The translations under genes were made by a program, and so were the position numbers. From Gluconacetobacter dulcium (lineage in GTDB: Bacteria; Pseudomonadota; Alphaproteobacteria; Acetobacterales; Acetobacteraceae): a stretch of DNA of 64,000 nucleotides. Below are positions 1 to 64,000 of the stretch, one piece after another. The stretch is taken from NCBI RefSeq assembly GCF_014174165.1, contig NZ_JABEQN010000012.1, positions 1-64,000 on the forward strand. The letters run 5' to 3'. The notes below the pieces were generated by a model. That model worked only from the letters and a program-made list of their open reading frames with translations, had not been told where the DNA came from and did no database searches. Each line of letters opens with the position of its first letter. Position 1 is the first letter of the stretch.

Positions 1-1
1 G

Positions 2-94
2 GCACCCAAGACCATCCTTATCGCCATCGCACGCCAGCTTCTCGTCATCCTCAATGCCATGATCCAGAAAGGTCAGACTTTGCAGATCACATGA
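2..94 (+). CDS. C-terminal end of an IS110-family-like transposase (partial)
   Basis: An open frame enters from the left edge and ends in a TGA at 92-94. It encodes 30 residues beginning [20 protein letters not shown]. Alternating basic and hydrophobic residues with [10 protein letters not shown] resemble the very C-terminus of IS110-type (DEDD) transposases. Only the tail is visible, so the family call rests on a short match. The stop codon overlaps the ATG of the next gene (ATGA), which suggests that an insertion end lies directly against the carotenoid oxygenase, or that the two are read through from one transcript. Confidence 0.5.
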
Positions 95-1464
95 TCAACA
101 CAGTTGCCCCCACGCACGCCAACCCGTTCCTGACCGGCATGCACACGCCCATGACCGAGGAACGGACGCTCACCGAACTGGCCGTGACAGGCACGATCCC
201 CGCCGGGCTCGACGGGCGCTACCTGCGTATCGGCCCCAACCCGGTCGCACCCGATCCCGCCTCCTATCACTGGTTCATCGGCGACGGCATGGTGCACGGG
301 CTCGCGCTCGCCGACGGCCGGGCCGTCTGGTATCGCAACCGCTGGATCCGTTCCAACGCCGTCGCCAGGGCGCGCGGCGTCGCCCCCGCGCCGGGGCCGC
401 GCCATGATTTCGATACGGTAAATACCAATGTCGTCGCGATCGGCGGCCGCACCTTCGCCCTGGTCGAGGCAGGCAGCTACCCGGTCGAGCTCGGCGAGAC
501 GCTCGACGACCAGTGCTACAATCCGTTCGACGGCACGCTGCAAGGCTCCTTCAGCGCGCACCCGCACCGCGATCCGAAAACCGGCGAACAGCACGCGATC
601 TGCTACGAGGGCCACGAACCGGGCATCATCCGCCACGTCGTCGTCAATGCCACCCGGCAGGTGATCCGCGAAGAACCGGTCGCTGTAAAGCACGGCCCGA
701 TGATCCATGACTGCGCAATCACCGATCGCTTCGTGATTATCCTTGATCTGCCGGTCACTTTTTCGATGAAGACCCTCGTCGCGGGACACGGCTTCCCCTA
801 TCGCTGGAACCCGGCACACGCCGCACGGGTCGGACTGATGCCGCGCCAGGGCCGGCAGGAAGACATCATCTGGTGTCCGGTGTCCCCTGGATATGCTTTC
901 CACGTCGCCAACGCCCATGATACGGCAGACGGAAAGGTTATCCTGGATTTATGTGTCTATGATACGATGTTCGGAACCGGCGCTCAGGGGCCGGATGCAC
1001 GATCACGCGGACTGGAACGCTGGATCATCAACCCCGCCGACCGCACGGTCACCATCCGCACGCTCGACGCCGCACCGCAGGAATTTCCCCGCCCGGACGA
1101 ACGTTTCTTCGGCCAGCCCTATCGCTATGTCTGGAGCCTCGCCCTGCCGCCTGATCCGGCAGATCGCTTCATCGACGCCACGGCGCTCTACGCGCACGAC
1201 CTTACGACGGGCGAACGGCAGATCCACGATTTCGGCGCCAACCACTATCCCGGCGAGTTCGTCTTCGTGCCCGAGACAGCGGACAGTCCCGAAGGGCATG
1301 GCTGGCTGATCGGCTTCGTCATCGACATGGCAACAGAAACGACCGACCTCGTCATCCTCGATGCCCGCCGGTTTCAGGAACCACCCGTCGCAACCATTCA
1401 TCTGCCCCACCGCGTACCGCCCGGCTTCCACGGCAACTGGATCGGCAGGGGTGAAACCCGATGA
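91..1464 (+). CDS. Carotenoid oxygenase (RPE65/CCD family)
   Basis: A 457-residue non-haem iron dioxygenase of the carotenoid-cleavage/lignostilbene dioxygenase family. These enzymes split a conjugated or stilbene-type C=C bond to give two aldehydes or ketones. The N-terminus with [10 protein letters not shown] (about 42-51) is typical. The four iron-binding histidines can be placed at about H157 or H159 (SAHPH), H206 (MIHD), H271 (FHVANAHD) and H447 (GFHGNW) at the C-terminus, so the active site looks intact. The ATG overlaps the stop of the upstream transposase tail. The family alignment favours this start, because the conserved NPFLTG..TP stretch begins at residue 11. The gene is followed by an ATGA overlap with a membrane-protein gene. 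The substrate cannot be told from sequence. Confidence 0.9.
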
Positions 1465-2114
1465 ACAGTCTGCGCCGTCGCAGCCCCGGTCTTGCGCTCA
1501 TTTTGCTCGATCTGACGGTAAATTTCGCCGCTCCCGTGCTGATCTACGACCGGATGCAAGCCGGCTGGGGCGACGTGCAGGCACTCCTGGCCTCGTCCAT
1601 GCCGCCGTTGCTGTGGAGCGTCGGCGGATTCGTGATCAGACGACGGATTGATGCGCTTTCCCTCATTGCCCTGGCCGGCATCGCACTCTCACTGCTCGCC
1701 TTCATCGGCAGCGGATCGGCACGACTGCTGGAGTTGCGCGAACAGGCGGTGACATTTCTGATCGGCCTGGCCTTCCTCTTCTCGGCTGCGATCGGCAAGC
1801 CACTGATCGCCCCGCTGGCACGGGCCACAATGGCACGCCAATCCTCCCAGGCCCTCGCCGATTTCGACACGCACCGAAACGATACCCGCGTCCGGTGCAC
1901 CATCATGGTCATGACACTGGTGTGGGGTTTGGGTCTCCTGGCAAACGTCGTCGTCTCGGTCGCGCTCATCTACAGCCTGCCGATCAGCACATATCTCGTG
2001 GTCGGCCCGATCCTCGGCTACCCCACAATGGGGGGCCTCGCGCTATGGACGCTTCTGTACCGGCGCCATCGGATACGGCATGGCACCATGGGCCAAGCTC
2101 CGACCACGACATAA
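1461..2114 (+). CDS. VC0807-like multipass membrane protein
   Basis: A 217-residue hydrophobic protein with about five or six membrane segments (roughly 10-27, 38-57, 66-84, 95-115, 148-170, 178-200). Its arrangement resembles the VC0807 family of small integral membrane proteins: an early L.L.L..NF..P...Y, then ALLLSS.PP.LWS and a polar RRRIDALS loop. The family has no assigned biochemical role. Its ATG overlaps the stop of the carotenoid oxygenase gene by 4 bases, so the two are probably translationally coupled. A role linked to the apocarotenoid product is only an inference from this coupling. Confidence 0.6.
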
Positions 2115-2123
2115 GACACAATC

Positions 2124-2138
2124 TTAACGATTTACTAA
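2124..2138 (+). promoter_or_regulatory. CtrA-like box upstream of the transposase-derived gene
   Basis: The 15-mer TTAACGATTTACTAA is a near match to the alphaproteobacterial CtrA consensus TTAA-N7-TTAA (one mismatch, CTAA for TTAA). It lies about 50 bases before the ATG at 2188. TTAACGATT also occurs upstream of the gene at 37864. Weak evidence on its own. Confidence 0.25.
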
Positions 2139-2187
2139 TCCTTGAAAGAGACCTTACCGGCTCCCACTCCGCCCATGGAAAAGCCCG

Positions 2188-3642
2188 ATGACCAGGATCG
2201 CCCCCATACAACCGGAGTCGATCCCCATCTCCTTTCCAGGAGCAGAGAGCGACACCTCGAAGGCCGGGGGCGCCCCGCCCGGCGGCAACCGTTCCGACAA
2301 GTCTCCGCCCCCCGCTGAAGGCGATACCGTCACCCTGTCGCCCGAAGCCATTGCGGCATTGGCCTTCCTTTCAGCCGAGGCGGCAAACAGCCCCGAAGCC
2401 CTCCACAACGTTCCCCTCCCATCGGCCGCACTTCCAGCCGACTCAGACCAGATCATGGACCCGGACACACCACTTGTCCCGGCAGGCCAGATCCCGCCAG
2501 CCGCCGACGACGCCGCGCAAGCCACCATGGATCAAGCTTTCATCATGATGGCGACCGCTGAAGAAATGTCCAATCCCGCCACCCGGGAACGGGCTTATGA
2601 ACGTACCCTGATGTCGGCTCCGGATCAGGCCACCTCGCCGGCCAGCCACGAGAGCACCGCCCTTCTCCTGAAGCAGGCTCAAACAGACCCCACGATCCCC
2701 GACAGGACACAAAGCGGCGGCCGCGCGACCGAGGAAGAGATATTGACCGAACGTCTGCTCAACAGCGGACTGGATCAAGAACCGGGCACGCATCTCCCGG
2801 CCGCTCGCCATATCGGCAACGGGCCGCACATCACGCAGACCGATACCGACGCCATCGTGCCGGACCTTTCCCCCGACCTCACAGAGACGCTCGATCCCGA
2901 ATCCCTCGCCCAGGAGGTCCAACATTTCCCCGGAGTCGACGAGCGAATGGTCGCAATGTATGCGCCCGCAATGGGTAACCGCACGATCCAGGAGCCCGTG
3001 CAGGAGACCGAGGGTGAGGACCTGTCCCCGGAGCGGACCGGTCAGGTAACCGGTGCCTTTCTCGATACCGTCGCTGCCTGGCAGGGAGGCCGGCTGAACG
3101 CGCTCTATCCTGTGATCTTCTTCGAGACATTGCGAATGAGGATCCGTGACGGCGGCATTGTGTACGACAAACCGGTACATCTTGTGCTGGGCATGCGCCT
3201 CGACGGCACTATTGACGTTCTCGGCCTATGGATCGAACAGCACGAAAGCCCCGCACTGGGGCAGCACATCATGGATGCGCTAAAGAAGCGGAGCGTGGAA
3301 GATATCCTGATGGCTGTGGTCGATGAGCATAACGACTTTCCGGCTGCCATCCACACGGCCTTCCCGCAGGCACTGATCCACCCCTCGATCGACCACCTGT
3401 TGCACCATCTGCCCGATTTCGCCGCTTTGCAGGGCTATCCACCCATCGCCGGGAAAATGCCCTTCGCCACAGTTGCGGACAGCCCGTGGGGACGGATGCT
3501 CCTATCCGCCATGAGCACCATCAAGGCGATGCAGGCAATGCTCGGACGGACTGTCCAGGCACGCGGCTATTTCCCCGACGACCAGGCCGCGCTGGCTTTT
3601 CTGTTCCTCATCCTGAACCCAGCTAGAAAAGCCGCGTCGTGA
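2188..3642 (+). CDS. IS256 (mutator-type) transposase-derived protein with a disordered N-terminal extension
   Basis: A 484-residue protein in two parts. Residues 1-178 are Pro/Ser/Ala-rich, look disordered and contain TVTLSPEAIAAL (48-59). From about residue 180 onward the protein follows IS256-family transposases in order: GNGPHITQTDTD (211-221), FPGVDERMVAMYA (247-259), VTGAFLDTVAAWQ (287-299), YPVIFFETLRMRIRDGG (307-323), DVLGLWIEQ (343-351), DILMAVVDEHNDFPAAI (372-388), and TVQARGYFPDDQAAL (455-469) near the C-terminus. Catalytic positions are altered. The first Asp is E313 and the second Asp is kept (D379). The final Glu position (usually NAIESLN) reads STIKAMQ, giving K446. Roughly 80 residues of the usual central insertion are missing. 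The frame is nevertheless open and full length, with a GGAAAAG ribosome site. The likely reading is an inactive, domesticated transposase with an unknown new role, perhaps DNA binding. Confidence 0.7.
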   Translation: MTRIAPIQPESIPISFPGAESDTSKAGGAPPGGNRSDKSPPPAEGDTVTLSPEAIAALAFLSAEAANSPEALHNVPLPSAALPADSDQIMDPDTPLVPAGQIPPAADDAAQATMDQAFIMMATAEEMSNPATRERAYERTLMSAPDQATSPASHESTALLLKQAQTDPTIPDRTQSGGRATEEEILTERLLNSGLDQEPGTHLPAARHIGNGPHITQTDTDAIVPDLSPDLTETLDPESLAQEVQHFPGVDERMVAMYAPAMGNRTIQEPVQETEGEDLSPERTGQVTGAFLDTVAAWQGGRLNALYPVIFFETLRMRIRDGGIVYDKPVHLVLGMRLDGTIDVLGLWIEQHESPALGQHIMDALKKRSVEDILMAVVDEHNDFPAAIHTAFPQALIHPSIDHLLHHLPDFAALQGYPPIAGKMPFATVADSPWGRMLLSAMSTIKAMQAMLGRTVQARGYFPDDQAALAFLFLILNPARKAAS

Positions 3643-3663
3643 GAAACCTTGAACCCCAGGTCG

Positions 3664-3801
3664 TTACATGCGCACCAGGGCAAGACCATAAAACACGGCC
3701 GCAAGGCCGAGTAGCGTAAAAGCGACACCAAGAACCCGGCCACGATGGCGGCGCACGCATTCCCGGGACTGGTCGGGGGTCATGGCAAACGGTTGGTCCA
3801 T
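3664..3801 (-). CDS. Small single-span protein, CoxF-like
   Basis: A 45-residue protein, MDQPFAMTPDQSRECVRRHR followed by a hydrophobic helix (about 22-41). The layout MTP(D/E)Q + basic stretch + one membrane span resembles the small CoxF-type protein found in alphaproteobacterial cytochrome c oxidase clusters, often next to ctaB. It sits 11 bases after the ctaB stop on the same strand, which supports that reading. An internal ATG at 3783 is an alternative start. The function is not established; it was probably once a cytochrome oxidase assembly accessory. Confidence 0.55.
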   Translation of the reverse strand: MDQPFAMTPDQSRECVRRHRGRVLGVAFTLLGLAAVFYGLALVRM

Positions 3802-3812
3802 CACCGGCCTCC

Positions 3813-4757
3813 TCAGCCCATGATCAGAAAATGATCGGCCAACAGGCCGCAGAACAGCAGGAACAGATAGAGCAGCGAGAAGCGGAATGCCCGCCGCGCC
3901 GCGCCGTCACCGGTCAGACTTACGCCGGCCGCATCCTGCCGGTCACGCAGCACACCCACCGCACATCCCACGAATCCGGCATTCAGCAGCACCGCGGTGA
4001 CGGAATACAGCCATCCCGCCTGATGCAGCACCGACGGCACCAGCGACACCGCCGAGAGGATCAGCGTATAGATCAGGATCTGCCAGCGCGTATGCCGGGC
4101 TCCGCGCACCACCGGCAGCATCGGAATGCCCGCGCGGCCGTAATCCTTGCACGCATAAAGCGACAACGACCAGAAATGCGGCGGTGTCCACAGGAACACG
4201 ATCGCGAACATCACAACCGGCATCACATCCAGCGATCCGGTCGCCGCCGCCCAGCCGATCATGGGCGGAAACGCGCCAGCCGCCCCGCCGATCACGATGT
4301 TCTGCGGCGTCGAGCGCTTCAGCCACATCGTGTAGATCACGGCATAGAAGAAGATCGAAAACGCCAGGATAAACGCGGCCAGCGCATTCGTCGCCAGCCA
4401 CATCAGCAGCACCGACGCCGTCGACAGACCGATGCCGAACCCCAGCGCCTGATCCTGATGAATGCGCCCGTCAGGAATGGGACGCCGCGCGGTACGGGTC
4501 ATGATCGCGTCGATATCGCGGTCATACCACATATTGATCGCACCTGCCGCACCCGACGCCATGCAGATGCACAGGATGGCAACGCACGCGATCACCGGGT
4601 TCAAATGGCCCGGCGCCATGGCCATGCCGGCCGCACCGGTAAACACCACCAGCGAGATCACGCGCGGCTTGAGCAGCGCGAACCAGTCGCGGGCCTCGGT
4701 CCCGACCAGCGCCGCGTCGAAACGCGGCGTCTCGGAGGCAGATGCGCTGGCGCTCAT
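3813..4757 (-). CDS. ctaB: Protohaem IX farnesyltransferase (haem O synthase)
   Basis: A 314-residue UbiA-superfamily prenyltransferase that adds a farnesyl group to protohaem IX to make haem O, needed by haem-copper oxidases. The first polyprenyl/Mg-binding motif is visible as NMWYDRDIDAIMTRT (about 104-118), followed by RPIP and about nine membrane segments. The second aspartate-containing loop lies in the YGRAGIPMLPVVRG region. The start overlaps the stop of the ctaD-like gene (ATGA), indicating coupling. In acetic acid bacteria haem O or haem B is used by the bo3 ubiquinol oxidase, so this gene may stay under selection even though the adjoining oxidase subunit is degenerate. Confidence 0.93.
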   Translation of the reverse strand: MSASASASETPRFDAALVGTEARDWFALLKPRVISLVVFTGAAGMAMAPGHLNPVIACVAILCICMASGAAGAINMWYDRDIDAIMTRTARRPIPDGRIHQDQALGFGIGLSTASVLLMWLATNALAAFILAFSIFFYAVIYTMWLKRSTPQNIVIGGAAGAFPPMIGWAAATGSLDVMPVVMFAIVFLWTPPHFWSLSLYACKDYGRAGIPMLPVVRGARHTRWQILIYTLILSAVSLVPSVLHQAGWLYSVTAVLLNAGFVGCAVGVLRDRQDAAGVSLTGDGAARRAFRFSLLYLFLLFCGLLADHFLIMG

Positions 4758-6091
4758 GCCCCGGCCCCTCCGACCATGAAGCCGGCGAAGGAGTCACGCG
4801 GCGCGGGCGAGGGCAACGTCCATTCCAGGGTCCGGGCACCCGCCCCCCAGTAATTGCCCGAAACACGGCGTCGCCCCAGCAGCGCCACGGCCAGCACGGC
4901 AACGAAGGCGAGCATCGACAGGCCCTGCATCGCCACACCCGCCATCACGCCACCCGGCAACACGCTCAAGACGCTGCCGCCGACCGCCAGCGCCACATGC
5001 AGGCGCCCCATCCATTCAGGATAGGCGCCACCGGCCATCTTGCCGATCCAGTAATAAAAACCGCCAAACGCGGCAAACAGCGCCGCCGGCAGCAAGAGTG
5101 CATGCGCACCGGCCCCGCCATCCGCCAGCACCTGCAACGGCGCAGCAACCAGCATCGCCATGAAGGCGACCGCCCACAGCATCGGCACACGGAAGACCGG
5201 CCGCCCGGCCATAATCGTCCTGCCCCACGCCACCAGCAGTACCAGCATCGGCAACGCCATGACGGCCTGCTCGATCAGCGGCCGCGCATCAGGTTGCGCC
5301 ACCAGCCCCGTGGCGAAGACATCATGCACCCAGACCGACGCCCCGCCGACCGAGAGCACGACCATCGCCCCCAGGGCGGTTTCGCGCAGGCGCAGTCCGA
5401 CACCCGAGAAGGTTTCGACCAACTGGCAGATCACACCGGCCGCCGGCAGCAGCAGCAGCCCGACTTCCGGGCCGGAAAAGGCATGCATCGCCCTTACCAC
5501 AATATCGAAGCCCGCACCGGCCAGCAGACCGCGCGTCAGCGCCGCCGCCAGCACCGGAAGGACGATCACCATCATCATCGCCGTCAGAACCTGTGCCCAG
5601 ACGAACAGCGGCATGGCACCCAGCGCGACGGTACGGCCACGCATATTCAAGGCCGTGGCAACAATATTGATCGCCAGTCCCAGCATCGCCACGCACCAAA
5701 GCACCATCGCGGCCGCCGTGGACACACCGGCCACGACCAGACCGAAGCTGAGGGCCACCCCGGCCCAGCAGGCCAGATTCAGGCGGCGGAACGCCATGTC
5801 GGGCGCGCCCAGCAGCAGTGGCACGAACCACGAACCGAAGCCACCGACCAGAGCAGGCAGGGCGCAGAACAACACCATCAGCGCGCCGTGATCGATCGCC
5901 ATCCGGCCCCACGAGGCATCTGTATCCACCCCGATGCGCAACGGCAGCGCCAGCCCCCCGCCGATCAGGCCGGCCAAAACCGCCATGACCAGATAAAGCG
6001 TTCCAACCGCCTTATGGCCGCTTAGGCCGCCGCCCCGCATCAGGAAGCCCCCGGCTGCGACCTTCGTCCGGACCTGCCTCTCTGCCGGCAT
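4754..6091 (-). CDS. Degenerate cytochrome c oxidase subunit I homologue (CtaD-like)
   Basis: A 445-residue polytopic protein that clearly aligns with aa3-type subunit I: IGGFG.WFVPL..GAPDMAF-like stretch at 82-101, MPLFVW at 160-165, GFYYWIGKM at 344-352, YPEWMGRLH at 357-365. Both low-spin haem histidines appear kept: H68 in DHGALM, and H330 in the helix before GFYYW. The oxygen-reducing centre is mostly gone. The CuB/Tyr motif FGHPEVY reads FSGPEVG (205-211), WAHH reads WVHD (254-257), and the haem a3 ligand aligned two residues before H330 is G328. It is also shorter than the usual ~530 residues. An AGGAGAAG ribosome site supports the start. It is probably not a terminal oxidase; a remaining b-type electron-transfer or assembly role is speculative. 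No ctaC, ctaE or ctaG is adjacent. Confidence 0.8.
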   Translation of the reverse strand: MPAERQVRTKVAAGGFLMRGGGLSGHKAVGTLYLVMAVLAGLIGGGLALPLRIGVDTDASWGRMAIDHGALMVLFCALPALVGGFGSWFVPLLLGAPDMAFRRLNLACWAGVALSFGLVVAGVSTAAAMVLWCVAMLGLAINIVATALNMRGRTVALGAMPLFVWAQVLTAMMMVIVLPVLAAALTRGLLAGAGFDIVVRAMHAFSGPEVGLLLLPAAGVICQLVETFSGVGLRLRETALGAMVVLSVGGASVWVHDVFATGLVAQPDARPLIEQAVMALPMLVLLVAWGRTIMAGRPVFRVPMLWAVAFMAMLVAAPLQVLADGGAGAHALLLPAALFAAFGGFYYWIGKMAGGAYPEWMGRLHVALAVGGSVLSVLPGGVMAGVAMQGLSMLAFVAVLAVALLGRRRVSGNYWGAGARTLEWTLPSPAPRDSFAGFMVGGAGA

Positions 6092-6244
6092 ACGCCACTT
6101 CTCCTGCGCCGATGGGTCGCCCGGAGGGCGACTGTGCTCGAAATCATGATCATGTTACCGAAACTGGACACTCAAGACGAGAGCCAGCAGCCCCCGCCTC
6201 CGGCATGGCCGGCATTCCGGTCATGCCGACACGGCGGAGCTGCT

Positions 6245-6976
6245 TCAGGCGGCGGGCTTCTCCACGCGGGCCGGCGCGGCCAGGCGCGGCAGGGTAACCA
6301 GCGTGAACAGACCGGCAGGCGGCACCGGCTGAATGGTGGCGCGGGCCAGATCGTCAGGCGGCAGCAACGCTTCCATCGCGAAGTCCGGATGCCAGCCCAG
6401 CGAATGCGAGGCCCGCGCCATGCCGCGTTCGACCGCCAGCCGCACGCCGCCCGTGGCCAGGAAATGGTTGACGAACAGGATATGCCCACCCGGCCGCACC
6501 ACGCGCTTCAGTTCCGCCAGCAAACGGCGGGGATTGGGCACGACCGACGCTACGAACATCGCCACCGCGATATCGAATGACGCATCCGCGAACCGCGTAT
6601 CCTCGGCATCCATTTCCAACAGGGCGTCGATATTGCGCAGGTTCATCCGCGCCACCCGCTGGCGCGCACGATCCAGCATGTCGCCCGACAGGTCGATTCC
6701 GGTAATGCGCTTGTCAGCGCGATAATGCGGCAGGGCCAGACCGGTACCCACGCCGACCTCCAGCACCGCCGCCCCCGGCAGGCCATTCACGGCAGCGACC
6801 GCCCGCTTGCGCCCGAAAGCCGAAACACCACCGAAGACCGTGTCATAAACTCCGGCCCACCGGCGATAGGCGGCCTTGACAGCCGCGGCATCGAGGGCTG
6901 AACGCGGAACCGGGGCGCAGGCAAGGCCAGCCGCTGCATCCGCCTCGGCTGGCGCATCTTGAAGAACGTTGCTCAT
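6245..6976 (-). CDS. pmtA: Phosphatidylethanolamine N-methyltransferase, Rhodobacter type
   Basis: A 243-residue class I SAM-dependent methyltransferase. The SAM-binding motif I is VLEVGVGTGLALPHY, followed by ITGIDLSGDMLDRAR. The arrangement with YDTVFGGVSAFGR ahead of motif I and ILFVNHF later is characteristic of the soluble PmtA that methylates phosphatidylethanolamine three times to phosphatidylcholine, an abundant lipid in acetic acid bacteria. The ATG at 6976 is preferred over an upstream in-frame codon because it is preceded by AGAGGG at good spacing. The gene is monocistronic between the ctaD-like gene and gshB. A ubiquinone-type C-methyltransferase (UbiE) is the main alternative. 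Confidence 0.78.
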   Translation of the reverse strand: MSNVLQDAPAEADAAAGLACAPVPRSALDAAAVKAAYRRWAGVYDTVFGGVSAFGRKRAVAAVNGLPGAAVLEVGVGTGLALPHYRADKRITGIDLSGDMLDRARQRVARMNLRNIDALLEMDAEDTRFADASFDIAVAMFVASVVPNPRRLLAELKRVVRPGGHILFVNHFLATGGVRLAVERGMARASHSLGWHPDFAMEALLPPDDLARATIQPVPPAGLFTLVTLPRLAAPARVEKPAA

Positions 6977-7090
6977 CGGGAACCCTCTGTGCCCTGCCGG
7001 GCGATTGTCTTCAAGGGGATAGCGGACCAAAGCCCCATGCCACAGCGCAAATCACCCATTCCTTTTCCTCGTCCGCCGTCCCGGCGCCCG

Positions 7091-8086
7091 TTATTCGCCA
7101 CCGTCGAGCCGCCGCAGGATGCAGTCCCAGATCAGCCCGGCGGAATTGATGCCATCGAAACGATCGATTTCCTGCAACCCCGTGGGCGACGTGACATTGA
7201 TCTCCGTCAGCCAGTCCCCGATCACGTCGATCCCCACGAAGATCAGCCCCTTCTCTCGCAGCATCGGCCCGATCGCCTCGCAGATCTCACGATCCCTGGG
7301 ACTGAGTTCGACCTGCACGGCCTTGCCGCCCACATGCATGTTCGACCGCGCCTCGCCCTGCGCCGGCACGCGGTTGATCGCACCGATCGGCGCGCCATCG
7401 GCCAGGATGATCCGCTTGTCCCCCCGGCGCACCGCCGGCTCATAGCGTTGAATCATCAGCGGCTCCCGCGAACGCGCGAAATGCATCTCCAGCAGCGAAT
7501 TGAGGTTCTCGTCATCTTCGCGGATGCGAAACACACCCGCCCCGCCATTGCCGAACAGCGGCTTGACGATGATATCGCGCCATTCGGCGCGGAAATCGCG
7601 GATCGCCAGCACATCCCACGTCACCAGGGTCGGCGGCATCAGGTCAGGAAAATGCGTGACCAGCAGCTTCTCGGGTGCATTGCGCACCCATTCCGGGTCA
7701 TTGACCACCAGGGCCTTGCCCGGCCCGACGCCATGCACATGCTCCAGCATATGGGTGGCGCTGATATAGGCCATATCGAAGGGCGGGTCCTGGCGCATCA
7801 GGATCACATCCATCGCGGCAAGGTCGATCACCTGCTCATCGCCCAGCTCGGCATGATCGCCCGCAACCCGCCGCACCCGCACCGGGCGCGCCCGCGCCGT
7901 CAGCCGCTCGGCCCGCGTGCCACCGGCCACACGCCCCTCACGCAGGCTCAGCCCCTGCACCTGGTAGACGAACAGATCATACCCCCGCGCCTGTGCTTCC
8001 AGCATCAGGGCAAAAGTCGAATCACCATTGATGTCGATCCCCGACAAGGGGTCCATCTGCACGGCAACCTTCAGCGAGCGGGACAT
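7091..8086 (-). CDS. gshB: Glutathione synthetase
   Basis: A 331-residue ATP-grasp ligase joining gamma-glutamylcysteine and glycine to form glutathione in the cytosol. It begins with the typical [20 protein letters not shown]. It contains [13 protein letters not shown], the ATP-grasp loop stretch [15 protein letters not shown] and the C-terminal metal-site segment [21 protein letters not shown]. Length equals the family norm. The ATG at 8086 follows GGAGGT, so an in-frame codon 21 bases upstream is not needed. A glutathione S-transferase gene is in the same window at 39717. Confidence 0.95.
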
Positions 8087-8177
8087 GAACGCGACCTCCA
8101 GGCACAATCCGATACCTTGATGACACGATCTGTCACCGGCCCCTGCTTCTTAGTCGAGTTCTCGGCCGCGAAAAACC

Positions 8178-8735
8178 TCATAGCGCATTCATCCCGACAG
8201 GTTCGGGGTAGGAAATGGCCATAATCTCGATCAGGTCCGCACCCGACGGGGTCATGACCCGCACTTCATCCCCCACATGGCCACCAAGCAGGGCTCGTGC
8301 GATCGGCGATGCCAGACTGACCTGCCCCACCGCCAGATCAGCCTCGTCCACCCCCACGATCACGACCGTCCGCTCCTGGTCCTCCTCCGTCACATAAGTC
8401 ACGGTGGCCCCGAAGAAGACCCGATTCCGCTGGGTCTGCGCCGCCGGGTCGACCACGATCGCCTTCTCGATCCGGCGCGTCAGGAATCGCACACGCCGGT
8501 CGATCTCGCGCAGGCGCCTCTTGCCGTACAGGTAGTCGCCATTTTCCGAACGGTCGCCATTGCCAGCGGCCCAGGACACGATCTCCACGATCTGCGGCCG
8601 CTCTTCATACAGCAGGGCACTCAGTTCCCGCCGCGTCGCCGCCATGCCGGTCGGGGTAATGTAGCGACACACCCCGTCTATGGCGCGCGGCCGCGCCTCG
8701 TCATCGTCGTCATCATCGTGCGTCATGGGCCGCAT
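8178..8735 (-). CDS. greB: Transcript cleavage/elongation factor GreB
   Basis: A 185-residue GreA/GreB-family factor that enters the RNA polymerase secondary channel and stimulates cleavage of backtracked RNA. The N-terminal coiled coil (about 30-100) includes GNGDRSENGDYLYGKRRLREIDRRVRFL, where the D and E of the loop tip (D..SENGDY) coordinate the catalytic Mg. The C-terminal FKBP-like domain has FFGATVTY and SPIARALLGGHVGDEV. The very basic coiled-coil side with RVRFLTRRI is more GreB than GreA. An acidic THDDDDDDE stretch precedes the domain. The ATG at 8735 or the one at 8726 could be used. Confidence 0.9.
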   Translation of the reverse strand: MRPMTHDDDDDDEARPRAIDGVCRYITPTGMAATRRELSALLYEERPQIVEIVSWAAGNGDRSENGDYLYGKRRLREIDRRVRFLTRRIEKAIVVDPAAQTQRNRVFFGATVTYVTEEDQERTVVIVGVDEADLAVGQVSLASPIARALLGGHVGDEVRVMTPSGADLIEIMAISYPEPVGMNAL

Positions 8736-8741
8736 ACTGCC

Positions 8742-9626
8742 TCAGCAGGCAGTGAGTGCAAAATGGATGTGCCCTTCCAGCCGTGCCCCCGGCGCCAGGA
8801 TCGTGATCCCCCGGTCGGTCACGCCGGCGTGGTTCAGCGCATCGTTCATGTTGCTCACCGGCTCGATCGCGATAAAATTCCTGTCCGGCGGGGTAAACAG
8901 CACGAGGTGCCGAAAGGTCGGGCTGGCCGAAATGGTCAGTGCCAGCCCGTCATCCGGCCAGCGCAGAAAGGCCGCGCCATCCCAGCCGGCATAACAATTG
9001 TCGATCGCCTGGTCGGTGACGGCGCGCATATGCTCGAACGACCATTCGCCCGTGGCCGGCACGCGCAACGCCGGCAGGTGCCGCTCGTCATTCGTCCACA
9101 CCGTATCGGCTGAAAACCCCACCTTCACCCCGCCACGCCGGGGAAAATAAGGATGGAACCCCAATCCGACCGGCTGCGGCCGCTGGTCGATATTCTCGAT
9201 CACCATCCCCACGGCCAGGCTGTCCTCGCGCAGGTCGAAACGGGTCTGCGCACGGTAGGCGAACGGCCATTCATCCATCGGGCGATCATAGGGCGGATGC
9301 CATTCCAGTTGCAGCGTGGCACTATCGTCGGCCAGCAATTCCAGTTCCCATGAATGTTCCCAGGCATTGCCGTGGATCACATGCTGCTCGCCGCCGAAAT
9401 TCGGTTTCATCCTGTATTCCGCGCCATCGAAGCGAAAATGCCCGTCCGCGACGCGATTGGAGAACGGCACCAACGGATAGGCCGCAACCGTGTGCCCCTT
9501 CTGTGCCAGCAGGTTCGGGTCGCTGACGGCTTCGAGCACGCAGACCCCGCCACTTTTCCAGAAGGTCACCGCACCGCCCAGTTCGGGAAGCAGGCCAAGC
9601 CGCGCCGCTCCCGCCTTCAGTTCGAT
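8742..9626 (-). CDS. Aldose 1-epimerase family protein
   Basis: A 294-residue galactose-mutarotase-like beta-sandwich protein that interconverts alpha and beta anomers of aldoses or phospho-sugars. Recognisable pieces are YPLVPFSNRVADGHFRF, the substrate histidine stretch HVIHGNAWEHSWEL, GLGFHPYFPR with the catalytic His, and FIAIEPVSNMNDALNH near the end with the catalytic Glu. The start MIELKAG at 9626 is chosen because the sequence upstream (9657 onward) belongs to a dispersed repeat. Sugar specificity is unknown. Confidence 0.85.
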   Translation of the reverse strand: MELKAGAARLGLLPELGGAVTFWKSGGVCVLEAVSDPNLLAQKGHTVAAYPLVPFSNRVADGHFRFDGAEYRMKPNFGGEQHVIHGNAWEHSWELELLADDSATLQLEWHPPYDRPMDEWPFAYRAQTRFDLREDSLAVGMVIENIDQRPQPVGLGFHPYFPRRGGVKVGFSADTVWTNDERHLPALRVPATGEWSFEHMRAVTDQAIDNCYAGWDGAAFLRWPDDGLALTISASPTFRHLVLFTPPDRNFIAIEPVSNMNDALNHAGVTDRGITILAPGARLEGHIHFALTAC

Positions 9627-9656
9627 CATCCGTTTCTGTTCCCGTCCCTGTTCACC

Positions 9657-9753
9657 CCAGAGCTTTCCCACCGGACACAGGTCGGTGGAAATGCTCTGAC
9701 TTAATTGTTTTTACGAACATCCTCACCCGTTCGACCGCAAAGATTCAAACAGG
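9657..9753 (-). repeat. Bipartite palindromic intergenic element, copy 1
   Basis: Read on the minus strand it runs CCTGTTTGAAT...ATGTTCGTAAAAAC...AGAGCATTTCC...GGTGG...CTCTGG. It shares order and about 70-80% of bases with copies at 20881-20974 and 59065-59160. It ends in an AGAGCATTTCC / GGgAAagCTCT hairpin and lies in the uvrB-aldose epimerase gap. Confidence 0.7.
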
Positions 9754-9761
9754 ATCTACTC

Positions 9762-9866
9762 TCCAGAGCCATATCCGTTCACACTGGTTCACCGATATGA
9801 CTCTAGACTATTGATTTTTCGAGCATCTTTATCCGAACAGATCAATCCATCTGGTCGGATGATGCT

Positions 9867-9870
<4 letters not shown>
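9762..9870 (-). repeat. Bipartite palindromic intergenic element, divergent copy
   Basis: Directly next to copy 1. On the minus strand it begins CTAGAGCATCATCCGACCAG, then a GATCTGTTCGGAT arm, then the linker AAGATGCTCGAAAAATCAAT, and a second hairpin with arms TAGAGTCATATC / GATATGGCTCT. The linker matches AAGATGCTCGTAAAA of the 20881 copy. The first 16 bases resemble the terminus of the IS630-type element at 26940 (CTAGAGCATAATCCGA). It overlaps the last codons of uvrB by 4 bases. Confidence 0.6.
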
Positions 9871-12104
<2,234 letters not shown>

Positions 12105-12224
12105 GGTTCAGGACTGTGGGGATCACACGGCGCCAGCGCAAGAGCCCTAACGCGCACATCAGCCGGCACGCCAGGATTACCGATTCGATTTTGGAATCCC
12201 GCCGCCGGTCCCTACACTGGTCGG

Positions 12225-13013
12225 ATGGACGGTACCCTGTCCCCCCAATCCGCCCCCTATGTCCGGGTCGTCGATCTGGAAACCAGCGGCCGCGACGCCG
12301 CCCATGGCGGCGTCGTCGAGATCGGCTGGCAGGATGTGATGCACACACCCGACGGCTGGCATCTGGCAGCGCCTCCCTGTGCGCAGCTCACTTATCCCGG
12401 CGGCCCGATCGCACCATGGACCACAGCGATCCACCACATCACCGACCAGGACGTGTGCGACGCCCCGCCGATCACCGCCGTCGCGCCCGCAATCCTCCAT
12501 CCGCCGGCTCGCCCTCAGGCGTTCGCAGCCCACCGCGCCAGTTTCGAGCAAACTTGGCTGCGCGCCCTCCTGCCTCCCACATTGATGGCCGGCACCAGAT
12601 GGATCTGCACCTATAAATGCGCGTTGCGCCTGTGGCCGGACGAACCCGGCCATTCCAATCAGGGGCTGCGCTATTCCCGCCGCCCGGCGGGACTGGAGAA
12701 GCATCTGGGCAATCCCGCCCATCGCGCCGGCCCCGATGCCTACGTCACGGCCCACCATCTGCGCGACATGCTGGCGCTGGCATCAGTGGAGCAATTGCTG
12801 CGCTGGTCGCGCCAACCGGCGCTTCTGGTAAAAGTGCCGCACGGCCCGCTGCGGGGCCGCCGCATCGGCACACTGACATCCTCCGATCTCGACCGACTGC
12901 TGGCCAGCCCCAAGCCACCCGGCCCCGACCTGGCCTTCGCTCTTCGTACGGAACGCGCCCGCCGCGCGGGGCACGACGACGCCTCTATACAGCAACTCGC
13001 ACTCCCACTCTAA
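12225..13013 (+). CDS. DEDDh-type 3'-5' exonuclease (DnaQ/RNase T superfamily)
   Basis: A 262-residue protein with a DnaQ-like exonuclease fold at residues 12-185. Exo I is VVDLETSG (D17, E19), followed by IHHITDQDV as in DNA polymerase III epsilon relatives. The Exo II site is AHRASFE (E108 where Asp is usual). Exo III is HRAGPDAYVT (H166, D171). A C-terminal tail (205-262) with GPLRGRRIGTLTSSDLDRLL resembles the extension found in some bacterial exonuclease X-like proteins. It is divergent from uvrB with 120 bases between starts. The substrate (DNA or RNA) is unknown. The Asp to Glu change may reduce activity. Confidence 0.8.
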   Translation: MDGTLSPQSAPYVRVVDLETSGRDAAHGGVVEIGWQDVMHTPDGWHLAAPPCAQLTYPGGPIAPWTTAIHHITDQDVCDAPPITAVAPAILHPPARPQAFAAHRASFEQTWLRALLPPTLMAGTRWICTYKCALRLWPDEPGHSNQGLRYSRRPAGLEKHLGNPAHRAGPDAYVTAHHLRDMLALASVEQLLRWSRQPALLVKVPHGPLRGRRIGTLTSSDLDRLLASPKPPGPDLAFALRTERARRAGHDDASIQQLALPL

Positions 13014-13035
13014 CGTCTCCGAAGGACTGCGAGGT

Positions 13036-14400
13036 TCAGCCTTCGACAGGCGCGGGTACCCGCGCCTGCCGCATCAGGTCCGCCTGCCGCGCCGCCAGTT
13101 TGGCCGCATCGAAATCGGCGATGAGTTCCTGGAACAGTCGGTACCAGTTCAGCTTCGCCCCCAACCGCAGGAACACGCTGCCAAGACCGATCGCCGAGCG
13201 GTCCACCAGCACAAACTCACGCGGCGGGCGCACTCCCCCGGTCTGTTTCAGGCCGGCATACACCCGCTCGGCCACCACGCGGCCATATTGCGGGTCGTCA
13301 TTTTCCTGGATCGCCCGCACCCGATCCTGCATCAGCGGCTCATAGATAAAGCGTGCCCACTCGTTCAGCACCCGCATGGTCTCGCGCGACATGTCGGTAA
13401 AGCCCCATGCCTGATAGGCATGATAAGCCAGATCCTCGTCATTGGTCTCCAGCGCGCGATACAGGTCAATGATCCCCTGCACGAACCGCGCCGGGAAGAT
13501 CCGAATCGCCCCCATATCCAGCAGATTCAGCCCGTAATCGGACCGCACGGTGAAATTGCCCATATGCGGGTCACCATGGATCACACCATTGCGATAGAGC
13601 GGCACATACCAGGCATGGAACAGCGCCCGCGCCATGGCATTGCGCTGCTCCTGCGCGGGGTCGGTATCCAGCACCGACTGCACGCCCCGCCCATCCAGCC
13701 AGTCCATCACCAGCAGCCGCCGCGTCGTCAGGTCCTCGACCGGCATCGGTATACTGACATCGGAACACTCGGCCAGCATCAGATTGTAAAGCCGCAGGTT
13801 CGCCGCCTCGCGCAGATAGTCGAGTTCCTCCTGCAACCGGGCCGTCAGCTCCACCAGCACGTCGTCCTGCTTGATCGTACTGTCGATGCGGTAATAGAGC
13901 CCCACCGCCATGCGAAACTGGCGCAAGTCGGAATCCACGGTCGCCTGCATGTCCGGATATTGCAGCTTGCACGCCACCCGGCGCCCGTCCGGCAGCACGG
14001 CCCGATGCACCTGACCCAGACTAGCCGCCGCCGCCGCCTCATGCTCGAACGAGCGAAAACGCCGCTCCCAGTCTCGCCCCAGTTCGGCAGCCATGCGGCG
14101 ACGAACGAAACTCCATCCCATCGGCGGCGCGTTGGCCTGAAGCTGCGCCAACTCCGCCGCATATTCATCCGGTAGCGCACCGGGAATGGTAGAGAGAAGC
14201 TGCGCCCCCTTCATCAGCGGCCCCTTCAGGCTGCCGAGAACCGATTTCAGATCACCGGCATGGGTGGCGCTGCTGGTGCGCAGCCCCATCTTATGGCCCG
14301 CGATGCGCGCGGCGATGCCGCCGACCGCACCCGACGTCCGCACCATCCGGCGCAGTTCGCCGAACATGCCGGTATTGTCGAGATCCCGTTCCTCCGCCAC
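13036..14400 (-). CDS. ABC1/UbiB-family atypical kinase
   Basis: A protein of about 454 residues of the ABC1 (AarF/UbiB/ADCK) family, which supports coenzyme Q synthesis or lipid homeostasis. Visible are the family leader LMKGAQLLSTIPGALP (KxxQ form), the Ala-rich loop AAAASLGQVHRA, the lysine stretch VACKLQYP, the catalytic GDPHMGNF, and DMG in place of DFG. A GTG at 14400 just after the pepF stop, with GGAG ten bases upstream, is the likely start. A TTG at 14436 inside pepF is an alternative. It is probably co-transcribed with pepF. A 22-base perfect palindrome sits in its last codons. Confidence 0.85.
   Translation of the reverse strand: MAEERDLDNTGMFGELRRMVRTSGAVGGIAARIAGHKMGLRTSSATHAGDLKSVLGSLKGPLMKGAQLLSTIPGALPDEYAAELAQLQANAPPMGWSFVRRRMAAELGRDWERRFRSFEHEAAAAASLGQVHRAVLPDGRRVACKLQYPDMQATVDSDLRQFRMAVGLYYRIDSTIKQDDVLVELTARLQEELDYLREAANLRLYNLMLAECSDVSIPMPVEDLTTRRLLVMDWLDGRGVQSVLDTDPAQEQRNAMARALFHAWYVPLYRNGVIHGDPHMGNFTVRSDYGLNLLDMGAIRIFPARFVQGIIDLYRALETNDEDLAYHAYQAWGFTDMSRETMRVLNEWARFIYEPLMQDRVRAIQENDDPQYGRVVAERVYAGLKQTGGVRPPREFVLVDRSAIGLGSVFLRLGAKLNWYRLFQELIADFDAAKLAARQADLMRQARVPAPVEG
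13047..13068. repeat. 22-bp perfect palindrome near the 3' end of the ABC1 kinase gene
   Basis: The arms CAGGCGCGGGT / ACCCGCGCCTG form a perfect palindrome inside the final codons of the kinase gene and just before the convergent exonuclease gene. It could act as a bidirectional transcription end or pause, but there is no T-tract. Confidence 0.4.
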
Positions 14401-14401
14401 G

Positions 14402-16240
14402 TCAGGCACGCTCCAGTTCGTCAATAAATCCGGCAATCACGTCCAGCCCCTTGCGCCAGAACCCGGGATCGGCCGCATCCAGCCCGAACGGCGCCAGCAA
14501 TTCGCGATGCCGCATCGTGCCCCCCGCCCGCAACATGTCCAGATATTTGTCCTGGAACCCCGCATGGCCTGAGGTAAACACGCCATATAGCGCATTCACC
14601 AGGCAATCCCCGAATGCATACGCATAGACGTAGAACGGAGAATGAATGAAATGCGGGACATAGGTCCAATACACGTCATAATCCGGCGTAAAGTTGAAGG
14701 CCGGCCCCAGGCTTTCGGTCTGCACCTGCCGCCAGATAGCGCCGATCCGCTCGGGCAGCAATTCACCCGATTTCCGCTCGTCATGCACCAAGGTCTCGAA
14801 CCGGTAGAACGCGATCTGGCGCACGACCGTATTCAGCATGTCCTCCACCTTGGCTGCCAGCATCAGCCGCCGCCGCTCCGGATCGGTCTCGGCATCCAGC
14901 AGCGCACGGAAGGTCAGCATCTCGCCGAATACGCTTGCCGTCTCGGCCAGCGTCAGCGGCGTGCCAGACATCAGATAACCATGCGGCGCCGCGAGCACCT
15001 GATGCACCCCATGGCCCAGTTCATGGGCCAGCGTCATCACGTCACGCGCACGGCCATGATAATTCAGCAGCAGATACGGATGGACCGACGGCACGGTCGG
15101 GTGCGCAAAGGCCCCCGACGCCTTGCCGGGCACCGGCTGCGCATCGATCCACGGATTGTCAAAGAAGCGCCGAGCCACCTCCCCCATACGCGGATCGAAC
15201 CCTTCATAGGCCGCCAGCACCTGCCGCGTGGCTTCGTCCCATGGAATAATCCGTTCATCCGCCGCCGGCAGCGGGGCGTTGCGGTCCCAATGTTCCAGTT
15301 TTTCCAGCCCCAGCCAGCGCGCCTTCATCGCGTAATAGCGATGCGACAGGCGGGGATAGTCCTCGGTCACCGCCTGCACCAGCGCGTCGACGACCTCATC
15401 CTCGACCATGTTGCTGCGATTGCGGTAGGAACCGGGGCGCGGATAGTGCCGCAGCGAATCGATAATCGACTTGTCCTTGGCCAACGTATTGGTGACCAGT
15501 GAGAACAGCTTGATATTACCGCCGAACACGCTGCCGATCGCCTTCGCCGCCCGCTCGCGCACCGCGCGGTCCTGATCCGACAGCCGATTCAGCGCCTCGC
15601 CCACCGTCAACTCCCGCCCGTCCAGCGGAATGCGCAACCCGGCCATCGTCTCGTCGAACAGCCGGCTCCACGCCGAAGCCCCCGTCACCGATTTTTCGTG
15701 CAGGACCTGTTCGATCTCGTCGGACAATTGATGCGGTCGGAAAACCCGCAGATCCCGCAGGAACGGCCCCCACACCGCCAGCCCCGGATCAGTCAGACGC
15801 GCGGACAATTCCTCATCCCCGATCCGGTTCAACTCCAGGGTGAAGAACAGAAGATGGCTGGAAATATCCGTCAGCCGCTCATTGATCGATTGCGAAAACC
15901 GTCCGATTCCGGCATCGGACGAATCGCCGGCAAACAGCAATTGCGCGTAGGACGCTGCCCGCCCCAGCACCTCGTCGATCCGCTGATACTCCCCGATCGC
16001 CTCAGCCAGTCCGGCCGGTGTGACCTCGCCCAGCCGCCCCTTCCAGGCAGCGGAAAAAGCAGCGGCATCCGATTCTGCCTGTGCCAGATCGGTGCGCAGT
16101 ACATCCGATTCGGGGCTTTCATACAGGTCCTGCAGATCCCAACGCGGCAGGTCCCCGACCGTCCGCACTGGCCCCCCGTCATCGGCCGCCTGTGCCGCAG
16201 GGAAGCCCGTCGGGCCAAAGACGAGAGTCGGATGTTGCAT
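14402..16240 (-). CDS. pepF: Oligoendopeptidase F (M3 metallopeptidase)
   Basis: A 612-residue M3-family zinc peptidase that cleaves short peptides in the cytoplasm. The zinc motif HExxH is in MTLAHELGHGVHQ, and the third ligand region TLAETASVFGEML follows about 25 residues later. The N-terminal half is helical, as in PepF (DLQDLYESPESDVLRTDL onwards). Length matches the family. Directly downstream on the same strand is the ABC1 kinase. Upstream lies the boundary of the AT-richer island at about 16.25 kb. Confidence 0.92.
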   Translation of the reverse strand: MQHPTLVFGPTGFPAAQAADDGGPVRTVGDLPRWDLQDLYESPESDVLRTDLAQAESDAAAFSAAWKGRLGEVTPAGLAEAIGEYQRIDEVLGRAASYAQLLFAGDSSDAGIGRFSQSINERLTDISSHLLFFTLELNRIGDEELSARLTDPGLAVWGPFLRDLRVFRPHQLSDEIEQVLHEKSVTGASAWSRLFDETMAGLRIPLDGRELTVGEALNRLSDQDRAVRERAAKAIGSVFGGNIKLFSLVTNTLAKDKSIIDSLRHYPRPGSYRNRSNMVEDEVVDALVQAVTEDYPRLSHRYYAMKARWLGLEKLEHWDRNAPLPAADERIIPWDEATRQVLAAYEGFDPRMGEVARRFFDNPWIDAQPVPGKASGAFAHPTVPSVHPYLLLNYHGRARDVMTLAHELGHGVHQVLAAPHGYLMSGTPLTLAETASVFGEMLTFRALLDAETDPERRRLMLAAKVEDMLNTVVRQIAFYRFETLVHDERKSGELLPERIGAIWRQVQTESLGPAFNFTPDYDVYWTYVPHFIHSPFYVYAYAFGDCLVNALYGVFTSGHAGFQDKYLDMLRAGGTMRHRELLAPFGLDAADPGFWRKGLDVIAGFIDELERA

Positions 16241-16724
16241 CGCTACGCTCCTCTATCGTCCCCGGCACGGTCATTCGAGGCGATCATGCCGCAACATCTA
16301 ACAGACTGTTCCCCACATGTCGCCGTTAGTGACCGTAGCAATTTCCCGCCTCCACAACCATGCTAGACCATTTCTATCGATAGACACGCGAGGGGCGGTG
16401 AAAGGCCACGCACCATATATTCTCATAATGGGCTGCTGGCGGTTTTGTAAGCACGTAGATAAGATCGAGATGAAGGAACTGGATAGGGGGATATGACGAG
16501 ACGGAAATTCAGCCGTGAGTCCTAGATCGAGGCTCCAAGACCGGTGAAGGATCTCGGGCGTGCTGATACCCTGACTACCCTGCATGGTAGCATCTGCTTT
16601 ACCGGAGATCGGACAGATGCACGATTGGAACATATTCGTTTTTACAAATAAAAATAGTCTGATCTGAAGCGGTTTGGAAGATTCAGACCAGACCAATAAA
16701 ATAAAAATCTAGCGAATGAAGCCC
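16241..16724. other. Island-boundary intergenic region
   Basis: A 484-base stretch between pepF and the giant HAD-glycosyltransferase gene, where base composition changes from GC-rich to AT-richer. The only recognisable content is a short IS3-type OrfA remnant (16493-16576). The long open frame on the minus strand over 16298-16696 shows no family resemblance and is not called. Confidence 0.5.
16493..16576 (+). pseudogene. Remnant of an IS3-family OrfA N-terminus
   Basis: From the ATG at 16493 the translation is MTRRKFSRES, then a stop, then IEAPRPVKDLGRA in the same frame. This matches the common OrfA start MTRRKFSREFKIEAVRLVKDRG apart from the stop and a few substitutions. No downstream OrfA helix-turn-helix or OrfB follows, so it is a decayed fragment. 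Confidence 0.55.
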
Positions 16725-19700
16725 CTATACTAGAGCATCCATCGCATTGAGTTGCGCAATGGCATCTTCAGCAATGCGTGTCCGTTCCACAAGTATCTCC
16801 CTTATTTTAATTAATTCTTCATCACGGTCGGCAATATCCGACAGGAGTGCTTCGGAAACAGCCGTACGTTCAGCCAATTCGCGACGTACATTTTCCAAAT
16901 GCTTGTCGCGTACAGATATAGCTTCCTGTAGTGCAGCTTTCATGGTGACCAACTCCGTCGTTCTAGCGAGAAGCTCGTTCCTGAGAGACAGCGCCTCCTG
17001 CCCGTTACCTGCAGGAGCCGTCGCATCACCGGGTCCCTGAAGGGACTCAGCGCGAATACTGTCAATTTCAAAGCGAACGAGATCCCGAACAAATCGTATC
17101 TGCGCCGCCTTGATCAGAGCCAGAGCCTCATTCCTTGCGGGAAGGAAAGGCGCTACGGCAAAGGTGATACGATGGGAGAATACAGCCTGCTTGCCATGCT
17201 TGTAATGAGCCATCAGGAAATAGGCAAAATACTCGATTCCATCTAGAAAGTCGAAATCGAATGGTTGCAGGTATTCCTCTACGGTCCTGCGGAACAGAAG
17301 TTCACCAGGAAGGATATCCGTCGCTTCCAGGAACAGGTACATATTTACCGGACCAAATCTGTTGAGCGTACGACGACCGTCCCGTTCCGCACTACTCCTG
17401 CCAGAATAGGCAATGACTGCATCAAGATTATTCTCAAGCTGACGTTTTAACGTCGTGACGTGATCGCGGTACCATATTTCGGTCGATCCGGTAAACATGA
17501 GGAAATCATGCTCAAACTCGCGACAGATGTCGTCAATCACGTTTCCCTGCGTGAGAATGGACGTACCCTGCTTGTTGATCATCTTGCGCGGCACTATGTC
17601 TATCTGAACGCCAGCCGCTTTTTTCTCACAATAGTATCGAATAAGGTGCTGGATACTTACGTCACAAGCGACAACCAGATGGATGTTCTGATAATCCTGC
17701 CGACGGACGTTCTCGATGATCCGCTCGAGCCTGACCTTCTGCCAGATATCGAAAAATCCTCCTTCGATCACATAGACAGCCAGAACCTTTTCGGATTCCG
17801 AGCGTGCATGCAGGTACTGTGAGACCAGCGCCTTACGCTCATCATGCTTGGCAAAGATCGCCTGCAGGCTGCCTTCAAGCGTAAATTTGGCGCGGAAAAT
17901 AGCCTGTGCACGCTTGACGAGATCGATGGCCTCTTCCCGATGCGTCTGGATCCAATCAAACTTCTCCATGATCTGGCTGAAGGTACGGGTCGGATTGTTG
18001 ACGTCATAATCGATAAAGAGTGCGGCGTCCTTGAAATGTTCGAGTACGAAGGGGTTGTCATCTGAAATGATCACCCCTCCCCCAACGCAAGCCTCATAGA
18101 GACGCGTGGTCGCCATTCCGGAGCGCCGATGATCGTTCGACGAAAGAACCAGCACCACACCGCACTTGTTGATCTCTTCAATAATTGAATGACCATCAAA
18201 CGGAATCATCCCGCAATAGGACGTAAATCCCTCCCATGCATGGATGCCGCCCCAGGACGCGATACGTTCCGGGCCGAAAAATTTTATTTTCCCGGAGCGG
18301 TCAAGTAGCTTCAGCAGCCCTTCATGACGAGCGCCTGTGCCGTAAACAACCTTCTCCCAATTCATCCCACAGTAGAATAAAATCGGTTTGCGTAAGGAGG
18401 GTTCCATCATTGCAGAGGCACTGAATGAAGGAAAAAGTTCACTCATTCCATCAAGCGGCCGTGGCGTATCCCGCGTGATGCTGCGAAGATGATTCCTGAT
18501 CCGTGTCGATCCGGTTGTCAGGTAGTCATCATAAGAGATGTAGCTATCCACGGCACGTGGGTACAGCGGGGTCCGCAAGGGAATTTCAGGCGGGTTCCAC
18601 AGAGAAAAATAATAGAAGGTATCAAGTGTCTTGATGGTGTCATAATGGAGTGCAATCGCAAACGGGATTTCTTCGATTACAATGACATTACCAGTCAGTT
18701 GATATTCACGGTTCAACAGCCTGCCGTCACATGAGACGGGTACCGCCTGCACACCGATTTCCCGTGCTGCCTTGCATATCCGGACGATCAGTTCATTCTC
18801 AGCACTCAGACTACCGGGCCATGGCGATACTAGCGCAAAGCACCGCTCCTGATAGGGGGGCATGATCCGTTCATAGCGCTGTACGTTACCGATACCGCCA
18901 ACATAATCGACATTGGCAAACTGCCGCCTGTCATCAACGGTAACGTTTTCGATGAACGACTTGAGCGGGCCGACACTCAACTCGCCAGGAATATCAAGCG
19001 GCAGTTCTTTCGTAGCCTTGGCATAATCTTCGACAAACTTCAGGATACCAGTCTTGATACGAGAAAGCTCGTCAAGGCGCGCCTTATCATTCCCGTTGTC
19101 TTCATCGCGGTAGACAGGCTCGAATTCATTGCCCGCCCGGCGCAGCTTCAGGATGCTCGGATGCAGCGCAGAGAACATCATCTCCAAAAGCGTAACGCCA
19201 AGATGTGTGTTGAGCACACTCTCCTGGGGGCGGCCCTGATCGAGTGCGTAACTCGCTAGCTGGCAATCAAATGTGTCGTATTCATGCGTTGCGTAATAGA
19301 GAGGGAGCGGATCAAACGTTTTATTTCCCAGCCGACAGATCGCACGCATATTTTTATACAGCGTGCCTTTCCACCCAAGATCGACAATTGCCAATGGTTC
19401 GGAAAAGAGACCCTGCCGATCAAAATATGCAAGAAGGTCAGCACGTTCCCGAGCACCCGCCGCCAGCAAGGTGTCCTCGTAATCTTCAAAGAATTCACGC
19501 ACTTTCTCAAGCTGTTCGGCTGTTTTGACCGCAGCATCCTGTTCAGGGAAACGCTCCCTGAAGGCAAGGGCCAATTCGGGCTCGTCAAGGGCAAGCTGAT
19601 GGAGGAAATCCTTAAAAGTCCAAGGAATATCGTAACGATCAAGGAGATGCTCACTAGCTATGAGATCGAGGAATGATTTATCGACACTCTTCAGCGCAGC

Positions 19701-20681
19701 AAGGAGAAAGCAACGCCTTGATGCATAAACGTAGCTTGTGCTGAAATCCGGATAAAGCGCGTCGAACGCTTCCTTGAAGATGTATCCATCCCTGGCCAGG
19801 AACGCGACATGGGAAATCTTATTCTCGTCGCACTGCTCACGGATCCATTGACAGAAGCCAGATGCGATTGGCCCCCCATATACGTATCCGAAGCGTTCCC
19901 AGTAATCTGGCTCCGGATTTTTCATCCGGTAATGTGCAACCAGCCCCTGGAAGAGAGAATTAACCGCCGAACCCGCAAACGGAGCTTGGGCAAGGGTCTG
20001 GAACAGGGTCTGTTCCGCTACGCCACCTAGGCGTTCAAGCGCGGGGACATAAAGATAGGCCTGCAGACCTGCGGCCTGCGGCATCACGAAATCTGAATGG
20101 TTATTATCGCCGATATGCAGGATTTTGTTTGCGGGCACCTGGGCATAATCGATAAGATCACGGAAAAGCAGACCGGTCGCTTTAGGGTGTAGGGTTACAG
20201 ATGAGAGAAAAAGGCGCTCATAATTATCATATCCTGCATTTGACAGTATTGTTTTGATGACTGTTTCTGGCAAATACATATCGGAGGCTAGGACGATACG
20301 CTTTCCCTTCGAGAGAGCATAAGAATAGATATTGTACATCCAGTCATCACGATAGCAGGAAGCAATTTCCTGATCGATTTCGATCTGCTTGTACTTACGA
20401 AGGGCGGCTGGAAGCTGCTGGTAAATTTCGTCTAGCGTTACTTCATCACGCCCAGCAACCCGGGCCAGGCTACGCGCCCGCATTTCGGCGGTCTGCCGCT
20501 CTTCCCTGAATTTTGGAGCGCCACAGCTTTCTTCAATATGGGCGAACAGATCAACAGGATATTGGTATATACGCCAGACAAGGGTTTCAAATACATCAAA
20601 GGATACTACTTCGCTACGATCAATAAGATCAATTAAAGTACTCCAGTCTGTATCGTTTTTTTTTGTCATGCTCTTTTTCAT
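16725..20681 (-). CDS. Multidomain HAD-like / glycosyltransferase protein
   Basis: About 1318 residues. The N-terminal part (to about 240) is HAD-like: motif I SFDVFETLV (nucleophile Asp, but Phe at +2), motif II VLASDMYLP, motif III around HPKATGLLF, and motif IV HIGDNNHSDFVMPQA. It resembles COG5610-type predicted hydrolases. A middle block (about 250-620) carries HVAFLARDGYIFKEAF. The next block (about 630-970) is a CgeB/GT4-like glycosyltransferase fold with ILFYCGMNWEK, KIKFFGPERI, VLSSNDHRRSGMATTRLYEA and GGGVIISDDNPFV. It is followed by a GT2-like A-fold (VIEGGFFDIWQKVRLERIIENV...LMFTGSTEIWYRDHV) and a C-terminal coiled coil. The ATG at 20681 follows GGAGAGGT. The gene is AT-richer than the chromosome around it. 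It probably acts in surface glycan assembly; donor and acceptor are unknown. Confidence 0.65.
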   Translation of the reverse strand: MKKSMTKKNDTDWSTLIDLIDRSEVVSFDVFETLVWRIYQYPVDLFAHIEESCGAPKFREERQTAEMRARSLARVAGRDEVTLDEIYQQLPAALRKYKQIEIDQEIASCYRDDWMYNIYSYALSKGKRIVLASDMYLPETVIKTILSNAGYDNYERLFLSSVTLHPKATGLLFRDLIDYAQVPANKILHIGDNNHSDFVMPQAAGLQAYLYVPALERLGGVAEQTLFQTLAQAPFAGSAVNSLFQGLVAHYRMKNPEPDYWERFGYVYGGPIASGFCQWIREQCDENKISHVAFLARDGYIFKEAFDALYPDFSTSYVYASRRCFLLAALKSVDKSFLDLIASEHLLDRYDIPWTFKDFLHQLALDEPELALAFRERFPEQDAAVKTAEQLEKVREFFEDYEDTLLAAGARERADLLAYFDRQGLFSEPLAIVDLGWKGTLYKNMRAICRLGNKTFDPLPLYYATHEYDTFDCQLASYALDQGRPQESVLNTHLGVTLLEMMFSALHPSILKLRRAGNEFEPVYRDEDNGNDKARLDELSRIKTGILKFVEDYAKATKELPLDIPGELSVGPLKSFIENVTVDDRRQFANVDYVGGIGNVQRYERIMPPYQERCFALVSPWPGSLSAENELIVRICKAAREIGVQAVPVSCDGRLLNREYQLTGNVIVIEEIPFAIALHYDTIKTLDTFYYFSLWNPPEIPLRTPLYPRAVDSYISYDDYLTTGSTRIRNHLRSITRDTPRPLDGMSELFPSFSASAMMEPSLRKPILFYCGMNWEKVVYGTGARHEGLLKLLDRSGKIKFFGPERIASWGGIHAWEGFTSYCGMIPFDGHSIIEEINKCGVVLVLSSNDHRRSGMATTRLYEACVGGGVIISDDNPFVLEHFKDAALFIDYDVNNPTRTFSQIMEKFDWIQTHREEAIDLVKRAQAIFRAKFTLEGSLQAIFAKHDERKALVSQYLHARSESEKVLAVYVIEGGFFDIWQKVRLERIIENVRRQDYQNIHLVVACDVSIQHLIRYYCEKKAAGVQIDIVPRKMINKQGTSILTQGNVIDDICREFEHDFLMFTGSTEIWYRDHVTTLKRQLENNLDAVIAYSGRSSAERDGRRTLNRFGPVNMYLFLEATDILPGELLFRRTVEEYLQPFDFDFLDGIEYFAYFLMAHYKHGKQAVFSHRITFAVAPFLPARNEALALIKAAQIRFVRDLVRFEIDSIRAESLQGPGDATAPAGNGQEALSLRNELLARTTELVTMKAALQEAISVRDKHLENVRRELAERTAVSEALLSDIADRDEELIKIREILVERTRIAEDAIAQLNAMDALV

Positions 20682-20880
20682 ACCTCTCCATGAAGTTTTT
20701 ATAAAATTGACCAACCGATTCTGATTGCATACTCGTCAGGCGGCCCATGCATTCGTTCAGACAAGGTTAAATTTCTCCGAAATGAGGTCGATACCGCAGG
20801 CTGGGAAATAACCCCAACATCAATTTGGGCGGGAATATACATACACGTCATTAATTATGCGTTCAACCAGACCATATCCT

Positions 20881-20974
20881 GTTTGAATGCGTGCATTCAA
20901 GTAGGTGAAGATGCTCGTAAAAGCGATAAACTAGAGCATTTCAACCGAACCGGTTTTCGATGGAAATGCTCTAG
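20881..20974 (+). repeat. Bipartite palindromic intergenic element, copy 2
   Basis: Starts GTTTGAATGCGTGCATTCAA (itself palindromic), continues AAGATGCTCGTAAAAGCGAT, and ends in the hairpin TAGAGCATTTC...GAAATGCTCTA. It is the cleanest copy of the family also seen at 9657-9870 and 59065-59160. It lies in the 400-base gap between the giant glycosyltransferase gene and the IS5-type element, in which nothing else was recognised. Confidence 0.7.
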
Positions 20975-21119
20975 TTAAATCTTGATGTGCGCATCATACG
21001 CTATAAGGATTGTACGTATCATATCAAATCGGTGCAGAGTTCCAAAGCGATATAAAATGGCGACTATGGGGCGGTCAGCGACCTGATCTGCTCCCGACAA
21101 ACTGGGTCGTTTTTGGTTA

Positions 21120-21975
21120 GAGCCTAAATCAGAAAGCGGTTTGATTGATTTTTCGTAGAACTCTGCGGATATGAGCGATCATCAGCCACGCGTGGGATGA
21201 GGAGATTGTTGCCTCAAAATCCTTCGTGAGGCGGCAGCGTCCGAGCCATGCAAAGCTACGCTCCACGATCCAGCGTTGCGGCAGGACAACGAAGCCTTCG
21301 GCCCGATCGCTACGCTTGACGATCTCGATCGTCCATCGGCCGAGTTCAGCCAGCGCAGCACGCAACTTCTCACCGGAATATCCCCCGTCACCGATCAGAT
21401 GGCGAAGCCAGGGGAACAAGGAGCGTATCCTGGCCGCTCCCAGCGGCGCACCGTCACGATCCTGAACGTCGGCGGGATGCACGACAGCCGCCACGACATG
21501 ACCCAGCGTGTCGGTCGCGATATGCCGCTTGTGTCCCTTGATCTTCTTGCCCGCGTCATAACCGCGTGAGCCGCCATTTTCAGAGGTTTTAACTGACTGG
21601 CTGTCGATAATGCCCACCGAAGGTGTCGCGTCTCGTCCCTCCTGCTCACGCGACAGGATCACGAGAATATGGTTCATGGCCTCCCATCGTCCCTCGCGGA
21701 TCCAGCGATAGAAATAGCCCTGTACGGTCCTGAAGGCGGGAAAGTTGACGTGGCAATTGCCGCCACTGGCAGCCCGTGGTGACGATATAGAGGATCGCCT
21801 CCATGACCCGGCGCAAATCCGTGCGTAGCGGTCTTCCCAGTCGCTTCCTCTCGGGCATCCGCGGCACAATAAGCGCCCACTCCGCATCGCGCAGGTCACT
21901 TGCATACTCAAGGTCGTCCCGGCGATACTGTGCGCGGGTGATTTCAGTCTAGGCCATCCTGATCTCATCAGGCTC
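21120..21975 (-). mobile_element. IS5-family (IS427/IS1031-like) element, inactivated
   Basis: An ~856-base element containing a broken transposase. Its ends carry short imperfect inverted repeats starting GAGCCT (GAGCCTAAATCAGAAAG on the left; GAGCCTGATGAGATCAG on the right, read inwards). No target duplication could be recognised, which suggests rearrangement after insertion. Confidence 0.7.
21129..21957 (-). pseudogene. IS5-family transposase, disrupted
   Basis: Reading from the ATG at 21957 gives MA, a TAG, then TEITRAQYRRDDLEYASDLR, so the usual Trp codon 3 is a stop. The frame runs on through RMPERKRLGRPLRTDLRRVM and TTGCQWRQLPR. It then needs a frameshift near 21745 to continue as FPAFRTVQGYFYRWIREG, SVGIIDSQSVKTSENGGSRG (first Asp), IGDGGYSGEKLR (second Asp) and RWIVERSFAWLGRCR (Glu). 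All three catalytic residues remain in the second frame. IS427-group elements sometimes use two overlapping frames, but the early stop argues for inactivation. Confidence 0.8.
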
Positions 21976-22108
21976 TCGCAAAACCCATGAATCATAAGTC
22001 ACTGAAATCACTCAACTCGTTTCCGGTGAGACACTTACCAAAAAAATTGCCTCCCTTTATAAAAAAGGAGCATTAATTTACTCTCGGGACCCTACAATCA
22101 AACACAAT

Positions 22109-23044
22109 CTACCTTCTTACGGAAGAAAAATTCTCTGAGTACCAAGAATATGTTTCAAAAAGTGCACGATCCAATGAATACTCCTGAACGAACCCGGCGT
22201 TCTTCAACCTCTCGACAGAATATTCCCGAAGCATCTGTCCATTTGGCATGCTCGTATCCCAGTTTATTTTACCTTTGTATCCAGAGATACGTGCAAGAAT
22301 GTCTACGACATCCCTGATGCGAACATATTGACCCGTGGCCAAGTTCACCGATCCACTGACATGGTCTGCAATTAGAAGCATCGCCGATGCAGCATCTCTC
22401 GAATAAAGAAAGTCACGCTGAGGCGAACCATCGCCCCATATCGTTACCTCAGTGCCATCACTGACCGCACGATGGAATTTCGAAATGAGAGACGGCAGAA
22501 CATGGCCAAATTTTTCGTCGAACTTGTCATACGGTCCGAATAGATTGGTCGATATGCAGTAAGCATAGTCGAGACCATATTGCTCTTTGAAAGATTCAAG
22601 TTGCGCCAACATCGCACGTTTGGCATGCCCATAAGGAGCTTCGGATGAGTGCGGCGGCCCGAGCCAGATATCGTCTTCTGAAATGGGTAATGTGCATAAA
22701 TCCGAATAGACAGCGGCCGTACCCATGGCAACGATTTTTCTTACGCCAACGAAATGTGCGGCTTCGATAACATTCGTATTGATACGTATATTATCTACAT
22801 ATGCTGCGGCTCGATTTTTCATGTTGCCCATTATACCCGACACACGAGCGGCAAGATGGAAAACGACTTTAGGCTTTACTTCCGAAAATATTTTATTGGT
22901 TGTGGCTTGATCTCGCAAATCACCATCAGATGACGTCAATGCTACAACATGATTATAATCTCTTGAATTTAATTCTCTTACCAAAGCACGACCGATAACT
23001 CCGCCGGCCCCACTAATCAATATCGTTTCATTTTTATCGAGCAT
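22109..23044 (-). CDS. GDP-L-fucose synthase-like NAD-dependent epimerase/reductase
   Basis: A 311-residue extended SDR. The Rossmann glycine motif is SGAGGVIGRALV (11-22), and the catalytic YxxxK is Y138/K142 (YGHAK). The segments STNLFGPYDKFDEKFGHVLPSLI and FLYSRDAASAMLL align well with GDP-L-fucose synthase (Fcl/WcaG), which turns GDP-4-keto-6-deoxymannose into GDP-L-fucose. The epimerase His is kept (GHVLP). However, the family GSSCIYP loop reads GTAAVYS (108-114), so the catalytic Ser is Thr and the acid/base Cys is Ala. Together with gmd at 27323 it suggests a GDP-deoxyhexose pathway, perhaps with an altered product. The ATG at 23044 is preferred over a GTG four codons upstream. Confidence 0.75.
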   Translation of the reverse strand: MLDKNETILISGAGGVIGRALVRELNSRDYNHVVALTSSDGDLRDQATTNKIFSEVKPKVVFHLAARVSGIMGNMKNRAAAYVDNIRINTNVIEAAHFVGVRKIVAMGTAAVYSDLCTLPISEDDIWLGPPHSSEAPYGHAKRAMLAQLESFKEQYGLDYAYCISTNLFGPYDKFDEKFGHVLPSLISKFHRAVSDGTEVTIWGDGSPQRDFLYSRDAASAMLLIADHVSGSVNLATGQYVRIRDVVDILARISGYKGKINWDTSMPNGQMLREYSVERLKNAGFVQEYSLDRALFETYSWYSENFSSVRR

Positions 23045-23146
23045 TCTATTTCCCACGCTCCGCCACGACTTACAATGAGTGTCTTTAGCTTGATATTTTT
23101 AGCCATTTTTTACGATAAATCAATGCTCATATTTCCCATCGACCAG

Positions 23147-23351
23147 AGGTGACCCCATTCGCTCCTACAGATTTGCGGGTTGAATAAGCTATTGCCCGGT
23201 GTTGCTATGCCGCCAATTTCTCGTTGTCGCTGACCGACACCGTTGCCGGGGCTAACCCCGGCAACGGTGTCGGAGCAAACCCATGATACGCCTCATCGAG
23301 CATACGTCCAGCGAGAGCCGAGTGCGGGCGCGGTGAATTATAATGACCAAT
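23147..23351 (-). mobile_element. IS3-family remnant: OrfB C-terminus plus terminal repeat
   Basis: On the minus strand, 23351 down to 23205 encodes NLIGHYNSPRPHSALAGRML and a further tail ending EKLAA-stop, the C-terminal signature of IS3-type integrases (YN..RPHSALG). It is followed at 23183-23147 by an element end reading AACCCGCAAATCTG...GGGGTCACC. The same end occurs, with changes, at 28472 and 54908. The 5' part of the element is missing. Confidence 0.65.
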
Positions 23352-23445
23352 AAGATTGGGTTAGAGTTCTTGCACAAGACTCAGTGCTACGATAAATGAT
23401 AGACCCTTGAAGAAAATTATTATTTTAACGTTGAGGCCCAGCAGA

Positions 23446-26418
23446 ATGTCTTCTGAAGATCAACATAATTCTCGCACTTTGGCAATTGTTCTCACTTGGG
23501 TAGATATTAAGAACGCCGAATATGAAGTCGTCCAGAGAATTCGGCGCGCCGCACGCAATATCGGCGTCGAGACGATTATCGTTGATAATGATGGATATAA
23601 GGTTTGGTCGAGCACTGAGGGAAAGACCGGTTCCAACGTCAGGATTACTCAAGAAGATTGCGATTTCGTCATCTCGCTGCATTTTGAATCGCCCAAACTT
23701 TATGATATTTTTTCCTACGCGACCCTTTGGAACCCGCCAGATTTTTTTGTCGGGCCGGGCTACGTTCGAACGACATGCTCGCTCGCGAGCCACGATGCGG
23801 CGCTATCTTGCCATTCGACGACGGCAGACGATCATGCACGCAATATTTTTGCCGGTTTTGGGCGTCCATTAGAAGAAACATTGCCTACACTCTTCCATAG
23901 TGTTCCGGATTTTCATTTTGAGCCGTCTGTGAGCGAGACGTCGCGTCTATTCTATGTCGGCATTAATTGGGAACGGATTACTGGTGAACGTGGCCGTCAC
24001 CATGACCTTCTTGCATTGCTTGATGCGGAAGATCTGATCGATATCTATGGCCCTAAGGTCTTTCTAAATGCTGAGCCCTGGCGAGGATTTAAATGCTACA
24101 GAGACGAAATCCCCTTTGACGGGGAGAGCGTCGTCAAACGTGTTCATAGTTCCGGAATTTGTCTCGCGTTATCGTCAAAATCTCATCAGCAATCCGGCAT
24201 CATGAGCAACCGGTTGTTCGAAGGGTTGGCGGCCGGGGCCGTGATCATTGCCAATCCCAACCCTTTTATCGATCGATATTTTGCAGACTGTGTTTATATT
24301 ATTGACGATACGCAAGCGCCAAAGGCGCTTGCCGATCAGGTTAGGGATTTAGTGCTGGCGATCCGTAAGGATCCTGCGAGTGCGCGAGCGCGTGCACTCA
24401 CGGCTCAGCGCCGTTTCAGGGAAATGTTCACACTGGAACGGTGTCTCACTGACATCATTGCCCAGCATGACAAGCGTATCGCGCAACTGCACGAGCGAAA
24501 TAGCATCCCGGACCAAGAAATCACTGTTCTTGTCGAATATACGGGTCTCGAATTTTCCTTGCTGATGGGAATGATCAACCTCGTTAGTCAGCAGAAAAGA
24601 TGCCAGATTGATTTGATTATCGTTTGTGACAAGCGCCTTGAAGAGCGTTTTACACCTGACTTTCGTCGCAAGAAGCTTTATTTTTTCCGATCTGTTCGGA
24701 TCTATTCTGATAATCTTTCTTCTGCCGGCGAGCAATTCGACATCGAACCGCAGCGACGGAACAGAACCGGCCCGTTAATGTTGCGAGCGTTATCCGACAT
24801 CCAGACGCCATTCTTTTGTTTTATTCACCCGGATGATCTGTGGTTCCATGACCATGTGGTCTCGCTCGCCGAGGTCCTAGAAGCGTCCCCAGAGAGCAGT
24901 TTTGCATGCTCCGGCAAGATCGTCGAGGATATGCAGATCGACGAAATCGCGAAACGGCATCTTGAGGAACTGCGGTTCGATCGTCTCGCTGATATAGTGC
25001 ATTGTGCGCTTCCTCGTGAGATAGGTCGTTTCCTCTATCGCACCTCGTTGCTCGACAATATGTCGAAACCGCTAGTGTCTTTGCTGGACAGCTTTCATAG
25101 TCGCTATTTAAACGTCGAAGCGCTCTTGCGTGGCTCGCTGGCTCAGACCTGTCGCGCGACATACGTCCATCTCCGGTGGCAGATGGAACATATCGACCTC
25201 GTTTTTCCTGAGGTAGAACAGGCATCTTTCGTGCTGGATGCCTATCGCGGCAACGAACGCTGGATCGAACGGTCGGCCGAACTTCGGCTTGCGACTGAGG
25301 CGACGAACTCGCTGGCCTTGACGAAGATGCCCAAAGAGATTGGCTTTATCTACGATTTGTCGCACAACAGCGAAGGCCTCTCACTTCTGAAGGGTGGCTT
25401 CTCGTCGCCGGAGAACAGCGGTGTGTGGATAGACGGTCGCTATGCTCGTCTTGAGTTCCTGATGGACGAGCCTGTGGGCGGTCATGATCTCTACTTGTTG
25501 GCTAACGGGCGAGTGTCCAGAGACGGCGTTTTGCAGACTGTCTCTGTAATGATCAATGGTCGGAGTTGTGGCACTCACACGGTTGGTAGTGTACCACGAG
25601 ACATGTGGTTTCCAATCCCGGATACTGTGAATCCCGTAGCACGACGTATTTCTGTTAGTGTGACGCTTCATCATGCTGAGCAGGTAATGAACGAGACTGG
25701 CGACGTTGTTTTGGACCCGCGCCATCTCGGATTGTTTATTATAGCGGTTGGTATCGTTCCGCATGAAGATGCTCCGGAAGATCAGATTCAGCTACCAACT
25801 CAATTGGAGCGGGCGGCAACCTCGGAGGGATTTTCTGAGCATGCATTGAGGAAAGGACCAGCAGAAATAGGTGTCCTTCATGAATTATCCATAAATAGCG
25901 ATGGCCTCGTCTTCTTGAGAGGAGGCTTTTCGTTTCCAGAAAATGATTTTGTCTGGATGAACGGGCGTTATGCTCGGATGGAGTTTCTGGTGGACGAGCC
26001 CGTGGGTGGATGCGATCTCTACCTGCTGGCTTGCGGACGGGCGTCCCGAGACGGTGCGTCACAGAGCATTTCGGTAGCGGTTAACGGTCTGCGATGTGGC
26101 AATCAGATGGTCGGCGAAGCGCTACAGGATCTCCGGTTCCCAATTCCACGCTCTTTGAGCTCGAAGGCGCGGCGCATCTCTGTCAGTCTGACGCTTCATC
26201 ACGCTGAACAGGTAATGAACGAGGCTGGAGAGACGCTAGATCATCGCCATCTCGGGTTGTACGTCGCGGCAGTTGGCATTCTTCCGTGTGAAGACTTGGT
26301 GGCTATCGATGAGGCGACCGCAATGCCCGACACCGATGATGCTTTTTCGGATTCAGTTGAAACGTCACTCCATTCTCATAAATTCGTCAAGCCGGTAGTC
26401 AATCTTCTTGATGAGTGA
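23446..26418 (+). CDS. Large glycosyltransferase with two tandem C-terminal modules
   Basis: About 990 residues. Residues about 1-350 form a CgeB/GT4-like fold (ISLHFESPKLYDIFSYATLW, FYVGINWERI, IDIYGPK, ALSSKSHQQSGIMSNRLFEG, GAVIIANPNPF). Residues about 360-600 look GT2-like (ITVLVEYTGLEFSLLMGMIN, FFCFIHPDDLWFHDHV). This whole block parallels the second half of the 16725-20681 protein. The C-terminus carries two copies of a ~150-residue module (about 630-780 and 805-950), each with EIG...L..NS.GL..L.GGF, GRYAR.EFL.DEPVGG.DLYLL and RRISVS.TLHHAEQVMNE. The module looks like a beta-rich, perhaps carbohydrate-binding, domain but was not recognised. The ATG at 23446 follows TTGAGG; an in-frame TTG at 23407 is possible. 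Confidence 0.65.
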   Translation: MSSEDQHNSRTLAIVLTWVDIKNAEYEVVQRIRRAARNIGVETIIVDNDGYKVWSSTEGKTGSNVRITQEDCDFVISLHFESPKLYDIFSYATLWNPPDFFVGPGYVRTTCSLASHDAALSCHSTTADDHARNIFAGFGRPLEETLPTLFHSVPDFHFEPSVSETSRLFYVGINWERITGERGRHHDLLALLDAEDLIDIYGPKVFLNAEPWRGFKCYRDEIPFDGESVVKRVHSSGICLALSSKSHQQSGIMSNRLFEGLAAGAVIIANPNPFIDRYFADCVYIIDDTQAPKALADQVRDLVLAIRKDPASARARALTAQRRFREMFTLERCLTDIIAQHDKRIAQLHERNSIPDQEITVLVEYTGLEFSLLMGMINLVSQQKRCQIDLIIVCDKRLEERFTPDFRRKKLYFFRSVRIYSDNLSSAGEQFDIEPQRRNRTGPLMLRALSDIQTPFFCFIHPDDLWFHDHVVSLAEVLEASPESSFACSGKIVEDMQIDEIAKRHLEELRFDRLADIVHCALPREIGRFLYRTSLLDNMSKPLVSLLDSFHSRYLNVEALLRGSLAQTCRATYVHLRWQMEHIDLVFPEVEQASFVLDAYRGNERWIERSAELRLATEATNSLALTKMPKEIGFIYDLSHNSEGLSLLKGGFSSPENSGVWIDGRYARLEFLMDEPVGGHDLYLLANGRVSRDGVLQTVSVMINGRSCGTHTVGSVPRDMWFPIPDTVNPVARRISVSVTLHHAEQVMNETGDVVLDPRHLGLFIIAVGIVPHEDAPEDQIQLPTQLERAATSEGFSEHALRKGPAEIGVLHELSINSDGLVFLRGGFSFPENDFVWMNGRYARMEFLVDEPVGGCDLYLLACGRASRDGASQSISVAVNGLRCGNQMVGEALQDLRFPIPRSLSSKARRISVSLTLHHAEQVMNEAGETLDHRHLGLYVAAVGILPCEDLVAIDEATAMPDTDDAFSDSVETSLHSHKFVKPVVNLLDE

Positions 26419-26465
26419 ACACCGGAGACATCAGAGAAAGGACAATGTCCAGGTCCTGTTAGATC

Positions 26466-26924
26466 TTGATCCAATGGACTGGCACGCGCTGTCGAATGTC
26501 TGTGCCCCATGGACATTGGAAAACCACGACGTTCATCGGCGGACTGCGCCTGTCCGGAATGACCGCGCCAATGATGCTGGACGGCCCAATGACTGGTGAA
26601 TGGTTCGCCGCCGACGCCCACAAGGTACTCGCTCCAACGCTGTTGCCGGGAGACGTCGTCATTGCGGATAACCTTCCGGCACACAAGAGTGCTGAAGCGA
26701 GGGAGGCTGTAGAGGCAGTCGGTGCCTGCCTGCTGTTCCTGCCGCCTTACAGTCCCGACTTCAACCCTGTCGAGAACATCTTCGCCAAGGTGCAGGCATG
26801 GATCAGACGAGTGGCGCCCCGAACCATCGATGCACTCCAGGACGCGGCGTGCGGCGCAATCGACGATGTCTTTCATAGCCAAGCCGCCGCCTGCTTCACC
26901 GCAGCAGGGTATGAACCAGATTGA
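26466..26924 (+). pseudogene. IS630-family transposase, C-terminal part only
   Basis: The frame encodes FIGGLRLSGMTAPMMLDGPM, then VVIADNLPAHKS (second Asp), LPPYSPDFNPVENIFAKVQA (final Glu) and ends AAGYEPD. These are hallmarks of IS630/Tc1-type transposases. The N-terminal helix-turn-helix and first catalytic Asp are missing. The sequence directly upstream joins the 3' end of the large glycosyltransferase gene, so the copy is 5'-truncated. The element terminus CTAGAGCATAATCCGA (minus strand) lies at 26925-26940. Confidence 0.8.
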
Positions 26925-26940
26925 TCGGATTATGCTCTAG

Positions 26941-27322
26941 ATGCCTTCATGGAACTCTCCTCGTCCCGCTTACGGGATCTTACATGGAAAATTCCAACTC
27001 AAATTGGCCGGGTTTTCGGGGAGCACGTCAGACTGCCGAAGTTCTGATAAATTGCCTCATGGCCTGAATACGAATTCGCGTTTGTTCTCAACCGATATTG
27101 GCGACGCCAGCCGATTAATGCAGATCGGGAAGTATTATCCTCACCGCATTTAATTTTTTCGATCTCTGACTGTCTGACTTGGCGTCGTTGACGGAAAAAA
27201 TTAAAGAGCGTGACCTCGGAAGTAGGAAGGCGAACCGCCGCAAAATGTGATGCATCGACGAGATTACTGCCCGCCCCTTCCCTGTTGCAACCAGTGAAAC
27301 TACCAAGCAATACTCATAATAT
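26941..27322. other. Gene-free AT-richer spacer
   Basis: A 382-base stretch between the truncated IS630-type element and gmd. Short open frames occur on both strands but none shows a recognisable family or a ribosome site. Nothing further can be supported here. Confidence 0.4.
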
Positions 27323-28336
<1,014 letters not shown>

Positions 28337-28471
28337 TTAATTCTAATAAATTATGCCATATCACAACCATCACTTATCAACAAGGAACACACATAAGTCG
28401 TCGATGCTGAAAATGAAAAAAAGAATCTAGACAATTTTTTTGGTTTCGGCAACGCGTTCGATAGAGGTGAA

Positions 28472-28816
28472 AAGGTGGCCCCATTCGTTCGGACAGATTT
28501 GCGGGTTCCGCCTCTGGTCACGCCCAAGCGAACAGAGGCATCCTGCAAAAAATCCCGTTCCACCAAAAGCTGGCCGATTTTCGCGTGAAGCTTCTCGACC
28601 TCGGCTGCGCTCGTCGCAGGTTCCGCAACGGCCTTGCCCGAAAAGGTCGCAGTCATGCCCTCAATCGTCTGGCGCTTCCACTGGGCAATGATCGTCTGAT
28701 GCACACCGTGCCTCGACGCCAGTTCCGATAACTTCTGCTCGCCACGGATCGCCTCAAGAGCCACTTCCAGGCCGGGGATAACTTTATCACCCTGTCCAAA
28801 AAACGGGGCCACCTCT
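28472..28816 (-). mobile_element. IS3-family deletion derivative: OrfA fused to the distal end, no OrfB
   Basis: The minus-strand frame (about 28812 to 28460) encodes an OrfA-like protein: VALEAIRGEQKLSELASRHG, VHQTIIAQWKRQTIEGM and VEKLHAKIGQLLVERDFLQD. Where OrfB should begin, the frame instead runs into an element end (GGTGGCCCCATTCGTTCGGA, plus strand, at 28474). The other end lies near 28795-28816. Loss of OrfB leaves a short non-autonomous element. It marks the right boundary of the AT-richer island. Confidence 0.65.
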
Positions 28817-28884
28817 CATTGCTCATGGCAGGCGGTCCTCCGCAGCTTTCCTGGCTGTGCTACGGGTTGAGACCGCGCACAAAA

Positions 28885-30177
28885 ATGGAAGCATTTGATG
28901 ACACACTACACATTCTGGGCGTTCGGGCGTCGGGCATGAGCGGAACGAGGCCAGAGGGCAGTCTGGGCAAGCGTGGCTGGTCACCTGTTGTCATCCTGCT
29001 GCTCGGTGTCGCGGGTATGCTCGATTTCATCGATCGGTTCGTGTTCTCAACGGCAAATGATGCGATCAAGCACGATCTGCATCTATCGGATGCCACGGTG
29101 GGGCTGCTGGGAGGGACCGCCTTCGCATTGCTCTACGGCGTGATGATCCTGCCGTTCGCGCTGCTTTCCGATCGAGGGTTTGCCGCGCGCATGGCGTCGT
29201 TCGGCATTGCGCTGTGGAGTGCCGCAACCGCCCTGATGGGGCGCACACATGGCATCGCCAGCATGGCGGCCGCCCGCGTGTGCGTGGGGCTAGGGCAGGC
29301 TGCATTCTCGCCCTCATCTGCCGCATTGAATGCGGCTTATTCGACTGCCGAGAAGCGCAGCACGTCGTTTTCGATTGCCTATGGGATATCCTATCTTGGA
29401 TACATCATCGGGCTGGCAGGGGGCGGCTGGCTGGTGGAGCATGTCGGCTGGCGCATGACATTTACGGCAGTCGGGCTGGCAGGGATTCCGGTTGCGATCC
29501 TGATGGTTCTTTTCGTCCGCGAACCGCGCCTGCCGCATGTCGCGCGAAATGCGGAATCGTGGCGCGCATTGCTCGCCAACCGGCCGTTGCGCGACCTGCT
29601 GCTGTATGGTGTCACCAGTCAGGTCGTGACCTACGGCGTCACCTTGTGGGGCGTTTCCTTCTATATGCGGTCATTTGGCCTGTCATCTGGCCAGGCTGGC
29701 GCATGGTTCGGCATCGGTATCGGGATCGCAAGCGTGGTCGGGACGTTTCTCGGCGGCCCGATTGCCGACCGCGTGGCATCACGCTTCGGTTTTCGTGGAG
29801 CGATGCGGTTTGCTTTCTGGTCCTATCTCATTGCCCAACCGTTTCAGGTCATCCAGGTGCTGACGCATTCACTTGATCTGTCGCTGACGATGCTGGTGCT
29901 GACATCGACGCTTTCGGCCCTGTGCACCGGGCCGATTTACGGGGCGATCCCCAGCGTGGTTCCGGCGCATCGCCGGGCAGCCGCAGTGGGGATGTACGCG
30001 CTACCGGCCAATGCGATCGGCATCGGGCTTGGCCCGCCGCTCTTCGGATGGATCAGCGATATGCTGACACCGCATTTCGGTGCCGATGCCCTGCGCATGT
30101 CGCTGCTGGTGGCCGCCATTCTCAGTTTCTGGCCGGTGGTGCATCTCTTCCTGTTACAACGCCGGTTCGGGAAATAG
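28885..30177 (+). CDS. MFS transporter
   Basis: A protein of about 430 residues with twelve predicted membrane segments. The TM1 region has DFIDRFVFSTANDAIKHDLHLSD, loop 2-3 has the shortened MFS motif LLSDRGFAARM, and TM4-5 carry GLGQAAFSPSSAALNAAYS. This matches the DHA/ACS-like 'spinster-type' major facilitators that take up organic acids or aromatic compounds. The start is uncertain: the ATG at 28885 is adopted, and 28936 is an alternative. The IS3 derivative ends only about 70 bases upstream, so the native promoter may have been replaced. GC content is back to the chromosomal level. Confidence 0.8.
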   Translation: MEAFDDTLHILGVRASGMSGTRPEGSLGKRGWSPVVILLLGVAGMLDFIDRFVFSTANDAIKHDLHLSDATVGLLGGTAFALLYGVMILPFALLSDRGFAARMASFGIALWSAATALMGRTHGIASMAAARVCVGLGQAAFSPSSAALNAAYSTAEKRSTSFSIAYGISYLGYIIGLAGGGWLVEHVGWRMTFTAVGLAGIPVAILMVLFVREPRLPHVARNAESWRALLANRPLRDLLLYGVTSQVVTYGVTLWGVSFYMRSFGLSSGQAGAWFGIGIGIASVVGTFLGGPIADRVASRFGFRGAMRFAFWSYLIAQPFQVIQVLTHSLDLSLTMLVLTSTLSALCTGPIYGAIPSVVPAHRRAAAVGMYALPANAIGIGLGPPLFGWISDMLTPHFGADALRMSLLVAAILSFWPVVHLFLLQRRFGK

Positions 30178-30213
30178 CCGATCTACGCACCCTTCGTCGG
30201 TCAGGCGGGAAGA

Positions 30214-31899
30214 CTACTGGGCCTGGGCAGCGCGGGTCATGGTCTGACGGATTAGCCCGTCCACTGGCCGGCCCGCCATGGTCAGGGCTACGGCTTCGGC
30301 CACGCGGATGCCGTCGATGGCCGCCGACAGGATGCCACCGGCATAGCCCGCCCCCTCGCCCGCCGGATACAGGCCGGCGACGTTGGTGCATTGCCCGTCC
30401 GGGCCGCGCGGGATGCGCAGTGGCGAGGATGTGCGGGTTTCCACGCCCGTCAGCACCGCGTCCGCCATGTCGAACCCGTCAAGCTGTCCGCCGAATGCGG
30501 CCAGTGCCTCACGCATCGCCAGCACCACGAAATCCGGCAGGCAGATGGCGAGGTCGGTCGGCGTGACGCCGGGGCGATAACTGGGCTCGACAGTGCCGAG
30601 ATGGGTGGAGGGTCGGCCGGCGAGAAAGTCGCCTACACGCTGCGCGGGTGCGCGGTAGTCGCCCCCGCCCGCGAGAAATGCCTGACGCTCCCAATGCCGC
30701 TGGAAGGCGATGCCGGCCAGCGGGCCGCCGGGGTAGTCGGCCTCGGGCGTCACACCGACCACGATCCCGGCATTGGCGTTGCGCTCGGCGCGGGAATACT
30801 GGCTCATGCCGTTGGTGACCACGCGCCCTTCCTCCGAGGTCGCGGCCACCACCGTGCCGCCGGGGCACATGCAGAAGGAATAGACCGCGCGCCCATTGGA
30901 GGCGTGATGCACCAGCCGGTAATCCGCCGCCCCCAGCAGCGGATTGCCCGCTTGCGCGCCGAACCGTGCTGCGTCGATCACCGACTGCGGATGTTCGATC
31001 CGCACGCCGATTGAAAAGGGCTTGGCCTCCATCGCCACGCCGTGGCCATGCAGCATCGTGAACGTATCGCGCGCACTGTGGCCGACCGCGAGCACGACAT
31101 GATCGGCCGCGATCTCCTCGCCATCGGCCAGGCGCAGCCCCGCGACCCGTCGCGCGCCCGTTTCATCGGTGGCCAGCAGGATATCCTCGACGCGGGTATC
31201 GAACTGGTAGGTGCCGCCCAGCGCCTCGATCTCGGCGCGGATATGCTCGACCATCGACACGAGGCGAAAGGTGCCGATATGCGGCTTGGAGAGATACAGG
31301 ATCTCTTCCGGGGCACCCGCCTTGACGAATTCATGCAGCACCTTGCGCCCGTAATGGCGCGGATCGCTGACCTGGCTGTATAGTTTGCCGTCGGAGAACG
31401 TGCCGGCACCGCCCTCGCCGAACTGCACGTTGCTCTCGGGCGTCAGCACCGATTTACGCCACAGCGCGAAGGTGTCGACGGTGCGCTCGCGCACCACCTT
31501 GCCCCGTTCCAGGATCAGCGGGCGCAGGCCCATCTGTGCCAGCAGAAGACCGGCCAGCAGGCCGCACGGCCCTGCCCCGATCACCACCGGGCGGCGATAA
31601 CCCGGCCGGTCGGCAAAATCCGGGCCGTCGCGCAGGACGAAATGATATTCGGTGTCGGGCGCGACGCCGACATGCGGCGTGCCGGACAGCCGCGCCAGGA
31701 CGACGTCCTCGTTCCGTACCGCGCAATCGACCGTATAGACCAGCGTGATCGCCGCTCGTCGCCGCGCGTCGTAACCGCGCCGGAAGATCGTATGGTTCAG
31801 CAGGTCTTCGCCCGCGATACCCAGCCGGCGCACGATTTCCGCCACCAGCGCGTCGGGCTGATGGTCGAGAGGAAGCCTGATTTCGGTCAATCGGATCAT
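30214..31899 (-). CDS. FAD-dependent oxidoreductase (COG2509-like)
   Basis: A flavoprotein of about 561 residues. An N-terminal domain (about 1-85) with MIRLTEIRLPLDH and DALVAEIVRRLGI precedes the FAD Rossmann motif VVIGAGPCGLLAGLLLAQMG. Further features are LSKPHIGTFRLVSMVEHIRAEIEALGG, DHVVLAVGHSARDTF and a C-terminal FAD closure GLYPAGEGAGYAGGILSAAIDG. The layout is that of the uncharacterised 'FAD-dependent dehydrogenase' COG2509 group. Substrate and partner are unknown. An in-frame TTG at 31941 is an alternative start; neither has a strong ribosome site. Confidence 0.8.
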   Translation of the reverse strand: MIRLTEIRLPLDHQPDALVAEIVRRLGIAGEDLLNHTIFRRGYDARRRAAITLVYTVDCAVRNEDVVLARLSGTPHVGVAPDTEYHFVLRDGPDFADRPGYRRPVVIGAGPCGLLAGLLLAQMGLRPLILERGKVVRERTVDTFALWRKSVLTPESNVQFGEGGAGTFSDGKLYSQVSDPRHYGRKVLHEFVKAGAPEEILYLSKPHIGTFRLVSMVEHIRAEIEALGGTYQFDTRVEDILLATDETGARRVAGLRLADGEEIAADHVVLAVGHSARDTFTMLHGHGVAMEAKPFSIGVRIEHPQSVIDAARFGAQAGNPLLGAADYRLVHHASNGRAVYSFCMCPGGTVVAATSEEGRVVTNGMSQYSRAERNANAGIVVGVTPEADYPGGPLAGIAFQRHWERQAFLAGGGDYRAPAQRVGDFLAGRPSTHLGTVEPSYRPGVTPTDLAICLPDFVVLAMREALAAFGGQLDGFDMADAVLTGVETRTSSPLRIPRGPDGQCTNVAGLYPAGEGAGYAGGILSAAIDGIRVAEAVALTMAGRPVDGLIRQTMTRAAQAQ

Positions 31900-32074
31900 G
31901 CGGGGCGGAGCATCCGTTTGCGGGATTACGGGAGTGTACAAAGGCAGCCGGAGCGACCGGCAACCATGCGCCGTGCCTTATCACGACCGGTTGCCATGAC
32001 GAAAGAACGCGGGACTGGCCCCCGGCGCAATGCTTCTGATAGAGAGAGCCGCCGTTCGAGGAGAATCCGCATCC

Positions 32075-33100
32075 ATGGCCCATTCGCACGATTCCTCATC
32101 CGCGCACGAGCATACCGGGCCGAACGGGGCGCACGCCTGCAACCATGACCATGACCATGACCATGACCATGACCATGACCATGACCATGACCATCATGGA
32201 CATCACGGACATGGGCATGTCCATGCGCCCACGTCGTTCGGCGCCGCTTTCGCCTGGGGGATCGGGCTCAACCTGGTCTACGTGATCGCCGAGGCCGCCT
32301 GGGGCGTCAGTTCTCACGCGCTGGCCTTGCTGGCCGATGCGGGGCACAACCTCTCCGATGTGCTGGCACTGGCGGCGGCGTGGCTGGCGCATACGCTGTC
32401 GAAGCGCGCGCCCAGTGCCGAATTTACCTATGGGCTGCGGCGGTCCTCGATCCTCGCGGCACTGGGCAATGCCGTGGCGCTGCTGCTGGTGACCGGCGGC
32501 ATCGTCTGGGAATCGATCCTGCGCCTGATCGAACCCGCGGCCGTTCCGGGCGGCACGATCATGGCCGTGGCGGCGGGAGGAATCGTGGTCAATGGTGCCA
32601 CGACGCTGCTGTTCGCCCATGGCGGCGACGACCTGAACATTCGCGGTGCCTTCCTGCATATGCTGGCCGATACGGTGATGTCGGCCGGTGTCGTGGTCGC
32701 GGGGGCGGTCATCTACTATACCGGCTGGGTCCGACTGGACCCGATCGTGGGCCTGGCACTGTCCTGCGCCATCGTCGCCGGCACCTGGTCTCTGCTGCGC
32801 GATTCGCTGGACATGGCGCTGGACCGCGTGCCCCGCAGCATCGACCGCACGGGCGTGGAAGCCTATCTGCGCGCCTTGCCGGGCGTGGAGGACCTGCACG
32901 ACCTGCATATCTGGCCGATCAGCACCACCGAAACCGCACTGACCGTGCATCTGGTCTGCGCCGTCCCGGCCGACGACACGCTGCTGAGCGATGCGACCGA
33001 GACGCTGCGCACCCGCTTCAGCATCGGTCACCCGACCTTTCAGATCGAAACCCAGTCCTACGCCACCCGCTGCGTGCTGGCCGACGCAAGCGTACCCTGA
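32075..33100 (+). CDS. Cation diffusion facilitator, zinc type with His/Asp-rich N-terminus
   Basis: A 341-residue CDF antiporter exporting Zn(II) or a similar metal for protons across the inner membrane. The first ~50 residues are cytoplasmic and metal-binding, with eight consecutive His-Asp pairs followed by HHGHHGHGHVH. Six membrane segments follow. The metal site motifs are HNLSD in TM2 and HMLAD in TM5, the HxxxD pair linked to zinc selectivity, and a C-terminal ferredoxin-like domain (LPGVEDLHDLHIWPIS) completes the fold. GAGGAG ten bases upstream fixes the ATG. The next gene is a second CDF only 4 bases downstream. Confidence 0.93.
   Translation: MAHSHDSSSAHEHTGPNGAHACNHDHDHDHDHDHDHDHDHHGHHGHGHVHAPTSFGAAFAWGIGLNLVYVIAEAAWGVSSHALALLADAGHNLSDVLALAAAWLAHTLSKRAPSAEFTYGLRRSSILAALGNAVALLLVTGGIVWESILRLIEPAAVPGGTIMAVAAGGIVVNGATTLLFAHGGDDLNIRGAFLHMLADTVMSAGVVVAGAVIYYTGWVRLDPIVGLALSCAIVAGTWSLLRDSLDMALDRVPRSIDRTGVEAYLRALPGVEDLHDLHIWPISTTETALTVHLVCAVPADDTLLSDATETLRTRFSIGHPTFQIETQSYATRCVLADASVP
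32144..32191 (+). repeat. Eight perfect CATGAC hexamers
   Basis: Eight uninterrupted copies of CATGAC encode (His-Asp)8 inside the CDF gene. The unit is six bases, so slippage would change the number of metal-binding pairs without breaking the frame. Confidence 0.95.
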
Positions 33101-33104
33101 CCGC

Positions 33105-34001
33105 ATGCCGGACATCAGCAAGACCGCGTTGGCCTGGACCAGTCTTGGCGTCAGCATCGCGGCACTGGGCCTGAAATACGCAGCATGGCGCGTCACCGGC
33201 TCGATCGCACTCTATTCCGATGCCGTCGAGACGATCATCAACGTCGTCGCCGCCCTGACGGGCCTGTGGGCGCTGCATATCGCCAGCCTGCCGGCGGACG
33301 AGAACCATACGTACGGCCATTACAAGGCCGAATATCTCTCGGCCGTGGCCGAGGGCGTGCTGGTACTGGTCACGGCCTTCGTCATCGGCCGCGAAGCATG
33401 GATCGACTGGCAGCATCCCAGCCTGCCTGATGCCCCGCTGCTGGGCATCGCACTGAACGGCTCGGCCGGGGTGCTGAACCTGGCGTGGGCGCTGGTTCTG
33501 CTGCGGGCGGGGCGGGCGAAACGCTCGCCTACCCTGGTCGCGGCTGGCCAGCATGTCATGTCCGATGTCTGGACCACCGTCGGGCTGGTGGGCGGCTTCA
33601 TCCTGATCCCCCTGACCGGCTGGCCGTGGATCGACCCGCTGCTGGCAGGGCTGATTGCACTCAATGTGCTGCGGGTGGGCTGGGGCATGATGCGCGAATC
33701 CATCGCCGGCCTGATGGACGAAGCACCCGCCGCCGAGACCCTGGAGACGATCCGCCAGGTCATCGCCGCCAGCGGACACGGCGCGATCGAGGCGCACGAC
33801 CTGCGCGCCCGCATCGTCGGGGCGATGGCCTTCGTGGAGTTTCACCTTGTCGTCCCCGGCGCCATGAGCGTGGATGCCGCGCACGAGATCTGCGACCGGA
33901 TCGAGGCCGCGCTGCGCGCGCGCGTCGGCGAGGCTCTGATCCACATCCATGTCGAACCGGAACGCAAGGCCAAGCATTGCGGGATCGCGATTCCGCGGTA
34001 G
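33105..34001 (+). CDS. Cation diffusion facilitator, second paralogue
   Basis: A 298-residue CDF protein with six membrane segments and a C-terminal cytoplasmic domain (VEFHLVVPGAMSVDAAHEICD, HIHVEPE). The TM2 site reads SDAVETIINV and the TM5 site HVMSD, so metal selectivity probably differs from the upstream HxxxD/HxxxD paralogue. It lacks the His-rich leader. The ATG at 33105 lies 4 bases after the upstream stop, so the pair should be co-transcribed. Fe, Mn or Zn are all possible substrates. Confidence 0.88.
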   Translation: MPDISKTALAWTSLGVSIAALGLKYAAWRVTGSIALYSDAVETIINVVAALTGLWALHIASLPADENHTYGHYKAEYLSAVAEGVLVLVTAFVIGREAWIDWQHPSLPDAPLLGIALNGSAGVLNLAWALVLLRAGRAKRSPTLVAAGQHVMSDVWTTVGLVGGFILIPLTGWPWIDPLLAGLIALNVLRVGWGMMRESIAGLMDEAPAAETLETIRQVIAASGHGAIEAHDLRARIVGAMAFVEFHLVVPGAMSVDAAHEICDRIEAALRARVGEALIHIHVEPERKAKHCGIAIPR

Positions 34002-34159
34002 TTCCCTTGTGTCGGTGACAACACAGCCTCCCTCTCCGGTCACGGATAAGGACACGGTTCCTGTGGAAACAGCCGACATATACGGAGTAAAGGGCGGTAC
34101 GTAACCGCCATCGCCACCCGGACACCGTTCGGAGAGGCTATTGCCCTGGACACGCGACG

Positions 34160-35566
34160 ATGAAAACCGACCTGACCGAACTGCGCATCCGTCATATGCG
34201 ACATCTGCGCCGTTCCGCCCGGGTCACGACCGCGCAATGGCGCCGCAAGATCGTCTACTGGGCGGCCGCGGTGCTGGTCGGCGTGGTGGCGGTCGGCTTC
34301 GCGACGGCGGCGGACAGCGCGGCCGCGCTCCGGACCCGGCTGGTCGCGTGGGACCCGTGGATCATGCTGGCGCTGACCCCCGCCGGGCTGGCGCTGTCGA
34401 CCTGGCTGACGCGAACCTGGTTCCGCGGTGCCCAGGGTTCGGGCATTCCGCAGACGATCGCCGCCCTTCACCTGGAAAATTTCACCATCGTCGACCGGCT
34501 GCTGTCGATGCGTATCGCCTTCGGCAAGATCCTGCTGACCACGCTGGGCCTGCTGGCTGGCGCCTCGATCGGGCGCGAAGGGCCGACGGTACAGGTCGGT
34601 GCGGCCATCATGCATAATTTCGGACGATGGCTTAACCTGTCCACGGTCAGCGTCCGGCGCGGACTGATCCTGGCCGGCGGGGCATCCGGCGTGTCGGCGG
34701 CCTTCAATACGCCGCTGGGCGGAATCGTGTTCGCGATCGAGGAACTGAGCCATTCCTTCGAACAGCGCACCAGCGGCACGATGCTGACGGGCGTGATCCT
34801 GTCGGGTGTCACCGCCATCGCGCTGGTCGGTAATTATACCTATTTCGGCCATACCGACGTCGTCGTCCCGATCGGCATAAGCTGGATGGCAGTGCTGACC
34901 TGCGGCATTCTGGGCGGCATCAGCGGCGGTGTGTTTTCGGCCATCCTGATCCGGACCTCGCAGCATGGCCTGCCGGGCATCCTTGGCCGGTTCGTGGTCC
35001 GCCGACCGATCGCCTTCGCCGCAAGCTGCGGCCTGGTGCTGGCCATTCTCGGGATCGCTTCGGGCGGGATCACCTACGGCACGGGCTATCTTCAGGCACG
35101 CGAGATCATCGCCGGGCAGACAAGCTATCCGGCATCGTTCTTCATCCTGAAATATATTGCCACCATCGTATCTTACTGTTCCGGCATTCCGGGCGGGCTG
35201 TTCGCGCCGTCTCTGGCCATCGGGGCGGGCATCGGCGGCTGGGTCGCGCAGTTCCTGCCGCACACCACGCCCGGCGCGGTGGTCCTTCTGGGCACCGTGG
35301 CCTATTTCTCGGCCGTGGTGCAGGCGCCGCTGACGGCGAGCGTGATCGTGATGGAAATGTCGGACAACCAGCAGGTGACGCTGGCACTGCTCGCCACGTC
35401 GTTCCTCGCCTATGCCGTCTCCCGCATGATCTGCTCCCGCTCGCTCTATAGCGCACTGGCCGAGAAATTCCTCTCGGTGGTGGAACAGGCGCCGCCGGCC
35501 GAAACGCCGAAACCCGAGGGGGGCACCGCCCTGCCCGCCCCGACCAACGGCGAACGCGCTTCGTGA
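34160..35566 (+). CDS. CLC-family chloride channel or chloride/proton antiporter
   Basis: A 468-residue CLC protein with the selectivity signatures in order: GAQGSGIPQ (about 95-103), GREGPTVQVG with the gating glutamate, and GIPGGLFAPSLAIGA with the pore segment. The inner proton-transfer glutamate position is present (FAIEELSHSF), which favours an antiporter over a passive channel. There are no CBS domains, and the tail after about 440 is short and Pro-rich. It may balance charge during acid stress, which would suit an acetic acid bacterium; this is inference. Confidence 0.92.
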   Translation: MKTDLTELRIRHMRHLRRSARVTTAQWRRKIVYWAAAVLVGVVAVGFATAADSAAALRTRLVAWDPWIMLALTPAGLALSTWLTRTWFRGAQGSGIPQTIAALHLENFTIVDRLLSMRIAFGKILLTTLGLLAGASIGREGPTVQVGAAIMHNFGRWLNLSTVSVRRGLILAGGASGVSAAFNTPLGGIVFAIEELSHSFEQRTSGTMLTGVILSGVTAIALVGNYTYFGHTDVVVPIGISWMAVLTCGILGGISGGVFSAILIRTSQHGLPGILGRFVVRRPIAFAASCGLVLAILGIASGGITYGTGYLQAREIIAGQTSYPASFFILKYIATIVSYCSGIPGGLFAPSLAIGAGIGGWVAQFLPHTTPGAVVLLGTVAYFSAVVQAPLTASVIVMEMSDNQQVTLALLATSFLAYAVSRMICSRSLYSALAEKFLSVVEQAPPAETPKPEGGTALPAPTNGERAS

Positions 35567-35621
35567 ACGAGAGACGCTGAAAGAGGCGCGCCCGCTTGCC
35601 TGCGCGCACGCCCCACAGCCT

Positions 35622-36698
35622 TTAGCGGGCTGCCAGATCCACGATCCCGATCGCGCCGTCTTCGGTTCCGAATGCCAGGCCGGTGCCGTCTGGGCTGAAG
35701 GCCAGCGCCGAGATCGCCCCACCGCCGGCATCGCGCACCGGCAGGACCTTCTGCGCCGCAGCATCTTCCAGCAGGATCGTGCCGTCGACAAAGCCTGCGG
35801 CCACGATCTCATGCACCGGATGGCACGCTACGCGCCGGCAGATCACGCCGGGCATTCCGGCCAGTTCGACCGGTGCCTTGCCCATCGGGCCGCCGCCGAA
35901 GAACGGCCACATCACCACGCTGTCCGCCCCGCTGGTCACCAGCCATTTGCCGGTGCGCGAGAACGCCATCGACTGCACCTTGGCCGGATAGCCGCTCATG
36001 CGCATGTTGTGCCCGTCGGCCAGCCGCCAGCCATGCAGTTCGTTTTCCTGCATGCTGGTCACCAGCGCGTCGCCGCCCGGATGGATGATGATGCCGGTAT
36101 GGCTGCCCTTCCAGTCCAGCCGCCTCGGATTGTCGATCTTGGCCTGTACGAACCACATCGACGCCCCGTTATAGTGCGACGCCGCCACCCGCTTGCCCTT
36201 GGCATCGAAGGTCAGGCCGCTGACGGTGGAGGGATGTTCCAGCACCTTCAGCGTCGTCGTGCCGGCAGCATCGCGCAGTTCCACCTGCTTGCCGGAGGCA
36301 AAGGCGATGACGCCCGATTTCGGCGTACCCTTGGCGTCGATCCAGGTGGTGACATGCTCGATCCAGCGCCGGCCGCGCACCAGGTCGGTCACCGCGCCGT
36401 CCGCGCCGATCCGGCGCAGCGTGGAATCGTCGCCGCCGGTCAGGAAGCCGCTCGGCGCGGCGTCCGGCGCCAGGCAGAGGATCGCGCCGTCATGCACCGT
36501 CTGCACCTGCCACGCGGCGGCGTTGGCGAAATCCCCGCGCGTCGCCAGCGCCACATCACCCTCGGCGGTGGCGAAGGCGAACTGGTTGCTGTCGCGCGAC
36601 GCCACGCAGCCGATGACATGGCCATCGAGCGTGCGCGTGGCGCCCCGCCGTTCGAGCAGCCCGGCCGGGGCTCCGCTCTCGGTTTGCATCCCCGTCAT
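35622..36698 (-). CDS. WD40 beta-propeller protein coupled to a COG0523 GTPase
   Basis: A 358-residue protein of seven degenerate WD40-type blades, each with a GH/D...V..LA....G..LASGG-like pattern; clear blades include GAILCLAPDAAPSGFLTGGDDSTL and GAISALAFSPDGTGLAFGTEDG. No signal peptide is apparent, so it is probably cytoplasmic. Its ATG overlaps the stop of the upstream GTPase gene (ATGA), implying translational coupling and a shared function, plausibly as a scaffold in metal delivery. No catalytic site is seen. Confidence 0.8.
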   Translation of the reverse strand: MTGMQTESGAPAGLLERRGATRTLDGHVIGCVASRDSNQFAFATAEGDVALATRGDFANAAAWQVQTVHDGAILCLAPDAAPSGFLTGGDDSTLRRIGADGAVTDLVRGRRWIEHVTTWIDAKGTPKSGVIAFASGKQVELRDAAGTTTLKVLEHPSTVSGLTFDAKGKRVAASHYNGASMWFVQAKIDNPRRLDWKGSHTGIIIHPGGDALVTSMQENELHGWRLADGHNMRMSGYPAKVQSMAFSRTGKWLVTSGADSVVMWPFFGGGPMGKAPVELAGMPGVICRRVACHPVHEIVAAGFVDGTILLEDAAAQKVLPVRDAGGGAISALAFSPDGTGLAFGTEDGAIGIVDLAAR

Positions 36699-37681
36699 CG
36701 TGCGCGGCAGTTCTCGAAACCGCGACGCAGGCGCGGGCGATTGAGGTTGCGGCCGATCATCACCAGACGGGATTCCTTCTTCTCGCCCTCTTTCCACGGC
36801 CCGATGAACCCGCCATCGGCCATCATATGCACGGCCTGGAAGGCGAAACGCCGGTCCTCGCCCTCATAGTTCATGATGCCCTTGGCCCGCAGGATATCCG
36901 CCCCCTGCTCCTGAAGCACCGCACCGATCCACGCCTGGAATTTCGCGGCATCCAGCGGCTCTTCCACCACATAGGAGACCGAGGTCACGTTCTCCTCATG
37001 CGAATGGCTGGTGTCCTCCAGGAAGTGCGGCGCATGTTCCAGCGCCCGCGCCAGATCGAACCCGCCCTGATCCAGCACCTCGGCCAGCGCCACATTGCCG
37101 CGCTGGGCGCGATGCAGGCGGGCGACCGGGTTGATGGTGCGGATACGCGCCTCGATGGCAGCCAGCGTCGCCTCGTCCGCCAGATCGGTCTTGTTCACGA
37201 TGATCACGTCGGCGAAGGCGATCTGGTTCACCGCCTCGGGGCTTTCCTCCAGAGTCTGCACCATGTTCAGCGCATCGACCACGGTCACGACCGCATCTAG
37301 CCGCGTCTTGCCGCGCACATCCTCGTCGACGAAGAAAGTCTGCGCGACGGGTGCCGGATCGGCCAGTCCCGTGGTCTCGACGATGATGCCGTCGAACTTC
37401 GTGCGCCGCTTCATCAGGCTGCCCAGGATGCGGATCAGGTCACCCCGCACGGTGCAGCAGATGCAGCCATTGTTCATTTCGAACACTTCCTCGTCGGCAT
37501 CCACCACGAGGTCGTTATCCACACCCAGTTCGCCGAACTCGTTGATCACGACGGCGTATTTCCGCCCGTGTTCGGCCGTCAGGATATGATTGAGCAGCGT
37601 CGTCTTTCCGGCACCGAGAAAGCCGGTCAGCACCGTGACCGGCACCAGCCCGTCGCCGGTCGCCGCTTGGGTCTCAGACAT
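36695..37681 (-). CDS. COG0523 GTPase, CobW/ZNG1-type metal chaperone
   Basis: A 328-residue G3E GTPase. Walker A is TGFLGAGKTTLLNH, the metal-binding CxCC is GCICCTVRGDL, Walker B/switch is VETTGLADP, and the guanine motif is NKTD. The C-terminal CobW_C domain has FQAWIGAVLQEQGADILRAKG. The HSHEEN loop offers extra metal ligands. These proteins use GTP to hand Zn(II) (or Co) to client enzymes. The ATG at 37681 is fixed by AGGAGA. The downstream WD40 gene is overlapped. Two CDF exporters 3 kb away suggest a zinc theme, although no Zur box was recognised. Confidence 0.9.
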   Translation of the reverse strand: MSETQAATGDGLVPVTVLTGFLGAGKTTLLNHILTAEHGRKYAVVINEFGELGVDNDLVVDADEEVFEMNNGCICCTVRGDLIRILGSLMKRRTKFDGIIVETTGLADPAPVAQTFFVDEDVRGKTRLDAVVTVVDALNMVQTLEESPEAVNQIAFADVIIVNKTDLADEATLAAIEARIRTINPVARLHRAQRGNVALAEVLDQGGFDLARALEHAPHFLEDTSHSHEENVTSVSYVVEEPLDAAKFQAWIGAVLQEQGADILRAKGIMNYEGEDRRFAFQAVHMMADGGFIGPWKEGEKKESRLVMIGRNLNRPRLRRGFENCRAR

Positions 37682-37818
37682 GTCGTCTCCTGTCCATGCG
37701 TCCATATTCGCTTCAGCATATAGGCGTCCCCGCGCGTCCATCCCATCCCCCGTGTGAAGGGAAACGGCGCGTACCCTGCCGACGCCCCCATCCCGCACCG
37801 AGCACCATTGACCACCTG

Positions 37819-37827
37819 TTAACGATT
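37819..37827 (+). promoter_or_regulatory. TTAACGATT motif (CtrA half-site-like)
   Basis: TTAACGATT lies 37 bases upstream of the ATG at 37864. The same nonamer is upstream of the transposase-derived gene at 2188. This is only a possible CtrA half-site. Confidence 0.2.
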
Positions 37828-37863
37828 CTTCCGAACACTCCGGGAGCTTCAAGGGATAGAACG

Positions 37864-38595
37864 ATGCCCGTTTCCTCCGTCACCACCCAGACCGGCACCT
37901 ATTCTTCGGCCGACATCGCGGAAGGCGAAATCGTCTTCGTCACCACCTCCGGCCAGCCGGATCGGGCCGAGGCGTCATCGGACATCATCACGCTGTCGCA
38001 GGCAGGCCTGGCTTTTCTAACCGGCTCGCCTACCCATGGGGAAAGCAGCCAGTCCTCGTCACAGACGGCGCTCGCGCGGCTGGATCAGGATATCCAGTCC
38101 AGCAGGCGAACCATCCGGGCCATGGCCGAACAATGGGTCGATCGCCTCACCGCGCAGATCCGGCAATTGATGCTCATGGAGGCCTTCACGGCGCCGAAGG
38201 CCCTGGCCGGCGAACTGGCGCAACTCGCCCATCAGCTTGCGGTCGCCGTGCAACAATATGCGCAGAATCAGGGATCGGCCCCCAGCCTTGCCAACATCGG
38301 CGCCATGGTCACGACCACGGCGCAGCCCCCGGCGCAAGACCATCAGAGCACTCCGGATGTTCCAGACCAGACCGCTTCCCCCGATCCCGCATCCGGAAGC
38401 ACTTCGCAGACCGGACAAGGTGCCACGGCAACAAACGACAATCAGGCTTTCCAGCAGAGCGTCCGGACGCTGGCAAAGCAGATGGAAGCCCTGCTCCATG
38501 CAGCAAGGCACCACCTGAAAAAACAACCGGACAGCGACATCCAGGCCGCCCAACGTGCCCTGAACGAGGTCGAACAGACCCTGCCGCAGTTATAG
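37864..38595 (+). CDS. Hypothetical helical, low-complexity protein
   Basis: A 243-residue protein of unknown family. It has an extended Ser/Thr-rich N-terminus, the motif SDIITLSQAGLAFL (about 39-52), and a helical central part (about 68-140: LARLDQDIQSSRRTIRAMAE and LAGELAQLAHQLAVAVQQYA). A Pro/Gln/Ser-rich linker and a second helical segment (about 198-243) follow. The TLS-x-A motif resembles TVTLSPEAIAAL in the protein at 2188, and both genes share an upstream TTAACGATT. No signal peptide or membrane span is seen. AAGGGA precedes the ATG. No function can be assigned. Confidence 0.6.
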   Translation: MPVSSVTTQTGTYSSADIAEGEIVFVTTSGQPDRAEASSDIITLSQAGLAFLTGSPTHGESSQSSSQTALARLDQDIQSSRRTIRAMAEQWVDRLTAQIRQLMLMEAFTAPKALAGELAQLAHQLAVAVQQYAQNQGSAPSLANIGAMVTTTAQPPAQDHQSTPDVPDQTASPDPASGSTSQTGQGATATNDNQAFQQSVRTLAKQMEALLHAARHHLKKQPDSDIQAAQRALNEVEQTLPQL

Positions 38596-38599
38596 ACGG

Positions 38600-39706
38600 T
38601 CACAAACCATCCGGCAGTCGTCCTGCGACAGCAGCCCGACGCAGAGCGCCCAGCCTCTCACGCGCCGCCACGCAATCGAATAGCGCCGCCCGCGCCCGCC
38701 CACGCACCGAGAGCGCGGCCCGCCGCTCGGGTGAGGCTGCCAGATCGTCGATCGCTGCCGCCAACCCGGCCACAGGGTCCGGCGGTGCCAGAATCGCCGC
38801 ATCGCCCACCAGATCCGGCAACCCGCCGACCGGCGAGGCGACCAGCGCGGCTCCACAAGCCATCGCCTCCAGGGCCGTCAGGCCGAATGGCTCGGCCCAG
38901 CGGCTGGGCACCACGACGATCGCGGCCCGTACCATCTCTTCCAGCACCTGCCCATGCGGCAGATACCCTGTCATCTCGACTCCGGCCGCTTGTGCGGCAG
39001 GGCGCAGCGTCCGCAGAAACGATGTCTCGGGCGAGTCTTCGCCGAACCGATCGGCCCCGATCATGCGTGCCCGCCACCCCGGCAGATGCGGCAGCACCTC
39101 CCCACAGGCGGCGACGAACGCATCCGCCCCCTTGTCCGCCACCACCCGTCCGGCAAACAAGATCGTCAGCTCGCGCGCCGCCGCCGGCAGTGGCGGCGGC
39201 AGGGAAGCCATGTCGATGCAGTTCGGCATCACCGTCACCGCGACATCGGACAGCCCCTCGGCAAAGCATTGGCGCACCCAGTCCGACACAACGATGACCC
39301 GCATGCGCCGTGCCAGCGTGGCCCGCTGTGCGGGAGACATCGCCCCCCGCATCCCGCGCGGATCGTTATGAAGGGTCAACGTCATGGGCAGGTCGGGAAA
39401 GCAGCCTGCCAATGACAGGGCGATATCGGGCCGATTGTGGATTTCGACCAGCCCCGGCCTGACCTGACGCACGATCCGTGCCACGCCGGCCGAATAACGC
39501 CCTACCGTGCTGCGGGGCCAGACGATCCATGGCACGCGATGTACCGCCAGAAACTCCACGTCGGCAAAAGGTTGTTCGACAGGCGATCCGACCACGATAT
39601 CGCCGGGCGCGGCCAGCCTATGCACCAGCAGGCTGATCGCGCCTGCGTGCCCAGGCGCGAACCGCTCGCGCGGCGGCATGACGGTCAGGACCGGTGCGCT
39701 CCGCAT
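38600..39706 (-). CDS. Glycosyltransferase family 4 protein
   Basis: A 368-residue GT-B enzyme. The donor-binding C-terminal half shows ILFAGRVVADKGADAFV, then PSRWAEPFGLTALEAMACG with the retaining-enzyme E-x7-E, and VASPVGGLPDLVGD. The N-terminal acceptor half has EIHNRPDIALSLA and LTLHNDPR. Sugar donor and acceptor are unknown. The ATG at 39706 is 10 bases downstream of the GST gene stop, so the two form a short operon. The product ends 4 bases from the convergent hypothetical gene at 38595. Confidence 0.88.
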   Translation of the reverse strand: MRSAPVLTVMPPRERFAPGHAGAISLLVHRLAAPGDIVVGSPVEQPFADVEFLAVHRVPWIVWPRSTVGRYSAGVARIVRQVRPGLVEIHNRPDIALSLAGCFPDLPMTLTLHNDPRGMRGAMSPAQRATLARRMRVIVVSDWVRQCFAEGLSDVAVTVMPNCIDMASLPPPLPAAARELTILFAGRVVADKGADAFVAACGEVLPHLPGWRARMIGADRFGEDSPETSFLRTLRPAAQAAGVEMTGYLPHGQVLEEMVRAAIVVVPSRWAEPFGLTALEAMACGAALVASPVGGLPDLVGDAAILAPPDPVAGLAAAIDDLAASPERRAALSVRGRARAALFDCVAARERLGALRRAAVAGRLPDGL

Positions 39707-39716
39707 CACCGACCGT

Positions 39717-40385
39717 TCAGGCCAGGGTCTCGAACCGTTCGAGATGCCACGCTTCCGGCTCGCGGGCCGCATCGTCATACCAGCGCGCCATCAGCGGGTG
39801 CGCCCGCAGCAGGGCCGCGTAATCGGCCGCCACCGTCGACAGTTGCACACCATAGCCCAGGAAGCGGGCGATCACCGGCGCGAACATCGCATCGGCCACC
39901 GTCAGGTCGGCTCCGAACAGATACGGGCCGCCCTGCCCGAACGCGGCACGGGTGCCCGACAGCAGGGCGTCGATCCGCGCGATATCGGCCTGCACATCAT
40001 CGGCCAGCCCTCCCGCCAGCGGTCGGCCATGGCGGCCCAGATTCATCGGCAGGGCCATGCGCAGCGGCCGGAAGCCGGCATGCATTTCGGCGGCGATGCT
40101 GCGCGCATGCGCCCGCGCCAGCCGGTCCGGCGGCCACAGGGCAGGCGTTATCTCGGCGCAATATTCGCCGATCGCCAGGCTTTCCCACACACGGGCGCCG
40201 CGATGCTCCAGATAGGGCACCATCCCGTTGGGCGAGACCGCCTTGATCGCAATCGTGCCACCGCCGCCGGCTAGCGGAATCACCACGTCCTCGACATCCA
40301 GCCCCGCCAGGTGCACGGCCAGCCAGCCACGGAGCGACCAGGAGGAATAGCGCCGGGTGCCGATATAGAGTTTGCCGTCCGCCAT
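39717..40385 (-). CDS. Glutathione S-transferase family protein
   Basis: A 222-residue GST. The thioredoxin-like N-terminal domain has LYIGTRRYSSWSLRGWLAV with the likely catalytic Ser in YSSWS, and SPNGMVPYLEHRG.RVWESLAIGEYC, where VP and ES bind glutathione. A helical C-terminal domain contains GPYLFGADLTVADAMFAPV. AAGGGG precedes the ATG at 40385. The substrate is unknown. It is followed by the GT4 gene and preceded by the AT-rich palindromic element. Confidence 0.87.
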   Translation of the reverse strand: MADGKLYIGTRRYSSWSLRGWLAVHLAGLDVEDVVIPLAGGGGTIAIKAVSPNGMVPYLEHRGARVWESLAIGEYCAEITPALWPPDRLARAHARSIAAEMHAGFRPLRMALPMNLGRHGRPLAGGLADDVQADIARIDALLSGTRAAFGQGGPYLFGADLTVADAMFAPVIARFLGYGVQLSTVAADYAALLRAHPLMARWYDDAAREPEAWHLERFETLA

Positions 40386-40411
40386 GGTGGTTACCCCTTG
40401 CGAGAGTTCTT

Positions 40412-40533
40412 GTTCTTTTTTGAAAAAAAGAACCAAAAAACTTTTGATCCGTTGAGGGCGCCTTATGCTGGGGGCGTCCGAGGCTCTTTAACGAATCAAA
40501 GTCTTTTTGCTTCTTTTTCTTCAGAAAAAGAAG
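40412..40533. repeat. AT-rich element with two palindromes between GST and mnmA
   Basis: The left palindrome is GTTCTTTTTT / AAAAAAGAAC (40412-40433). The right one is CTTCTTTTTCT / AGAAAAAGAAG (40510-40533). About 75 bases lie between, ending TTTAACGAATCAAAGTCTTT. Both hairpins have A/T tracts on each side and could terminate transcription in either direction. The right half overlaps the last codons of mnmA. Confidence 0.75.
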
Positions 40534-41608
40534 AGGCTACCGGCTCCCGCCGCCGGATGAACCCGCCACCCAACACCCGGCTGCCATCATACAGCACACA
40601 GGCCTGCCCCGGTGCGGGCATCGCCGGCTCGTCCAGCGTCACGAGGGCACCATCCGCCGTCCGTCGCACGGTCGCTGCCCGCACCTCTTCGCGCGCACGG
40701 ATCTGCACCATGCAGCGCAGATCCTCTTCCGGCGGCGGAATCAGCCAGTTCATGTTCCGTAGCGAGACCTCATGCACCGCGCCGCGCGCACGCGGGCCGA
40801 TCACCACCCGGCGCGCCGCCGGCTCGATCCCCACCACCATCTGCCGCTCGCCGTCGCGCATCGCGGCGTTGCCCAACCGGCGGCTCTGCCCGACCGTAAA
40901 GCGGGTCACGCCATCATGCTGACCCACCACCCGGCCGGTTTCGTCCACGATCTCGCCGCTGCCCGCCATCTCGGGACGCAGCTTTTCGACCACTTCCGCA
41001 TACGAACCATCGGAGACGAAACACAGATCCTGGCTATCGGGTTTGGCGGCGACCTCCAGCCCGAAGCGTTCGGCCTCGGCCCGCACGGCGGCCTTGTCCG
41101 GCATGTCGCCCAACGGGAAACGCAGGAAATCGAGCTGCTCGCGCGTGGTCGCGAACAGAAACCACGACTGATCGCGGGACGCATCGACCGGGCGATGCAA
41201 TTCCGGCCCGGCCGCCCCTTCGATGCGGCGAACATAATGGCCGGTCGCCATCGCATCCACGCCCAGATCGCGCGCCATGCCCAGCAGGTCGGTAAACTTC
41301 ACGCCCTGATTGCAGGCCACGCACGGCACCGGGGTTTCGCCGCTGGCATAGGCGCTGGCAAACGTCTCGATCACGCTCTCGCGAAACCGGCTTTCGGCGT
41401 CGATGACATAGTGCGGAATGCCAAGCCGGTCGGCCACACGACGCGCGTCATGGATATCGCGGCCCGCGCAGCACGCACCCTTGCGTGCGCTGGCCCGCGA
41501 ATCATAGAGCTGCAACGTGGCGCCCACGACCTCGTGGCCCTCGGCCACCAGACGCGCGGCAACCACGCTGCTGTCCACGCCGCCCGACATAGCGACCATG
41601 ATCCGCAT
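40496..41608 (-). CDS. mnmA: tRNA-specific 2-thiouridylase MnmA
   Basis: A 370-residue PP-loop ATPase that thiolates U34 of tRNA Lys/Glu/Gln using sulfur passed from a cysteine desulfurase. The ATP motif is AMSGGVDSSVVA. The persulfide cysteines lie in TPVPCVACNQGVKF and SQDLCFVSDG. The C-terminal beta domain ends near GSRVLGGGFIRRREP. The last 14 residues (VASSFSEEKEAKRL) are encoded by the AT-rich palindromic element and are not expected in the family. The ATG at 41608 follows a GGGGG. Two cysteine desulfurases and a ferredoxin follow upstream on the same strand. Confidence 0.96.
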   Translation of the reverse strand: MRIMVAMSGGVDSSVVAARLVAEGHEVVGATLQLYDSRASARKGACCAGRDIHDARRVADRLGIPHYVIDAESRFRESVIETFASAYASGETPVPCVACNQGVKFTDLLGMARDLGVDAMATGHYVRRIEGAAGPELHRPVDASRDQSWFLFATTREQLDFLRFPLGDMPDKAAVRAEAERFGLEVAAKPDSQDLCFVSDGSYAEVVEKLRPEMAGSGEIVDETGRVVGQHDGVTRFTVGQSRRLGNAAMRDGERQMVVGIEPAARRVVIGPRARGAVHEVSLRNMNWLIPPPEEDLRCMVQIRAREEVRAATVRRTADGALVTLDEPAMPAPGQACVLYDGSRVLGGGFIRRREPVASSFSEEKEAKRL

Positions 41609-41635
41609 CAATCATACCCCCTTGGTATCAAATGT

Positions 41636-41706
41636 CGGCCCGGAAACATGGGCTGGTGAGCGAGAGTGCCGCGCAAGCGGCACGGCCGTCGTACGTTTCC
41701 GGGCCG
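41636..41706. repeat. Structured GGAAA...GCTGGTGAGCGAGAG hairpin element, copy A
   Basis: A 71-base hairpin with outer arms CGGCCCGGAAAC / GTTTCCGGGCCG and the internal strand GCTGGTGAGCGAGAG. An inner hairpin GTGCCGC-GCAA-GCGGCAC is followed by GTCGT. The same order of parts recurs at 45752-45890 and twice in 50741-51044, with paired changes in the inner stem. Confidence 0.8.
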
Positions 41707-41710
41707 GCAC

Positions 41711-42025
41711 TCAGGCCGTACGAGGCAGGCGCACGACCAGCCCGTCCAGGGCATCGGTCATCACGATCTGGCAGCCCAGGCGGGACGTCTTTTCCAGCCC
41801 GAAGGCCAGGTCCAGCATGTCTTCCTCATCCTCGGTCGGCTCGGCCAGCTTCGGCGCCCATTCCGGGTCCACCACGACGTGGCAGGTGGCGCAGGCCAGC
41901 GAGCCCTCGCACGCGCCTTCCAGATCGACCCCGTGCTTGTGGGCGATCTCCAGAACCGACAGGCCGACCGGTGCGTCGACCTCGCGGCGGGTTCCGTCAT
42001 GCTCGATGAAAATCATATGCGGCAT
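41711..42025 (-). CDS. fdx: [2Fe-2S] ferredoxin, adrenodoxin/Fdx type
   Basis: A 104-residue 2Fe-2S electron carrier. The cluster cysteines are C39, C45, C48 ([13 protein letters not shown]) and C85, and the acidic segment [10 protein letters not shown] typical of ISC-type ferredoxins is present. It would supply electrons for Fe-S cluster assembly on a scaffold next to a cysteine desulfurase. Its start overlaps the end of the desulfurase gene (ATG at 42025 with AGGATAG, or ATG at 42016 overlapping the stop), so the genes are coupled. Confidence 0.93.
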
Positions 42026-43254
42026 TCTGCTATCCTGGCCGTGTCGTCATCAGTGGGGTGAAGGGCGGCGACCCCCGCCGCGCGCGCATCCGCCACCGCC
42101 CGGCACAGGATCGCCGCCGCGCGATCCATATCGGCGGCTGAGGTATAGCGTCCCACCGCCAGACGCAAGCTTCGCGCGGCCTCATCCGCATCCAGCCCCA
42201 TCGCGGTCAGCACGTAGGACGGCACCAGTTCGGCCGAAGAACAGGCCGATCCGGTGGAAACACACAGGTCTGGCGCCCGCGCGATCACATCCAGCGCCCG
42301 CACGTCGGGGAACCGCAGATTGAGGTTGGCCGACAACCGATGAGCCATGGAGCCATTGACCACCATACCTGGAATGGCCGCCTGCAAACGGTTTAGCAAA
42401 CCGTCGCGCAGCCCTGCCATCCGTCGTGCCTCATCCACCCGCACCACCCGCGCAATGCGGCTGGCCACGCCGAACCCGACCAGAAGCGGTGTGGCCAGCG
42501 TGCCCGAGCGCAGCCCCCGCTCCTGCCCGCCGCCGGAGAACAGCGGCGCCAGCCGCACGCGCGGCCGCCGGCGGACATACAGCGCCCCCACGCCCTTCGG
42601 CCCGTAGAGCTTGTGAGCGGAAACCGATGCCAGATCGAAGTCCATCGCCCGCACATCCAGCGCCACCTTGCCCGCCGCCTGCGCCACGTCGCTGTGCAGC
42701 AGCGCGCCCGCCGCGCGCACCTCCAGCGCCAGGGCGGCCATGTCATGCAGCACGCCGGTCTCGTTATTCGCCGCCATGATGCTGACCAGCAGGGTCGGCA
42801 CCGCCAGCGCCGCGCGCAGCACCGCCGGGTCCAGCCGCCCGTCCGCCCCCACCGGCAGGATCACCGGCTCGAACCCTTCCGCCGCCAGGTCGCGCACCGA
42901 TTCCAGCACGCATTTATGCTCGGTCGCCACGGTGACGACGCGCCGCCGCACATCGCCCCGCGCCGCCAGATGGCGCACCGCGCCCTTGATGGCGATATTG
43001 TTGGCCTCGGTCGCACCGGAGGTGAACACGATCTCGCGCTCATCCGCTCCCAGAAGCGCCGCAACCTCCGCCCGCGCCGCCTCCACCGCGTCGCGCGCCT
43101 GCCGGCCCATCGCGTGGTCCACGCTGTGCGGGTTGCCGAAATCCTCGGCAAACCAGGGCATCATCGCCGCCACCACCTCCGGGTCGCAGGGCGTGGTGGC
43201 CTGATAATCCAGATAGAGCGGCCGCCCGTCCGCGCCGGAAATGTCCGCTGTCAT
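42013..43254 (-). CDS. Cysteine desulfurase, IscS-like
   Basis: A 413-residue fold-type I PLP enzyme that removes sulfur from L-cysteine as an enzyme persulfide. The segments [49 protein letters not shown], the PLP lysine in [12 protein letters not shown], and the persulfide cysteine in [10 protein letters not shown] follow class I (IscS/NifS) enzymes. It overlaps the upstream paralogue (ATGA) and the downstream ferredoxin, and sits two genes from mnmA, a known sulfur acceptor. Several C-terminal residues vary from IscS, so iscS is not used as a symbol. Confidence 0.92.
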
Positions 43255-44396
43255 GCCCCCGCCTCCTCCAGCGTCGCGCGGCGCGCAGGCAGCCGGGCCG
43301 CCATTGCGCGATAGGCGTCGATAAAGCGCATCACCTCATCCTCCCGCGTCGTCCAGGGCAGCGAAACCCGGATGGCCTCGCCTGCCAGCGGCCCCAGCCC
43401 CATCGCGTCCAGCACATGCGACCGCGCCACCTTGCCCGACGAACAGGCCGAGCCGGCCGACACCCCGAACCCGGCCAGATCCAGCGCGATCAGTTGCGTC
43501 TGGGCAGCGCGCCCCGGCAGCGCAAGAGATATGGTGTTGGGCAGGCGCAGCGCAGCCCCCCCGCAGGCCACGGCCCCCACGGCCACCGCCGCCGCCTCGA
43601 TCGCATCGCGCCAGCCCGCCATGACGGATGCCGCGTCCGCGTTCGCCAGCGCCCCGACAGCCTCCACCGCCGCCTCGGCCATCGCGGCGATCGCAGGCAG
43701 GGCGGGCGTGCCGCCGCGCCGCCCCAGCTCCTGCCCGCCACCCGCCATCACCGGCGGCAGCGTCCGCGTCGCCTCGCCGGCCAGCAGCAGCGCCCCGGCC
43801 CCCTTCACCCCGCCGAATTTGTGCCCCGATAGCGCCATGCTGTCGGCGCCCAGCGCGCGCAGATCCACCGCGATCCGCCCCGCCGCCTGCACGGCATCGA
43901 CATGCAGCAGCGCGCCATGGCGGTGGCAGAGGCGTGCCGCCTCGGCCACCGGCTGGATCGTGCCCACCTCGTTATTCGCCAGCATCAGGCAGACCAGCGC
44001 CGGGCGGGACTCCGGCTCGCCCAGCATGCGTTCCAGCACATCCAGCCGCACCACGCCGTCACCAGCCACGGGAATGATATCCGCGACCGCCGCCGCGCGC
44101 ACCGCATCATGCTCCACCGCCGAGGCCAGCACCCGCCGCCCCTCCCCCAGTCCGGCCACCGCCAGCAGGTTGGCTTCGGTGCCGCCCGAGGTCATGACGC
44201 AATTGTCCGGCCGGGTGCCGAACAGGCCCGCCAGCCGCTCCCGCGCCGATTCGAGCACGGAACGCGCCTGACGCCCCGCCCGATGCACCGATGACGGATT
44301 CCCGATCACGGATGCCGCACGGACCATGGCCTCCAGCGCCACCGGCCGTGCCGGTTCCGAGGCGTTGGCATCGAAATAGATCCAGTCCCGTTCCAT
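43251..44396 (-). CDS. Cysteine desulfurase paralogue, NifS-like
   Basis: A 381-residue PLP enzyme: YFDANASEPARP, GNPSSVHRAGRQARS, MTSGGTEANLLAV, EHDAVRAAA, the PLP lysine in ALSGHKFGGVKGAG, and the cysteine in SAGSACSSGK. It has all catalytic positions and is clearly related to, but not a copy of, the downstream desulfurase; FDANAS and GGTEAN are typical of the group beside class I enzymes in alphaproteobacteria. The ATG at 44396 is fixed by GGGGGAG. It is first in a four-gene run (two desulfurases, ferredoxin, mnmA). Confidence 0.9.
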   Translation of the reverse strand: MERDWIYFDANASEPARPVALEAMVRAASVIGNPSSVHRAGRQARSVLESARERLAGLFGTRPDNCVMTSGGTEANLLAVAGLGEGRRVLASAVEHDAVRAAAVADIIPVAGDGVVRLDVLERMLGEPESRPALVCLMLANNEVGTIQPVAEAARLCHRHGALLHVDAVQAAGRIAVDLRALGADSMALSGHKFGGVKGAGALLLAGEATRTLPPVMAGGGQELGRRGGTPALPAIAAMAEAAVEAVGALANADAASVMAGWRDAIEAAAVAVGAVACGGAALRLPNTISLALPGRAAQTQLIALDLAGFGVSAGSACSSGKVARSHVLDAMGLGPLAGEAIRVSLPWTTREDEVMRFIDAYRAMAARLPARRATLEEAGA

Positions 44397-45006
44397 GCCA
44401 ATCTCCCCCTGCCCCCAGTGCCCGCCCGTCCGGCATGACGACACGCCGCGGACCGTGTCGGCCAATGTAAATACGAATTATCTGGCAATTGGCGATTCCG
44501 GATCGCTATATACATCCCTACAGCAAGGCGGTCGGTCCATGAACCGCCGAAAGCGCGATGAGTATTGTCAATGCCGGGCGGAACAGCGTCGTCCGCACGG
44601 GTTTTCATGGACGGTGGCTACCGCCCTGATGCAATGAAGGGATAATGGACTATGGCCACACCCCGCAGGAAGTCAACCAGCCAGCATCAGGCGGCGTTCC
44701 CTGGGGTTCCATGACTGTCTGAAATGCAATCCACGCCTGACGAACCGGCATTTCGCGCCGCCTTCGCGTTGCGCCACTAATGAGGATGCAATGTCGGCTT
44801 GCCCCCATCCCGTTCGGATCGGCGCTGTCGGTATGACCAGACGTCAAGCGTGATCGCAAGGGCCATGTGCCCATCTGTAGGGGGCGGATCGTGAGCCGCC
44901 CTTCCATATCCGCCGGCAGGCGACGGGGCATCGTCGTCCACCGGCCGCCACAGTAACGATCCCGACGCCATGCCAGGGGGCGCGGGAAGCATATTGCGGG
45001 ATACGA
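44397..45006. other. 610-base divergent intergenic region
   Basis: Separates the cysteine desulfurase operon (minus) from a hydrolase gene (plus). Short open frames exist, for example a 32-residue one from an ATG at 44539, but none has a recognisable product or convincing ribosome site. The region near 44460-44520 is AT-richer and is the likely place for the desulfurase promoter. No IscR, Fur or Irr site could be recognised with confidence. Confidence 0.4.
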
Positions 45007-45672
45007 ATGCCTGAGGTCATGTTCGCCGGCCCCGACGGCCGCCTTGAGGGACGTTATCATCATTCCAGCGAGCCCAATGCGCCGCTCGCCCTGGTCCTTC
45101 ATCCGCATCCGCTGCATGGCGGCACCATGAACAACCGCATCACCTATGCGATGTATCGCTCGTTCGAGAAGATGGGTTTCTCGGTCATGCGATATAATTC
45201 GCGTGGGGTCGGTCGTTCGCAGGGCCGCTACGATGGCGGCATCGGTGAAATCTCCGACGCAGCGGCGGCGCTGGACTGGATGCAGATGGTCAACCCGAAT
45301 GCTGGCGGGCTATGGATCGCCGGCTATTCGTTCGGTGCCTTCGTCGGCATGCAGCTTCTGATGCGCCGGCCGGAAATCACCGGCTGGATCAGCGTCGCGC
45401 CGCCGGCCAATCACTACGATTTCGGCTTTCTGGCCCCCTGTCCCTGTGGCGGGCTGATGATCGCCGGCGAGGCGGATGAACTGGTTCCCGAACCCGCGAT
45501 CCGCAAGCTGGTCGACAAGCTGAACACCCAGAAGGGCGTCTCGGTGGATTATCGCATCTTCACCGGTGCCGACCACGTCTTCGCCCACCATGCCGACCAG
45601 GTGGCCGAAGCCCTGGAAGACCACGTCAGCACCATCATGGCGCGCGGCGCGCTGGCCCTGGCCGCCGACTGA
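45007..45672 (+). CDS. Alpha/beta hydrolase (COG2945-like)
   Basis: A 221-residue serine hydrolase. The nucleophile elbow is GYSFGA, an oxyanion strand begins LALVLHPHPLHGGTMNN, RYNSRGVGRSQG follows, and the acid and His come from EADELVPE and GADHVFAHH. The HPHPLHGG start and GVGRSQG are characteristic of the COG2945 hydrolases common in alphaproteobacteria beside Fe-S assembly genes. Its substrate is unknown. It is divergent from the cysteine desulfurases. Confidence 0.88.
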   Translation: MPEVMFAGPDGRLEGRYHHSSEPNAPLALVLHPHPLHGGTMNNRITYAMYRSFEKMGFSVMRYNSRGVGRSQGRYDGGIGEISDAAAALDWMQMVNPNAGGLWIAGYSFGAFVGMQLLMRRPEITGWISVAPPANHYDFGFLAPCPCGGLMIAGEADELVPEPAIRKLVDKLNTQKGVSVDYRIFTGADHVFAHHADQVAEALEDHVSTIMARGALALAAD

Positions 45673-45751
45673 CCCCCTGTTGCCGCGCCGCCGGGCTTCC
45701 TTCCGGCGGCACGGCAATCGGCGGCGCTCCAGCCCCGCCCCGGCCTCGGAA

Positions 45752-45890
45752 CCCGTCTGGATATCCGGGCGGGTGACCGAGAGCGGCCCACAAGGGCCGC
45801 GCCCGCCATGCGTTCCCAAGCACCGCAGCGTAGCGACCTTGATGGCCGTGGGCCACCGGGCCACCGCCAGCCCGCATTTCCAGACAGGTC
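45752..45890. repeat. Structured hairpin element, copy B
   Basis: Contains GGGCGGGTGACCGAGAG, the inner hairpin GCGGCCC-ACAA-GGGCCGC, then GCCCGCCATGCG and a second hairpin around GACCTTGATGGCCGT. It closes with CCGCCAGCCCGCATTTCCAG, which is the inverse of the opening arm seen in the other copies. It fills much of the 322-base gap between the hydrolase gene and tyrS. Confidence 0.7.
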
Positions 45891-45994
45891 CGTCTCCGGG
45901 TTCATGTCTCGGGGCCGGCATGCTAGAGGATCGCCGCCCCTGTCCGGCGCCTTTCACCCGGCCGGGCCGCATATGAGACCAGAGTGAGCCGACC

Positions 45995-47236
45995 ATGCCG
46001 AAAAGCGAATTCATCCAGGAAGCCGAGGCCCGCGGCTTCATCTTCCAGTGCACCGACATGGAGGCCCTGGACGCCGCCCTGACGGCTGGCCCGGTGGCCG
46101 GCTATATCGGCTTCGATCCCACGGCCGACAGCCTGCATGTCGGCAGCCTGATCCAGATCATGATGCTGCGCCTGATGCAGAAGCACGGCCACCGGCCGGT
46201 CGCGCTGATGGGTGGCGGCACGGCGCGGATCGGCGACCCCTCGTTCCGCGAGGAAGCCCGCCAGTTGATGACCGAGGAGACGATCGCCGCCAATCTGCGC
46301 GGGATCGAAGGCTGCCTGCGCCAGTTCCTCACATTCGAGGGGGATACCGGCGCCCGGCTGGCGAACAATGCCGACTGGCTGGACCGGCTCTCCTATATCG
46401 ACCTGCTGCGCGATGTCGGCGTGCATTTCTCGGTCAACCGCATGCTGGCCTTCGATTCGGTGCGCTCGCGCCTGGAGCGCGAACAGGGCCTGACCTTCCT
46501 GGAGTTCAATTATTCCATTCTCCAGTCCTACGATTTCCGCGAACTGAACCGCACGATGGGCGTGACCCTGCAAATGGGCGGGTCCGACCAGTGGGGGAAC
46601 ATCGTCTCGGGCATCGACCTGGTGCGCCGCACCGACCAGAAGCAGGTCTTCGGGCTGACGACGCCGCTGCTCACCACCGCCTCGGGCGCCAAGATGGGCA
46701 AATCGGCGCGCGGCGCGGTGTGGCTGTCGGCGGAGCGCCTGCCGGTGTTCGAATACTGGCAGTTCTGGCGCAATGTGGAGGATGCCGATGTCGGCCGCTT
46801 CCTGCGCCTGTTCACCGACCTGCCGCTGGACGAGTGCGACCGCCTGGCCGCGCTGGACGGTGCGGAGATCAACGAGGCCAAGAAGATCCTCGCCACCGAG
46901 GTAACCGCCCTATGCCACGGCCGGGCCGCCGCCGAGGAAGCCGCCGAGACCGCGCGCCGCACCTTCGAGGCCGGAGAATCCCCCGCCGCCCTGCCCGCGA
47001 CGACGATTCCGGCCGACCTGCTGAGCGCCGGCATCCCCGCCTTCCGCCTGTTCGCCGAAAGCGGCATGGCCGCCAGCAATGGCGAGGCACGGCGCCTGAT
47101 CCGTGGCGGCGGCGCCCGGATCAACGACGTGGCGGTAAAAGACGAATCGCTCATGGTCACCCCGGCGGACCTGGTGGACGGCGCGATCAAGCTGTCCTCC
47201 GGGCGCAAGCATCACCTGCTGGTGCGGCCGGCCTGA
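45995..47236 (+). CDS. tyrS: Tyrosyl-tRNA synthetase
   Basis: A 413-residue class I aminoacyl-tRNA synthetase charging tRNA-Tyr. The HIGH-type motif is [12 protein letters not shown]. Tyrosine-site residues lie in [10 protein letters not shown] and [11 protein letters not shown], and the KMSKS motif is GAKMGKS. A C-terminal S4 RNA-binding domain (about 345-410: [16 protein letters not shown]) is present. Length is normal. The stop overlaps the ATG of the DUF4186 gene. Confidence 0.97.
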
Positions 47237-47634
47237 TGACCCGGCCGGGGGACGGGGGACCCGACGACGGCACCCCGCCCCCGCCGATCCCTGACGCGCT
47301 GTGGCAGACCCTGGCCCGCTCGACCTTCCGCGCGCGCTTTCATCTGGACGCGAAAGACCGCGCCTATCTGGAAGACAGGGGCCTGCCGACGATCATGGAG
47401 CACGCGGCGGATTTCATCGCCCGCCGCCTCGCCCCTGCCAGACCGGCGCGTGACGGCCGGCAGACGCCGTGGCGCGGCCACCCGGTCTTCGTCGCCCAGC
47501 ATGCCACCGCCACCTGCTGTCGTGGCTGCCTGGAGAAATGGCACGGATTCGCCAAGGGGCAGCCGCTGGACCCGACTGGTCGCGCCTACGTCCTGACGGT
47601 CATCCGGACGTGGCTGGAGCGGGAACGTCCCTGA
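47236..47634 (+). CDS. DUF4186 family protein
   Basis: A 132-residue protein that follows the conserved DUF4186 layout: LARSTFRARFHLDAKDRAYL, ADFIARRLAPARP, DGRQTPWRGHPVFVAQHATA, TCCRGCLEKWHG. The CCRGC cysteines and several His could bind a metal. No function is known for the family. Its start overlaps the tyrS stop, so it is translated from the tyrS message. Its last 35 bases overlap the 3' end of the convergent Rieske gene. Confidence 0.85.
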   Translation: MTRPGDGGPDDGTPPPPIPDALWQTLARSTFRARFHLDAKDRAYLEDRGLPTIMEHAADFIARRLAPARPARDGRQTPWRGHPVFVAQHATATCCRGCLEKWHGFAKGQPLDPTGRAYVLTVIRTWLERERP

Positions 47635-47965
47635 CCCAGATCGCGCCGTCCCGCGCGCGGGCGGGAAAGCGCGCCACCGCGCATTGCGGGTCGGCCACGC
47701 CATCGAGGCCGACATAATGGCCCGATTCGTCGAAGGCCCAGAGGTGGAAGGGGCAGATCAGGCGCCCCTGCTCGATATATCCCGCCGAGAGCCGGGCATC
47801 ACGATGCGGACATCGGTCGACGAAGACGCGCGGCGTGCCGTCCGTCGCGAGCCACGCGACCAACCCCGTCCCGTCCAGCACCACGCGGTGCGGCGCCGTC
47901 CGCGCCGCCTGGGTTTCACACAGACGCACCCAGCCATCCATGCTTCGGCCGCAATCCTCGTCCAA
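47600..47965 (-). CDS. Orphan Rieske [2Fe-2S] protein
   Basis: A 121-residue soluble Rieske-domain protein. The cluster ligands are C52/H54 (RCPHRD) and C71/H74 (ICPFHLWAFD), with the usual spacing. It resembles the ferredoxin component of Rieske dioxygenases or the N-terminal domain of Rieske oxygenases, but no oxygenase gene is adjacent. The start is a TTG at 47965, chosen because GGAGGGG sits eight bases before it. The in-frame ATG at 47941 has no good site. It overlaps the convergent DUF4186 gene. Confidence 0.82.
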   Translation of the reverse strand: MDEDCGRSMDGWVRLCETQAARTAPHRVVLDGTGLVAWLATDGTPRVFVDRCPHRDARLSAGYIEQGRLICPFHLWAFDESGHYVGLDGVADPQCAVARFPARARDGAIWVRDVPAPATSG

Positions 47966-48063
47966 TTGTGTTCCCCTCCGATCCTTCCGGGACGGTTGCC
48001 TATCCGGTCCGGAGCGATCAGGCTAGGGTCAGCGCATCAACGTGAGCAGGATATCCGCTTTCA

Positions 48064-49326
48064 ATGACATCCTCATCGTCCCCTGACGGGTTGTCCCATG
48101 ACAGGCTTCTGGACCGTCTGGGCGAAGTCGCGGTCCGGACCGGGCTGAACGTCGCGCCGGGCCAGCAGGTGCTGATCACGGCGCCGCTGGACGCCGTGCC
48201 GCTGGTGCGGAAAATCGCCGAACATGCCTATCGGGCCGGTGCGTCGCTGGTGACCCCCTTTTATGCCGACGACGCGGTGACCCTGGCGCGCTTCCATTAC
48301 GCGCCGGACGATGCGTTCGACATCGCGCCGAACTGGCTGCATGACGGCATGGCGAATGCCTACCGCGCGGGCGCGGCCCGCATGGCCATCACCGGCGGCA
48401 ACCCCGTGCTGCTGAGCGAGGAGGACCCCGACCGCGTAGCCCGCGCCGGCAAGGCCGCGTCGCTGGCCGGCCGCCCGGCGATGGAACTGATCACCAGCTT
48501 CGCCGTGAACTGGAACATCGTCGCCTGCGCCACCCCCGCATGGGCGGAGCAGGTCTTCCCCGACGAGCCCCCCGAGCGGGCGCTGGCGCGGCTGTGGGAT
48601 GCGATCTTCCAGGCGTCGCGCGTGACGGTCGACGACCCGGTAGCCGCCTGGGCCGCCCATAACGAGACCCTGCACCGGCGCGCGGACTGGCTGAACGACC
48701 GGCGCTTCGCGGCGCTGCACTTCACCGGGCCCGGCACCGACCTCACGGTCGGCCTGGCGGACGGCCATGCCTGGGCCGGCGGCTCGGAGCCCGCGCGCAA
48801 CGGCATCGTGTGCAACCCCAACATCCCGACCGAGGAAGTCTTCACCACCCCGCACGCGCGACGGGTCGAAGGCTTCGTCCGCGCCACCAAGCCACTGTTC
48901 CACCAGGGGACGCTGATCGACGGCATCGCGGTACGCTTCGCGGGCGGGCGCATTACCGAGGCCCACGCGACACAGGGCCAGACGGTGCTGGAACGCATCC
49001 TGGCGACCGACGACGGCGCCCGGCGCCTGGGCGAGGTCGCGCTGGTGCCCCATTCCTCCCCGATTTCGCAGAGCGGCGTGCTGTTCCGCAACACGCTGTT
49101 CGACGAGAACGCCTCCAGCCACATCGCATTGGGCCAGGCCTACACGAAATGCATGGTGGAAACCGAAGGCCAGACGCCGGAGCAGCTTGAGGCCCGAGGC
49201 GCGAATACCAGCTTCATCCATATCGACTGGATGATCGGCTCGGCCGAAATCGACGTGACCGCCATCACCCAGGATGGCGCCCGCGAACCCCTGATGAAAC
49301 ATGGTGAATGGGTCAAGACGGTATGA
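48064..49326 (+). CDS. M29-family aminopeptidase
   Basis: A 420-residue metallopeptidase of the M29 (AmpS/PepS/aminopeptidase T) family, which removes N-terminal residues from peptides using two metal ions. Typical parts are GLNVAPGQQVLI near the start, TDLTVGLADGHAWAGG, ICNPNIPTEEVFTTP-like metal site (E in EEVFTTP), LGEVALVPHSSPIS, NTLFDENASSHIALGQAY and FIHIDWMIGS. Length matches. Its stop overlaps the ATG of the downstream exported protein. Confidence 0.93.
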   Translation: MTSSSSPDGLSHDRLLDRLGEVAVRTGLNVAPGQQVLITAPLDAVPLVRKIAEHAYRAGASLVTPFYADDAVTLARFHYAPDDAFDIAPNWLHDGMANAYRAGAARMAITGGNPVLLSEEDPDRVARAGKAASLAGRPAMELITSFAVNWNIVACATPAWAEQVFPDEPPERALARLWDAIFQASRVTVDDPVAAWAAHNETLHRRADWLNDRRFAALHFTGPGTDLTVGLADGHAWAGGSEPARNGIVCNPNIPTEEVFTTPHARRVEGFVRATKPLFHQGTLIDGIAVRFAGGRITEAHATQGQTVLERILATDDGARRLGEVALVPHSSPISQSGVLFRNTLFDENASSHIALGQAYTKCMVETEGQTPEQLEARGANTSFIHIDWMIGSAEIDVTAITQDGAREPLMKHGEWVKTV

Positions 49327-49814
49327 CAAAACGACTGACGATCCTGGCGGCCGCGCTGGCCGCCGCCCTGCCCGCGGCGGCTATGGCCCAGCAAGCCCGG
49401 CAGCAGCAACCCCAGCAGGCACGCCAGCCCTCGGCCGCCGAAATCGCGGCTTTCCAGCGCGACATGCAGACGGCGGCGCAATATCCGCTGCCGGCCGACT
49501 TCCTGCCGCGCATGACGGCGACCCTGAACGCCATCAGGGCCGCCAACATCAGCCCGCCGAACGCCCAGAACCTGTCGCTGGCGCAGACGATCGACCAGAC
49601 CGCCGCCATACCGGGCCTGGCGCCGATCCTGTCCGCGCACGGCTTCACGGCCCGCGATTTCGTGCTCGGGCTCAGTTCGTTCGGGCTGACCGAGTCCCTG
49701 ATCCGCCAGCCGCCGCCGGCGGATGCGCATGCGCCCACCCCCAACCCGGCCAATGTCGCCCTGCTGCGCGCCCACCAGCAGGACGCCGATGCCCTGTTGC
49801 AGGCGATGAACTGA
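49323..49814 (+). CDS. Exported hypothetical protein
   Basis: A 163-residue protein with a clear Sec signal peptide (TKRLTILAAALAAALPAAAMAQ, cut after AMA). Next come a Gln-rich segment (QQARQQQPQQARQPS) and a helical mature part with Pro/Ala-rich ends. No family is recognised. Its ATG overlaps the stop of the M29 aminopeptidase, and a strong terminator follows, so it is the last gene of that unit. Location is probably periplasmic. Confidence 0.75.
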   Translation: MTKRLTILAAALAAALPAAAMAQQARQQQPQQARQPSAAEIAAFQRDMQTAAQYPLPADFLPRMTATLNAIRAANISPPNAQNLSLAQTIDQTAAIPGLAPILSAHGFTARDFVLGLSSFGLTESLIRQPPPADAHAPTPNPANVALLRAHQQDADALLQAMN

Positions 49815-49849
49815 GACCCGACGGTTCCAGCAGCGGCCCATGACTGAAC

Positions 49850-49892
49850 GACGCCCCGATTTCGGATGACGGAATCGGGGCGTCATCGTTTC
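49850..49892 (+). terminator. Rho-independent terminator
   Basis: The stem GACGCCCCGAT / ATCGGGGCGTC with a 13-base loop is followed by ATCGTTTC, 36 bases after the stop of the exported protein gene. Confidence 0.8.
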
Positions 49893-50054
49893 ACGCAAGC
49901 GTGATCACCCCCGACGAGACCGCCCGCAGAAAAAAACGCCACCGGGCACGGATCCAGACGGACTTGATTCCTCTTCAAAAAATCACAGCTTTTAGGAAAC
50001 CAGACACGCCCCCACGCGTCATGACGGCATGATGAACAGTGGGTTTTGTATTGC

Positions 50055-50075
50055 AATTGAGAGGCGTTCTCAGTT
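50055..50075. promoter_or_regulatory. Fur-box-like palindrome upstream of the 50123 gene
   Basis: AATTGAGA-N5-TTCTCAGTT is an imperfect palindrome of the TGAGA...TCTCA type seen in iron-regulated promoters, 48 bases before the ATG. The rest of the 308-base gap holds the terminator at 49850 and nothing else recognisable. Confidence 0.45.
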
Positions 50076-50122
50076 AAGGCCATGTTCACGCACGAAGCGC
50101 AACGGCCGATCGGGAGTGTCCC

Positions 50123-50686
50123 ATGACTGACGCAATGCCCCGCCTTCACGACCTGTCTCCCGCTGAGAGACTGACGGTCCGGATCATCCGGCGCCTGTCC
50201 GCGCAATGGGCGACCCGGCAGGCGAACAGACTGACCGCCCAGCCGCCCGTATCACGCTCGCGGGCCGCGCATGCCACCATGGCGCACGCCTTCCAGGACG
50301 CCTTCGGTCGCATGGCGCATCTCTGCCTGCCCGGCCTCGCGGTCGGCACGGCCGGCGCCGCGCAGCTTACGGCCACCGAGCAGAGCTTCCTGCATGCCAC
50401 GGCAGCCGCCCAGCAGGGCCACACGCCGGAAGTCGGCGCGGCCCTGTATCGTGTCTTTTCCCGCCCCTCGGTCCATGCCCGGTTCGTGGCGGCGGTAAAG
50501 ATGCTGGGCGACTATCTCACGGCATCCGGCTACCGGCTGCCCTACGCCCAGCCGCGCCTCCCGGCGGAAGAAAAGCTGGTGCTCGGCGGTGCCTGCCTGA
50601 TGACCATGTCCCGCTGGCACGGGCTGGATATCAAGACCACCCGTGTCCTGTGGCCCCGCACAGCGCCCGAACACGCCGCGTCCTGA
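50123..50686 (+). CDS. Hypothetical protein, possibly iron-regulated
   Basis: A 187-residue mostly helical protein with no recognised domain and no signal peptide. Segments of note are LSPAERLTVRIIRRLSAQWA near the start, MAHAFQDAFGRMAHLCLP, and GGACLMTMSRWHG. There is a single upstream promoter region with a Fur-like palindrome, and the gene lies beside bacterioferritin and the haem transporter, so an iron link is inferred. The family appears to be restricted to relatives, as far as can be judged from lack of resemblance. Confidence 0.6.
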   Translation: MTDAMPRLHDLSPAERLTVRIIRRLSAQWATRQANRLTAQPPVSRSRAAHATMAHAFQDAFGRMAHLCLPGLAVGTAGAAQLTATEQSFLHATAAAQQGHTPEVGAALYRVFSRPSVHARFVAAVKMLGDYLTASGYRLPYAQPRLPAEEKLVLGGACLMTMSRWHGLDIKTTRVLWPRTAPEHAAS

Positions 50687-50740
50687 GCCTTCACAGCCGG
50701 AATGGGAATACGGCCGGACAAGCGGAACAGGCCCCTTTCT

Positions 50741-51044
50741 CAGGCAGCCACGCAGACCGTGCCTGGAAATGTAGGCTGGTGAACCAGAACGCCGCAAAGC
50801 GACACGCCGTCGTGTATTTCCGAACGCCAGAGCGGAGCAGCCTTGGTGGCCGTCAGCAGCCTTTCTCAGGCGGCCACGCAGACCCTGCCTGGAAATGTGG
50901 GCTGGTGAGCGAGAGCGGCCCGCCAGGGCCGCGCCCGTCGTGTGTTTCCGAGCATCGGAGCGGAGCGGCCTCAATGGCCGTGAGCACCGGAGCGCAGGAA
51001 ACGCGCGCCGGATCGCCACCAGCGCGCATTTACAGGCAGGGTCT
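50741..51044. repeat. Structured hairpin element, tandem copies C and D with inverted closing arm
   Basis: Two direct units of 126 bases start at 50741 and 50867 (CAGGCAGCCACGCAGACC and CAGGCGGCCACGCAGACC). Each continues CTGCCTGGAAATG, GGCTGGTGA..C.AGA, an inner GC hairpin, GTCGT, TTTCC, and AGCGGAGC. Unit D has the perfect inner stem GCGGCCC / GGGCCGC. An inverted arm CACCAGCGCGCATTTACAGG at 51016-51035 matches the unit start in reverse and runs into the stop codon of bfr. The block fills the 357-base gap. Confidence 0.8.
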
Positions 51045-51532
51045 CAGGTCTGGTCGGGAGCGGGGGCCGAGTTCAGCTGAATGTAGCGTTCGATTCCAAC
51101 CAGCTTGATCAGGTCGAACTGACGGTCGAGGAAATCTTCATGCTCTTCCTCGTTATCGAGGATCTTCAGAAGAAGGTCACGCGACACGTAATCGCGCACG
51201 CTCTCGCAGTAGGCGATGCCCTCGCGCAGGTCGTCGAGCGCCTTTTGCTCGAGCTTCAGATCGCATTCCAGGATCTCCTGGACGTTCTGGCCGATCAGGA
51301 TGGTGTTCAGCCGCTGCACGTTCGGCAGGCCACCGAGATAGAGAATGCGCTCGATCAGCCAGTCGGCGTGACGCATCTCCTCGATTGATTCCTCGTATTC
51401 CTTCTTCCCCAGCAGGGTAACGCCCCAGTGGCGCAGCGTGCGGGCATGCAGGAAATACTGGTTGATCGCCGTCAGCTCGTTGGTGAGCTGCGTGTTCAGG
51501 TGTTCGATAACTTTGGGGTCTTTGATGGCCAT
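51044..51532 (-). CDS. bfr: Bacterioferritin
   Basis: A 162-residue ferritin-like four-helix protein that stores iron in a 24-mer with haem between subunits. Ferroxidase ligands are visible as E19 (NELTAINQY), E52 and H55 (EEMRHADWL), and in NEEEHEDFLD near 125-134. The haem-binding methionine is M53. GGAGACGG precedes the ATG. It is divergent from the hmu operon, with two Fur-box-like palindromes in the shared 268-base region. Confidence 0.96.
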   Translation of the reverse strand: MAIKDPKVIEHLNTQLTNELTAINQYFLHARTLRHWGVTLLGKKEYEESIEEMRHADWLIERILYLGGLPNVQRLNTILIGQNVQEILECDLKLEQKALDDLREGIAYCESVRDYVSRDLLLKILDNEEEHEDFLDRQFDLIKLVGIERYIQLNSAPAPDQT

Positions 51533-51625
51533 GTGCCGTCTCCGATGATTGGGGCAACGCTTCGTTCCCTGAACTACACCCGGCCACGCTCCGATTGCAA
51601 ACATAAAACGCATATATATCAATAT

Positions 51626-51644
51626 GATAATAGATGTGATTATC
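51626..51644. promoter_or_regulatory. Fur-box-like palindrome (bfr side)
   Basis: GATAATAGATGTGATTATC has perfect 6-base arms at the ends of a 19-base site, the length of the classical Fur box (GATAATGATAATCATTATC), 94 bases upstream of bfr. Confidence 0.5.
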
Positions 51645-51715
51645 ACTCGCAAGCGACAAGCCCCCGAATTGGCGGCACCCGCGGTCGCGGAAGGTCGCCC
51701 GAATGCGCAATGCTT

Positions 51716-51736
51716 GTAATAATAATCATTCTCATA
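51716..51736. promoter_or_regulatory. Fur-box-like site (hmuT side)
   Basis: GTAATAATAATCATTCTCAT contains ATAATAATCATTCTCA, close to the Fur hexamer array (GATAAT-type repeats), 65 bases before the proposed hmuT start. Confidence 0.5.
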
Positions 51737-51800
51737 TAGAGTCGAAAAATCGACATTCTGCGTGCCGGTACAATCGGTTCGCCGTTCTGGAGACGACACA

Positions 51801-52733
51801 GTGCGACAGCCCCGCCTTCTCGACCGCAGACAGTTCCACCGCGCGGCGATCATGGCGATCGCTGGCGCCTGTCCCCTTTCCGCCATGGCGGCAGGCATCA
51901 GCGACGCAGGCAAGATCACCGACTGCCGGGGCCGGTCCGTCACAATCGGCCCGGCTCGACGGATTGCCAGCATCGGCGGCACCATTACCGAAACCCTCTA
52001 CGCGCTGGGCGCGGCAGACCGGATCGTCGCGGTCGACATCACGTCCACATGGCCGGCACAGGCCCTGCGCGAGAAGAAATCCCTCGGCTACATGCGCGCG
52101 ATCTCCGCCGAAGGCGTGCTGTCCCTGCGCCCGGACCTGATCCTCGCGATGAACGATGCGGGTCCGCCAACGGCCATGGACCAACTCATTGCGTCCTCGG
52201 TTCCCGTGGTGTTCGTGGAGTCCACGCCTTCCACCGACGCGATCCGGGACCGGACCCGCTTCCTGGCCCGCGTGGTCGGCGCCAGGGCGGCTGGCGACGC
52301 GCTGAGCGCCGCGATCGACGCCCGCTTCAGCGCCCTTGCGACATGGCGGGCCGCCCATCCACGGGCGCCGCGCATCCTGTTCGTGATGCGGATGACCAAC
52401 GGCCATCCGCTGGCCGCCGGCAGCGGAACGGCGGCGGACGCGGTGATCCGGCTGGCCGGTGCCACCAACGCCGGGGCCGGCATGCAGGGCTACAAGATCG
52501 TCGAGGATGAAGCCCTGCTGACCCTGCGGCCGGATATCGTACTGACGATGGCACAGGACGCCGCCAGCCTGCGCGCCGCCCTGCTCGCCGATCCCGGCTT
52601 CCGCCTCACGCCGGCCGGCCAGAAGGGCGCCATCATCGCCATGGAGGGCGAACGCCTGCTGGGCTTCGGCCCGCGCACGCCCGACGCGGCGCTCGACCTC
52701 GCCCGGATGATCGACGCCGCGATGCCGGCATGA
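51801..52733 (+). CDS. hmuT: Haem ABC transporter periplasmic binding protein
   Basis: A 310-residue periplasmic protein of the HmuT/BtuF (PF01497-like) class: RRIASIGGTITETLYALGA near the N-terminus, VLSLRPDLILA, and GAGMQGYKIVEDEALLTLRPDIVL. The N-terminus RRQFHRAAIMAIAGACPLSA looks like a twin-arginine or Sec leader. The GTG at 51801 is preferred because GGAG lies eight bases upstream; an in-frame GTG at 51762 has no site. Its stop overlaps hmuU. Haem is the likely ligand, given the IsdG-like gene in the same operon. Confidence 0.88.
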   Translation: MRQPRLLDRRQFHRAAIMAIAGACPLSAMAAGISDAGKITDCRGRSVTIGPARRIASIGGTITETLYALGAADRIVAVDITSTWPAQALREKKSLGYMRAISAEGVLSLRPDLILAMNDAGPPTAMDQLIASSVPVVFVESTPSTDAIRDRTRFLARVVGARAAGDALSAAIDARFSALATWRAAHPRAPRILFVMRMTNGHPLAAGSGTAADAVIRLAGATNAGAGMQGYKIVEDEALLTLRPDIVLTMAQDAASLRAALLADPGFRLTPAGQKGAIIAMEGERLLGFGPRTPDAALDLARMIDAAMPA

Positions 52734-53758
52734 TCATCCGCCGCCCCGGCTTCGGCGCCACGATGGCCGGCCTGGCGGTGCTGCTGCTGGCAACCGCCAT
52801 CGCCGCACTGGCCATCGGCGCCACCGGCTTCGGCCTCGGCGGGCTGCTGCATCCGGGCTCGGCGGGCCGCGACGACGTGGCGTGGCTGGTCCTCAGCCAG
52901 ATCCGCGCCCCTCGGGTGGTACTGGCGGCCCTGACCGGCGCGGCACTCGCCACCTCCGGCGCGGTCATGCAGGGGCTGTTTCGCAATCCGCTGGCCGATC
53001 CGGGGCTGATCGGCGTGTCGTCCGGCGCGGCGCTGGGGGCCGCGATCGTCATCGCGGCCGGCGGCGCGTGGCTGGGCAGCGGCGCCATCGGGCGCTGGGG
53101 CGTACCGGTCGGCGGCATGGCGGGCAGCCTCGCCAGCACGGCGCTGCTCTATCTGATCACGACCCGCGAGGGCGTGACCTCCACCAACCTGGTGATCCTC
53201 ACCGGCGTCGCGCTCGGCGCCTTCGCCGCCGCGCTGACCGGCATCCTGATCTTCCGTGCCAACGACACCGCCCTGCGCGACCTGACCTTCTGGACCATGG
53301 GCAGCCTCGCCGGCGCGACATGGACACGCATCGGCCTGCTGCTGCCCTTCCTGCTGGCGGCCGCGATCCTCATGGCCGGCCTCGCCTCCCCCCTGAACGC
53401 CCTGCTGCTGGGCGAGGCCGACGCGGCGCTGATGGGCTACCGCGTCGAACGGGCCAAGCGGCTGGCCATGCTCGGTGTTTCGGTTGCCACCGGCCCTGTC
53501 GTGGCCTTCGTCGGCGTCATCGGCTTTATCGGCGTGGTGGTGCCGCATCTGGTGCGGATGGTCACCGGGCCGGACCACCGGCTGGTCCTGCCGGGCAGCG
53601 CGCTGCTGGGCGCCATCCTGCTGCTGACGGCCGATACGATCGCGCGGATCATCGCCATTCCGGCGGACGTACCGGTGGGCGTCGTCACGGCCGCCATCGG
53701 CGCGCCCCTCTTCGTCTGGCTGCTGATCCGCCTCCACGATGTCGATGTCCCGTCATGA
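52730..53758 (+). CDS. hmuU: Haem ABC transporter permease (FecCD family)
   Basis: A 342-residue FecCD-type permease with about ten membrane segments. The family signatures are LPRV-like APRVVLAALTGAALATSGAVMQGLFRNPLADPGLIGVSSGA and, near the C-terminus, GFIGVVVPHLVRMVTGPDHR. Its ATG overlaps the hmuT stop (ATGA). It imports haem from the periplasm with HmuT and HmuV. Confidence 0.93.
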   Translation: MIIRRPGFGATMAGLAVLLLATAIAALAIGATGFGLGGLLHPGSAGRDDVAWLVLSQIRAPRVVLAALTGAALATSGAVMQGLFRNPLADPGLIGVSSGAALGAAIVIAAGGAWLGSGAIGRWGVPVGGMAGSLASTALLYLITTREGVTSTNLVILTGVALGAFAAALTGILIFRANDTALRDLTFWTMGSLAGATWTRIGLLLPFLLAAAILMAGLASPLNALLLGEADAALMGYRVERAKRLAMLGVSVATGPVVAFVGVIGFIGVVVPHLVRMVTGPDHRLVLPGSALLGAILLLTADTIARIIAIPADVPVGVVTAAIGAPLFVWLLIRLHDVDVPS

Positions 53759-53768
53759 CGGATCACCC

Positions 53769-54605
53769 ATGACGCTGCGCCTCGACACCGTGTCACTTCA
53801 CAGCAGGGAGCGCCCCCTGCTCGATGCCGTGTCGCTGACGCTCCATCCGGGAGAGATCGTCGCCGTCATCGGGCCGAACGGCGCGGGAAAAAGCACGCTG
53901 CTGCGGCTGGCCAGCGGGCTCGTGGCCCCGACCTCGGGCACGGTCAGCCTGGACGGCACCCCGATCGGCGACCTGCCACCGGAACGACTGGCGGCAAGAC
54001 GGGCGATGCTCGGCCAGGATTCGGTCCTGCGCGCCCGCTTTTCGGTCGCCGAGCTGGTCCGGCTGGGCATCCGCCCCCCATGCCCGCCCGCCCGGCGCGA
54101 GGCCATCGCCAGCGAAGCCCTGCGACGCGTCGGCCTGGAGGCATTCGCCGGGCGCGATGTCATGAGCCTGTCGGGCGGCGAGCGTCAACGGGCGCACCTC
54201 GCGCGGGTGCTCGCCCAGCTCGCCCCATCCATGCACGCGGGCCGTCCCGGCTTCCTGCTGCTCGACGAACCGATTTCGGCCCAGGACCTCGCCCGGCAGC
54301 GCCTGGTGATGGACATCGCACGCGACCATGCCCGCCAGGGCGGTGGCTGCCTGATGGTGCTGCACGACCTCAACTGGGCCGCCAGCCGCGCGGACCGCAT
54401 CCTCGTGCTGAACCATGGCCGCACCTGCGCGGAAGGAGCGCCAGCCGAGGTCCTGACGCCGGACATGCTGAAGACGGCGTTCGACATTGCCGCCCCCCGC
54501 CTTCGCATCCATGTGGAAACCGAACGTCCGTTCGTCATTCCGCATGATTTCGCCCGGTTCCGGGCCACAACCGAAAGAAAGAGCGCATCATGTATATCGC
54601 CATGA
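53769..54605 (+). CDS. hmuV: Haem ABC transporter ATP-binding protein
   Basis: A 278-residue ABC ATPase. Walker A is GPNGAGKST (35-43), the signature is SLSGGERQRAHLARVLAQL, Walker B is FLLLDEPISAQD, and the switch His is in MVLHDLNWA. The Ser-Ala-Gln-Asp variant after Walker B and the insertion LAPSMHAGRPG are typical of HmuV. The ATG at 53769 lies 10 bases after hmuU. The 3' end overlaps the start of the IsdG-like gene by 16 bases. Confidence 0.93.
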   Translation: MTLRLDTVSLHSRERPLLDAVSLTLHPGEIVAVIGPNGAGKSTLLRLASGLVAPTSGTVSLDGTPIGDLPPERLAARRAMLGQDSVLRARFSVAELVRLGIRPPCPPARREAIASEALRRVGLEAFAGRDVMSLSGGERQRAHLARVLAQLAPSMHAGRPGFLLLDEPISAQDLARQRLVMDIARDHARQGGGCLMVLHDLNWAASRADRILVLNHGRTCAEGAPAEVLTPDMLKTAFDIAAPRLRIHVETERPFVIPHDFARFRATTERKSASCISP

Positions 54606-54904
54606 ACCGGTTCCGCGTCACCCCCGAATGCGAAGCGGCCTTCCAGCGCCGCTGGCTGGACCGCGACGTGCTGCTCAAGACGGTTCCAGGCTTCGTCTCG
54701 TTCCAGTTCCTCAAGGGTCCCCGGCGCGACGACTACATACTGTACGCCTCCCACACCGTCTGGGAATCCTGTGACGCCTTCATCGCCTGGACGCAATCCG
54801 AACAGTTCCGCCAGGCCCATGCCACCGCTGGCGAAGGCAAGAAACTGACGATCGGGCCGCCGGTCTTCGAAGGGTTCGAAGTGCTGCAGAACGTCACACT
54901 CTAA
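54590..54904 (+). CDS. IsdG/HmoB-like haem-degrading monooxygenase
   Basis: A 104-residue ABM-fold protein starting MYIAMNRFRV. The IsdG/IsdI catalytic triad positions are present: N6, W67 (FIAWTQSE) and H77 (FRQAHATA), at nearly the same numbers as the staphylococcal enzymes. SHTVWES and VPGFVSFQFLKGP are also typical. It probably opens imported haem to release iron. It is the last gene of the Fur-box-associated hmu operon. A general antibiotic-biosynthesis monooxygenase is the alternative, but the triad and context favour haem. Confidence 0.88.
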   Translation: MYIAMNRFRVTPECEAAFQRRWLDRDVLLKTVPGFVSFQFLKGPRRDDYILYASHTVWESCDAFIAWTQSEQFRQAHATAGEGKKLTIGPPVFEGFEVLQNVTL

Positions 54905-54907
54905 TTC

Positions 54908-55200
54908 AGAGGTGCCCCAGGTTGTTCGGACAGATTTACGGCCTTGATAAGCTATACCCGATTGGTGTCACGTCGCCATTCTGACGGCGTGACTGTCAGC
55001 CATCGGCCGTTGTAAAACCCGATCCAATTTGCCAGGTCCGTTCGCAACTCCGATCCCATCTCGGACGCGTGCAGATAGACGCATTCGTATTTCAGCGACC
55101 GTCCATGCTGATGCGGACCTGACGTTCCTCCAGCACTTCCGTGAACCGGGGTGTCGTGAACTGCGACCTGATCCGAATTAAAAATCTCTGCCGCGCCAAG
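54908..55200 (-). pseudogene. IS3-family OrfB fragment with deletion and frameshift
   Basis: On the minus strand, an integrase-like stretch FTTPRFTEVLEERQVRISMDG is joined in another frame to RSLKYECVYLHASEMGSELR and LANWIGFYNGR. The normal sequence between MDG and RSLKYE (GRWLDNVFIERLW) is missing, and a frameshift splits the parts. An element end (GGTGCCCCAGGTTGTTCGGA, plus strand) lies at 54912. It resembles the ends at 23149 and 28474. The rest of the 487-base gap up to the chemoreceptor gene shows nothing recognisable. Confidence 0.7.
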
Positions 55201-55391
55201 CTTGTTCCCTCGACCGCCCCAGCCATGTGGCTGTTTCAAACGCCCCACCAATAGGTTCGATCGCGACCCGATCACTGATCCGCAAGACTCAATTGTGAGA
55301 CATTATTATTTTAACAACGGACAACGCCACCCTTGGCAAGGCGCTGGGAAACGGATCGGGACGGTCCCGTTGCCAGAAGACCTGCCCAGCT

Positions 55392-57263
55392 TCAGGCCAG
55401 TGCGAGCGGTGCGCGCCGCGAGACTCGATGCCCCTTCCCGTTCGCCGGCAGCCGGAACTGGCGTACCAGCGCGGCCAGCCGGGTCGTCTCCCCCGCCACG
55501 CTGCGCGACGCGGCGTTGAATTCCTCCGACACGGCGGCGTTCTGCTGCGTCGTCTGGTCCAGCGAGCCAACGGCGACATTCACTTCCGACAGGCTGGACG
55601 ACTGCTCTTTCGTCGCCATCGCGATGGCATCCAGATGCTGGCTGATCTCGCCGATAAAGGTTGTGACCGTCCGCAGGGCGTTGCCGCTGCTGTGCACCCG
55701 GCTCGCCCCTTCGCGCACATCCTCCGCCGATCGGCGGATCAGCGTGCGGATCTCCTTCGCCGCATCGGCAGAACGCTGCGCCAGGGCGCGCACTTCGGTC
55801 GCCACCACGGCAAAGCCCCGTCCGCTCTCGCCGGCGCGCGCGGCCTCCACACTGGCATTCAGCGCAAGCACATTGGTCTGGAAGGCGATATTGTCGATCA
55901 CATCCACGATCGACGCCATCTCCTTCGACCCGCTTTCGATCCGCCCCATGGCCTCTTCGGTCTCCCCCGTGATCGTCACCGAAAGCGAAGCCGATTCCCG
56001 CGCCTGCGCACCGATCTTGCGGGCCTCCTCGGAGCGTTGCGCCACCACGCGAACACTCTCCACGATCCCGGCGACGGCAGCAGCCGTCTGTTCCAGCGAT
56101 GCCGCCTGATGCTCCGTCCGGCTGGCCAGATTGTCGGCCCCGCTCGCCAGTTCCCGCGTGCCGTTGTCGATCGCATCCACGGTGGTCGAGACCGAGGCGA
56201 ACGTCCCGGCCAACTGTTCCACCGAACGGTTGAAATCATTGCGCAGGATTTCGAACTCTTCGGAAAATGCCGTCTCGATCCGGATAGACAGGTCGCCCCC
56301 GGCAACCCGGCTCAGCGCATCCGCCAGTCCGCTGGTCACAACCCGCACACGTTCCCTGGCCTCTTCATCGGCCTTCGCCTGGCGTTCCAGCCGTGTGATC
56401 TCGGCCTTGCGGCTGGCTGCGGTTTCCGCTTCAAGCCGCGCATTGTCGATGGCGGCCACGCGAAACACCTCTACCGCCTTGGCCATGGCGCCGATTTCGT
56501 CCGCACGCCCGGCAAAGGGGATCGGAGCATCGACCTCTCCCCGCGCAAGGGCCTTCATCGCGCGGGTCATGACCGGCAGCGGCCGCATCAGCCGAACGGT
56601 GACCACACTCATCAGAACGGCACTCAGCGCCAGCATCGCGCCCGCGACCCAGACGATCGTCCAGATCAGATTGTCGGTCACGGCATCGACGCGCGTCGCC
56701 ACGATCGCAACGGAATCGACACCGATGATCCTGTTGCCCTGAGAAGAAAAGATCGGCTGATACAGAGTATAATACGGCACCCCGAGAACCTGGGCCACGC
56801 CTTCGAAAGCTTCGCCCCGCATCATGGCCCTGAACGGTGCGCCGGCGGGGTCAAGCGGCGTGTCGATCACGCGCTTCCCGTCACGTCCCCTGATATTGGT
56901 CGTCCGGCGGATGAAATCATGGCCGGCCTCATCCAGCACGAACAGCGTCGTGCCTCCGGCCACCACGTCGCCCACGGCATCGACCATGGAATGGCTGCTG
57001 AAACGGGCCGGCAGAACATCGGCGGTAATGCGACCCACGGTGCCGTTCGGCCCCCATGCCACATGCACGCCCGGAAGATCCCGCTCCAGAATGGCGACCG
57101 CCGCACGCATGCCATTGCGAAGATTGGCTGTCTCCGCCTGTTCCATCTCCCGACGGACCACATGCGTGACGCTGGTCGCTACGAAGACGACACAGACCAG
57201 CATAAAAATACAGGTCACCCCAACTACTGTGCCAACGAGGCCGGTTTTCCCGGTCATGCGCAT
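55392..57263 (-). CDS. Methyl-accepting chemotaxis protein
   Basis: A transmembrane chemoreceptor of about 623 residues: TM1 near the N-terminus ([20 protein letters not shown]), a periplasmic sensor of ~170 residues (Cache-like, with [24 protein letters not shown]), and TM2 ([20 protein letters not shown]). HAMP ([21 protein letters not shown]) and a long signalling coiled coil with the hairpin tip [33 protein letters not shown] follow. The ligand is unknown. The start is one of several close ATGs; 57263 has GGAG at best spacing. It is on the same strand as KirBac, 136 bases downstream of that gene. Confidence 0.9.
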
Positions 57264-57399
57264 GCTCATCTCCAAATGCAAGCATTTGCGCAATCAGGCG
57301 CTCGTCAGCCAAAATAAACAAGCGGGCAGATTCAGTTCCGCATCATTGTGCGATGCAGCATTACCAGCCCGGTATGGTACCCGAGAGGCTTCCTGCCGG

Positions 57400-58350
57400 T
57401 CACTCCCCTTCCGTCGCATGGAAGCGGGTATAATCGACCGTGATCCGCCCGTCGGCCGAGGCGTCGATGATATCGACGAAACGGTGATTGTACAGCACCC
57501 GGTCGAAGCCGTAGGCCGTGCGGGCAAAGACGCTCTGCCCCGAGACCTCGTCGGTTCCAGTCACGGTCAGGACGATCTCCGCCTCCTCCTTGCGCAATGC
57601 CTCGATCGTCAGGCCGTTCAGCGGGCTGTGCGCGTCGATGACATGCATCGGCGAAAAGGCGAAACGCAGGACCGGAATATGCGACTGCACCAGCACCAGC
57701 GGATCGAACTGCCGGGCCAGCCGTCCGTTCGGCTGGACGATCAGGCGCGAGAGAAACAATTCCACATCCACCGACAGGATCGGGCTCAATCGCCGGTTGG
57801 CGATGCGCAGGCTCAGATGCGCCGTATCGCCATCCTTGCGGATCAGGGCACTGTTGCTGAACATGAGCCGGGCACGTGGTCGGGCGAACCGTGCAAAGAC
57901 CAGTCCGGTCGCCACCGCATTCAAGATCATACCCCCCAACAGTTCGCATGACGCGATGACATGCGCCGACCGGCCCACCGGAGCCATCACACCATAACCG
58001 ACGGTGGAAAAAGTCTGGATACTGAAGAAGAAGTAATCCCAGAACACGCCCGGCCGCGTGCCGGTAATCTCCCGTGGCACCATCATGTAAAGCAGCGCGA
58101 ACGCGGCGTTGACCACGACATAGCTAGCCAGAGCATACCAGAAGAAACTGCTCCAGCGGATCGTCAGGGCATGGTGATAGAAATCGGACCACGCCCTGTC
58201 GGCATGACCCACCCGCACGATATTGTCATCGCTCCGCCCTTCCAGCGCACGATGAAGCCGCAAGCGAGACAGCGCCTGCGGCACATGGGCTGCCAGAAGT
58301 CTTTTTCCCGCTCTCTTCTGCTGCCCCGACGGCTCCGAAGCCCCGCCCAT
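57400..58350 (-). CDS. Inwardly rectifying potassium channel, KirBac type
   Basis: A 316-residue prokaryotic Kir channel. An amphipathic slide helix (WSDFYHHALTIRW) precedes TM1 (about 68-90). The selectivity filter is STVGYG (115-120), and TM2 contains GMILNAVATGLVFARFARP. The cytoplasmic beta domain starts LMFSNSALIRKDGDTAHLSLRIAN and includes SDVELFLS-like strands. AAGGA precedes the ATG. It probably sets membrane potential or K+ leak. Eukaryotic-type Kir channels in bacteria are limited to certain lineages, proteobacteria included. Confidence 0.93.
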   Translation of the reverse strand: MGGASEPSGQQKRAGKRLLAAHVPQALSRLRLHRALEGRSDDNIVRVGHADRAWSDFYHHALTIRWSSFFWYALASYVVVNAAFALLYMMVPREITGTRPGVFWDYFFFSIQTFSTVGYGVMAPVGRSAHVIASCELLGGMILNAVATGLVFARFARPRARLMFSNSALIRKDGDTAHLSLRIANRRLSPILSVDVELFLSRLIVQPNGRLARQFDPLVLVQSHIPVLRFAFSPMHVIDAHSPLNGLTIEALRKEEAEIVLTVTGTDEVSGQSVFARTAYGFDRVLYNHRFVDIIDASADGRITVDYTRFHATEGE

Positions 58351-58436
58351 TGCCGCGAATCCTTCCCCGCATGAATGATTGCAGCGAGAATGACGTCAAA
58401 ATCGCATACTCCGTAATGGCATCGATCGCGCAGGTC

Positions 58437-58668
58437 TCATGCGTGCGACGCTCTTCCCACGGCCTATTTTCCGGCCTGGAGTGACGCGAAGAATTTCTAC
58501 ACGGGCGTCCTCGGCCTGCGGCATCAAGCTTTCTCGGTGCGGGATCTCGATACCATGATCGACGCGCTGAGCGGCCGACGCTTCACCTTCTTCACCGATC
58601 CGGACGATCTGGCGCTGGAACTGTATGACAGCGTACCCATTGATGCGCACCCGACCACAATGACGTGA
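58437..58668 (+). pseudogene. VOC/glyoxalase-like gene remnant
   Basis: The frame reads TAYFPAWSDAKNFYTGVLGL, then directly RHQAFSVRDLDTMIDALSG and RRFTFFTDPDDLALELYD. A complete VOC (glyoxalase I-like) protein has ~50 residues between VLGL and RHLAF, and more residues before GRRFTFF. Both are missing here. No start codon exists in frame. It is an internally deleted remnant ahead of the DUF1330 gene. Confidence 0.7.
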
Positions 58669-58730
58669 CGGCGGGTGGCCGGCCACCAGCCGTCATGGCA
58701 GAATCATTTTTCCACAGGAGAAAACAGGCC

Positions 58731-59018
58731 ATGACCGCCTATATCGTCTTTACCCGCGAATCCACCACCGACCAATCGGAACTCGACGCCTACGGGCAGG
58801 CTGTCGCCAAGAGCTTCGCCGGCCATCCCCTCAAGGTGCTGGCGGCTTATGGCTCCCAGCAGGTGCTGGAAGGAACACCGCCCGAAGGCGTGGTGATCCT
58901 GGAGTTCCCCGATATCGAGGCAGCACGCGCCTGGTACGACAGCCCCGCCTACCAGGAGGTGGTGAAGCACCGCTGGAATGGGTCGTCCTACCGCGTCGTC
59001 ATCGTCCAGGGCACCTGA
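58731..59018 (+). CDS. DUF1330 family protein
   Basis: A 95-residue ferredoxin-like (dimeric alpha-beta barrel) protein: TAYIVFTRE at the start, LKVLAAYGSQQVLEG, GVVILEFPDIEAARAWYDSPAYQEVVKHR. This matches the DUF1330 pattern closely. A CAGGAG site precedes the ATG. The biochemical role is unknown. It is followed by a palindromic repeat. Confidence 0.9.
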   Translation: MTAYIVFTRESTTDQSELDAYGQAVAKSFAGHPLKVLAAYGSQQVLEGTPPEGVVILEFPDIEAARAWYDSPAYQEVVKHRWNGSSYRVVIVQGT

Positions 59019-59064
59019 GCATCCATCTGGAAACACGCACGGGCGGTTATCCTGGGCGCGTTTC

Positions 59065-59160
59065 CAGAGTATTTCCATCGAAAAGCGGCCTGGTGGAAAT
59101 ACTCTATCTTATTGTTTTTTAAGATCATTTTCGCCCGTTTGAACACACGCATTCAAACAG
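59065..59160 (-). repeat. Bipartite palindromic intergenic element, copy 3
   Basis: On the minus strand it reads CTGTTTGAATGCGTGTGTTC, then GGGCGAAAATGATCTTAAAA, then the hairpin AGAGTATTTCCA...TGGAAATACTCT. Compared with the 20881 copy, AGAGCAT/ATGCTC has become AGAGTAT/ATACTCT on both arms, a compensatory change. Confidence 0.75.
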
Positions 59161-59176
59161 CCTGCCAGTCTGGTCG

Positions 59177-59383
59177 TCAGGCGGCGGCGAGTGACGCGAC
59201 CCGCTGCCGGCGGAACAGGCTGGCCGCCAGCACGCGCGCATCCTGAAGCGATGCCATGATTTGCCCGTTCAGCGGACGCAGCCATTCGTGAATGGCACGA
59301 AAGACGCGCGTTCCATCGTGACGGGACTGGATGACAACCCCGACGAATACACCGTCGATCTCGACGATCTCGGATTTGATCAT
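59177..59383 (-). CDS. Small conserved-type hypothetical protein
   Basis: A 68-residue protein beginning MIKSEIVEIDGVFVGVVIQS with a later part MASLQDARVLAASLFRRQR. A short beta-hairpin followed by helices is the likely fold. AAGGAGAG seven bases before the ATG supports translation. The VEIDG.FVG start resembles other small acetic-acid-bacterial hypotheticals. No function is known. Confidence 0.6.
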   Translation of the reverse strand: MIKSEIVEIDGVFVGVVIQSRHDGTRVFRAIHEWLRPLNGQIMASLQDARVLAASLFRRQRVASLAAA

Positions 59384-59509
59384 GACATGGCTCTCCTTCT
59401 CGCGGCAGCATGTCCGTAAGAATGCGGGTTCAAGACCACGATACCGGACCGGAAGCAACGACGGCCCGATGAAGACTTCATGACAATCCGATGAACGCCT
59501 TTCCCGACT

Positions 59510-60460
59510 TCAAACCCAGAAGACCGGAGTGCGGCGAAACTTGCGCCACCGCCTATGCGCCGCCTCGTGGGTCGCATCCTGCCGGCAGCACAGAAAGCCG
59601 GTTACCGCGCCCACCACATGGCGCGTCTCACCGCCCGCCTCGCCGTCGAACAGCGACAGCAACCGCCCGGTGGTCAACACATCGCTATCCACCCCCAAGG
59701 CCGCCTGCACCGCCGCCAGACGCTGCAAATAGAGCCCGCCCTTCTGCCCCGGCGCATGCAGCGCGATGAAGAATTCCGACGCATAGCGCAGTTTTTTCAG
59801 GGCCAGCCGCACCTGATGACGCTCCGGCGGTGTCAGCCGCGCGAACCCCCGGCCACGGCGTCGCGCCTTGCGATGCAGTCGTGCCAGATGACGGGCGGCG
59901 AAATCGGCCGCCGGTTCTTCCAGCGCCTTCAGCGCCGCTGGCGACCGCGCCTCGTCCCACAGGCTGCCATCGGCAAGATTCCCCATGAAATTCAGCAGCC
60001 ACTCGGCATCCGCGCTGGCCAGCACCTGCCGGACCCGCGCGTAGGCGCCATCGCGCAGAGGCCGGGCCAGCGGCAGCAGGCGCCCGACGACATTGACCCC
60101 CGCCCGCCCCAGCGGGCTGAGGCCGGGCAGCGTCTCCAGCATGAAGACATCCCAATCCCGCGCCTCGCCGACAGCACGCGCCAGCATGCGCGCCCGCGCC
60201 GCTGCTTCGTCCAGCGTCGCGCTGGGATAATCGCGCCGCAGCAGCCCCGCGAGCGCGCGAAAGCGACGCAGGGCCACACGTACCTGATGCACGCCCTCCA
60301 CATTCCGCCCATCCATCGCCACCGGCAGGTTGGCCTCCAAATGGTCGCGCAGGACGCGGGCAATCCGCACCACGGCGCGACGCACGGTATCATCCTTCTC
60401 CAGTTCCACCGGCTCGGCACGATGGCTGTCGGGAATGACGGTCTCGCTCTGGTCCGGCAT
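59510..60460 (-). CDS. CHAD domain protein
   Basis: A 316-residue helical protein made of a CHAD (conserved histidine alpha-helical) domain: VEGVHQVRVALRRFRALAGLLR, ARDWDVFML and VRLALKKLRYASEFF place the conserved His/Arg/Lys that bind polyphosphate. No CYTH (triphosphatase) domain is attached. AAGGAGGG precedes the ATG at 60460. It lies 10 bases downstream of the Lrp-type regulator on the same strand. A role at polyphosphate granules is likely by family. Confidence 0.9.
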   Translation of the reverse strand: MPDQSETVIPDSHRAEPVELEKDDTVRRAVVRIARVLRDHLEANLPVAMDGRNVEGVHQVRVALRRFRALAGLLRRDYPSATLDEAAARARMLARAVGEARDWDVFMLETLPGLSPLGRAGVNVVGRLLPLARPLRDGAYARVRQVLASADAEWLLNFMGNLADGSLWDEARSPAALKALEEPAADFAARHLARLHRKARRRGRGFARLTPPERHQVRLALKKLRYASEFFIALHAPGQKGGLYLQRLAAVQAALGVDSDVLTTGRLLSLFDGEAGGETRHVVGAVTGFLCCRQDATHEAAHRRWRKFRRTPVFWV

Positions 60461-60470
60461 GCGCCCTCCT

Positions 60471-60935
60471 TTATCGCCAGACCACGGGACGAATGGCGAA
60501 ATTGCTCTGGATCTGGGCCACGCCCGGCAGGCGCGAAAGTTCCTCGTTATGGATACGCTCGTAATCCGCCGCATCGCGTACCGCGACATGGAGCAGGTAA
60601 TCGGCATCGCCCGTCATCAGATAACATTGGCGCACATCGGGGCAGGTCTTCACCCGCGCCTCGAACCGCCGCAGACATTCCTCCGTCTGCCGGTCCAGCG
60701 TAATCCGCACGATCACGATCGTCGTCGCCTCGCGCCCGCGCTCGTCAATGATGGCGCGATAGCCGCGAATCACTCCGGCCTGCTCCAATTGCCGCACCCG
60801 GCGCAGGCAGGCCGAAGGAGACAGCCCGACCCGCTGCGCCAGGTCGGCATTGGTCATGCGCCCATCCTGGCTCAGATGACGCAGAATCGCTCCGGTCGCC
60901 CGGTCCATTTTTTGTTTTGAATCGGAACCTATCAT
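60471..60935 (-). CDS. Lrp/AsnC-family transcriptional regulator
   Basis: A 154-residue regulator with an N-terminal winged helix (ILRHLSQDGRMTNADLAQRV and GLSPSACLRRVRQLEQAGVI) and a C-terminal RAM domain (CPDVRQCYLMTGDADYLLHVAV) that binds an amino acid. It is divergent from alr-dadA, 166 bases away. This matches regulators of alanine catabolism (DadR/Lrp type), so it probably controls that operon in response to alanine. Confidence 0.9.
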   Translation of the reverse strand: MIGSDSKQKMDRATGAILRHLSQDGRMTNADLAQRVGLSPSACLRRVRQLEQAGVIRGYRAIIDERGREATTIVIVRITLDRQTEECLRRFEARVKTCPDVRQCYLMTGDADYLLHVAVRDAADYERIHNEELSRLPGVAQIQSNFAIRPVVWR

Positions 60936-61101
60936 GCTTCGGCAACCATCCCGGCAGATCCTGCCATTTAGACGCAGAGAATTGCATATTTCCCACCTCA
61001 GCGACAGATCATGCAATCATTCGGCAGGAAATATCAGTCCAAGGCAGCCTAAGCTGATGGCGCACACCCCCATGCCCTGATCGGTCGAGGCCGCGCCGCC
61101 C

Positions 61102-62265
61102 ATGCCCCATTCCACCCCAATTCCCCATTCGTACGACGCCGGCTGGCCGCGTGCCCGGGCAGGTGCGACCCTGACGATCGACCTCGACGCCATCCGCGCC
61201 AATTACCGCGCGGTGCGGGCCCGTGCGGCCGGCGCGGAATGCGCGGCGGTGGTCAAGGCCGATGCATACGGGCTGGGTGCGGCACGGGTCGCCCCCATGC
61301 TGGAGCAGGCCGGTGCACGTACCTTCTTCGTCGCGCATGTGGATGAGGGCATCGCCCTGCGTCCTCATATTGCCCCCACAAGCCGGGTCTTCGTCCTGCA
61401 CGGTCCGCTGACCGGGGCCGAGGCCGATTGCGTGCACCACGACCTGATCCCGGTCCTGAACAGCGTCGAGCAGATCGGCGCCTGGCGCGCCCTTGCCCAC
61501 CGGCTGGGCCGCCCCCTGCCTGCGGCGGTGCAACTCGATACCGGCATGTCGCGCTTCGGCCTGTCGGAAGAGGATCTCGACCGGATCGACGCCGACCCCG
61601 ACGACTGGCGAGGCATCGGGCACTGCCTGGTCATGAGTCACCTCGCCTGTGCCGACGACCCGTCCGACCCGGCCAGCGCCCATCAGCGTGACCGCCTGCT
61701 GGCCATGCGCGCCCGCCTGCCGGCCGCGCCCCTCAGCCTGTCCGCCTCGTCGGGTATCTTCCTGGGGCCGGATTTCCATTTCGACCTGGTGCGTCCCGGC
61801 GCCGCCCTCTATGGCGTGGCGCCCAACGGCACCGCGCCCAACCCCATGCGCCCGGTGGTGCGCCTGCAGGCGCGCATTCTCCAGACCCGCACCGTCGGCC
61901 CCAGGGACGGTGTGGGCTACGGCCTGACCTACCGCCCGACCAGCAGACGCCGGATCGCGACCATCGCCGCCGGCTATGCCGACGGCTTCATGCGCCACGC
62001 GGCGCGGGAGGGCCGCGCCTGGCTGGGCACCCAGCCCCTGCCGATCGTCGGCCGCATCTCGATGGATTCGATGGCCGTCGACATTACCGACGCCCCCGAT
62101 TCCCTCACCCCCCCCGGCGCCATGCTCGACCTGCTGGGGCCGCAGCACGGAGTCGACGAGGTCGCGCGCGGCGCCGGCACCATCGGCTACGAAATCCTGA
62201 CTTCCCTGGGCCACCGCTACCACCGCGCCTATGTCGCGGACGGCGCGGCCTCTTCCCTCTCCTGA
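61102..62265 (+). CDS. alr: Alanine racemase
   Basis: A 387-residue fold-type III PLP enzyme interconverting L- and D-alanine. The PLP lysine is K52 in AVVKADAYGLG, and the second catalytic residue is the Tyr in GVGYGLTYRP. Further motifs are LDTGMSRFG, SHLACADDP, SASSGIF, RPGAALYG and VGRISMDSMAVDIT. It is followed 19 bases later by dadA, so in this context it is probably the catabolic (dadX-like) racemase, though it could also supply D-alanine to peptidoglycan. Confidence 0.95.
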   Translation: MPHSTPIPHSYDAGWPRARAGATLTIDLDAIRANYRAVRARAAGAECAAVVKADAYGLGAARVAPMLEQAGARTFFVAHVDEGIALRPHIAPTSRVFVLHGPLTGAEADCVHHDLIPVLNSVEQIGAWRALAHRLGRPLPAAVQLDTGMSRFGLSEEDLDRIDADPDDWRGIGHCLVMSHLACADDPSDPASAHQRDRLLAMRARLPAAPLSLSASSGIFLGPDFHFDLVRPGAALYGVAPNGTAPNPMRPVVRLQARILQTRTVGPRDGVGYGLTYRPTSRRRIATIAAGYADGFMRHAAREGRAWLGTQPLPIVGRISMDSMAVDITDAPDSLTPPGAMLDLLGPQHGVDEVARGAGTIGYEILTSLGHRYHRAYVADGAASSLS

Positions 62266-62284
62266 GCGGACCTGACGACACATC

Positions 62285-63541
62285 ATGAAGATCATCATTC
62301 TCGGCGGCGGCGTGGTCGGCGTGACCTCGGCCTGGTACCTCGCGCAGGCCGGACACACGGTCACGGTCATCGACCGCCAGCCGGCGGCGGGGCTGGAAAC
62401 CAGCTTCGCCAATGCCGGCCAGGTCTCGCCCGGCTATTCCTCCCCCTGGGCCGGGCCGGGCGTGCCGCTCAAGGCCGTGCGCTGGCTGCTGATGGCCCAT
62501 CGCCCGTTCGTATTCCGCCCGATGGCCGACCCGCACCAGTGGCGCTGGCTGACGCAGATGCTGGCCAACTGCACCACCGCCGCCTACGACCGCAACAAGG
62601 GCCGCATGGTCCGGCTGGCGGAATACAGCCGTGACGTCATGACCGAACTGCGCGCCAGCACCGGCATCACCTATGACGACCGCCAGCAGGGCACGCTCCA
62701 GGTCTTCCGCAAGCAGAAGCAGCTCGACCATATCGGCGAAGACCTGCGCGTGCTGGACCAGTACAACGTGCCCTACGAACTGCTGGACGCCGCCGGCTGC
62801 GTGCGGGCCGAACCCGGCCTGGCGGCGGCGCAGGGCAAGCTCGTGGGCGGCCTGCGCCTGCCGGGCGACGAGACCGGCGACGCCCACATGTTCACCCAGC
62901 GCCTTGCCGCGATGGCGGCGGAACGCGGCGTGACCTTCCTCTACGACACCACGATCCGCGACCTGAAGCGCGAGGGGGGCCGTATCGCCGGCATCGACAC
63001 CAGCCGGGGCCGGATGGAGGCGGATTCGTACGTGCTGGCGCTGGGCAGTTTCTCGCCCGCCATGGTGCGCGGCCTGGGGCTCGACCTGCCGATCTATCCG
63101 GTGAAGGGCTATTCCATCACCGCCCCGATCGTCGATGCCGCGCGCGCCCCGGTTTCCACGGTGATGGACGAGACCTACAAGATCGGCATCACCCGACTGG
63201 GCGACCGCATCCGCGTCGGCGGCACCGCCGAACTGGCGGGCTTCAGCACCACGCTCCGCGCCCCGCGCCGGGCCACGCTGGAACATTCGCTGACCGACCT
63301 GTTCGCCGGCGGCGGCGACGTGCCGGCCGCCACCTTCTGGACCGGCCTGCGCCCCATGACACCGGACGGCACGCCGATCATCGGCCCGACCGGAATCGAC
63401 AATCTCTATCTCAATACTGGCCACGGCACGCTGGGATGGACCATGGCCTGCGGCTCGGGCCGGGTGCTGGCCGACATCCTCTCGGGCCGCAAGCCGGACA
63501 TCGCGCACGAGGATCTGGCGCTCAGCCGCTATAAAGCCTGA
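62285..63541 (+). CDS. dadA: D-amino acid dehydrogenase
   Basis: A 418-residue FAD enzyme that oxidises D-alanine and other D-amino acids to 2-oxo acids and ammonia, passing electrons to the membrane quinone pool. The FAD motif is [19 protein letters not shown], followed by [22 protein letters not shown]. The C-terminal FAD segment is [36 protein letters not shown]. Length and sequence are typical of DadA. It forms an operon with alr and ends at a strong terminator. Confidence 0.96.
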
Positions 63542-63549
63542 TCCAGGCA

Positions 63550-63580
63550 GCGCCCGGCCCAACCGCCGGGCGCCTTTTCC
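63550..63580 (+). terminator. Rho-independent terminator after dadA
   Basis: Stem GCGCCCGGC / GCCGGGCGC with loop CCAACC, followed by CTTTTCC, starting 9 bases after the dadA stop. Confidence 0.88.
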
Positions 63581-63812
63581 CATCCAGTCGCCCCCCCCGC
63601 CATGCGCCGGGGGCTCGCTTGCCGCCGCCGATACGCTGCGATATGGTGCGCGCCGCATCCAGAGCCGGGACCTCCCGGCACCAACCTGCATCCGAGCAAG
63701 GTGGCGTTCCCGTTATGGGAAGATGTGGCCGATCCGGCAAAAAACGGACCGCTACCTCACTGTCATCGATCCTCGTGGTGCCTGTAGCAAGCGAGGAAAG
63801 GCCGCAACCGCG

Positions 63813-64000
63813 ATGCCCAACACCCAGCAATTCGCCAGCGATAATTACGCCGGTATCTGTCCCGAAGCCCTGCGGGCGATGGAAGAGGCCAATCGCGGCT
63901 CGGCCACCGCCTATGGCGACGATCCGTGGACGCTGCGCGCCGCCGACGCCTTCCGCCGGACATTCGAGACCGATTGCGAACTATTCTTCGTCTTCAACGG
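63813..64000 (+). CDS. Threonine-aldolase-like PLP enzyme (5' end only)
   Basis: The first 62 residues (MPNTQQFASDNYAGICPEAL, AMEEANRGSATAYGDDPWT, then AADAFRRTFETDCELFFVFNG) match the N-terminus of low-specificity L-threonine aldolases and related beta-eliminating lyases: FASDNYAG.CPEA and YGDDPWT are the characteristic pieces. The PLP lysine lies beyond the window. GAGGAAAGG precedes the ATG. It would cleave threonine to glycine and acetaldehyde. Confidence 0.85.
   Translation, partial: MPNTQQFASDNYAGICPEALRAMEEANRGSATAYGDDPWTLRAADAFRRTFETDCELFFVFN

Follow-up and report, generated by a model that had tools for sequence, protein, structure and literature searches.

The 484-codon gene at positions 2188-3642 (+ strand) of the window, which is the 64,000-nucleotide stretch of Gluconacetobacter dulcium DNA analysed here, is a real gene and looks like a host-transposase fusion rather than a decaying insertion sequence. 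The comparisons below make it very probable that the fusion was born once, from the N-terminus of a host protein family and an IS256 transposase, and that it has been kept as a cellular protein. A single ATG-to-TGA frame of 484 residues joins a host-like N-terminal part (residues 1-155, 2188-2652 +, with an approximate border) to an IS256-derived part (residues 183-484, 2734-3639 +). A sequence-only reading had earlier proposed a full-length gene of 484 codons encoding a domesticated IS256 transposase fused to another N-terminus; the frame is found as proposed, and the domestication is supported by the locus, the tree and the constraint. The fusion, its fixed place, the loss of catalytic residues and the constraint all rest on sequence comparison, and the function is one that we infer.

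The two parents and the locus

The N-terminus had been read as a disordered leader. A leader is indeed present, but residues 1-155 are more than that, as their sequence corresponds to the N-terminal half of a host family; the motif GDTVTLSPEA (2320-2349 +) lies inside this part. A profile of residues 1-180 searched against 397 Acetobacteraceae genomes returns the seven fusions together with seven free-standing proteins spread over six genomes (E 3.8e-13 to 4.3e-4). These free-standing relatives belong to a family of approximately 340 residues (L105-L111), to which the profile of the family itself adds an eighth member, L126. In the reverse direction, the family profile recovers the fusion N-termini in 5 of 7 genomes (E 5.6e-6 to 3.7e-11) and misses those of G000 and G205, and a tblastn search of 9 kb of the window with a single sequence of the host family yields E 3e-5. 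The match to the host family stops near residue 155, transposases are clearly matched from about residue 183, and no remnant of the C-terminal half of the family is found at the locus in the four carriers examined of the seven. At E 1, Pfam matches none of the four family members scanned, and NCBIfam yields no more than weak matches, to two of these four. Within the order, 10 of 395 genomes are matched by the family profile, all of them Acetobacteraceae; relatives also occur on plasmids of Komagataeibacter (2 records) and Azospirillum (3 records), and the three inspected are annotated as hypothetical.

The leader TVTLSPEAIAAL is present in the fusion and recurs in proteins with other tails, which by sequence looks like a reused module. 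It also heads an unrelated 235-aa ORF, in L122 (G202:C1 near 335213) and L123 (G203:C3 near 2129684). No relative of the leader is found in viral contigs, where a phage origin was sought, and plasmid records give no match to it. The leader was also considered as a possible export signal, but the neighbourhoods have no partner in common: one contains a C39-peptidase ABC transporter, two contain proteins with TonB-plug matches under the cut-off and one contains a Hint-domain protein. At L155 (G200:C16:33000-50000), a free family gene lies near another leader protein, a TonB-plug protein below the cut-off and a C39-peptidase ABC transporter, which is perhaps an export or surface cluster.

The transposase parent can be traced within the genus. 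In a tree of 34 rows, in which the fusions were cut at residue 180 (140 in G205), clipping the dimerization region and most of all in G200, the seven fusions form one clade (SH-aLRT 100). This clade groups (100) with five free-standing copies, four from Gluconacetobacter (L037, L039, L040 and L041) and one from another genus of Acetobacteraceae (L015). L039 and L041 carry 24-base inverted repeats with 4 mismatches per pair and 6-base flanking duplications, which are marks of past movement. Pfam Transposase_mut matches residues 237-409 of the fusion (E 3.7e-33), and the ISCth4 transposase is the strong sequence relative among solved structures (E 8.9e-38 with a profile, 1.6e-26 with a single sequence). 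The tree, the alignments and the Transposase_mut match thus bear out the IS256 derivation that had been proposed for residues ~180-484.

The fusion is carried by 7 of 14 Gluconacetobacter genomes, one copy each, and the orthologs occupy the same locus in all seven. The gene order is a carotenoid-cleaving dioxygenase gene (91-1464 +, from family matches), a VC0807-family gene (1461-2114 +, from a family match), the fusion, and a convergent ctaB-like gene (3813-4757 -, named by eye), so the expected fixed place beside the carotenoid oxygenase and VC0807-like genes is found. Two named relatives carry the fusion, Gluconacetobacter liquefaciens DSM 5603, whose ortholog is 68% identical, and G. takamatsuzukensis LMG 27800. 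At E 1e-5, 9 of the 14 genomes have a match of some kind; in G202 and G203 it comes from free-standing IS256 copies or fragments of them and not from the fusion. A close copy of the VC0807-like gene is present in the same seven genomes as the fusion, the other six copies being 74-83% identical to that of the window, and weaker matches occur in three genomes beyond the carriers. In the stretches examined around ctaB in six of the seven non-carriers, the carotenoid oxygenase, VC0807-like and fusion genes were not found; the remaining non-carrier, G208, has a fragmented assembly in which ctaB gave no match. The genome searches scored the best candidates per genome and drew part of the family, so absences in them are not proof.

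In a tree built from the products of three neighbouring genes, covering 13 of the 14 genomes, the seven carriers form one branch with support 100/100, and a single birth at the base of this branch would be the simplest history. A single copy, a conserved locus, a single origin and fusion to part of a host protein, as looked for in a domesticated transposase, are all found here.

An upstream element, TTAACGATTTACTAAT (2124-2139 +), starts 64 bases before the ATG and is rare and palindrome-like. The 14 specified bases of TTAACGATTNNCTAAT are identical in all seven copies, 43 of the 83 window positions around it (ATG included) are invariant, and its strict pattern occurs once in the 4.4 Mb genome. 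TTAA-N7-YTAA is found at -64 and -65 in two of the eight free family genes (L111 and L126) and is absent from the other six (L105-L110) and from all five other leader proteins examined; because a similar site lies at the same distance in those two genes, the host parent may have been the source of the promoter. The element resembles the CtrA-type TTAA-N7-TTAA site. Regulation of the CtrA type is unsupported, as the genome has no second instance of the strict pattern and most family genes lack the site; a loose pattern occurs at 13 distinct places, and the 7 of the 12 non-window places that were read by eye have no motility or cell-cycle theme.

A role in defence was considered too, and there is no PADLOC match. 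Elsewhere in the window, a SAM-I/IV riboswitch lies at 63650-63754 (47.5 bits against a gathering score of 41.1). The region 16725-28318 holds ORFs of 1329 and 1003 aa together with sugar-nucleotide epimerase-like ORFs, named by eye and with a poor codon-model score, and looks like an acquired surface-polysaccharide block.

Constraint on the reading frame

The frame of the fusion had been said to be kept, and it is open without a stop in six of the seven orthologs, whereas the other frames carry 1-16 stops. Pairwise Nei-Gojobori dN/dS, pooled over five representatives, is 0.44 (bootstrap 0.38-0.50), and the other two frames give 0.83-1.42 (8 of 21 pairs). By region, the ratio is 0.44 in the leader, 0.30 (0.21-0.42) in the RNase H core, 0.35 in the C-terminal part and 0.54-0.71 in linker-like stretches. 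No antisense gene is indicated, as the reverse frames carry 1-12 stops per copy. The fusion gene evolves fast: its pairwise values (0.34-0.67) overlap only those of the VC0807 neighbour (0.19-0.59) and lie above those of the other three genes tested, namely the carotenoid oxygenase (0.10-0.24), ctaB (0-0.12) and the next gene (0.12-0.21).

An alternative that we consider unlikely is a slowly decaying chimeric pseudogene, or a gene on which constraint is weak and is being lost. Pairs with G205 reach the highest dN/dS of 0.67, the copy in G174 has a single early TAG at codon 30 and the copy in G205 has suffered large losses; the stop and the losses show that the gene is dispensable or fading in some lineages. 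However, six copies keep a stop-free frame, and in neutral simulations, although 32% of the runs stay without a stop at a distance of 0.06, this falls to 5.4%, 1.4% and 0.3% at distances of 0.2, 0.3 and 0.4. Furthermore, dN/dS is below 1 even for the near sisters G206 and G200 (Fisher p 4e-5). The orthologs are therefore neither absent nor riddled with stops, which the earlier reading had named as signs of a recent pseudogene, and constraint on the amino acids has outlasted mobility, with a stop in one of seven copies. Since selection has kept the hybrid at one fixed place, it probably does a job for the cell.

Remains of the transposase

The ISCth4 transposase has the triad D175, D241 and E348 and a CxxH motif at C262/H265, as given in PMC7780238. 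These triad residues (structure 6xg8) align with E313 (3124-3126 +), D379 (3322-3324 +) and K446 (3523-3525 +) of the fusion. In the order G000, G204, G042, G174, G200, G206 and G205, the first Asp position is E, D, D, D, D, D and T, the second is D, D, E, D, E, D and D, and the Glu position is K, K, A, K, K, K and E. The columns named in the sequence-only reading are thus correct, and E313 and K446 are changed as it stated, but D379 is the unchanged aspartate; its broader claim that the catalytic set is lost holds, as a whole D-D-E triad is present in none of the seven copies. The member lost differs between species, as one would expect of a site released from catalytic constraint. S400 (3385-3387 +) stands at the cysteine of the CxxH motif, which is serine in all seven copies, while the histidine is, in the same order, H, D, H, H, H, H and H, so that no copy retains C/DxxH. 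From these alignments, the transposase part of the hybrid can probably no longer cut DNA.

A central loss of about 80 residues had also been claimed. The loss is real, but its size is 41 residues against the intact-length IS256 copies of the genus: relative to L037 and L039, 14 and 27 residues of the insertion region are missing at 3447/3448 and 3492/3493 (+), respectively, and 26 C-terminal residues are missing as well. The loss in the insertion region is larger still in the G042 fusion.

Retention was counted at positions at least 95% invariant in the 23 relatives longer than 395 aa (from a set of 27), with the fusion rows trimmed at the alignment column of residue 156 and domain borders set by us from those given for ISCth4. 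Residues identical in all seven fusions number 0 of 4 in the dimerization region (2 of 4 in six of the seven copies), 1 of 16 in the N-terminal DNA-binding region, 5 of 21 in the HTH, 15 of 40 in the first core part, 1 of 18 in the insertion region and 4 of 27 in the second core part, with mean retention of 0.43, 0.19, 0.41, 0.66, 0.25 and 0.38, respectively. By these counts, the N-terminal DNA-binding and insertion regions are worst kept and the first core part best, with the HTH between them, and the alpha-helical insertion domain of IS256 is not intact. At 19 positions the fusions share one fixed residue that none of the 23 relatives has; P260, H360, H398, P399, S400 and H406 are among them. 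Two of the new histidines, H398 and H406, lie in the His-rich stretch HPSIDHLLHH (3379-3408) and the third at 360; a metal or partner site formed by the three is possible.

In the AlphaFold prediction with an input of 29 rows (3 fusions and 26 transposases), the block means of pLDDT are 72-92 at residues 291-410 and 431-480 and below 50 at 411-430 and 189-284, and the best Foldseek match is 6xg8 (E 1.5e-14). When the input is restricted to the three fusion rows, confidence in the core drops to 39-73, but strands and helices follow one another almost as before and 6xg8 is again first (E 5.3e-9); the high confidence of the first model borrows from the 26 transposase rows. The sought structural match to the IS256 RNase H fold is obtained in both models, as a shortened RNase H-like core (residues 291-480, 3058-3627 +), while the DNA-recognition region is not predicted as a fold. 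Residues 183-280 (2734-3027 +) are accordingly described as degenerate DNA-binding and HTH regions.

The dead transposase might still bind DNA through its HTH and control genes, and transposase-derived regulators such as TldR provide a precedent. The stretch 247-300, equivalent to the HTH, has a dN/dS of 0.38, and mean retention in the HTH slightly exceeds that in the second core part. Nevertheless, a regulator of this kind is improbable given the single position kept in the N-terminal DNA-binding region, the unstructured prediction for residues 189-284 and the proline fixed at position 260, where the relatives have A or R. The DNA- or RNA-binding role suggested by the sequence-only reading is for the same reasons not favoured.

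A brake on free IS256 transposition, in which the fusion would form dead complexes with active transposase, has some basis in the two dimerization positions kept in six copies and in the intact-length relatives present in three of the seven carriers (G174, G200 and G205). It is quite improbable, because the genome of the window has only fragments of such an element and yet retains the gene, and because the parts that would recognise the ends are degraded; IS256 ends are probably not recognised by the fusion protein.

Despite the strong Transposase_mut match, a working IS256 element is practically out of the question, as the triad, the CxxH motif and the insertion region are not intact, no terminal inverted repeats are found at 2101-3900 of the window (best match to the two L041 ends 58%), the gene sits at one fixed locus in seven genomes, and its score against the NCBIfam IS256 model (103.4 bits) is under the cut-off of 150. 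The fusion protein is not a transposase.

Proposed history and comparison with known systems

In the preferred reading, a transposase was captured and then retained by the cell: an IS256 enzyme, from a lineage that still lives in the genus, would have landed behind the N-terminal ~155 residues of a host family protein, and would have been stripped of its ends, of part of the insertion domain and of the catalytic set. The hybrid may have been retained as a protein working without catalysis, in which the host-derived N-terminus would set location or partner. It is plausible, if a little short of an even chance, that the RNase H core and not the DNA-binding part was recruited, as a new domain that replaced the C-terminal half of the host protein and acquired the 19 newly fixed positions. 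More tentatively, the protein may be non-catalytic, with the shortened RNase H fold serving as a structural or partner-binding, perhaps metal-binding, domain behind the host N-terminus. We hold the explanation as a whole, birth history and non-catalytic structural or partner function together, to be moderately probable.

The birth of genes through transposase capture has ample documentation in eukaryotes; for bacteria, judging by searches of the open-access literature, there is little. A domesticated bacterial IS256 fusion was not found in that literature, which given its scope is weak evidence; in the main text of PMC3942029, 'domesticat', 'fusion' and 'inactive' do not occur. The present case is tractable because the two parents, the branch in which the fusion arose and its locus are all identified, seven natural copies have diverged to a useful degree, and Gluconacetobacter still harbours free relatives of the parent element. 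It lends itself to asking by what route a bacterium makes a protein out of a dead transposase, and which of the enzyme's parts repay retention.

Compared with the ISCth4 TnpA (PDB 6xg8, 6xgw and 6xgx; PMC7780238), the fusion has the same RNase H-like core, with strands and helices in matching order, but has no whole triad, a broken CxxH motif, a shortened insertion region, a degraded DNA-binding region, no terminal repeats and a replaced N-terminus. With the ~340-residue Acetobacteraceae family it has the N-terminal ~155 residues in common, the C-terminal half being swapped for the transposase part. RAYT, an HUH transposase, and the nuclease-dead TldR, of the TnpB family, are likewise transposon-derived proteins retained by bacteria or their phages, but their enzyme families differ from IS256 and neither is a host-IS256 fusion. 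Eukaryotic host-transposase fusions also join host exons or domains to a retained transposase; these, according to Cosby and others, reportedly retain the DNA-binding domain as a rule, whereas the Gluconacetobacter fusion keeps the catalytic core.
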